Shown: positions 1 through 37,225 of the stretch, piece by piece
How positions within the stretch are numbered: position 1 is the stretch's first letter
How the letters are laid out: each line of letters starts with the position of its first letter
Source of the DNA: Gammaproteobacteria bacterium
Lineage (GTDB): Bacteria > Pseudomonadota > Gammaproteobacteria > DSM-19610
Length of the DNA: 37,225 nt
Assembly: GCA_030621785.1 (NCBI GenBank)
Contig: JAUXGZ010000013.1
Span: 1-37,225, forward strand
Direction of reading: 5' to 3'
Program-made: the position numbers and the translations under genes
Notes under the pieces: model-generated
What the model saw: only the letters and a program-made list of their open reading frames with translations
What the model was told of the DNA's origin: nothing
The model's database searches: none

Positions 1-2
1 TC

Positions 3-1322
3 GAAAGCGAGCTGGGTGCGGCACCTTGTGTGATCGTGCTGTGGTCAAAGGCCTCGGTGGAGTCCCAATGGGTGCGCGCCGAGGCCGGTGAGGCCCTGAC
101 CGGTAACCGGCTGATTCCGGTCCTGCTGGAAGATGTAGTAATTCCGCTGGTGTTTCGTCAGGTCCAGGCCGCTGCGCTGCTCGACTGGGACGGTACACCG
201 GAGCATGACGGTTTCACACAGCTCACTCGGGCCATAACGGCGTTTGCGGCACCTTCCCGAACAAGTGATACACAACACCCTGATGCCGATGCGGTCGCAA
301 GCCGTCTGCAAGCATCTGAAGCAGCCCCCCCGCAGCCTTCCGGGCAATTGAAGTCGGGGCGACGATCCACTTCCTTGTTCTGGCCGGCCGCTACCGTCAG
401 TGCCCTGTTTATCGCTGGCCTGTCAGTCTATCTGAATTGGCAAAAAACCGTTGAAACCGGGGCGCCGGCGATTGTCGGAATTTCGCCGGATCCCGTTGCC
501 CAGTCCAAACAGATTGACCACGACGACGCTGTTCCGAGCGCGCCCGGGTTAACGATTTCCCGTGAAACGGAGGCCAGCCCGGTCGCAGGGCAAGACAGTC
601 AACCGCCGTCCGCGATGCAGGCAGTGATAGACCCACGTGAATCCGGGGCTGTCATTGAGCCCGAACCTGCAGTTGAACCGGAACCTGTGATCAAACCGGA
701 ATCTGCCCCGATAATCAGGGTTACGCCGCCGAAGCCGACACAGCTAAAACCTCCCCGGCTAAGCGACAAACGGCCCACTTCTCCGCGCCCGGACTCTCCG
801 GTGGTCGCGACCACCACGATCACACCGCCGAAGAAGGTTGCTCCCGAGCCGCCACCTGCTCCGGTCGGGATTCTAATAATCGTCTGGGGTACACCCAACG
901 ATGATGGTCTGGCGTCCCCGGGTCCGACCAGGGAGTACTCTGACAAGCTGGCGCAATTGATGACCGGTGTCATTAAGGATGCGCTGCGCCGTCCTGCGAA
1001 ATTTGATTACCGCTATATCAAGGACAGGGAACATCATGCCCTGATGCGTGACAACCCCAAATACAAAAAGAGTTCCGCCCTGTGTAGCGATACGGGCGTT
1101 GATCTGTTGGTTACCGGATTCGTGGAAGGTGCCGAATTTGATGACAGTATCGGCTTCCTTTCGACACGCCGGCCGTATTTTTCCGTGTTCCGGTGCGAGT
1201 CGGGGAAAGGCGCGGCAAAGCGCTTCAAGGTTGCGGGAACTCGAGGTGACAGCTTCCCCTATGAAAAATCGCTGCTCAGGGTTTTTCGTTCGTTTTCGCG
1301 GCAGGAATTCCCGTTAGAGTAA
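3..1322 (+). CDS. TIR-domain transmembrane protein (5' end outside window)
   Basis: The reading frame is open from the first bases of the window, so the N-terminus is missing. The first visible residues (CVIVLWSKASVES, then W-V-R-A-E-A) match the second half of a bacterial TIR domain: a hydrophobic strand followed by S-x-x-S-x-x-S-x-W and a glutamate at the place of the catalytic Glu of NAD-cleaving TIRs. A single membrane segment follows (FWPAATVSALFIAGLSVYL, about 120 codons in), then about 140 residues rich in Pro, Glu and Thr, then a globular C-terminal domain of about 150 residues that I do not recognise. TIR on the cytoplasmic side, linker and C-terminal domain outside, is the inferred topology. 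TIR domains act in protein assembly or NAD+ cleavage; which applies here is unknown. It lies 273 bp upstream of trpG on the same strand. Confidence 0.75.
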   Translation, partial: ESELGAAPCVIVLWSKASVESQWVRAEAGEALTGNRLIPVLLEDVVIPLVFRQVQAAALLDWDGTPEHDGFTQLTRAITAFAAPSRTSDTQHPDADAVASRLQASEAAPPQPSGQLKSGRRSTSLFWPAATVSALFIAGLSVYLNWQKTVETGAPAIVGISPDPVAQSKQIDHDDAVPSAPGLTISRETEASPVAGQDSQPPSAMQAVIDPRESGAVIEPEPAVEPEPVIKPESAPIIRVTPPKPTQLKPPRLSDKRPTSPRPDSPVVATTTITPPKKVAPEPPPAPVGILIIVWGTPNDDGLASPGPTREYSDKLAQLMTGVIKDALRRPAKFDYRYIKDREHHALMRDNPKYKKSSALCSDTGVDLLVTGFVEGAEFDDSIGFLSTRRPYFSVFRCESGKGAAKRFKVAGTRGDSFPYEKSLLRVFRSFSRQEFPLE

Positions 1323-1565
1323 TTCCGGCCGGACATGCGATGGCAATTCAGACGTCGTCAAATATTAACCTGATATAGGTGGCAAACAGGACGAGGTGGA
1401 CCGCACCAGGCAAGATATTAGTGCGTCCACTGTTGTATGTAATCATTGAAAGGGTTGTCGCTACCGGTGAGCATTACCGGATATCATGGATACTTCGATG
1501 ATAATGACCGACATGGTCAATATCAGTGTGCCTAATGGTTCACCGAACTGAATAGTTACCAATAT

Positions 1566-1574
1566 GTATATAAT
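1566..1574 (+). promoter_or_regulatory. Possible -10 element upstream of trpG
   Basis: A perfect TATAAT hexamer lies at 1569-1574 in an AT-rich stretch just before the trpGDC genes. No good -35 hexamer is seen at 16-18 bp, and transcription from it would leave a leader of only about 15 bases. I see no leader peptide with tandem Trp codons between 1323 and 1595, so classical attenuation is not supported. The 1323-1595 gap otherwise holds only a short CCGGT/ACCGG inverted repeat near 1464-1480. Confidence 0.3.
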
Positions 1575-1595
1575 TAACAACGGGATATGCGCTAT

Positions 1596-2174
1596 ATGCT
1601 GCTTATGATCGATAATTACGATTCCTTCACCTATAACCTGGTGCAGTATTTCGGGGAGCTGGGTGCGGATGTACGCGTGTATCGCAACGATCAGATCGAT
1701 GTGGCCGGGATCGAGAGGCTGGCACCGGAGAAGATTGTCATCTCCCCCGGCCCCTGCACGCCAAACGAGGCCGGTGTCTCGGTGGAAGCGGTCGAGACCT
1801 TTAGCGGCCGGGTGCCGATCCTGGGCGTATGTCTTGGACACCAGAGTATCGGTCAGGCCTTCGGCGGTCGTATCGTGCACGCCGGTAGTATCATGCACGG
1901 CAAGACCTCGATGATTTACCACGCCGACAAGGGAGTGTTCAGGGGGTTGAAGAATCCGCTCGAAGCTACCCGTTACCACTCGCTGGTGATCGACAGGGAG
2001 AGTCTGCCCGACTGTCTGGAGGTGACCGCCTGGACCGGCACGGCCGAAGGGCAGATCGATGAAATCATGGGCGTGCGTCACCGCGAACTGGCTGTAGAAG
2101 GTGTGCAGTTTCATCCCGAGTCGATCCTGACCGAGTACGGACACGCCATGCTGAAAAATTTCCTGGAGAGCTGA
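1596..2174 (+). CDS. trpG: Anthranilate synthase component II (glutamine amidotransferase)
   Basis: Glutaminase subunit that supplies ammonia to TrpE for anthranilate synthesis; in many gammaproteobacteria the same protein serves PabB for folate. The product is 192 residues, normal for class I amidotransferases. Visible landmarks are the N-terminal [16 protein letters not shown], the oxyanion strand [10 protein letters not shown] (51-60), the nucleophile Cys79 in [15 protein letters not shown], and His173/Glu175 in [12 protein letters not shown] prefer the ATG at 1596 over the one at 1587: a GGGA at 1582-1585 is well spaced for 1596, and family members begin [11 protein letters not shown]. 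It is followed after 3 bp by trpD. trpE is not in the window, so the operon start resembles the trpGDC order of Pseudomonas. Confidence 0.95.
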
Positions 2175-2177
2175 TTC

Positions 2178-3206
2178 ATGGATATGCAAGCCGCGATTCG
2201 CCGTGTTACCGAGGGCGACAATCTGACCGAAGCGCAGATGACCGACGTGATGCGCCTGATTATGACCGGGCAGGCGACGCCGGCACAGATCGGTGGTTTC
2301 CTGGTCGGCCTGCGTATGAAGGGGGAGACCGTGGACGAGATCAGTGCCGCGGCCCGGGTTATGCGCGAACTGGCGACCCCGGTACCGGTTTCAGGAGCGC
2401 ATGTAGTGGATACCTGTGGCACGGGTGGAGACGGTGCATCCACGTTCAATATTTCGACCGCCAGCGCCATCGTTACGGCGGCGGCGGGTGCAAGGGTCGC
2501 CAAGCACGGCAATCGTTCGGTGTCTTCCAGCAGTGGTAGCGCGGATGTGCTGGAGGCTGCCGGTGTGAACCTGGATCTGGATGCCGCGCAGGTTGCGCAG
2601 TGTGTCGAGCAGATCGGCGTGGGTTTCCTGTTTGCGCCGAAACACCACAGCGCCATGAAGTACGCCATCGGTCCGCGCAAGGAAATGGGTGTCCGTACCC
2701 TGTTTAATCTTCTGGGGCCATTGACCAATCCGGCCGGCGCACCGAACCAGGTACTGGGTGTATTCAGTGCGGACTGGCTGGAGGCGCTGGCGCAGGTACT
2801 GGCACGCCTGGGGAGCGAACATGTGCTGGTGGTGCACGCGGACGACGGACTGGACGAGATCAGTATCGGCTCTGTCACCCGGGTGGCGGAGCTGAAAGAC
2901 GGCCGGGTGGAAAGCTATAGCATCAAGCCGGAACAGTTTGGGATACCGACTGGCGATGTTGCCGCGCTTGCGGTTGCCGATGCCGCACAAAGTCTGGAGT
3001 TGATCTGCAAGGTATTCAGTAATGAACCCGGACCGGCGCGCGATATCGTCGTGCTCAATGCCGGCGCTGCGATTTATGCGGCCGGCATTGAAGACTCCCT
3101 TGCTGCCGGTATCGAGAAGGCTGCAGAGGTAATCGCTGCCGGCACGGCAAGAGAAAAATTCAGTCAGCTGATCGATCTGAGTAATCGTCTCGGGAAGAAC
3201 CCGTGA
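2178..3206 (+). CDS. trpD: Anthranilate phosphoribosyltransferase
   Basis: Transfers phosphoribose from PRPP to anthranilate, the second step of tryptophan synthesis. The length of 342 residues is standard. The PRPP/Mg2+ site is visible as [17 protein letters not shown] (residues 78-94, GTGGD at 81-85), followed by the anthranilate/PRPP loop KHGNRSVSS (109-117) and the helix [10 protein letters not shown]. The conserved [21 protein letters not shown] stretch is also present. It starts 3 bp after trpG and overlaps trpC by 4 bp (GTGA), so the three genes are almost certainly co-transcribed and translationally coupled. Confidence 0.96.
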
Positions 3207-4003
3207 ACGACACGCCCGATATCCTGAAAAAAATACTGGCGCGCAAGATCGAGGAGATCAGTGCGCGCAGCCGAATAACATCGCTGGCAGACCTGGTCGA
3301 GCGAGCGAGGAATGCCGATAGTCCACGTGGTTTCCTGAGCGCACTGCGCGGCAAGGTGGACCGCAACCGGGCTGCGGTGATTGCGGAGATCAAGAAGGCA
3401 TCTCCCAGCCGGGGTGTTCTGCGCGCGGATTTCCGGCCGGCAGAAATTGCTGCCAGTTATGCGGCGGGTGGTGCGGCCTGCCTGTCGGTGCTCACCGACG
3501 TGGATTTTTTCCAGGGCGCAGACGAATATCTGCAACAGGCACGAGCTGCGTGCTCGCTGCCGGTGATCCGCAAGGATTTCCTGATCGACCCCTACCAGGT
3601 GTATGAAGCGCGCATGCTGGGTGCCGATGCGATTTTGCTGATTGTGGCGGCGCTGGACGATGCCATGCTGCTGGAGCTGCTGCAGCTTGCGGATCACCTG
3701 GGCATGGATGCGCTGGTCGAGGTTCACGATGCGGTGGAGATGGAACGTGCACTGGCATTACCGGCACCGCTGATCGGTGTGAATAACCGCAATTTGCGGA
3801 CGTTCGAGACCCGTCTGGATACTACTACGGACTTGCTCGACGGATTTCCCGCTGCCCGCCTGCTGGTGACGGAAAGCGGAATTCATACGGGTGAAGATGT
3901 ACGGCGTATGCGCGCGCAGGGTGTGCACACCTTCCTGGTGGGCGAGGCCTTTATGAAAGCGGCCGACCCGGGCGCGAAACTGGCCGAGCTGTTTTCCGGT
4001 TGA
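3203..4003 (+). CDS. trpC: Indole-3-glycerol phosphate synthase
   Basis: Catalyses ring closure of carboxyphenylaminodeoxyribulose phosphate to indole-3-glycerol phosphate, the fourth step of tryptophan synthesis. It is monofunctional at 266 residues, without a fused TrpF. Catalytic residues of the (beta/alpha)8 barrel are visible: Glu62 and Lys64 in [11 protein letters not shown], Lys124 in VIRKDFLID, Glu173 in LVEVH, Asn195-Asn196 in IGVNNRNL and Glu224-Ser225-Gly226 in VTESGIH. The start is GTG at 3203, within the trpD stop (GTGA overlap). It converges on the crp-type gene, leaving 22 bp between the stops, with no evident terminator hairpin. Confidence 0.96.
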
Positions 4004-4025
4004 GCCAGGAGTCGCCCGATATCGG

Positions 4026-4676
4026 CTAGCGGGCTCCGAAGATCACCATGGTCTTGCCCTTGGCTGAAATCAGGCCCTGTTCCTCGAGTGATTTCAGCAC
4101 CCGGCCTACCATTTCGCGGGAGCAGCCAACGATACGGCCAATTTCCTGACGGGTAATCTTGATCTGCATGCCATCCGGGTGTGTCATGGCATCCGGTTGT
4201 TTGCATAAATCCAGCAGGGTGCGTGCCACGCGGCCGGTGACATCCAGAAAGGCCAGGTCGCTGACCTTGCGGCTGGTGTTGCGCAGGCGGGTGGCCATCT
4301 GTCCGGCGAGGGCAAACAGAATGCTGGCGTCTTCCTCGGCCAGCTGGCGGTAACGAGCGTAGCTGATCTCGGCCAGCTCACACTGGGTTTTGGTTCGGAT
4401 CCAGGCGCTTCTGTTGGTATCTTCGCCGAAAAGACCCATTTCTCCGAAAAAATCACCCGGATTGAGGTAGGCCAGAACAATTTCGTGACCCTCCTCATCC
4501 TCGATCAAAACCGTTACCGAGCCCTCGACAATGTAGTACAGCACGTCCGACTGATCACCGGCGTAGATGATTACACTCTTGGCTGGATAACGCCGCCGGT
4601 GGCAGTGTTCCAGAAATTCATTAATAGAAGTATCGCCGACCGGTTTTAACGGAGCGGGTATTGTATTTGGCATCAT
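4026..4676 (-). CDS. crp: cAMP receptor protein family regulator (Crp/Vfr)
   Basis: Global transcription regulator of the CRP family, 216 residues. The cyclic-nucleotide domain carries the cAMP pocket [13 protein letters not shown]...NRSAW (Gly78-Glu79, Arg89-Ser90) and Thr134-Ser135 on the dimer helix, the residues that contact cAMP in E. coli CRP and Pseudomonas Vfr. The DNA-binding winged helix is at about 174-204, with the recognition helix [17 protein letters not shown] containing the R-E-x-x-x-R pattern that reads TGTGA half-sites. All key residues are present, so it should be a true cAMP sensor rather than an FNR-type protein; there is no cysteine cluster. It is divergent from the OsmC gene, as crp and yhfA are in E. 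coli, and follows trpGDC as vfr does in Pseudomonas. Either of the first two Met codons could be the start. Confidence 0.93.
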
Positions 4677-4764
4677 CTGAATGTACCTTCGCGGACCCTT
4701 GTCCCTGTATAGCGTTTACTTGGCGGGATTCATTAACGCATGCAATCTGCGGGCCAGTCAGCTC

Positions 4765-4780
4765 TGTGACGGGGGACACA
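4765..4780 (+). promoter_or_regulatory. Candidate CRP-binding site between crp and osmC-like gene
   Basis: TGTGA at 4765-4769 and ACACA at 4776-4780 are separated by exactly 6 bp, matching the CRP consensus TGTGA-N6-TCACA at 9 of 10 half-site positions. It lies in the divergent intergenic region, 88 bp upstream of the crp start codon. CRP is known to regulate its own gene in E. coli and Pseudomonas, so autoregulation is plausible. This is one match found by eye. Confidence 0.4.
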
Positions 4781-4806
4781 AATTTTTAGCCAGCGGGAGC
4801 GTGTTG

Positions 4807-5223
4807 ATGAAAGCACGGGTCAAATGGGTACAGGATGCGACTTTTCTGGGGGAGTCCGGTAGCGGTCACGCGCTGGTTATGGATGGTTCGCCGGAATTCG
4901 GCGGGCGGGACCTGGGGGTGCGCCCCATGGAAATGCTGCTACTTGGCATGGGTGGCTGCGCATCCTTCGACGTGGTGTTGATTCTGAAGAAGTCGCGCCA
5001 GCAGATTACCGACTGTGTGGCTGAACTCGAGGCCGAGCGGGCAGATGCGGAGCCCAGGGTATTCACCCGCATCCATGTGCATTTCATCGTCACGGGCAAG
5101 GAACTCGACGAAAAGCGCGTGGCGCGCGCCATTGACCTGTCGGCATACAAGTATTGCTCCGCGTCCATCATGCTCGGCAAGACTGCGGAAATCACCCACG
5201 ATTACGAAATTCGCGAAGCCTGA
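4807..5223 (+). CDS. OsmC/YhfA family protein
   Basis: A 138-residue OsmC-fold protein of the YhfA type. The two conserved cysteines of the family are present: Cys51 in GGCASFDVVLIL and Cys117 in YCSASIML. In OsmC/Ohr relatives they form a peroxide-reactive pair; YhfA itself has no firmly established substrate. I chose the ATG at 4807 because AGCGGGAG precedes it at a suitable distance and the family begins at this point. The reading frame stays open upstream to 4681, but that extension has no family similarity and would run into the crp promoter region. Neighbourhood with crp is the same as in E. coli. Confidence 0.88.
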   Translation: MKARVKWVQDATFLGESGSGHALVMDGSPEFGGRDLGVRPMEMLLLGMGGCASFDVVLILKKSRQQITDCVAELEAERADAEPRVFTRIHVHFIVTGKELDEKRVARAIDLSAYKYCSASIMLGKTAEITHDYEIREA

Positions 5224-5316
5224 CAGGAGCCGGGATCTGGCGGCGGCCGGACACTTTTAGGTCGACCGGCCGAACGAGGCATTGAAAATATCGGCATTTT
5301 TGCTCACACTGGGGGT

Positions 5317-5961
5317 ATGCATACGCGCGACTACACGGCTTTTGATCGTTTGGTGATGAATTTCGACCAGGCGCTGCGCACTCTGGCCGGAAAACCACTG
5401 ACGACCAGCCGTTACAATCCAGCCGATGATCAGGAAGATGCGGAACTCAGTGAAGCCGAGCGTGCCGAGTCGGAAGCGCTGATGCGTGTCAATCACTGTG
5501 GTGAAGTGGCAGCCCAGGCGCTCTACCAGGGGCAGGCGTTAACGGCGCGTCTTGACGGTGTGCGTGAGTCTATGGAGCGAGCTGCGGAAGAAGAGAATGA
5601 TCACCTTGCCTGGTGTGAGCAGCGCGTACACCAGCTTGGTGGGCGGCTCAGCTATCTCAATCCGCTGTGGTACCTGGGGTCGTTTGCCATTGGCGCGACG
5701 GCCGGTGCGATTGGTGACAAGTGGAGTCTGGGTTTTGTTGCCGAAACCGAGAAACAGGTGATCGAACATATCGAGGAACACCTGCAGCGTATCCCGGAAA
5801 AAGATCACCGGAGTCGCGCCATTCTCGAGCAGATGAAGATCGATGAGGCGCACCATGGCGCCATGGCCAAATCTGCCGGTGGGGCCGAACTGCCGGCGCC
5901 GGTCCGGGGGCTGATGCAGATGGTGTCGAAGGTAATGACCGGCACCTCCTACTACCTGTAA
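5317..5961 (+). CDS. coq7: 3-demethoxyubiquinol 3-hydroxylase (Coq7 family)
   Basis: Di-iron monooxygenase of ubiquinone biosynthesis that hydroxylates the C6 position of the demethoxyquinol ring; peripheral membrane enzyme. At 214 residues it has the normal bacterial length. The six iron ligands are visible: Glu63 (CGEVAAQ), Glu93-x-x-His96 (EENDH), Glu145 (ETEKQV) and Glu177-x-x-His180 (DEAHH). Hydrophobic helices with NPLWYLGSFAIGATAGAIGD lie in the centre. The position downstream of crp and osmC recalls Pseudomonas, where speD sits between; here speD is absent from this place. No strong ribosome site is visible. Confidence 0.94.
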   Translation: MHTRDYTAFDRLVMNFDQALRTLAGKPLTTSRYNPADDQEDAELSEAERAESEALMRVNHCGEVAAQALYQGQALTARLDGVRESMERAAEEENDHLAWCEQRVHQLGGRLSYLNPLWYLGSFAIGATAGAIGDKWSLGFVAETEKQVIEHIEEHLQRIPEKDHRSRAILEQMKIDEAHHGAMAKSAGGAELPAPVRGLMQMVSKVMTGTSYYL

Positions 5962-5974
5962 CTGCAGCCGTCCC

Positions 5975-6502
5975 GTGACAGTACGCAGCTTCGAAAACCG
6001 GCAACCCGATATTCATCCAACCGCTTTTATCGACAAGCAGGCGCTGGTATCCGGCGATGTCGTTATCGGTGCGGACAGCTCGGTCTGGCCGATGAGCGTG
6101 CTGCGCGGCGATGTTAATCGTATCGAAATCGGCGCACGGACCAATATCCAGGATGGCTCGGTGTTGCACGTGACTCACGACAGCGAGTTTGCGCCCGGTG
6201 GCTATGCATTGTGCGTCGGTGACGAAGTGACAGTAGGGCACCGGGTGGTATTGCACGCCTGTACCATCGAGGCGCGCTGCCTCATCGGTATGGGTTCAGT
6301 GGTGCTCGATGGCGCCGTGGTTCGTTCAGGCGCCATCATCGGTGCCGGTGCGCTGGTGGCACCGGGCAAGGATCTGGAAGGTGGCTATCTGTATGTCGGC
6401 TCACCGGCAAAACGGGTTCGTGAGCTGACCGACAAGGAAAGGCAGTTTTTCGCCTACTCGGCAGCCCACTACGTCGCTCTGAAGGACCGCCACACGCGTT
6501 AG
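5975..6502 (+). CDS. Gamma-class carbonic anhydrase family protein (YrdA-like)
   Basis: Left-handed beta-helix protein of 175 residues built from hexapeptide repeats, related to the archaeal Cam/CaiE/YrdA group. The three zinc ligands are present: His65 (GSVLHV), His89 (TVGHR) and His94 (VVLHAC). Arg44 and Asp46 (LRGDVN) and Gln59-Asp60 also match the active-site frame of gamma carbonic anhydrases. Many YrdA-type proteins have not shown carbonic anhydrase activity, so the reaction is uncertain. The start is GTG at 5975, 13 bp after coq7. Its stop codon overlaps the stop of rho on the other strand. Confidence 0.88.
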
Positions 6503-7752
6503 CGTTTCATGGAATCGAAGAATTCGCTATTGGTCTTGACGTCTTTCAGCCGGTCCAGCATGAATTCCATTGCGGCCAGGTCTTCCATCGGGTGCAGGAG
6601 CTTGCGCAGAATCCACACTTTCTGTAGCTCGTCGGGCTTGGTGAGCAGTTCTTCGCGACGGGTTCCCGAACGGTTGATGCTGATTGAGGGGTAGACGCGT
6701 TTTTCGGCAATCTTGCGGTCCAGGTGGATCTCCATGTTGCCCGTACCCTTGAATTCCTCGTAGATCACATCGTCCATGCGCGAGCCGGTTTCCACCAGTG
6801 CGGTGGCGATGATGGTGAGCGAGCCACCTTCTTCAATGTTGCGCGCGGCGCCAAAGAAACGCTTGGGGCGGTGCAGTGCATTGGCATCCACGCCGCCGGT
6901 CAGCACTTTGCCGGAGGATGGCACAACGGTATTGTAGGCGCGCGCCAGGCGGGTGATGGAATCCAGCAGGATGACTACATCACGCTTGTGTTCCACCAGT
7001 CGCTTGGCTTTTTCGATCACCATTTCGGCAACCTGAACATGCCGGCTGGCGGGTTCGTCGAAGGTGGATGAAACGACTTCGCCACGCACCGAACGTTCCA
7101 TTTCGGTGACTTCTTCAGGACGTTCATCGATCAGCAGCACGATCAGATAGCATTCCGGATGATTGCTGGTGATGGACTGAGCCACGTTTTGCAGCAGCAT
7201 GGTCTTGCCGGCCTTGGGTGGCGATACGATCAGACCGCGCTGGCCCTTGCCGATCGGTGCTGCCAGATCGATAACGCGCGCGGTGATATCCTCGGTACTG
7301 CCGTTGCCCAGTTCCAGCTGCATGCGTTCGTTGGGATGCAGGGGCGTAAGATTCTCGAAAGGTACCTTGCCTTTGGCCTGCTCGGGCTTGTCGTAGTTGA
7401 TGTTGTTGACCTTGAGCAGTGCAAAGTAGCGTTCGCCTTCTTTCGGGGGGCGTATCTTGCCCGCCACGGTATCGCCGGTACGCAGACCGAAGCGTCTGAT
7501 CTGGCTGGGGGAGACATAGATGTCATCCGGGCCGGCGAGATAGGAGCTGTCTGATGAGCGCAGGAAACCGAAGCCGTCCTGCAATATTTCCAGCACACCA
7601 TCGCCGAATATGTCCTCACCACTCTTGGCGTGCGACTTGAGAATGGAAAATATGACGTCCTGTTTGCGTGAGCGTCCGCCTTCGACCCCCATGGATTGGG
7701 CAATCTTGATGAGTTCGGATGCGGGTTTTTGCTTCAGTTCAGTAAGGTTCAT
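6499..7752 (-). CDS. rho: Transcription termination factor Rho
   Basis: Hexameric RNA-dependent ATPase and translocase that ends transcription, 417 residues, typical gammaproteobacterial length with no insertion domain. N-terminal helical domain 1-45, then the RNA-binding OSB domain with DGFGFLRS and the DDIYVS stretch (about 50-125), then the ATPase core: Walker A SPPKAGKT (177-184), catalytic Glu in [13 protein letters not shown], Walker [15 protein letters not shown]-loop [12 protein letters not shown] (282-293) and R-loop [10 protein letters not shown]. It lies downstream of trxA on the same strand, as in E. coli (trxA-rho). The 113-bp gap may hold the rho leader. Confidence 0.97.
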
Positions 7753-7865
7753 GGCTTTTGCTATCGCTTCGGTTGGTGGTTGGTTGCATGCTGCCCATGG
7801 AAGGCGACAGCGGCGGGTAATAAAGCCGGGGGATCACTTCTGGTGGCGATTCGACGGCGGTAGAA

Positions 7866-8192
7866 TCAGATGTTGGTGTCCAGAAAGGCTGCCAGTTGTG
7901 ACTTTGACAGTGCGCCTACCTTGGTGGCTTCCACGTTACCGTTCTTGAACAGCATCAGTGTCGGAATGCCCCGAATGCCATATTTTGGCGGTGTTTGCGG
8001 GTTTTCGTCGATATTCAGTTTGGCTACCTTGAGCTTGCCCTGATATTCACTTGCGATCTCGCCCAGAATCGGGGCAATCATCTTGCAGGGGCCGCACCAT
8101 TCTGCCCAGTAATCCACCAGAACCGGTTCGCTGGAATCGATTACTTCCTGCTGGAATGAGTCGTCGGTCAAATAAACGATATTATCGCTCAC
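7866..8192 (-). CDS. trxA: Thioredoxin 1
   Basis: Cytoplasmic disulfide reductase of 108 residues. The active site WCGPC is at 32-36, and the cis-proline loop [11 protein letters not shown] is present near residue 76. The start is GTG, preceded by a strong AGGAGG at 7 bp. In E. coli it lies between rhlB (divergent) and rho (downstream); the same order is seen here. Confidence 0.97.
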
Positions 8193-8204
8193 GCTTTAGG
8201 CCTC

Positions 8205-8232
8205 CTGACCTGATATACGTAATTTGTATAAT
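8205..8232 (+). promoter_or_regulatory. Candidate sigma-70 promoter for rhlB
   Basis: CTGACC (8205-8210, 4 of 6 to TTGACA) and a perfect TATAAT (8227-8232) are separated by 16 bp and point towards rhlB. Transcription from here would give a leader of about 190 bases before the RhlB start codon. The same 236-bp divergent region must also hold the trxA promoter, for which I see no clear hexamers. Confidence 0.4.
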
Positions 8233-8428
8233 CACAGATTAATAATGAAACGGGAGTGTTACATCCGGAATGCGGTCTTCTCAGACAGTCTGATCGAATT
8301 AAATTAGGATTTTGGTAAAGAAATTTGTGCTTACGAACAACTTCACTGCACGTAACTGTGTTCATTTCAGCCCAAATGGCGGAAGATTGCAAGTCCAAAC
8401 AGACAATCAAACAGAATTCACACAAATT

Positions 8429-9709
8429 ATGAGCCAGGATCATCTTTCAAGCGAGCTTTTCAAGGACTTTCCCCTGCCTGCAGAAATAATGCAAGGAATT
8501 GATAGTGCAGGCTTTATAGCCTGTACTCCGATACAGGCCAAGACGTTGCCGCTGACTCTGGAAGGCAGGGATGTTGCCGGGCAGGCGCAGACCGGTACCG
8601 GCAAGACGGCGGCATTTTTGATCGCTACCTTCAACCACCTGCTGACGCACGCGGCCGATGAAGGCCGCAAGCCGAACCAGGCAAGGGCCCTGATACTGGC
8701 GCCGACGCGCGAACTTGCGATCCAGATTCACAAGGATGCGGTGCGACTGGGCGAACATACCGGACTGCGTATCGGCATCGCGTATGGCGGTACCGATTAC
8801 GACAAGCAACGTTCAACGCTGGCCGAGGGTGTAGATATCCTGATCGGCACACCGGGGCGTATTATCGACTTTTTCAAACAGCGCGTCTTTGATCTGACCA
8901 GGGCGCAGGTGGTGGTGCTGGACGAGGCCGACCGCATGTTCGACCTTGGTTTCATCAAGGATATCCGCTTTCTGCTGCGGCGCTGTCCACCGCCGGAACA
9001 ACGGCTGGGGTTATTGTTTTCGGCGACGTTGTCGCACCGGGTGAACGAGCTGGCCTACGAACACATGAATAATCCCGAGCTGGTACAGGTGGAGCCGGAG
9101 CAGGTAACCGCGCAGCATGTTCGACAGGTGCTCTACCATACGTCCAACGAGGAAAAGATCCCGCTGTTGATTGGTATGATGCGGAGTATCGACGCCAGCC
9201 GCAGCATCGTCTTCGTTAACACCAAGCGAGATGCGGAAAAGGTATGGAGCTTCCTGGAGGGGAATGATTTCAAATCAGCCATCCTGTCCGGTGATGTGCC
9301 GCAGCCCAAACGGCAGTCGCTGCTGAAACGTTTCCAGGAGGGGGAGCTGGCTATTCTGGTTGCCACCGATGTGGCGGCTCGTGGCCTGCATATCCCGGAC
9401 GTCAGTCATGTATTCAATTATGACCTCCCGCAGGATGCGGAAGACTATGTGCACCGTATCGGTCGTACCGCACGTCTCGGCGCGGAAGGGGATGCCATCA
9501 GTTTCGCCTGTGAGCGCTTTGTCTATTCACTGCCGGAAATCGAGGCTTTTATCGGGCAATCGATTCCGGTAGCGCCAATCGATGACAGCATGCTGGCAGA
9601 ACTCGCGCCACCGGTCCCCCGGCCGCGGCGGAAAGGTCCGCCATCTCGACGGCCGGGGGGGCAGAAACACTCCCGCCACCAGCCCCGCAGGCAGAAATCT
9701 GCCCGTTGA
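8429..9709 (+). CDS. rhlB: ATP-dependent RNA helicase RhlB (DEAD-box)
   Basis: DEAD-box helicase, 426 residues; in E. coli the degradosome helicase. Motifs in order: Q motif (FIACTPIQ), motif I AQTGTGKT (53-60), Ia APTREL, II DEAD ([14 protein letters not shown]), III SAT, then the second RecA domain with [15 protein letters not shown] and [13 protein letters not shown]. The C-terminal 30 residues are basic ([14 protein letters not shown]), as is common in RhlB. I chose the ATG at 8429 because [14 protein letters not shown] aligns with the E. coli N-terminus. The frame stays open for 39 codons upstream, but these look non-coding. Divergent from trxA, as in E. coli. Confidence 0.94.
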
Positions 9710-9863
9710 GCCCGTTATTCGTTAGTATCGGGGTCCGATATGGCCTGTCAAAATAGTCTGGTCACATAACTGCCGATAAAATAATGCGTTAGCGACGCCC
9801 GTTTAAGTTATTTTCCAACCGGCCGCGTTTATTTACTTCAGGGACATCGCAACTTCTGGATTC

Positions 9864-10778
9864 ATGGTTAGCCTCGCACTTCCACAAAATGTGTTTCATC
9901 AGTGGCTGACGCCACAGCGCATCCGGCAACTTATCGGGTTGATCAACCTGTTGCTGGTTATCTGGCTGGCGTGGCAGCTGGCGGCTCTGACCTGGATGCT
10001 GGTGCCGCAGCCGGATGAGCCCGCACCACGGCCTGCGGCTGTTGTGACGACCCCGGCGGTCCAGTCGCGGCAGCAGGCCGATGAACAACGTCTTGCGCGC
10101 TTGCACCTGTTCGGTGTTGCCGGCAAGGCACCCCTGGTCAAAAGCAAGCTTACGGCCCCGGTGGATGCACCGGAAACCCGGCTCAAGCTCACCTTGCACG
10201 GTTTGTTTGCCAGCCCGGACAAGGACTCGTCGCGCGCCATTGTGGCCGATCCTCGCGGCAAGGAAGAGATCTACTCGATTGGTGATCCGTTACCGGGAGG
10301 GGCCCGGTTATCTGAAATCTTTCCGGACCGGATTATTCTGGAGCGTAACGGACGATTCGAGACGCTACGTCTGCCACGTCTGAAGATCGACACCGGTAGC
10401 AGCAATGGCCGCAACAGTAGTCGGAGATCCTTGCCGACCAATCCTGCCGCAGGCAATGCAGCGGCCTTCCAGAAATACCGATCCGAGATCAAGCAGAATC
10501 CATCGGCCTTTCTTGATTACGTGCGTGCAACACCTGCACGCAAGAGCGGCAAGTTTATCGGTTTCCGCTTGCAGGCCGGTCGTCAGCGCGGTGCCCTGAA
10601 AGAGCTTGGCCTGGAGCCTGGCGATATAGTCACTTCCATTAACGGCGTTGAAATCGATTCGCCCGCGAAGGGAATGAAGGCCATGCAGGCGCTTGGGGAA
10701 GGTAATTCAGTGAGTGTTACCCTGTTGCGCAGTGATCAGGAAGTTTCCGTGAACCTCAGCCTGCCGTCCGCAAGGTAG
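9864..10778 (+). CDS. gspC: Type II secretion system protein GspC
   Basis: Inner-membrane clamp protein that links the secretion platform to the secretin. 304 residues: a short cytoplasmic N-terminus, one membrane helix (LIGLINLLLVIWLAWQLAAL, about 23-42), a Pro/Ala-rich linker, the periplasmic homology region (about 75-180; LTLHGLFAS, IYSIGDPLPGGARLSEIF), a Ser/Asn/Arg-rich linker, and a C-terminal PDZ domain (about 215-302; LQAGRQRGALKELGLEPGDIVTSINGVEI). A PDZ rather than coiled-coil C-terminus is the usual form in Pseudomonas and Erwinia. First gene of a gspCDEF block; the 154-bp gap to rhlB shows no clear promoter. Confidence 0.9.
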   Translation: MVSLALPQNVFHQWLTPQRIRQLIGLINLLLVIWLAWQLAALTWMLVPQPDEPAPRPAAVVTTPAVQSRQQADEQRLARLHLFGVAGKAPLVKSKLTAPVDAPETRLKLTLHGLFASPDKDSSRAIVADPRGKEEIYSIGDPLPGGARLSEIFPDRIILERNGRFETLRLPRLKIDTGSSNGRNSSRRSLPTNPAAGNAAAFQKYRSEIKQNPSAFLDYVRATPARKSGKFIGFRLQAGRQRGALKELGLEPGDIVTSINGVEIDSPAKGMKAMQALGEGNSVSVTLLRSDQEVSVNLSLPSAR

Positions 10779-10794
10779 TTAAGGAGTATTTTTC

Positions 10795-12801
10795 GTGCAT
10801 AGCTGGATTCAAAGGCGGTTTGCCAATGGCAGGAAATGGCTGCTGGTGCTGTGCCTGGTGTGGGCGACGCCGTTGCTGGCACAGACCGTGACGCTGAACC
10901 TCAAGGATGCGGATATCAACGCACTGATCGGTACCGTTGCCGAGATCACCGGCAAAAACTTTATTGTCGACCCGCGGGTAAAAGGCAAGGTAACGGTGAT
11001 TTCATCGCGCGCCATGAGCAGCGATGAAATCTATCAGGTGTTTCTTTCCATTCTGAAGGTGCACGGTTTTGCTGCGGTGCCCAGTGGTGCAGTCATCAAG
11101 ATCGTGCCGGATGTCAGTGCCAAACAGGATGCCATTCCGAATATCGGTGATGACTCCACGCTGCGCGGTGACGAAATGGTTACCCGGGTGGTGCAGGTCG
11201 ATAATATTGCAGCGGCCCAGCTGGTTCCTATTCTGCGGCCGCTGATCCCGCAGCAGGGGCATCTGGCGGCGTACCCGTCTACCAACGTGCTGATTATTTC
11301 CGATCGTGCCGAAAACGTCGAACGGCTGGTGAGTATTATCCGGCGTATCGACAAGGTCAGCGACAGTGAAATCGAGGTTATTCGGCTGGAGCATGCGTCG
11401 GCTGCCGAAGTGGTGCGCATTCTCACTGTGGTGAACCGCACCACTCCGGGTGCCAAGGCCGGGGCCGGGGGAGGGGGGGGCCAGGCGCTGGTTGCCGATG
11501 AGCGAACCAACAGCATTCTGCTGGGTGGCGATCGCACCAATCGGCTACGTCTGCGGGCCATTATTTCTCACCTGGATACGCCGCTGGAGCGTGGTGGTAA
11601 TACCAAGGTAATCTACCTCAAGTATGCCAGGGCGGCTGACCTGGTCACCGTATTACAGGGGGTGGGCAAGAGCCAGAGTGACGACCCCAAGGGAAAAGCG
11701 GCGGCCAGGGGCATCGACAAACAGCTGGATATCCAGGCGGATGAATCGACCAACGCGCTGGTTATTACCGCCCCGCCCGCCCTGATGCGTTCACTGGAGA
11801 GTGTCATTCGGCAACTCGATATTCGTCGCGCGCAGGTGATGGTGGATGCGATTATCGCCGAGGTCGCAGAGCGCAGGACCCGCGAGCTGGGTGTGCAGTG
11901 GATCTTCAATGGAGCGGATGGCCAGACGGGTCCTATTGGTGGTACCAATTTCACCAATACCGGTACCCAGGCGGTCGATATTCTCCAGGGTGTACTCGAC
12001 AGTCAGCTGGTCGGCTTCAAGCCCGGCATGGCGTTTGGTCTGGGCAAATTCAACAGTAGTTTCAACTGGGCCGTGGTGGTGCAGGCACTGGCCGCCGATG
12101 GTGACGTGAATATCCTTTCCACCCCGTCACTGGTAACGCTGGACAATGAGGAGGCCGAAATTATCGTCGGCCAGAACGTACCCTTCGTGACCGGTTCCTT
12201 TACCAATACCGGTGCTGCAGCCGGATCGGTCGATCCCTTCCAGACCATACAACGCGAGGATGTCGGTATTACCCTGAAGGTGAAACCGCAGATCAATGAA
12301 GGCGACGCAATCGTGATGCAGATCGAACAGGAGGTATCGAATATATCCAACGATGCCAGTGCTGCTGATCTCATTACCGACAAGCGTTCCATCAAGACCA
12401 ATGTACTGGTCGAGGATGGCCAGGCGATCGTGCTGGGTGGCCTGATCGAGGACCGGGTGCGTGAAACCGAGCAGAAGGTTCCCTTTCTGGGTGACATCCC
12501 GGTACTGGGCTACCTGTTCCGATCGCACGAAACCAACCGCGACAAGGTGAACCTGATGGTTTTCCTGCACCCGGTCATCCTGCGTGATGTTAAGCGTGCC
12601 AATAAATATACCCGTCAGAAATATAATATCATTCGGGCCGAGGAACTCAGAGCGCACCCGAGCGGTGTGCCCTTGCTGCTGGGCTCCGAAGGGCCGCTAC
12701 TTCCTGACATGGAAAAACTGCTGGAGCTGCCACCAGACTACCAGGGAGCCACCACGCCGTTGTCGACCGGTAGCGCCGAGAGCCAGGGAACCGATGACTG
12801 A
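10795..12801 (+). CDS. gspD: Type II secretion system secretin GspD
   Basis: Outer-membrane secretin, 668 residues. Signal peptide 1-29 (cleavage after ATPLLA), N0 domain ([27 protein letters not shown]), N1-N3 ring domains and a C-terminal secretin barrel from about 410. Conserved secretin features are NVPFVTGSF, the segment [13 protein letters not shown], and [18 protein letters not shown] near the end. A glycine-rich insert (AGAGGGGG) at about 222-229 interrupts the N2/N3 region, a common feature of GspD. The start is GTG with AAGGAG upstream, 16 bp after gspC. No pilotin-binding S-domain is obvious; the last 50 residues are polar. Confidence 0.94.
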
Positions 12802-14320
12802 GGCCACGGAAGTACTTGCAGCGGAACAGAATGCTGCCGCGGATGTGGCGCAGGACTGGCGCCCGCCATTCATGTTTGCCAAGCGTCACCGCGTGCTGGT
12901 ATCGGAACGGCGGGGCGAGTGCCTGCATGTGTTGCTGGGTCCGCACGCCGACCCGCAGGCGTTGATCGAACTGCGGCGCTTTGCCGGTCGGCCGCTGGAT
13001 CTGGAGCACATTGGCGAGGAGCAGTTTGATGCCTTGCTGGCGACATCCTACGAGCAGGGTTCCAACGAGGCCATGCAGATGATGGAAGACCTGGGGGATG
13101 ATCTCGATCTGTTCCAGGTTGCCCAGGCCCTGCCGGAAACCGAAGATTTGCTGGAAAGCGAGGATGATGCACCCATTATCCGTCTGATCAATGCCCTGTT
13201 GACTGAGGCCGTCAAGGAGAACGCTTCTGATATTCATATCGAGCCGTTCGAGAATCGCCTGGTAGTGCGCTTTCGAGTGGACGGTGTGCTGCGCGAGGTG
13301 TTGCAGCCACAGCGCGTACTGGCGCCATTGCTGGTGTCGCGTATCAAGGTCATGGCAAAGCTCGATATTGCCGAGAAGCGTCTGCCGCAGGATGGTCGCA
13401 TCTCCCTGCGTGTTGCGGGCCGGGCGGTGGATATCCGTGTCTCCACCCTGCCTTCGGGGCACGGTGAACGAGTGGTGCTGCGTTTGCTGGACAAGCAGGC
13501 CGGTCGTCTGGATCTGGCGCACCTGGGCATGGCGCGCCACGATCAGGATGTCATTGACCGTCTGATCCAGCGGCCGCACGGCATCGTTCTTGTTACCGGG
13601 CCGACCGGCTCAGGCAAGACTACCACCCTGTATGCCGCACTGGAGCGATTGAACAACAAGCGCCGTAACATCATGACGGTGGAAGATCCCATCGAGTACT
13701 ATCTCGATGGCATCGGCCAGACCCAGGTCAATACCAAGGTGGAAATGAGTTTTGCGCGTGGCTTGCGGGCCATCCTGCGCCAGGACCCGGACGTGGTGAT
13801 GGTTGGTGAGATTCGTGACCTGGAGACGGCGGAGATTGCCGTGCAGGCCAGTCTGACCGGTCACCTGGTGTTTTCTACCCTGCATACCAACAGTGCCGTA
13901 GGCGCGGTAACCCGGCTGCGTGATATGGGCGTGGAGCCTTTCCTGTTGTCGTCCAGTCTGATCGGCGTGCTGGCGCAGCGGCTGGTGCGTGTACTGTGCG
14001 ATCATTGCAAGGAACCCTACACGGCTGCAAACATTGATTGCGAGAAGCTGGGCCGGGATCCGGACGATCCGCCCACCCTCTACCATGCCGTGGGCTGTTC
14101 GGAATGTAACCAGCTCGGCTACCGTGGGCGCACCGGCATCTACGAATTAATCGAAGTCGATGACGAACTGCGCGGCATGATTCATGATGGCGCCAGTGAA
14201 CAGAAAATGGAACGCCATGCCCGCATCAGCTCCGGCAGTATGCGTCACGATGGATGGCGACGTGCGTTGGCGGGTGAGACCACGGTCGCCGAAGTTTTGC
14301 GCGTTAGCCAGGAAGAGTAA
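12794..14320 (+). CDS. gspE: Type II secretion system ATPase GspE
   Basis: Hexameric cytoplasmic ATPase that drives pseudopilus assembly, 508 residues. N-terminal GspL-interaction domain (1-130), then the ATPase core with Walker [11 protein letters not shown] (269-278), Asp box ([20 protein letters not shown]), Walker B ([12 protein letters not shown]) and His box ([12 protein letters not shown]). The zinc-binding pair of CxxC motifs typical of GspE is present (CDHC and CSEC, followed by [13 protein letters not shown]). The start is ATG at 12794, overlapping the end of gspD by 8 bp. The frame stays open further upstream inside gspD, but that part is clearly the shadow of gspD. Confidence 0.95.
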
Positions 14321-14331
14321 GCGGATCGCTC

Positions 14332-15549
14332 ATGGGTGCGTTTGAATTCGTTGCGCTGGATGCTGGTGGTAAGGAGAAGAAAGGCGTCCTGGAAGGCGAC
14401 ACCGCGCGCCAGGTACGTCAGCAGCTGCGCGACAAGGGCTGGATACCGCTGGAAGTACAGGAAACTGCACAACGCGAGAGCAAGCAGCAGAAGAGCAAGG
14501 TGCGTTTCCGCCGCAGCGTCAGTTCAACCGACCTTGCCCTGATTACCCGACAACTGGCAACCCTGGTACGTGCCGGTCTGCCGCTGGAAGAATCCCTGCG
14601 AGCCGCTGCCCAGCAGACCGAGAAAGAACGCCTGCAAAGCATGTTGCTGGCAGTTCGTTCGCGGGTCATGGAAGGTCACACACTGGCTACCGGACTCGGT
14701 GATTTTCCCCACGTGTTCCCCGAACTCTACCGTACCACGGTATCTGCCGGCGAGCAGTCCGGCCATCTGGAAGTGGTGCTGGAACGTCTGGCCGACTACA
14801 CCGAGGCCCGTCAGCAAATGCAGCAGAAAATCCAGCTGGCGCTGTTCTATCCAGCCCTGCTTACCCTGGTGGCCGTTGGTGTGGTGATCGGGCTGATGAC
14901 CTTCGTGGTGCCGCAAGTAGTGCAGGTGTTCGATAATATCGGTCAGGAACTGCCCGCTTTGACGCGCACGCTTATCAGTATGAGTGATTTTCTGCGCAGC
15001 TACGGTTTTCTGATGCTGATACTGCTGGCAGCCGGTGGTGCGGCGGCCCACTGGGTGTTGAAAAAAGAAGGGCCGAAGCGGCGTTTCCACCAGTTCCTGT
15101 TACGTCTGCCGCTGATCGGGCGACTGGAACGCGGTGTCAATGCCGGGCGTTTTGCGCGTACTTTCAGTATTGTGACAGCCAGTGGTGTGCCGGTGCTGGA
15201 AGGCCTGCGCATCGCGGAACAGGTGATGTCCAATGTGCCCATGCGTGAGGCCGTCGATGAAGCGACCCGCCTGGTGCGCGAGGGCACCAGTATCTACACG
15301 GCTCTCGACAAGAGTGGTTATTTCCCACCCATGATGGTGCATCTCATTGCCAGTGGCGAGGCCAGTGGCAAACTGGAAGAGATGCTGGAACGTGCTGCCG
15401 TGAATCAGGAACGGGAAATCGAAACCATGATTTCCGCTATCATGGGCCTGTTCGAACCGGTACTGATCCTGGTGATGGGGGCCGTGGTGCTGATCATCGT
15501 ACTGGCAATCCTGTTGCCGATTTTCAATCTCAACCAGCTGGTCAATTAG
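14332..15549 (+). CDS. gspF: Type II secretion system inner-membrane protein GspF
   Basis: Polytopic platform protein of 405 residues with two T2SSF domains (about 70-195 and 270-395), each ending at membrane helices: FYPALLTLVAVGVVIGLMTFVVPQ, a second around LMLILLAAGGAAAHWVL, and the C-terminal PVLILVMGAVVLIIVLAILLPIF. The signature GEQSGHLEVVLERLADY in the first half and GEASGKLEEMLERAAV in the second confirm the duplication. The start is 12 bp after gspE. This is the last gsp gene of the cluster; the gspG-to-gspN genes that usually follow are not in the window. Confidence 0.95.
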   Translation: MGAFEFVALDAGGKEKKGVLEGDTARQVRQQLRDKGWIPLEVQETAQRESKQQKSKVRFRRSVSSTDLALITRQLATLVRAGLPLEESLRAAAQQTEKERLQSMLLAVRSRVMEGHTLATGLGDFPHVFPELYRTTVSAGEQSGHLEVVLERLADYTEARQQMQQKIQLALFYPALLTLVAVGVVIGLMTFVVPQVVQVFDNIGQELPALTRTLISMSDFLRSYGFLMLILLAAGGAAAHWVLKKEGPKRRFHQFLLRLPLIGRLERGVNAGRFARTFSIVTASGVPVLEGLRIAEQVMSNVPMREAVDEATRLVREGTSIYTALDKSGYFPPMMVHLIASGEASGKLEEMLERAAVNQEREIETMISAIMGLFEPVLILVMGAVVLIIVLAILLPIFNLNQLVN

Positions 15550-15651
15550 TGTACTGTAACGAATAAGATCTACAGATGGGCATCTCGTAAGCAGGGCACA
15601 GCTTTTAGCCGTAACCCGAAGCTGATGGAGTATTCACTCGTTACAGTGCAC
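15549..15651. repeat. Imperfect 14-bp inverted repeat bounding a 103-bp spacer after gspF
   Basis: GTGTACTGTAACGA at 15549-15562 is the inverted complement of TCGTTACAGTGCAC at 15638-15651 with one mismatch. The repeats enclose 75 bp with no recognisable gene. The left copy starts at the last base of the gspF stop codon, and the right copy ends 7 bp before the dnaE2 stop on the other strand. It could be a bidirectional RNA hairpin with a large loop or a miniature inverted-repeat element. No target duplication is evident, and I do not recognise the repeat. Confidence 0.45.
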
Positions 15652-15657
15652 TGGACA

Positions 15658-18204
15658 TCAATGGAAATCCCTCGACTTGATAAGTAGTTTGCCAAGCAGG
15701 TAACTGTGATCTTCCAGTCGCCGGGCAACCAGGTGCAATACTTCACCTTCCCGTTGTACCTCGGCATCGATGACCAGCAGGCGTGCACCCAGCAGAATGC
15801 TGCGCTGTTGTTGTGCCAGCTGTGGCCAGACGATGATCTGGCTGACACCACTTTCATCTTCCAGGGTGACGAACATGACTCCGGATGCGTTGGACGGGCT
15901 CTGCCGGCCGGTTACCATGCCACCGGTGCGTACCCGGCTGCCCTGGTGGCAGGCCCTGACCCGGTTGGCATTCAGCAGGCCCAGACAATCCAGTCGGGGG
16001 CGCAGCAGGGCCAGCGGGTGCCGACCGAGGCTGAGGCCGAGAGCGGCGTAGTCGGCCAGCAGATTTTCGTCTTCTGTCGGTGTCCTGAGCAGCGGCGTAG
16101 CCTCGGCAATGGAGGTATTTTCCAGTAGCGGAGCCGGCGCTTCGATGCCGGCACAGGCCCAGCGCGCGCGGTGCCGGTGGCCGGCCAGGGAGGCCAGGGC
16201 ATTGCTGGTGGCCAGTGCTTCCATATCGCCGCGATCCAGGCATGCGCGGGTCGCCAGATCGGCGACATCGTGAAACGGTTGTTGCTCGCGTGCGGTCAGT
16301 AAACGTTGTATAGCGGCGCGCGACAGGCTCTTTACCATGGCCAGCCCGAGGCGCAGACCCGGCCGGTTGTCATTTTTCTCGTTGTCACGATTTTCCAGCG
16401 TGCATTCCCGGTGGCTGTGGCAAACATCGACCGGGTGTACCTTGCCGTCATGGCGACGCAGGTCATCGACCAGTTGCCGTGGACTATAGAAACCCATGGG
16501 CTGACTGTTTAGCAGGGCGCAGGTGAAGACGTCCGGGTAATGGTGTTTCAGCCAGGCGGAAACATACACCAGCAGGGCGAAGCTGGCCGCATGGGACTCG
16601 GGGAAACCGTATTCACCGAAGCCGAGAATCTGCTGGAACAACTGGTGGGCGAAAGCTTCGGTGTATCCACGGGCGCACATACCATCTATCAGGCGCTGTT
16701 CGAATTCCAGGATGCGACCGTGCCGCTGCCAGCGGGCCATGCAACGGCGTAGATGGTCGGCTTCCCCCGCCGTGAAACCGGCCGCGACCATAGCAAGCTT
16801 GATGACCTGTTCCTGGAATATGGGAATGCCCAGGGTGCGTTCCAGCACTTCGCGCACTTCTTCCGAGGGCCAGCTGACGGCTTCCAGACCCTGGCGCCGC
16901 CGCAGGTAGGGGTGCACCATATCACCCTGGATGGGGCCGGGGCGCACAATGGCGATCTCGATGACCAGGTCGTAGAAACAGCGTGGGCGCAGACGTGGCA
17001 GCATGGACATCTGGGCGCGCGATTCGATCTGGAACACACCCACGGTATCGGCGCGGGAGATCATGTCGTAGACCGCCGAGTCTTCTGCCGGTACCCTGTC
17101 CATGGCCAATGATATGCCATGGTGTTGGTGCAGCAGGTCGAAGCACTGGTGGATTGCACCCAGCATGCCCAGCGAAAGGCAATCTATCTTGAGCAGACCG
17201 AGGGCATCCAGATCGTTCTTGTCCCACTGGATTACTGTTCGCCCGGGCATGGCAGCATTCTCGACCGGGACCATGCGGGTCAGTGCATCGCGAGTGATGA
17301 CGAAGCCACCAACGTGTTGTGACAGGTGTCGTGGGAAGCCGATCAGCTGGTCGGTCAGCTTCATCAGCTTGCAGATTACCGGGTTGCCCGGGTTGAAACC
17401 GGCTTCGCGCAGACGTTCTGCAGTAATCTCCCGGCCATCCCACCAGTGAATGCTTGCCGTCAGGCGTTCGATCTGTCCGGATGCCAACCCTAGTGCCTTG
17501 CCGACATCACGCATTGCGCTACGGGGACGGTAGGTGATGACCGTGGCGGCCAGTGCTGCGCGCTCGCGGCCGTATTTTTCGTAGATGTACTGAATGACTT
17601 CCTCACGGCGCCGGTGTTCGAAGTCCACGTCGATATCCGGTGGTTCGTTGCGCTGTCTGGAAATGAAACGTTCAAACAGGGTGTCGATGCGGGCCGGGTC
17701 GACCTCGGTGATGCCGAGGCAGTAGCAGACCGTGGAATTGGCGGCCGAGCCGCGTCCCTGGCAGAGGATGTTGCGTGTGCGGGCAAACTGAACAATGTCG
17801 TACACGGTAAGAAAATAGGGTTCGTAGCGCAGTTCCCTGATTAGTAGAAGCTCGTGTTCGACCGCCCGCAATATCTTGTCAGGTGCGCCGGCGGGCCAAC
17901 GTCGGTGCAGGCCTTCCTCTGTCAGATGGCGTAGATAAGCCGTCGTGGATACTCCTTCAGGGGCCAGTTCTTCCGGATACTCGTAGCGCAGCTCGTCGAG
18001 TGAGAAGTTGCAGCGTGTAGCAATACGGATCGTCTCTTTCAGCAGGGCGGATGGATAGAGGCGCGCCAGCAGGGTGCGCTGGCGCAGATAGCGTTCACCG
18101 TTGGCGTGCAGGGAAAAACCTGCATCGCACAGACGCGCTCCCTGGCGGATTGCGGTCAGAGTGTCCTGCAGCGCTCGCCGGCTGCGGTCGTGCATCTTGT
18201 ACAT
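15658..18204 (-). CDS. dnaE2: Error-prone DNA polymerase DnaE2, polymerase part (downstream of frameshift)
   Basis: The catalytic part of an ImuC/DnaE2-type translesion C-family polymerase. The region after the PHP domain is complete: RSRRALQDTLTAIRQG, the palm with catalytic Asp191/Asp193 in PDIDVDF and Asp341 in LLKIDCLSL, the DnaE2-type PRHLSQHVGGFVIT, the helix-hairpin-helix region, and a C-terminal OB fold ending SRDFH, as in family members. The reading frame begins ATG-Tyr-Lys-Met inside the upstream fragment. Joined in the right frame the two parts give about 1035 residues, the normal DnaE2 length, so one base has been gained near 18196-18199. Whether this part is made alone by reinitiation is unknown. 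No imuA or imuB is adjacent. Confidence 0.85.
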   Translation of the reverse strand: MYKMHDRSRRALQDTLTAIRQGARLCDAGFSLHANGERYLRQRTLLARLYPSALLKETIRIATRCNFSLDELRYEYPEELAPEGVSTTAYLRHLTEEGLHRRWPAGAPDKILRAVEHELLLIRELRYEPYFLTVYDIVQFARTRNILCQGRGSAANSTVCYCLGITEVDPARIDTLFERFISRQRNEPPDIDVDFEHRRREEVIQYIYEKYGRERAALAATVITYRPRSAMRDVGKALGLASGQIERLTASIHWWDGREITAERLREAGFNPGNPVICKLMKLTDQLIGFPRHLSQHVGGFVITRDALTRMVPVENAAMPGRTVIQWDKNDLDALGLLKIDCLSLGMLGAIHQCFDLLHQHHGISLAMDRVPAEDSAVYDMISRADTVGVFQIESRAQMSMLPRLRPRCFYDLVIEIAIVRPGPIQGDMVHPYLRRRQGLEAVSWPSEEVREVLERTLGIPIFQEQVIKLAMVAAGFTAGEADHLRRCMARWQRHGRILEFEQRLIDGMCARGYTEAFAHQLFQQILGFGEYGFPESHAASFALLVYVSAWLKHHYPDVFTCALLNSQPMGFYSPRQLVDDLRRHDGKVHPVDVCHSHRECTLENRDNEKNDNRPGLRLGLAMVKSLSRAAIQRLLTAREQQPFHDVADLATRACLDRGDMEALATSNALASLAGHRHRARWACAGIEAPAPLLENTSIAEATPLLRTPTEDENLLADYAALGLSLGRHPLALLRPRLDCLGLLNANRVRACHQGSRVRTGGMVTGRQSPSNASGVMFVTLEDESGVSQIIVWPQLAQQQRSILLGARLLVIDAEVQREGEVLHLVARRLEDHSYLLGKLLIKSRDFH

Positions 18205-18760
18205 CTCCGCAGGCTACCAGCGGCAAGCCCAGTTGTTGTCCCAGCGATTGCAGAATGCTGAAACGCCGGATATCCCTGCCATCGAGGCGCCGCGTGACAC
18301 CGAGCCAGGCGTTGGCGCTGAAATGCTCCTGGATCCAGGCGGCCGTTTCAGCGAGGACGGGTGTCGAACACCGTTCCGCACCGGTCCAGATCAGCAGGCA
18401 GTTTTTCCCATACTCGACCAGTTCACCAGGCTGTAGCTGGTAGTTGCCTTTGGATGCCTTGCGCCTGGCATGACTGATCAGCATCGACAGGTCACCGTAG
18501 GAGCGGCGGTCGGTAGCCAGCAGGTTCAGTTGTAACTCCTGTCCGATCCGGAAGCTGCTGCCTGCAATCAACGTCAGACCGGCTTCCTGCGCAGCCGTGT
18601 GGGCCCGAACCATGCCGGCCAGGGAGCATTCATCGGTCAGGGCCAGTGCCCTGTAGCCCAGTTTCCGGGCACGCAGTACCAGCTCTTCCGGACGGGATGC
18701 ACCGCGCAGAAAGCTGAAATTGCTGATGCAATGCAGTTCGGCGTAGTCAGGTTCAGGCAT
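18095..18760 (-). CDS. dnaE2: DnaE2 N-terminal (PHP) part, ends by frameshift
   Basis: N-terminal fragment of the same polymerase. Residues 1-188 are colinear with DnaE2: PDYAELHCISNFSFLRGAS, the PHP core with ALALTDECSLAGMVRAH, and the segment ending LPLVACGDVQ. Family members continue with a Met-His-x-Arg-Ser-Arg-Arg sequence, which here lies in the +1 frame and opens the downstream fragment. The last 34 residues (DARPQPASAAGH and on) are out-of-frame translation. The start ATG at 18760 lies 22 bp from the LexA-like palindrome. It may be a sequencing error, a decayed gene, or a recoded one; no strong slippery sequence is seen, only GTACAAGATG at the break. Confidence 0.85.
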   Translation of the reverse strand: MPEPDYAELHCISNFSFLRGASRPEELVLRARKLGYRALALTDECSLAGMVRAHTAAQEAGLTLIAGSSFRIGQELQLNLLATDRRSYGDLSMLISHARRKASKGNYQLQPGELVEYGKNCLLIWTGAERCSTPVLAETAAWIQEHFSANAWLGVTRRLDGRDIRRFSILQSLGQQLGLPLVACGDVQDARPQPASAAGHSDRNPPGSASVRCRFFPARQR

Positions 18761-18766
18761 AACGAA

Positions 18767-18816
18767 ATCGTGATTACTCTATACTGTGTTTATATACAGT
18801 ATAGAGTAATCACGAT
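18767..18816. promoter_or_regulatory. LexA (SOS) box inside a 50-bp perfect palindrome
   Basis: Two 21-base arms, 18767-18787 and 18796-18816, are exact inverted complements around the 8-base spacer GTTTATAT. At the centre (18782-18801) is TACTGT-N8-ACAGTA, which fits the E. coli-type LexA consensus TACTG(TA)5CAGTA with a single departure in the spacer. The box lies 22 bp upstream of the dnaE2 start codon and about 120 bp upstream of the divergent gene at 18922. Damage-induced expression of dnaE2 under LexA is known in several bacteria. The arms extend the symmetry well past the operator, so the RNA could also fold into a long hairpin. Confidence 0.8.
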
Positions 18817-18921
18817 GTGCCATGGTACATTTGTCGTTCAGGGAGAAAATGTATCGGGAACAAATAGATAATTGATGCGGATGTTTCGGATGACGTTCGC
18901 AACCCGATCGAGGAGGGAAAT

Positions 18922-19326
18922 ATGGACCCGGCTTTGAAAGTCTGGCTGGGGGACGACGGGATACTCAGGATACAGTATCCGCCGGATTCGCATATGACGC
19001 TGGAAGCGATGCACTACATCTATGACCAGCACGTTCGTATTACCACGGAAAAAAGGCCGGTACTGGTCTACGCCGAGTCGGTAGCATCCGCCGAGTACGA
19101 GGCACAACAGTTCGCTTCCAGTCTGCAGGTTGTCGAGTTGACTGCCTGTGTTGCGATTATCGTGAAGTCGGTTTTTACCCGGGCGATGGGCGAGCTGTTC
19201 ATGAGATTTCACAAACCGCCATATCCGACACGGATCTTCAACGACGAGGAAAAAGCCGTCGAATGGTTGCTGGTCCAGTGGAACGGGCAGGCTGGTGCTA
19301 CCTCCGGACAGGAGGGCGGTTGCTGA
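18922..19326 (+). CDS. Small STAS/SpoIIAA-like protein, function unknown
   Basis: 134 residues. The pattern is a short strand pair (VWLGDDGILRIQYPP), a helix after HMTLEAMHYIYDQH, KRPVLVYAES, a helix SAEYEAQQFASSL, then VAIIVKSVFTRAMGELFMRFHKPPYPTRIFNDEEKAVEWL. This order and the final 'P-T-R-I-F-N-D-E-E-K-A-V-E-W-L' resemble the SpoIIAA/STAS-like proteins that are often called DUF7793-type; I cannot confirm the family. No membrane segment or signal peptide. A strong GAGGAGGGA precedes the ATG. It is divergent from dnaE2 and shares with it the region holding the LexA palindrome. Confidence 0.6.
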   Translation: MDPALKVWLGDDGILRIQYPPDSHMTLEAMHYIYDQHVRITTEKRPVLVYAESVASAEYEAQQFASSLQVVELTACVAIIVKSVFTRAMGELFMRFHKPPYPTRIFNDEEKAVEWLLVQWNGQAGATSGQEGGC

Positions 19327-19398
19327 AGGCGGCCAGGAAAAACATCCAGCGGTGGGTTGATCCCTGTAACAGGGGGATGGTTGTTATATTATGTCGTC

Positions 19399-19665
19399 AT
19401 GGACGAGCAAGAAAATCCGCTAAAGTTTCCCTGTGATTTTCCCATCAAGGCCATGGGGCGAATCGATTCCGCTTGTGAAGCCCTGGCGCTGGAAGTCATC
19501 CGCCGGCACGTTCCGGATTTCGATCCGGCCCGCATGCACAGCCGTGCCAGTCGGAATGGCAACTACCTGTCCGTCACCTTTACTGTCCGGGCCACCAGCC
19601 GCGAGCAGCTGGATGCAATCTACCGGGGGCTGACTGCCTGCGACGAATTGCTGATGGTGCTGTAG
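19399..19665 (+). CDS. ybeD: YbeD family protein (DUF493)
   Basis: 88-residue alpha/beta protein of the YbeD/DUF493 family, with a possible regulatory (ACT-like) fold. The typical features are FPCDFPIKAMGR, a helix, the strand GNYLSVTFTVRATSREQLDAIYRGL, and the C-terminal CDELLMVL. I prefer the ATG at 19399; the reading frame is open 14 codons upstream, but the family begins near MDEQENPLKFPCDFPIK. In E. coli and relatives ybeD lies directly upstream of lipB. Here a chromate transporter gene on the other strand separates them. Confidence 0.88.
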   Translation: MDEQENPLKFPCDFPIKAMGRIDSACEALALEVIRRHVPDFDPARMHSRASRNGNYLSVTFTVRATSREQLDAIYRGLTACDELLMVL

Positions 19666-19687
19666 CCCGATACCAGTTCCCTGTTTC

Positions 19688-21037
19688 CTACAGTACCAGG
19701 GAGTAGATCAGGCCTACTGCGGCACAGACGCCGATCACGGTAACAATGCCCACCCTGTATCTGAACAGGGCAACAAACGCGGCGGCTCCTATCAGGGCGG
19801 AAAACCATTCGAAGGCCCCCTCGAAACCCTGCGGCCAGAGTACATGGTAGGCAAAAAAGACCGCCAGGTTGAGAACTACACCCACCACGGCAGCGGTTAT
19901 GCCGGTCAACGGGGCTGTGAATTTGACGTCACCGCGGGTGGCTTCAACCGCCGGTCCACCAAGCAGGATGAACAGGAAAGAGGGTAAAAAGGTGAACAGC
20001 GTGGCTATACTCGCACCCGCAGCCCCCGCCAGCGGCAGCATATCAGGTCCGAACACTTCCTTGGTCCAGCCACCAACAAAGCCGACGAACGCAACCACCA
20101 TGATCAGTGGGCCAGGGGTGGTTTCCCCCAGTGCAAGGCCATCGATCATTTGTGTTCCGCTCAGCCAGGCATACTGCTCTACACCCCCCTGATAGACATA
20201 GGGCAAAACGGCATAGGCGCCACCAAAGGTGACCAGTGCTGCCTTGGTAAAGAACCAGCCCATCTGCGTGAGCGTGCCTTCCCATCCGTAGGTAGTGATC
20301 AGCATGGCCATTACCAGTCCCCCCACGGAAAGTCCGATTACGACGAATGTAATGGACCTGCTCCAGTTAAAACGCGCATGCGCAGGAACCGGGGTTTCAT
20401 CATCGATGAGTGCGGGACCGTAGGAACCTGCAGAGTCGCCATGATGCCCGCCTGCCCTGAATTTGTCGGGTGCGAAATGCGAACCGGTATAACCAATGAT
20501 GCCGGCCATCAGTACGATATAGGGAAACGGCACATCAAGGGCAAAAATCGCAATGAACGCCAGTACCGCCATGGCTCGAAGTACATTGTTCTTCAATGCC
20601 CTGGAGCCGATACGATAAGCCGCAAAAACAACAATCGCTGTGACGGCCGGCTTGATGCCGTATAAAATGCCTTCTACTGCCGGAACATCGCCATAGGCCA
20701 GATAGATCCAGGTCAGGCCCATGAGTATGAACAGTGATGGCATGACAAACAGAACCCCGGCGGCAATACCGCCCCATACACCGTGCATCAGCCAGCCAAT
20801 ATAGGTTGCAAGTTGCTGCGCCTCCGGCCCCGGAAGTACCATCGTGTAGTTAAGCGCATGTAAAAAGCGGTGTTCGGAAATCCATCTTCGTTTCTCGACC
20901 AGTTCCTGGTGCATCATGCTTATCTGGCCTGCCGGGCCACCAAAACTGATAAACCCCAGTTTGAGCCAGTAGAAAAAGGCCTCCCGAAAGGTGACCGGTT
21001 CCGGCCTGGCAGATGCTTCTTGTGTAATCGTGGGCAC
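19688..21037 (-). CDS. chrA: Chromate transporter ChrA
   Basis: Inner-membrane CHR-family protein of 449 residues, the long two-domain form. Each half carries the family hallmarks: KLGFISFGGPAGQI and LPGPEAQQLATYIGW in the N-terminal half, and TKAALVTFGGAYAVLPYVYQ and LGETTPGPLIMVVAFVGFVGGW in the C-terminal half. About 10-12 membrane helices are visible, with a hydrophilic loop near 195-225 (PDKFRAGGHHGDSAGS). ChrA exports chromate by proton-driven exchange; some relatives in sulfur bacteria may move sulfate or other oxyanions. The start is GTG with GAGGAG upstream. It lies between ybeD and lipB, which are normally adjacent, so it was probably inserted there. No chrB regulator is present. 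Confidence 0.93.
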   Translation of the reverse strand: MPTITQEASARPEPVTFREAFFYWLKLGFISFGGPAGQISMMHQELVEKRRWISEHRFLHALNYTMVLPGPEAQQLATYIGWLMHGVWGGIAAGVLFVMPSLFILMGLTWIYLAYGDVPAVEGILYGIKPAVTAIVVFAAYRIGSRALKNNVLRAMAVLAFIAIFALDVPFPYIVLMAGIIGYTGSHFAPDKFRAGGHHGDSAGSYGPALIDDETPVPAHARFNWSRSITFVVIGLSVGGLVMAMLITTYGWEGTLTQMGWFFTKAALVTFGGAYAVLPYVYQGGVEQYAWLSGTQMIDGLALGETTPGPLIMVVAFVGFVGGWTKEVFGPDMLPLAGAAGASIATLFTFLPSFLFILLGGPAVEATRGDVKFTAPLTGITAAVVGVVLNLAVFFAYHVLWPQGFEGAFEWFSALIGAAAFVALFRYRVGIVTVIGVCAAVGLIYSLVL

Positions 21038-21415
21038 TTTAAGGGTTACTCCTCGTGTTTACCTGTGTGGGAAAACCATTGCTGGAGCATGCTTTATAGC
21101 TCCCATAATGGTCCCGGTTTCAAGCCGGTTTTCGGATATTGGCGGATTGTACGCGAGGACAGCATTTTGTGCGGAACCGGCAAGGAGACCAGGCGCCATT
21201 GAGACGAGGGGTGCAGCAACTATTCAACTCAGTGAGCGCGGGCCATTTCAAGGCGCGGTCAATTCGGTCAGAGGCATGAGCCGTGCTCACTGAGCTGAAC
21301 GGTTACCGGGTGCAAAGGTATTTTTCGCCTGGCCCACCGGCCATGGGGTAGAATGGCTGCCATGAAGACCGCTGCCTTGCAGCTGAACTCTTGATATCCT
21401 TTTGAAGGAGCGCCA
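21038..21415. other. 378-bp intergenic region between chrA and lipB
   Basis: No convincing gene is seen. It must hold the promoters for chrA (minus) and lipB (plus). The clearest structure is a pair of inverted repeats: 17 bases at 21225-21241 (CAACTCAGTGAGCGCGG) against 21281-21297, with two mismatches and 39 bp between. A TAGAAT hexamer at about 21350-21355 could be a -10 element for lipB. Confidence 0.5.
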
Positions 21416-22069
21416 GTGACCGCAGACTTGCGGATCAGGGAGCTGGGTTGCCGGGACTACCGGTCGGTCTGGCAACAGATGCAGCAATTTACCGGGCTAC
21501 GTTCACCGACCGCGGTCGACGAGTTGTGGCTGGTACAGCATCCGCCGGTATTTACGCTTGGACAGGCGGGCAAGCATGAGCACGTGCTCGACCCGGGCGA
21601 CATTCCTGTTATTTCGGTCGATCGTGGCGGCCAGGTGACGTACCACGGCCCCGGGCAACTGCTGGCCTACGTGCTGCTCGATCTGCGTCGCCTTGGTATC
21701 GGCGTGCGTGCGTTGGTTGAGACCCTGGAGCTGTCGGTAACCGACTGGCTGGCCGATCGCGGCGTGATTGCCGCGGGGCGGCGTGAGGCTCCGGGCGTCT
21801 ACGTGGATGGTGCCAAGATCGCCGCGCTGGGTCTGCGGGTAAAGCGTGGTTGCAGTTACCACGGGCTGAGTTTCAATGTGGATATGGATCTGGAGCCTTT
21901 TAGCCGAATAAACCCCTGTGGTTATGCGGGCATGCCGGTGACGCAGCTGCGTGACCTGGGCATCGACACGTCACTGGATGAAGTGGCACGCAGCTGGTCG
22001 GGATATTTTGCCGCCAGACTGGGATACAATCAGCATTATTTACCGCAATCGACAGGGTGCGATCAGTGA
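21416..22069 (+). CDS. lipB: Octanoyltransferase LipB
   Basis: Transfers the octanoyl group from acyl carrier protein to lipoyl domains of 2-oxoacid dehydrogenases and the glycine cleavage H protein. 217 residues. The catalytic dyad is visible as Lys134 in [12 protein letters not shown] and Cys168 in [15 protein letters not shown]; other signatures are [27 protein letters not shown] and [12 protein letters not shown]. The start is GTG, with GAAGGAG 6-10 bp upstream. It overlaps lipA by 4 bp. Confidence 0.95.
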
Positions 22070-23004
22070 GTGACAGGTTATCCAGATACCAGCGCGGCGA
22101 GGCCAAGACGGCGCGGATCCCGGTCAAGATAGAGCCGACCACACAGCCACAGCGCAAGCCCGCCTGGATACGCGCGCGATCTCCAACCGGGCCGGAAGTC
22201 CAGCGTCTGAAGTCGGTCCTGCGCAAGCAGCGCCTGCACACCGTTTGCGAAGAGGCTTCCTGCCCCAACCTTGGTGAATGTTTTAGCCATGGCACGGCGA
22301 CCTTTCTGATCATGGGTAATATCTGCACACGGCGCTGCCCGTTTTGTGATGTGGCGCATGGCCGCCCCGATCCGCTGGATGCGGATGAGCCGGAGAAGCT
22401 GGCGCGTACCATTCGTGCCATGGAGCTGAACTATGTGGTGGTAACCTCCGTCGATCGTGATGATCTGCGTGACGGTGGTGCGGCACACTTCGTGGCCTGC
22501 ATTCAGGCGATTCGCGATCTGTCGCCGGACACCCGTGTGGAAATTCTGGTGCCGGATTTCCGTGGTCGTATGGACCGGGCGCTGGAGATTCTTCGCCAGG
22601 CGCCCCCGGATGTTTTCAATCACAACCTGGAGACCGTGCCGGGACTGTACCGCAAGGTCCGCCCCGGCTCCGACTACCAGTGGTCGCTGAAGCTCCTGCA
22701 ACGTTTCCGGCAGGAACACCCGCATGTTCCTTCCAAGTCAGGCCTGATGCTGGGACTCGGCGAAAGCATCGAAGAGGTCGAACAGGTGATGCTGGACCTG
22801 CGGGCCCACGACGTGGATATGTTAACCCTGGGGCAATACCTGCAACCCGGTCGCTACCACCTGGCGGTGGAGCGTTTCGTTACTCCGGAGGAATTCGATC
22901 GCTTGCGCTGTCGGGGCGAGGAAATGGGTTTCAGCCAGGTCGCCAGCGGCCCGATGGTGCGTTCCTCCTATCACGCCGATCAACAGGCTGCCGGCGTCCT
23001 GTAG
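22066..23004 (+). CDS. lipA: Lipoyl synthase LipA
   Basis: Radical SAM enzyme that inserts two sulfur atoms into protein-bound octanoate. 312 residues from the GTG at 22066 (overlapping the lipB stop; an upstream in-frame GTG at 22057 is possible). Auxiliary [4Fe-4S] cysteines Cys61-x4-Cys66-x5-Cys72 ([12 protein letters not shown]), radical SAM cluster Cys87-x3-Cys91-x2-Cys94 (CTRRCPFC), and the C-terminal RSSY motif whose Ser binds the auxiliary cluster. The [13 protein letters not shown] and LMLGLGE stretches are as in the family. Coupled to lipB; a glycosyltransferase-like gene follows after 23 bp. Confidence 0.96.
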
Positions 23005-23027
23005 CCGGCTACTCAGACAGGTTCCTG

Positions 23028-24131
23028 GTGCGTCTTCTGGTTTCCATCACCCCGCACGGGTTCGGGCATGTGGCGCAGGTTGCGCCGGTAGTCAATCAGC
23101 TGTACCGGCAATACGAGGGGCTTGAACTGGTCGTGGCAAGCTCGTTGCCGGAATCTTTTCTGCGCGAACGTATCCAGGTGCCTTTCGATCTGCTGGACGA
23201 GGCCGCCGATTTCGGGTTGTTGATGAACTCGGCGCTGGATATCGATTTGCAGGCCAGTGCACAGGCCTATGCCGAACTGCACCGGTGCTGGGATGCCCGG
23301 GTGTCGGAACATGCAGCCCGGCTCGAGGCGCTGGCACCGGATCTGGTGCTTGCCGATGTTCCCTATCTTTCCCTGGCCGCCGCCGCGCGGGCCGGCATTC
23401 CGGGTGTAGCCCTGTGTTCGCTCAACTGGGCGGATATCTATCGGCACTATTTCCTCGGCCGGCCCGAGGCTTCCCGGGTGCTCGACCAGATGGAAGCCGC
23501 CTACAACAGTGCCAGCGCTTTCCTGTGCCCGGAACCGGCGATGCCGATGCCCTGCCTGACAAACCGTATCGACATCGGTGCCATCGGCATGCGTGGCCGG
23601 AACCGGCGCAATGAACTGGCGGAACGTCTGGGTCTGGCGGCGGAGCAAAAGATCGTTCTGGTAACGTCCGGCGGGGTGGAAACCCGCTTTCCTATGGAAC
23701 AGTGGCCGGTATCACAGGGTGTCAGCTGGCTGGTGCGCGACAGTTGGCAGGTGCAACATCCTGATGCGTACCGGCAGGAGGCATGTGATCTTCCCTTTAT
23801 TGACCTGGTGGCATCCTGCGATGCCGTACTGGGTAAATGTGGTTACGGAACCGTAATCGAGTGTGTCATTAACCGCACGCCGCTGCTTTATATTCCGCGA
23901 CCTGACTGGCCGGAGGACGAGTCGCTGGTACCCTGGCTGAAGCAGCACCGGGCCGCATACCGGGTGGCGCCTGATCTACTACTGAACGGCGCGTTTGCCG
24001 ACCTGGTGGAGCAGGCGGCCGCGATGCCGGTTATCCGCTGTGATCCGGTCGGTGCCGATGATGCGGTCCGCTACCTGGCCGCAATGTTGCGGGATCTGGA
24101 AGCCTCCGTCGGAGTCCATCGTGAAGGATAA
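23028..24131 (+). CDS. GT-B fold glycosyltransferase-like protein
   Basis: 367 residues. The N-terminal half begins like a GT-B nucleotide-sugar-using enzyme (MRLLVSITPHGFGHVAQVAPVVNQL, a Gly-His-rich loop after the first strand). The C-terminal half has the donor-site pattern: strand KIVLVTSGGVETRF, then DLPFIDLVASCDAVLGKCGYGTVIECVINRTPLLYIPR, with Gly-Tyr-Gly-Thr followed by Glu278, and a final PEDESLVPWLKQH helix. It resembles GT1/GT28-type enzymes and the N-terminal domain of L-arabinokinase-like proteins; donor and acceptor are unknown. I chose the GTG at 23028; the longer upstream frame lies inside lipA. It overlaps the next gene by 11 bp, so the two are probably coupled. No membrane segment. 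Confidence 0.75.
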   Translation: MRLLVSITPHGFGHVAQVAPVVNQLYRQYEGLELVVASSLPESFLRERIQVPFDLLDEAADFGLLMNSALDIDLQASAQAYAELHRCWDARVSEHAARLEALAPDLVLADVPYLSLAAAARAGIPGVALCSLNWADIYRHYFLGRPEASRVLDQMEAAYNSASAFLCPEPAMPMPCLTNRIDIGAIGMRGRNRRNELAERLGLAAEQKIVLVTSGGVETRFPMEQWPVSQGVSWLVRDSWQVQHPDAYRQEACDLPFIDLVASCDAVLGKCGYGTVIECVINRTPLLYIPRPDWPEDESLVPWLKQHRAAYRVAPDLLLNGAFADLVEQAAAMPVIRCDPVGADDAVRYLAAMLRDLEASVGVHREG

Positions 24132-25173
24132 AGAAACGCTTTCCCTGTTCGCTTCCCGTGAGAAATTTCACGCGGTATTCGAGACGGGTCTGGAGCGCAT
24201 GCTGGATGCCGGTGGTCTTAACCTGTTTATCCTGGTCTGCGCCAACGCCGGCTTTGATGCCCCGTTGTTCGCGCGCCTGCGCGGGCGCTTGCAGGCAGAG
24301 TATGCAACCCTGCTGTCGGATTTTCAGCAATCCTTCCGTGACGGCAGCCGGGTTGCAGAGGCGGAAGACGACCTGCTGGTTTTCCTGAAAATTGCCAGTA
24401 TCGGTTTCGATGCCTTGCAGCTTACCCGACAACGGTTTGCCGGACCCTGGGAAATCCAGTTTAATCACCTGCGTTCCTTCCGGCCGCTACGCTCGAGCAA
24501 TCAGGCGCCAGGTTCGATACATCAGCCATTCGATGAGCACGCTTTTCATTTCAACAAGCCTTTTATGATGCAGGAATCAATCTGGACAGGGGAGTTGTTC
24601 GACCGGTCGGTGAGCCTGTTCTACAACAAATATCCTTTTGTCGATTTGCACGCTCTTCTGGTTCCGGAACCCCGGGCCTGCCGGCCGCAGTACCTCGAAC
24701 GTGACATGCACGAGTTTGCCTGGCAGGCGGTGCGGACATGGGGAGCCGGCTTGCCGGATGTGCGCATTGCCTATAATGCGCTGGGTGCTTTTGCATCAGT
24801 GAACCACCTGCATCTGCAGTTATTCATTCGCGATCGTTTGCTGCCGGTGGAACAGCCGGACTGGGTGCACAATGGTGGTGAGCGGCCGTATCCGGTGGCT
24901 TGCCGGGTATTCGATGATGTCGCGCAGGCCGGCGACGCCATTGAAGCTCTCAACGAGGGGAACCAGGCCTACAATCTGCTTTATACGCCGGAGCGTCTCT
25001 ATTGCCTTCCACGGAAGAAGCAGGGAGAATTCAGGCTGGCAAGCTGGTCAAACGGGTTTTCCTGGTATGAGCTGTGTGGCGGTATGATTACTTTCAATCA
25101 AACGGATTATGCCGGCCTGAACGCTGACCGGGTAGCAGCGGAACTGGCGCGGGCCGCGCTGCCGGCCTCATGA
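24121..25173 (+). CDS. HIT-superfamily nucleotide phosphorylase/transferase-like protein (DUF4922 type)
   Basis: 350 residues. The active-site motif of the GalT/Ap4A phosphorylase/GDP-glucose phosphorylase branch is visible: S-V-N-H-L-H-L-Q at 226-233, with His229 and His231 as the expected pair and His231 the likely nucleophile. Upstream are FYNKYPFVDLHALLVPEP (167-184), the 'N-x-Y-P-x-V-x-x-H' pattern, and FHFNKPFM. The N-terminal 120 residues are helical. Such enzymes phosphorolyse or transfer nucleotides on sugar nucleotides or dinucleoside polyphosphates via a nucleotidyl-His intermediate; the substrate here is unknown. The start is GTG at 24121, overlapping the glycosyltransferase-like gene, which suggests a common pathway. 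The 3' end overlaps ycgL by 4 bp. Confidence 0.7.
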   Translation: MKDKETLSLFASREKFHAVFETGLERMLDAGGLNLFILVCANAGFDAPLFARLRGRLQAEYATLLSDFQQSFRDGSRVAEAEDDLLVFLKIASIGFDALQLTRQRFAGPWEIQFNHLRSFRPLRSSNQAPGSIHQPFDEHAFHFNKPFMMQESIWTGELFDRSVSLFYNKYPFVDLHALLVPEPRACRPQYLERDMHEFAWQAVRTWGAGLPDVRIAYNALGAFASVNHLHLQLFIRDRLLPVEQPDWVHNGGERPYPVACRVFDDVAQAGDAIEALNEGNQAYNLLYTPERLYCLPRKKQGEFRLASWSNGFSWYELCGGMITFNQTDYAGLNADRVAAELARAALPAS

Positions 25174-25430
25174 GCCGTCTGCCGTGTGTGGTCTACAAGA
25201 GTCTGCGCCAGTTCGACTACTACCTGTATGTCGAAAGAGAAAATGATTTTTCCAGTGTGCCCGACAGTCTGAAGGCCTTGCTGGGCGATCTGCAGCAGGT
25301 GATCCGTCTGGATCTCGACGAGCGGAGAACCCTGGCCAGTGCCGATGTGACTGAAGTCATGTCACAGCTGAAGGAACAGGGCTATTATTTGCAAATGCCG
25401 CCCGGCAACGGCCACGTACTCGACACCTGA
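25170..25430 (+). CDS. ycgL: YcgL domain protein
   Basis: 86 residues of the YcgL family (small cytoplasmic alpha/beta protein, function unknown). The N-terminal VVYKSLRQFDYYLYVERENDFSSVPDSLKALLG, and the C-terminal LKEQGYYLQMPPG, are characteristic. The ATG overlaps the TGA of the HIT-like gene. In many gammaproteobacteria ycgL lies near rnd or minC; here it is at the end of a lipBA-GT-HIT run. Confidence 0.88.
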   Translation: MSRLPCVVYKSLRQFDYYLYVERENDFSSVPDSLKALLGDLQQVIRLDLDERRTLASADVTEVMSQLKEQGYYLQMPPGNGHVLDT

Positions 25431-25434
25431 TGCC

Positions 25435-25722
25435 ATGAATAAATCTTCATTTCCATTCGTAGCGATGGGGATCGGGCTGGTCCTGATGGCAGTGTTGCTG
25501 GTTGCGGGCAGCCCGGGTGATGAGACGCGGCGCATGCTGCCGCTACTGACGCTGCTTATCATCAGCGAATTCGGAATGTTTGTTACCGGCATCGGCGCCT
25601 GGCTGGGCATCGATACGATACGCGTAACCGGGTTCCGGCCGGTTATGCTTTTCCTGATAGTGGGTTGTGCGGTTCTGTCCGCAGCCTTTCTGTTCCTGGG
25701 GATCGAATACTGGCCACTTTGA
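25435..25722 (+). CDS. Small integral membrane protein, unknown
   Basis: 95 residues with three hydrophobic segments: FVAMGIGLVLMAVLLVAG (about 8-25), LLTLLIISEFGMFVTGIGAWLGI (about 37-59) and VMLFLIVGCAVLSAAFLFLGI (about 70-90). Charged residues are few and are mostly in the first loop (DETRR). It starts 4 bp after ycgL and so probably belongs to the same transcript. I do not recognise the family. Confidence 0.65.
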   Translation: MNKSSFPFVAMGIGLVLMAVLLVAGSPGDETRRMLPLLTLLIISEFGMFVTGIGAWLGIDTIRVTGFRPVMLFLIVGCAVLSAAFLFLGIEYWPL

Positions 25723-25740
25723 AACAGGCTTTTACTGTTT
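25722..25740. terminator. Possible weak bidirectional hairpin between convergent genes
   Basis: AAACAG (25722-25727) and CTGTTT (25735-25740) are inverted around GCTTTTA. The hairpin spans the last bases of the small membrane protein gene and the stop codon of the mlaC-like gene. The stem is short and AT-rich and the following T-run is poor, so it would be a weak terminator at best. Confidence 0.25.
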
Positions 25741-26469
25741 GTTATCCTTGCCGTTTTCCGCAGTGAATTCTTCAAAGCCGAAGGTTTCGGTTACGGTGCC
25801 AGGCAGGTCGACCTCTCCCTTCTTGTTACTTTCCTCCAGCTGCGCAATGAGCGCATCCAGGCCCTGATTCTTTATGGTGTCGCCGAAGGACGCGCGATAG
25901 GTCAATGCCAGGCTGATACCCTCGATACGGATGTCGTAGATTTTCCACACGCCGTTGGTGCGATACAGGGCGTATTGCACGCCAATGTTCTGCCCGCTGT
26001 CCAGCGAAATCTTTGCACGCACGGTAGACCTGGTGTCACCGGCCTGGTAGCGAGAGGGCAGGTAAACGACCTGTTCCTCGGTCAGGGTATCATCCGCGTA
26101 GGCACTCATTGCCGTGACATAGGAGCGGATAAGTAACGAGCTGATTTCATCGATCAGGTGCCGGCGCTGTTCATCGCTTGCTGCGCGCCAGTATTTGCCG
26201 ATGATGAGGCGCGTGATGCGCGGAAAATCTATGTGCGGAATGACCAGTTCGTTACTGAGCTTGTACGCCAGTGACTGGTCCTGCTTGATCTGCTCGGCAT
26301 TACTGCTCAGGCGTCTGAGCAGTTCGTTGATTTTTTCCTCCACCAGCGGTTGCGGTGGGTCATAGTCGGCGGATTGCGTGCCGGCCGATCCTGCCGTGGC
26401 GAAGGGAATCATCACGACCAGGCTTGTCATGACAAGTAGCGAACGCAGGGAATTCATGAATGCAAACAT
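25732..26469 (-). CDS. MlaC/Ttg2D family periplasmic phospholipid-binding protein
   Basis: 245 residues from the first ATG (241 from the ATG at 26457). Signal peptide with a Leu/Val core (LRSLLVMTSLVVMIPFATAGSA). The body matches the MlaC/Ttg2D (toluene-tolerance) family: ELVIPHIDFPRITRLIIGKYWRAASDEQRRHLIDEISSLLIRSYVTAMSAY, V-Y-L-P-S-R-Y, the strand NGVWKIYDIRIEGISLALTYRASFG and the helix LDALIAQLEE. MlaC ferries phospholipid between outer and inner membrane complexes. The mlaFEDB genes usually found beside it are absent here, so this is an orphan paralogue or a dispersed member. The C-terminal tail (FGFEEFTAENGKDNKQ) is acidic and longer than in E. coli MlaC. Confidence 0.8.
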   Translation of the reverse strand: MFAFMNSLRSLLVMTSLVVMIPFATAGSAGTQSADYDPPQPLVEEKINELLRRLSSNAEQIKQDQSLAYKLSNELVIPHIDFPRITRLIIGKYWRAASDEQRRHLIDEISSLLIRSYVTAMSAYADDTLTEEQVVYLPSRYQAGDTRSTVRAKISLDSGQNIGVQYALYRTNGVWKIYDIRIEGISLALTYRASFGDTIKNQGLDALIAQLEESNKKGEVDLPGTVTETFGFEEFTAENGKDNKQ

Positions 26470-26556
26470 GTTCTGGCTGTTTTTCCGGCTGAAACGGGTC
26501 AGTTTGGCGCTATTTTGCCCTAACGTAACAGACAGTCCAAGTGAGGCCGGGTTCCA

Positions 26557-27381
26557 TCAGCTTATCGGTACATCAAAATTTGCCCAGACCGGACAGTGGT
26601 CGGAGGGTTTCTCCATGGCCCTGATATCATAGGAAATACCGGTTTTTGTACAGCATTCGGCCAGCACCGGCGTGGCCAGCAAAAAATCGATGCGTAATCC
26701 GCGTTTAGGGTCACGGTCGAAACCCTTGCTGCGATAGTCGAACCAGCTGAAACAGTTATTTTCTTCGGGATGCTGGCTTCTCCAGGTGTCGACCAGTCCC
26801 CAGTTGGCGATTTTCTGCAGCCACTCGCGTTCTTCGGGCAGAAAACTGCATTTTCCGCCCTTCAGCCAGCGCCTGGCATTGTCGGCGCCAATACCAATGT
26901 CGCGGTCATCCGGTGCAACGTTCATGTCGCCCATGACTATGACTGGTTGCTCCGGATCGTGGTTTTGCTGCAGCCAGTCCAGCAGGTCACTGTAAAACTT
27001 GCGTTTGGCCGGGAATTTGCTTTCATGGTCCCGACTTTCTCCTTGCGGAAAATAGCCGTTCAGGACCGTCAATGTACGGCCGTCGGCCAGCGGAAAATCG
27101 GCCGTGATCAGGCGCCGCTGTTCATCTTCGCTATCGTGCGGAAAGCCCCGGCGAACCTCGGCGGGCGGCCGGCGGGAGAGTATGGCGACGCCGTAGTGCG
27201 CCTTCTGACCATGCCAGGCGGCATGGTAGCCAAGCGCCTCGATCATGCCGACCGGAAAGTCTGCATCCTGCACCTTGGTTTCCTGGATGCCGATAATATC
27301 CGGACGGTGATCGTCTACCAGTTTCTGCAACTGGTGCGGCCGGGCGCGTATGCCGTTGGTGTTGAATGAAACAATCTTCAT
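26557..27381 (-). CDS. xthA: Exodeoxyribonuclease III (AP endonuclease)
   Basis: Base-excision repair nuclease that cleaves at abasic sites, 274 residues, ExoIII type. Endonuclease/exonuclease/phosphatase fold motifs: [14 protein letters not shown] (Asn7), [10 protein letters not shown] (catalytic Glu), GYFPQGE with Tyr, the GDMNVAPDD pair (Asp/Asn), DFLLAT and the C-terminal PSDHCPVW (catalytic His). The start is the ATG at 27381; the frame is open further upstream, but the family begins at MKIVSFN. No strong ribosome site is visible. Divergent from the M16 protease gene, with 139 bp between. Confidence 0.94.
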
Positions 27382-27520
27382 TGTGGGGGATTCCGTTGTG
27401 CAGGGTGCCGGACATTCTATCGGCTCGGGCCAGCCAGAGGCAACGAGGCATGGCATCGCGCTGTGGAGGCACGTTACAATGAAGGGCAATGAAACGGGGC
27501 ATCCTGAAGGTGGGTTTTCA

Positions 27521-30487
27521 ATGGTAGACAGTACGGCGGCTAGTCAGGCTGCAGACATTTCTGCGCCAGGGCAGGTACACGAAGCATTCGAGTGGTTACG
27601 CAGTGAACGCATCGATACGCTGAATATCGTAGTGGAGGAGTATCGCCACCGTGTGACCGGGAGTTCCCATTATCATCTTGTCGCCGATAATCCGGAAAAT
27701 GTTTTTCTGGTTGCGTTCCGGACCGTACCGATGGATTCCACCGGTGTTGCGCATATGCTGGAACATACGGCCCTGTGTGGCAGTGAACGCTACCCGGTGC
27801 GCGATCCGTTCTTCATGATGATCCGGCGCTCATTGAATACCTTCATGAATGCGTTTACCAGCAGTGACTGGACCGCGTATCCGTTCTCCAGTCAGAACCG
27901 GAAGGACTTCAATAACCTCACGGACGTGTATCTCGATGCCGCGTTCTTCGCCCGTTTGCACGAGCTGGACTTTGCCCAGGAAGGCCACCGTGTCGAGTTT
28001 GCCGAGCCGGAGAATCCGGATTCTGATCTGGTGTTCAAGGGCGTGGTATTCAACGAAATGAAGGGGGCCATGAGTGCACCGGTCAGTGTCCTGTGGCAGG
28101 AACTGAGTTCCCATGTGTTTCCGACCACCACCTACCACTACAACAGTGGTGGTGATCCGGTTCACATCCCGGACCTGAGCTGGGAAGAACTGAAGGCGTT
28201 CTACAAGACGCACTACCATCCTTCCAATGCGGTTTTCATGACCTATGGCAATATCCCCGCGGTTGAGCACCAGGCCAGAATGCATGACCAGGCGCTGTCG
28301 AAGTTCGAGCGACTCGACCTGCACATCGAAGTGGCTGATGAGCAACGTTACCGCGAACCACTGCGTGTCGTGGAGTCGTACGCGCTGGATGAGGAGGAGG
28401 CGCGCGGCGACAAGACGCATATTGTCATGGGCTGGTTGCTGGGGCCGAGTATCAATCTCAGGCAGCAGCTGGAGGCGCACCTGCTCGAAGGCGTATTGCT
28501 CGATGACAGCGCCTCGCCCCTGCGCCATGCGCTGGAGACCAGCGGCCTGGGCAGCGCACCTTCACCGCTGTGCGGACTGGAAGCTTCCAATCGTGAAATG
28601 AGTTTTGTCTGCGGGCTGGAAGGCAGCAAGCCGGATAATGCCGATGCGGTTGAACAACTGGTGCTGGACGTACTGAAAAAGGTAGCCGATGAGGGTGTTG
28701 CGCTCGAACGGGTCGAGTCTGTTCTGCACCAGCTGGAATTGAGTCAACGGGAGGTTTCCGGTGATGGTTATCCCTACGGCTTGCAGTTGATTCTGGAATG
28801 CCTGTCTTCGGCGGTTCACCGTGGTGACCCGGTGGCACTGTTGAATCTCGATCCGGTGCTCGAGGAATTGCGGCACGAGATTCAGGATCCCGCCTATGTT
28901 CCCCGCCTGGTTCGCGAGTTATTGCTGGATAATATGCACCGTGTACGTCTTGCGCTGATTCCTGATACGGACCTGGCTGCACGTTCCGAGCACGCCGAGA
29001 CTGAGCGGCTGGCAGCCATGAAGGCCGCGATGAGCGACGCAGAGAAGTTTTTTGTTATCAGTCAGACCCGGGCATTGCAGGAACGTCAGCAGCAGGAAGA
29101 CGACAGCGATCTGCTGCCCAGGGTCGGCCTGGAGGATATTCCTCCTGAACTGCACATCGCCCACGGTGAGTCGGAGCAGGTTGATGGATTGCAGGCCACC
29201 TACTACGATCAGGGCACCAATGGCCTGTTGTACCAGGAGGTAGTGGTGGAACTGCCGCAGCTGGACGAGGCCACGCAGAAGGTCTTGCCCTGGTATACGC
29301 ACAGCCTTTCCCGCCTGGGCTGCGGTGGTCGTGATTACCTTGAAACCCAGGCGCTGATGACTGCGGTTTCCGGTGGGATCAACGCCAGCACCGCGGTGCG
29401 CGGCGGTGTGGGTGATGTGCAGGCGCTGCAGGGTTGTTTTATGTTGTCGGGCAAGGCGCTGGTGCGCAACCATGGCAAGCTCGGCAGCCTGATGGCCTCC
29501 ATGCTGGAGGCACCGGATTTCAGTGAGCTGGATCGTATCCGGGAACTGCTCGCGCAGCAACGTGCCCGGCGCGAGCAGAGTGTAACCGGCAATGGTCACG
29601 GACTGGCAATGCTGGCGGCCAGCGCCGGGATGAGTGCAGGTGCTGCGCTGGCCCACCGCACACGCGGTCTGGAGGGCATCCATCAGTTGAAGGAACTCGA
29701 TGATTCTCTGGGTGATACGCAATCGACCGGTGAGCTGGCGGCGCAGTTCCAGTCCATCCACGAACAGATACGTTCCGCGCCGCGGCAGTTCCTGTTGATC
29801 GGCGAGCACGAACGTCGACGCCAGGCGCAGCAGGAACTGTTACAGGCGTGGTCTGGCCATACGGCCGGCAACGGTGATTTCCGCTCCTTCAGTAGCCCGC
29901 CTGTTCAGCGTCAGGTCAAGGAAGCCTGGATCGCCAATACCCAGGTCAATTTCTGTGCCAGGGCCTATCCTACGGTGGCCATGGAGCACCCCGATGCACC
30001 GGTTCTTTCGGTGCTGGCCGGTTTCCTGCGCAACGGCTATCTGCATCGTGCAGTGCGTGAGCAGGGCGGTGCCTATGGTGGCGGTGCGAGTCACGATTCC
30101 GAATGTGCAGCGTTCCGTTTTTATTCCTACCGGGATCCGCGGCTGGGAGAGACGCTTGAGGATTTCGACCGGGCCATTGACTGGTTGCTGACAGAATCGC
30201 ATAGCTGGCAGCCAGTCGAAGAGGCCATCCTGGGCGTGATCAGTGGTATCGATAAACCCGGGTCCCCGGCGGGTGAGGCGCGCGATGCGTTCTACAACGG
30301 ATTCTTCGGCCGCACACCGGAACAGCGCCGGAATTTCCGCCAGAGAGTGCTGGAGACCCGTCTCAATGACCTGCAGCGGGTCGCCGACACCTATCTGGTG
30401 CCACCGCGAGCCAGTACCGCAGTGGTTACCAGTGCAGCAGAGCAGGATGCCTGCGGCGACCTCGGACTGGAGCTGAAACACCTGTGA
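27521..30487 (+). CDS. M16C-type metalloprotease (presequence protease/PreP-like)
   Basis: 988 residues, the single-chain closed-chamber form of M16 proteases. The inverted zinc motif H-M-L-E-H is at 78-82 (His78, Glu81, His82) in [24 protein letters not shown], and the third ligand Glu179 lies in VFNEMKG. The C-terminal half carries the substrate-contacting [26 protein letters not shown]. No signal peptide is visible, so it is likely cytoplasmic, degrading short unfolded peptides as PreP does. I chose the ATG at 27521 because GAAGGTGGG precedes it by about 8 bp; the frame is open upstream into the divergent xthA region but has no family similarity there. Confidence 0.9.
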
Positions 30488-30538
30488 CGAAAAGATCAGT
30501 ATACGAAGGAATGGCGCTGTGGCTGGTCTGCGTGCGGG

Positions 30539-31402
30539 TCAGGGCAGAAGCACCGGACTCGCCGATGCTGGTTTTGTAACCGGCGCCGCCACGGGAGGCG
30601 CTTTTGTGGTGACTTCCGGTGTTTGCGGTGTTCCCAGGAACAACCATGCAGACACGCCGGCACCCAGCAGAATACCGCTGATTACCGACGGTAGTAACAG
30701 GCTGCGCCGTCGCGGTTCATCAGAAACCGGTGGTGAATTCGTTTTTTGAGGCCCGTCCCGGGCCGGAATATTTTTCGTACTGGCCACCGCTGCGGTACCG
30801 GCGGCAGGATTTGTCCCTGCGCCACCCGGCTTCGATCTGTCGGGTTTTTTTCGCTTGCGGGTTTGCAATCCCAGCAGGCGTATCAGCTGCTCAGGCGGCA
30901 ACTCCATGGACGGGTGCAGCGGATTGAAATTCATTGTGCCGGATGATGGCGTATGGGCGTCGCTCGTGTGTCGGACCTGGCTTGCTGTTTGCTCGTCCCG
31001 GTCATTGGTGCCGGCCCTGGCTGGTTGTGCCCATTGTGGCTGGTCCGGAGATGCTGCCAGACCTTCAATGTGTTCAGCCAGCCGGCGTGCCTGGACGGCC
31101 CTGGCGCGCAACTGAGCCATTTCCAGCTCAGTATTCCGCCGCTCTCGCTGTTCACGCTGAACATGCTCCGCCAGCGTTTGTTTGCCACCGGGCCGCGCGT
31201 TGCCGCCAATGAGCTGGTCTGCTCGCCGGTGCATTTCCTCGGTGAAACCGCGCTCAACGGGTGAGGCCTGTTGTGGTGCGGCGGTATTGCCGGTGGATGG
31301 TCTGGTTTCGCGCATGTCTGTAGTCAATATAAAGTTTTGCCCACTGGTGATAGCGTCACAAGAGGCTGTTTTTTGAGTGCCTGAGGCCTGATCCGGCATC
31401 AT
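30539..31402 (-). CDS. Hypothetical protein with C-terminal membrane anchor
   Basis: 287 residues if the first ATG is used; ATG at 31315 (258 residues) is equally possible, and neither has a clear ribosome site. The sequence is low-complexity and polar: a helical Arg/Glu/Gln-rich stretch (QREQRERRNTELEMAQLRARAVQARRLAEH, about 80-115, possible coiled coil), then Pro/Thr/Lys-rich linkers, then one membrane helix (SVISGILLGAGVSAWLFLG, about 234-252) near the C-terminus, followed by a Pro/Val/Ala-rich tail. The arrangement is that of a single-pass anchored protein with a large cytoplasmic disordered part. I recognise no family. Confidence 0.55.
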   Translation of the reverse strand: MMPDQASGTQKTASCDAITSGQNFILTTDMRETRPSTGNTAAPQQASPVERGFTEEMHRRADQLIGGNARPGGKQTLAEHVQREQRERRNTELEMAQLRARAVQARRLAEHIEGLAASPDQPQWAQPARAGTNDRDEQTASQVRHTSDAHTPSSGTMNFNPLHPSMELPPEQLIRLLGLQTRKRKKPDRSKPGGAGTNPAAGTAAVASTKNIPARDGPQKTNSPPVSDEPRRRSLLLPSVISGILLGAGVSAWLFLGTPQTPEVTTKAPPVAAPVTKPASASPVLLP

Positions 31403-31793
31403 GGACCAATCTGCCCGGGTAAAATCAGCACCGGTTCACAGTGCCTGAAAGAATTTGATCTGCTGTGGCCGATGGGTCTGGCAAACGCCTTCCGGGCAGG
31501 AGTGTTTATAAAAAACAAGTAAAAATAGCATGTTATGTAGTTATTCGGGTGAGTGGATGGTGTTCTGGCGGGTTTTTGCGTCGCACTGATGTGCCGGCAG
31601 GACATGGCCTGGACCGGACCGACGTGGTATACAGGTACGAGGCCCGGTTATAGACTGGCCGGAAAAGGGGTTCATGGAGTTCGAAACGCCGGGACGCGCG
31701 GGGAAAGAGGTAGAGAATGCGCAGTCCTGTCTGGCTGGAAGTGTACTGTCATCGCTCGCTAGAAACTATAAACAGAAAAACAGGTGAGATGTC
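31403..31793. other. 391-bp region without a convincing gene
   Basis: An AT-rich patch at about 31503-31550 (TTTATAAAAAACAAG and TGTTATGTAGTTATT) stands out from the GC-rich surroundings and may hold promoters. A 37-codon frame from the ATG at 31673, with AAAAGGGG before it, could encode a small peptide but has no other support. Nothing else was recognised. Confidence 0.4.
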
Positions 31794-32495
31794 ATGCATA
31801 GACTGACCCGAAATCGATTTATTCACCGCTGTTGCCTGGTTTTGGCCGTACTGCTTGCAGCTCCGGCTACGGGCTATGCCTACAGCAATGAAGAGCACTG
31901 GCTGGAAGTCCACGTGATTGACAGACAGACCGCGCAGCCGTTGCGCGATGCATCCGTGTGTCTTGGGACCAGCGCCCGGCCGGATCAGTTTGGCAGCCGG
32001 CGTACCGACCATGAGGGCATCGTTCGTTTCCAGGATTTGCTACCGAATCCACTGGTGCTGAGCGTGTCCCGGAAAGGCTTCCGTAGCCAGCGACGTGCGG
32101 TTGAACCCATGTACGAGAGCCGCATAATGGTGTTGAAGCTGGCATCCGGCGGTGGTGGCCCCGAATGCCATGCGCCGCCACTGCAGAAGCCGGTCCCGCT
32201 TGCGGCTTCCGGCATGACTATCCGGCATATTGCGGTGAGACGCGATGCTGCTGCCTCCAGCGCGCGCGAGGTCATTGTTGACGTAACGGTCAATGGCAAG
32301 GCTGGGCAGATTCGCATTGGTGAGCGTGCGGATTTATCCGGCAGTGAGTGGCAGGACTTGCAGGGTCGGACTCCCTATACGCTGTCCGGTGACCATATCA
32401 CCCGCCTGTATGTGCAGGTTCGGCGTAAGCTGGAGGCCGAGGGCGCCACTATCGAAGAAGTATCGCCGGTGCGGCAGGTGCAGTTCCGGCCCTGA
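31794..32495 (+). CDS. Exported protein with carboxypeptidase-regulatory-like domain
   Basis: 233 residues. Signal peptide with positively charged start and hydrophobic core (RCCLVLAVLLAAPATGYA, likely cleaved after Ala at about 29). Residues 35-115 resemble the beta-sandwich carboxypeptidase-regulatory/Cna-B type repeat: LEVHVIDRQTAQPLRDASVCLGTSARPDQFGSRRTDHEGIVRFQDLLPNPLVLSVSRKGF. The C-terminal half (about 140-233) is a second beta-rich domain of unknown family. A good AGGTGAG precedes the ATG. Likely periplasmic. It converges with the ydcH-family gene, with 5 bp between stops. Confidence 0.65.
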   Translation: MHRLTRNRFIHRCCLVLAVLLAAPATGYAYSNEEHWLEVHVIDRQTAQPLRDASVCLGTSARPDQFGSRRTDHEGIVRFQDLLPNPLVLSVSRKGFRSQRRAVEPMYESRIMVLKLASGGGGPECHAPPLQKPVPLAASGMTIRHIAVRRDAAASSAREVIVDVTVNGKAGQIRIGERADLSGSEWQDLQGRTPYTLSGDHITRLYVQVRRKLEAEGATIEEVSPVRQVQFRP

Positions 32496-32500
32496 TCGGT

Positions 32501-32719
32501 TCAGGCGTCGATATCCGGGATGAGACGGCTTTCGATGGTGTCGATCATGTCCTTCATGCTCAGCTTTCTTTTCTTCAGGCGCCTGATCTGTAGCTGATCG
32601 GGGTAATCGGACTGGATGAGGTGATGGATAACGTCATCCAGGTCCCGGTGCTCCAGGCGAAGCTCCTCCAGTTTTTTCTCGAGCGTACGGATTTCGTTTT
32701 CTGTAAGTGGGTGGTTGAT
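32501..32719 (-). CDS. YdcH/DUF465 family protein with apparent AUC start
   Basis: 72 residues, a two-helix (coiled-coil) DUF465/YdcH-type protein: LTENEIRTLEKKLEELRLEHRDLDDVIHHL, a short turn, then LQIRRLKKRKLSMKDMIDTIESRLIPDID. The second helix with R-R-L-K-K-R-K-L is the family signature. There is no ATG, GTG or TTG between the upstream in-frame stop and the beginning of the helix. A perfect AGGAGG lies 7 bp before an ATC codon at 32719-32717, which gives (I/M)-N-H-P-L-T-E-N as N-terminus, just as the family starts. Start at ATC is inferred; a sequence error for ATG would also explain it. Function unknown. Confidence 0.7.
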   Translation of the reverse strand: MNHPLTENEIRTLEKKLEELRLEHRDLDDVIHHLIQSDYPDQLQIRRLKKRKLSMKDMIDTIESRLIPDIDA

Positions 32720-32770
32720 GGCCCGGCCTCCTGCGTGAACCGCGTAATATACCTTTCGTTGCGGGTGAAT

Positions 32771-33232
32771 TCATCTGTTCGTCCGTGAACGGGGGCGGCC
32801 CTCGAAATGGACAATAGCCTTGACGATCTCCTGGTAGGGAAGCTGTTCCAGCGAGCCGTAGCGGTTTTCTGCCCGCTGGAGGAGTCCGGTGATGTCATCG
32901 ATCCGGTTGCTGTTACCTGGTTCCGGGTGCAGCACCTGTTGTAGTCCCAGCAAGCCGCCGTTCTGGACCTTGATCTCCCTGGCGTGCGGTAGTGGATCGT
33001 CGGTGGTCCTGACACCCAGTGCGAAGCGCGCCTTGCCGCGCAGCAGTTGCAGAAACCGGTTGCAGCGTTCACCGGCCCTGGATGAATCGCAGCTGATGCC
33101 TTCACGGTCGGCAAGGTAGAAACGGGTGGAACAGGTACAGGCGCAGCGCCGGGTGAGTACCGCTTTTTCGAACCTGCAGCGGCGCTGGTTTACGGCGTTG
33201 TAAGTCGAGCGGTATTCAGTTTCCTCAACCAT
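32771..33232 (-). CDS. Conserved cysteine-rich protein, unknown
   Basis: 153 residues. Six cysteines lie in the first 57 residues: Cys19, Cys30, Cys32, Cys34, Cys48 and Cys57 (pattern C-x10-C-x-C-x-C-x13-C-x8-C), followed by a cysteine-free part with LPHAREIKVQNGGLLGLQQVL and a C-terminal helix LPYQEIVKAIVHFEGRPRSR. The cysteine pattern suggests a zinc or iron-sulfur site. No signal peptide and no membrane segment. It lies 9 bp after the 79-residue gene on the same strand, so the two are probably co-transcribed. I do not recognise the family. Confidence 0.65.
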   Translation of the reverse strand: MVEETEYRSTYNAVNQRRCRFEKAVLTRRCACTCSTRFYLADREGISCDSSRAGERCNRFLQLLRGKARFALGVRTTDDPLPHAREIKVQNGGLLGLQQVLHPEPGNSNRIDDITGLLQRAENRYGSLEQLPYQEIVKAIVHFEGRPRSRTNR

Positions 33233-33241
33233 GCCGGTGCG

Positions 33242-33481
33242 TTACTTTTCCCACTCCCGGAGAATCGGCTCTTCGCGTTTTACCATGAGCTGTTCTTCTG
33301 CCTCCAGTTCGGTGTTGGCGAACATGACCTTTATGGCGTAGTTGTCGTGTTCAGCCGTTGCCGCGCGCAGTTCGCGCGCCCGACTGCGAGCCGCCTTGAA
33401 GCTGTCGTATTCCTCGAGTTTTTCCAGGCGTTTTACCAGGGCGGTCGGACCTTGTGTGATCTTGTATACGAAATAGGGCAT
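33242..33481 (-). CDS. Small conserved protein, unknown
   Basis: 79 residues, charged and helical: MPYFVYKITQGPTALVKRLEKLEEYDSFKAARSRARELRAATAEHDNYAIKVMFANTELEAEEQLMVKREEPILREWEK read in segments as strand (YFVYKI), helix, strand (YAIKVMFA), helix. The order beta-alpha-beta-alpha and the lack of Cys and Trp in the core point to a small cytoplasmic fold. It heads a short run of minus-strand genes with the cysteine-rich protein. Function unknown. Confidence 0.65.
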   Translation of the reverse strand: MPYFVYKITQGPTALVKRLEKLEEYDSFKAARSRARELRAATAEHDNYAIKVMFANTELEAEEQLMVKREEPILREWEK

Positions 33482-33539
33482 GTGACTAAAAACCTGAATG
33501 GATTCGATGCGGCAAGTATAACAAGTCCGCTGGAGCTGC

Positions 33540-33836
33540 TCACAAACCCACTTGCTCTACCCGGTTTCCGAGAGTGATGACAAAGCCGGTCATGCGTTCA
33601 TAACCATCCTTGCTGTAGGCAAACTGAAAGGTTCGTTGCACCGCCAGTCGCCCCTGTTCGGAGCGCTGCAGCCTGACACGTTGCAGAGCCACCGATGCAT
33701 CCAGTAGCTGAAGACCCTGAAGGTGGCAGATTTCCTTTGCCGAGCGGGTTGCCCGTTCACGCGCGGCCAGATTGTCGTACCAGAACCAGATCAGCAGTCC
33801 CAGCAAAGCGAGCATTACCAGTCCTGTGCTTTCCAT
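33540..33836 (-). CDS. DUF3301 family membrane-anchored protein
   Basis: 98 residues. One N-terminal membrane helix (LVMLALLGLLIWFWYDNLAARE, about 6-27), then ATRSAKEICHLQGLQLLDASVALQRVRLQRSEQGRLAVQRTFQFAYSKDGYERMTGFV, the pattern typical of DUF3301 (Q-L-L-D-x-S-V followed by R-x-x-x-F-x-F-x-x-S-x-D-G). Function unknown; the family is found in gammaproteobacteria. It is probably anchored with the C-terminal part in the cytoplasm, by the positive-inside rule (Arg/Lys after the helix). Confidence 0.8.
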   Translation of the reverse strand: MESTGLVMLALLGLLIWFWYDNLAARERATRSAKEICHLQGLQLLDASVALQRVRLQRSEQGRLAVQRTFQFAYSKDGYERMTGFVITLGNRVEQVGL

Positions 33837-34014
33837 GGTCTGTCCGCAGCCTGAGGGAGGCCGGGCAGCTTAGCACAGCGCATCATGAACGGTTGTTGGC
33901 GGCCCCGGGTTTTCGCGGATATATCCATGAGGTTTTCAGGGAAAAGGGGGGGAACTGGCTTATCGCAGCATGCTAGACTGGCAGTCACAGGTAGGTAGTC
34001 TGAGGACGGGAACC

Positions 34015-34413
34015 ATGGCGGAAATGAGTCTGGAAGAACGACAGGAACTCACCCGCGGCATTCTGGGCATGCTGGATGAATGGGGTATCGAGCCGAAGCA
34101 TCAGTTGATCCTGCTGGGTCTGGATAATGCCCCGGCACGCGAAGTGCGACAGTTGCGCGATAACCGGCCGCTGCCGGATGACCCGGATGTCATGGCGCGT
34201 GTCGAACACCTGATATCGATTGCCGATGCCCTGCGTACTACCTATCCTTTCAGCAAGCGAATGGGCAAGCTGTGGATGAACAAACCCAACCGAAAATTCC
34301 GGCAGCGCACACCGGCGGCAACCATGGTGGAAGATGGCATCGTCGGCCTGATTTCGGTGCGTTCCTACCTGGATTGCTCCTACAGCTGGGACATATCCGG
34401 CTCGAAAGCCTGA
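34015..34413 (+). CDS. Xre/MbcA/ParS-type antitoxin-like protein (DUF2384)
   Basis: 132 residues from the ATG at 34015, with GAGG at a good distance. N-terminal helices (EERQELTRGILGMLDEWGIEPKHQLILLGL) followed by RPLPDDPDVMARVEHLISIADALRTTYP and the toxin-binding type segment LWMNKPNRKFRQRTPAATMVEDGIVGLISVRSYLDC, where W-M-x-K-P-N and R-T-P-x-x-x-M-x-x-G match DUF2384. Members pair with RES-domain toxins. No RES gene follows here; the next gene is a zinc-ribbon protein 15 bp downstream. It may be a solitary regulator. Confidence 0.7.
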   Translation: MAEMSLEERQELTRGILGMLDEWGIEPKHQLILLGLDNAPAREVRQLRDNRPLPDDPDVMARVEHLISIADALRTTYPFSKRMGKLWMNKPNRKFRQRTPAATMVEDGIVGLISVRSYLDCSYSWDISGSKA

Positions 34414-34428
34414 GCCGGCTGGCCCGTA

Positions 34429-34998
34429 TTGCCGTCCCTGATTCTGCACCCGGATGATCCCTGCTGGCATCCGGTGCAAACCGGTGAGCTGCGGGCTGCT
34501 TTGCAGGAGGATGGCCTGCTGGCGGCCGGTTGCCCGGCGGATCTTTCAGCGGCCTGTCTTGTCGGCGAGCATTTTCTCAGGCTCATTATGTTTCTCGGGT
34601 GTTCGCCACAGGTAACGCTGACAGCTGATGCATCACGCGATGGTCAACCGCTGTGTACTGTCCGCTTTAACAATTTTGATAGTGTTCGTTTTGTTGGCGC
34701 CGCGCCGCGCTCACCGGCCCGCTGTCCGCACTGCCGTGCCGAAGTGGTGATCGAGGTGCCCCGGGTAGATGAAGCCTGTACCTGTGCCGGTTGCAACGTG
34801 AGTATGCCGGTGCAGGCGCTCGATTGGCGACAGGCTGCCGGTTTCGGTCGTTTTTTTATCGAGGTGTCGGGGATTTATCCGCACGAGGCCGTGCCGGCTG
34901 ACCGTTTGCTTGCCCGGCTGCGTGACTTTTCGCATTGCGAATGGAAGTACTTCTTTACTAATCGCGACGTAACTTGTCCGAAACTGCGATCGGAGTAG
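34429..34998 (+). CDS. Zinc-ribbon protein of unknown function
   Basis: 189 residues with a probable TTG start at 34429. A rubredoxin-like or zinc-ribbon site is visible: Cys99-Pro-His-Cys102 and Cys119-Ala-Gly-Cys122, separated by 16 residues. The first 95 residues contain LVGEHFLRLIMFLGCSPQVTL, and after the ribbon comes ALDWRQAAGFGRFFIEVSGIYPHEAVPADRLLARLRDFSHCEWKYFFTNRD. No signal or membrane segment. It lies 15 bp after the antitoxin-like gene. The last 41 bp overlap the end of the antiporter gene on the other strand. I do not recognise the family. Confidence 0.65.
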   Translation: MPSLILHPDDPCWHPVQTGELRAALQEDGLLAAGCPADLSAACLVGEHFLRLIMFLGCSPQVTLTADASRDGQPLCTVRFNNFDSVRFVGAAPRSPARCPHCRAEVVIEVPRVDEACTCAGCNVSMPVQALDWRQAAGFGRFFIEVSGIYPHEAVPADRLLARLRDFSHCEWKYFFTNRDVTCPKLRSE

Positions 34999-36124
34999 GG
35001 TAGTTCAATACGATCAGGTAGGATGAAACGATAAAGGTGATCAGTGTGGCGAGTTGTATCAGGTGGGAAGCCTGTGCGCCGATGACACCCGACTTTAGTG
35101 CCAGCACTGCAATTAGTAATGAAAATTCGCTGATTTGACCCAGGCGTACACCGACTTCTCCGGAGAGCGGGGCATTTTCGCCTTCCCGTATCCATAGCCC
35201 CCTGAACACCAGGGGTTTCACCAGCAGGGCCAGCGCGGCCAGAATGGCGGCTGGCATGATGACCTCCATGCCGGCCGCCAGATCAAAACTGGCGCCGAGG
35301 CTGAAGAAGAAAACCACCAGGAAAAAATCCCGCAATGGCTTCAGGCTCTCGGCGATGAAGCGTGAGATAGGCTCGGTGGCAACCGCGATGCCGGCAATGA
35401 AGGCGCCGATTTCCGGCGACAGCCCGAGAGCTTCTGAAAGCGCTGCCATGCCCAGACACCAGCCGATGGCGAGCAGAAAAATATATTCATGTATGGTGTC
35501 GAAACGTGCCAGTAATCGAGTCAGAACAAAACGGGAAAAAACGAAAGCAAATAGCATAAAGCCCGGTAAGGTCAGTGCGAGCATGGCGGCTTGTTGCCAG
35601 CCGATGTTTTCCCCGCCCAGACCGTGCAGCAGGAGCAGGATCAGAATGGCGATCAGGTCCTGCAGCAACAGCACGCTGATAATAATTTCGCCCGTATGCT
35701 GGTGGTGAAGCACTGTACTGGGCAGTAGCTTCAGACCGATGATGGTACTGGAGAACATCATGGCGGCGCCGATAACCAGTGCTTCAGCCGTGTTGTAGCC
35801 GAATAGCCAGGCTGTGCCGATGCCCAGCCCCGCAAACAGTGCTGAACTGACCAGCGTAACCACCGTCGCTTTGCGAAACATGTTCCACAGGTCCTGCGGA
35901 TGCAGGTTGAGGCCGAGCAGAAACAGCAGGAATACGATGCCCACATGTGACAGTTCCTGCAGCAGACCGACATCCCTGACCAGACCCAGGGCATAGGGGC
36001 CAATTGCCATGCCCAGCAGGATGTAGGCAACGATAACCGTCTGGCGTGCATACAGGGCTGCGGTAGCCAGAATGGCTGCACCGGTAAAGATCAGGAAGAT
36101 CGAAAAGAGGATGGAATGGTCCAA
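34958..36124 (-). CDS. CPA2-type monovalent cation/proton antiporter (KefB-like)
   Basis: 388 residues with about 12 membrane helices, the Na+/H+ exchanger domain only; the C-terminal RCK/TrkA-N domain of KefB/KefC is absent. Signature segments are YILLGMAIGPYALGLVRDVGLLQELSHVGIVFLLFLLGLNL, the EIIISVLLLQDLIAILILLLL helix with the conserved Gln-Asp pair, and GLSPEIGAFIAGIAVA. A proton-driven K+ or Na+ antiporter is expected; ion specificity is not readable. The 3' end overlaps the zinc-ribbon gene. Divergent from the membrane fusion protein gene with 166 bp between; no clear promoter seen. Confidence 0.88.
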   Translation of the reverse strand: MDHSILFSIFLIFTGAAILATAALYARQTVIVAYILLGMAIGPYALGLVRDVGLLQELSHVGIVFLLFLLGLNLHPQDLWNMFRKATVVTLVSSALFAGLGIGTAWLFGYNTAEALVIGAAMMFSSTIIGLKLLPSTVLHHQHTGEIIISVLLLQDLIAILILLLLHGLGGENIGWQQAAMLALTLPGFMLFAFVFSRFVLTRLLARFDTIHEYIFLLAIGWCLGMAALSEALGLSPEIGAFIAGIAVATEPISRFIAESLKPLRDFFLVVFFFSLGASFDLAAGMEVIMPAAILAALALLVKPLVFRGLWIREGENAPLSGEVGVRLGQISEFSLLIAVLALKSGVIGAQASHLIQLATLITFIVSSYLIVLNYPTPIAVSDKLRRD

Positions 36125-36290
36125 TCTGGTGATTGCCTGTTGTGAACTCCGGGAGGGTCAATTCGATTCAGGCGTTACACTAGCATAGTTACCGATAAGC
36201 GTGCTCTTTGAGTCGCTGCGGGCGAAACGGTATCCTGACTCCGGTAACGGGGCGGGGCGGAGTTCATAACTATTGATACGGAAGCGAAAA

Positions 36291-37225
36291 ATGCGAATGA
36301 CTAGCACGTGGGGCGGGGCATGGCCGGGCGTTCTGGTTCTGCTGCTGGCGGGATTTTCAGCGTCCTTGTCCGCAGCCGGTTCTGACAGGCCGGTGCGTGT
36401 TGAACAGGCGACCATGCGTATGCTGGCTCCTGTTAACTGGTATACCGGCACCGTCATCAGTCGTGACCATGCACGTTTGCCGGCAGAGGTGTCGGGCCGC
36501 CTGTTGTGGGTGGCAGAAGTTGGCGCTGCATTGCAGCAGGAAGATGAGGCAGCACTCATCGACGATACACTGCTGAAAGCCGAGCTGGTCGAACGCAAGG
36601 CCGACGTCGAGCGTATCGCGGCGCAACTGGAATTCCTCAGAAAGGAGTATTCGCGGTTGCAGCGGCTCGCCAAACAAAACAATGCCGCCCAGAGCCTGCT
36701 GGAAAAGACACTGGCGGAGAAAGCTTCTGTGGGTAGTGAGCTGGTGGCTGCGCAGGCTCGCACAAGTTACACCGAGGCGCAGCTGCAGCGTACTCGTATC
36801 CGGATGCCGTTTGCCGGTGTGGTGACCGAGCGTTTGCTGCGGGCCGGTGAGTGGGCGGATGATGGCGCTGCCGTGGTGGCGGTGACTGACCCGGACAAGC
36901 TCGAAGTGCGTGCCTGGGTATCGGCGTCCGCACTGCCTTTCCTCGCCAGGCAGACACAGTTGCAGATCAAGGTCGATAACAGGATTCTGCAGGGCAGGGT
37001 GCGAATCCTGGTGCCGGTCGGCGAACCTCGTTCGCGGCTGTATGAGTTGCGCATTGATCTGCCCGCGGGAGAATGGAACGCAGGCCGGAGTGTGCGCGTT
37101 GCGGTACCGACCGCCACGGCTCGCGAAGTGCTGGCGGTAGCGCGCGATGCGCTGGTGCTGCGCAGGGATTCGATTGTGTTGTACCGGGTCGGGGCGAACC
37201 ATGTTGCCGAGCGCATACCGGTAAC
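36291..37225 (+). CDS. RND-type efflux membrane fusion protein (3' end outside window)
   Basis: The first 311 codons of a HlyD/AcrA-type periplasmic adaptor; the gene runs off the window. Signal peptide with core PGVLVLLLAGFSASLSA. After it comes the first lipoyl half (NWYTGTVISRDHARLPAEVSGRLLWVAEVGAAL), an alpha-helical hairpin (KAELVERKADVERIAAQLEFLRKEYSRLQRLAKQNNAAQSLLEKTLAEK), the second lipoyl half (RTRIRMPFAGVVTERLLRAGEWADDGAAVVAV), then a beta-barrel. The inner-membrane pump gene is presumably downstream. GAAGCG lies before the ATG at 36291. The substrate cannot be told. Confidence 0.9.
   Translation, partial: MRMTSTWGGAWPGVLVLLLAGFSASLSAAGSDRPVRVEQATMRMLAPVNWYTGTVISRDHARLPAEVSGRLLWVAEVGAALQQEDEAALIDDTLLKAELVERKADVERIAAQLEFLRKEYSRLQRLAKQNNAAQSLLEKTLAEKASVGSELVAAQARTSYTEAQLQRTRIRMPFAGVVTERLLRAGEWADDGAAVVAVTDPDKLEVRAWVSASALPFLARQTQLQIKVDNRILQGRVRILVPVGEPRSRLYELRIDLPAGEWNAGRSVRVAVPTATAREVLAVARDALVLRRDSIVLYRVGANHVAERIPV

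Follow-up and report, generated by a model that had tools for sequence, protein, structure and literature searches.

A LexA operator in front of the error-prone DNA polymerase gene dnaE2 lies at the center of a perfect 50-bp palindrome. Judging from their sequences, related bacteria appear to have repeatedly made similar palindromes, each with different letters, right before the start codons of SOS genes. This suggests that mutation-causing genes may carry an extra lock in the form of an RNA hairpin. We regard the palindrome as a real, unusual variant of the LexA operator that recurs outside this genome, and a second regulatory layer as plausible. The reading as a whole, in which a LexA operator gained symmetrized arms that are kept as an RNA guard against read-through, is put forward tentatively and falls just short of probable.

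A perfect palindrome on the dnaE2 operator

The window (the whole 37,225-nt stretch of DNA that was analyzed) contains a palindrome with 21-nt arms that are 100% complementary and 8 nt apart (Table 1), exactly as the initial annotation had described it. It is the sole inverted repeat found within 18000-20000 (minimum length 12, maximum distance 100), and it ends 6 nt from the dnaE2 ATG. Its center, CTGTGTTTATATACAG, matches CTGT-N8-ACAG with an A/T-rich middle, and the exact 20-bp form TACTGT-N8-ACAGTA occurs at this one site in the 2.15-Mb, 75%-complete assembly. For any given operator, chance pairing over 15 further bases outside the 20-bp box has a probability of about 4^-15.

The center of the palindrome can be read as an ordinary LexA operator repressing dnaE2. 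The genome encodes lexA (G000:C19:12033-12629), with CTGTGATTATATACAG lying upstream of it; lexA is also above the cut-off in 17 of the 19 other genomes of the order, and matching boxes are found upstream of these genes. Throughout the order the motif further occurs at recA, dinB-type polymerase, integron-integrase, and radical-SAM genes, named from their sequences. Because the genome has a lexA with the same motif upstream, and the order's SOS genes carry that motif, the assignment is sound. Together with the consensus fit and the supported identity of dnaE2, this upholds the annotated LexA operator. SOS control of integrons is already known, and at five loci of relatives (L199, L234, L248, L253, and L271) integron-integrase-like genes have consensus LexA boxes adjoining their starts, in agreement with it. 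A second CTGT-N8-ACAG match in the window, at 8521-8536, lies within a 465-aa ORF, has a center of mixed composition, and is probably due to chance (0.45 expected in the window).

The dnaE2 and imuA-imuB-dnaE2 class of genes is persistently LexA-regulated (PMC3323433). The operator described here resembles the known one in its exact consensus and its position next to the start, but differs in having 15 more perfectly paired bases per side and arms that vary between species. We found no direct precedent for extended LexA palindromes or hairpin leaders in a literature search of partial coverage.

Table 1. Features of the dnaE2 operator region, and extended operators before other genes in relatives (gene names in the last six rows were read from the sequences rather than from a family search).
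Feature	Position	Strand	Remarks
Perfect palindrome (21-bp arms, 8-nt center)	18767..18816		Inverted-repeat search
Upstream arm (dnaE2 direction)	18796..18816	-	Inverted-repeat search; would be missing from a center-started transcript (putative start)
Downstream arm (dnaE2 direction)	18767..18787	-	Over the ribosome-binding region; 6 nt before ATG
LexA operator core CTGT-N8-ACAG	18784..18799		Consensus match; 20-bp box TACTGT..ACAGTA at 18782-18801; lexA with like motif in genome
Candidate -10 element TATACT	18798..18803	-	Genus alignment; putative; overlaps upstream half-site
dnaE2, 5' part	18095..18760	-	ATG at 18760; PRK05672 error-prone DNA polymerase
dnaE2, remainder in other frame	15658..18204	-	Apparent frameshift near 18190-18200; PRK05672
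Divergent DUF7793 (SpoIIAA-like) gene	18922..19326	+	Homologous neighbor in G002, G007, G016
Extended operator L076			Before lexA-imuA-imuB-dnaE2 operon
Extended operator L109			Before imuA
Extended operator L287			Before umuD-umuC pair
Extended operator L291			Before radical-SAM gene
Extended operator L244			Before HNH-type gene
Extended operator L280	G161:C24:23400-26000		Before long gene, FAN1-type-nuclease-like by eye

The dnaE2 gene is split over two frames (overlap 18095-18204) by an apparent single-base frameshift about 560 bp from the palindrome, and it is open in a single frame in all listed relatives. The frameshift is either a sequencing error in the draft genome or a mark of a decaying gene. 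This defect, in a single draft assembly, is what speaks for treating the palindrome as an assembly artefact or a mobile palindromic element, which we rank as the least probable of the explanations weighed. The 16-base inner arm has no second copy at fewer than 3 mismatches in the 2.15-Mb assembly, itself 75% complete, so the multiple genomic copies of a dispersed (REP- or MITE-like) repeat are lacking in the covered sequence. The 21-base arm was not found in viral contigs, plasmids gave just short matches (up to 42 bases) located over the operator, and independent assemblies show similar structures at the same place. A mobile repeat carrying the operator, one of three ideas in the initial annotation, was thus rejected, given a single copy in the assembly and other arm sequences in relatives. 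An Rfam search of the window returned no family match.

Extended arms in related bacteria

Relatives do not conserve the arm sequence, yet symmetric arms turn up in them far more often than chance predicts. Our sample comprised 182 dnaE2 upstream regions, which gave 60 distinct regions with a LexA-like box. Three unrelated arm sequences occur in one genus: ATCGTGATTACTC in the genome studied here, ATTCGGATCACC in G007 and G016, and GCAGGCTC in G002. Further long symmetric extensions, again unrelated in sequence, are found in G350, G359, G038, and a Thioglobus-like trio (L040, L041, and L047); too few genomes were available when the families of G350 and G359 were searched for nearer relatives. 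Within the trio, one arm pair has changed on both sides, from A-T in L047 and L041 to G-C in L040. Long arms are missing from the operators of three congeners (G001, G006, and G010) and of G017, a member of the same family. Among 54 dnaE2 operators whose CTGT/ACAG core is perfect, 9 extend the pairing by 9 or more bases outside the box; exchanging flanks between loci gave 0.0013 per operator, or about 0.07 expected among 54. The 24-bp form TATACTGT-N8-ACAGTATA occurs at 11 places in 369 genomes, 4 of them dnaE2, numbers too small for statistics.

Because the sequences differ between species while complementarity stays, the arms, as far as these comparisons reach, are no protein-recognition motif. 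An extended protein operator, bound by two cooperative LexA dimers or read by a second regulator, would fit the perfect twofold symmetry, which suits a dimeric protein. It is nevertheless highly improbable: arm sequences are unrelated among congeners while symmetry persists, and LexA contacts are centered on CTGT, with effects from adjacent bases (PMC4139847). The second LexA dimer proposed in the initial annotation is disfavored by the same lack of arm conservation, even inside the genus.

Enrichment near start codons and its explanations

Extended arms are concentrated at operators close to start codons and at dnaE2. We pooled 109 unique LexA operators, a set enriched for dnaE2, with related genomes partly removed (L040 and L041 are both counted) and with cut-offs that were not pre-set. 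Of the 68 operators with a start codon no more than 40 nt away, 16 have arms of at least 6 pairs, against 1 of the 41 that lie farther off (P=0.0025); for non-dnaE2 operators alone the figures are 7/45 near and 0/35 far (P=0.016). Arms of at least 9 pairs are present in 8/29 dnaE2 operators versus 3/80 other SOS operators (P=0.001). Long arms are absent from the lexA, recA, dinB-type, intI, and radical-SAM operators of the order. The longest non-dnaE2 case is L280, where the arms of the LexA box are extended by 14 bp and lie 22 nt before the gene.

The enrichment at start codons and at mutagenesis genes is the argument we offer that selection keeps the arms, for a function that is predicted. 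Extrusion of a DNA cruciform under supercoiling, tuning the promoter or LexA access, would need symmetry rather than sequence, as observed in relatives. It gives no reason for the start-codon preference, and extrusion of an AT-rich 50-bp palindrome may be restricted to high supercoiling; we attach only a marginal probability to it.

A neutral by-product of mutation is a serious rival, which we judge doubtful on balance and far from negligible. Template switching at a palindromic operator would copy one flank onto the other, the arms would later decay, and the LexA site would be the sole function. Such quasipalindrome mutations create RNA hairpins, and a single event can yield perfect stems as well as compensatory changes (PMC8794818). 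The structures seen here are alike in their perfect stems and coupled two-sided changes, but their apparent seed was a protein operator within a promoter, and they do not lie in an RNA gene. The arms are also sporadic, perfect, and bimodal in length. Once long-armed loci were dropped, the remaining leaders paired at chance level, and sense-strand G-U pairs, a test of RNA-level selection, were not enriched in them. Those leaders thus show no gradation that would point to RNA selection, which weakens the RNA model, and the arms appear as sporadic perfect stems, as template switching would be expected to produce (PMC8794818). The arm of L157 is complementary to a flank that it has in common with L026 of the same genus, which has no matching arm; this has the look of an arm rewritten to fit its partner, the alternative being arm loss in L026. 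A neutral process alone would not favor operators near start codons or dnaE2. If the arms are neutral, LexA operators would be natural hot spots for the study of template switching.

A predicted hairpin over the ribosome-binding region

RNA folding separates two kinds of dnaE2 transcript. When the 101-nt region is folded as RNA read toward dnaE2, its energy is -38.2 kcal/mol (z = -7.5 versus dinucleotide shuffles). Freeing the start region (-18 to +9) of structure is computed to cost 22.3 kcal/mol in a transcript with both arms versus 5.7 kcal/mol in one that begins at the palindrome center. A like contrast was computed for G007, G002, G350, G359, and the L040 group; it is absent in G038, in which the palindrome lies 38 nt away from the start and would leave it open. 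An RNA hairpin in the dnaE2 leader is the best supported of the three ideas in the initial annotation, now narrowed to upstream-started transcripts only.

We propose that the flanks of an ordinary LexA operator were symmetrized, probably by template switching for which the operator, itself a palindrome, was the seed, and that the extra arms were retained at sites where they have a role in the RNA. The LexA-controlled transcript probably begins near the palindrome center. With a start at the candidate promoter, the SOS messenger would contain the downstream arm only and its ribosome site would be open, while a transcript entering from upstream would contain both arms and fold into a 21-bp hairpin that covers the ribosome-binding region, preventing translation. 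The hairpin would thereby guard the mutagenic polymerase from leaky read-through. In the genus alignment TATACT sits in a suitable place for a -10 element, and several species have hexamers resembling TTTCCA or TTGCCA at 17-18 nt upstream of it; a fixed-spacing -35 element gives a weak peak at 17-18 nt over 46 leaders; the window holds no strict consensus promoter.

The same stem could instead act as an intrinsic terminator or attenuator, halting upstream-entering transcription before dnaE2 at the TTTCGTT that follows. One terminator-like match was indeed found on the minus strand, and it coincides with the palindrome. Its T tract is weak and interrupted, however, and the stems of G007, G002, G350, and L040 are not followed by a T tract. 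We therefore find termination very unlikely.

The proposed RNA guard resembles fold-back inhibition of the IS10/IS50 type, known from some insertion sequences, in which an inverted repeat hides the ribosome site in externally started read-through RNA of the transposase. Here too the start region is computed to lie within a stable stem in upstream-started RNA. The guard, a prediction from sequence and computed folding, would differ in protecting a host SOS gene, with the repeat centered on a repressor operator.

Extended to other genes, this becomes a recurrent, independently evolved two-level lock, in which mutagenesis and repair genes have their LexA operators symmetrized into hairpins that, in the RNA, cover the ribosome site, leaving only transcripts from the LexA-controlled promoter open to translation. 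We consider this generalization possible, on a more tentative footing than the guard at dnaE2. If true, mutagenesis genes would have a second, RNA-level safeguard encoded by the operator DNA itself. It would evolve through palindrome-forming mutation rather than sequence conservation, and motif searches would therefore miss it. A simple rule would follow: where the symmetry of an operator extends as far as the ribosome site, expression from read-through is blocked.

Several observations count against the guard: chance pairing elsewhere, armless congeners, the distant palindrome of G038, the frameshift in the dnaE2 studied here, a promoter that consensus did not identify, a dnaE2-favoring sample, and cut-offs chosen without prior setting. 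The gene upstream of dnaE2 is divergent in this genus, which leaves no obvious source of read-through RNA there; it is co-directional in L040, G359, G038, and G245. The divergent DUF7793 (SpoIIAA-like) gene and dnaE2 have their intergenic region in common, and the operator may affect that gene too.
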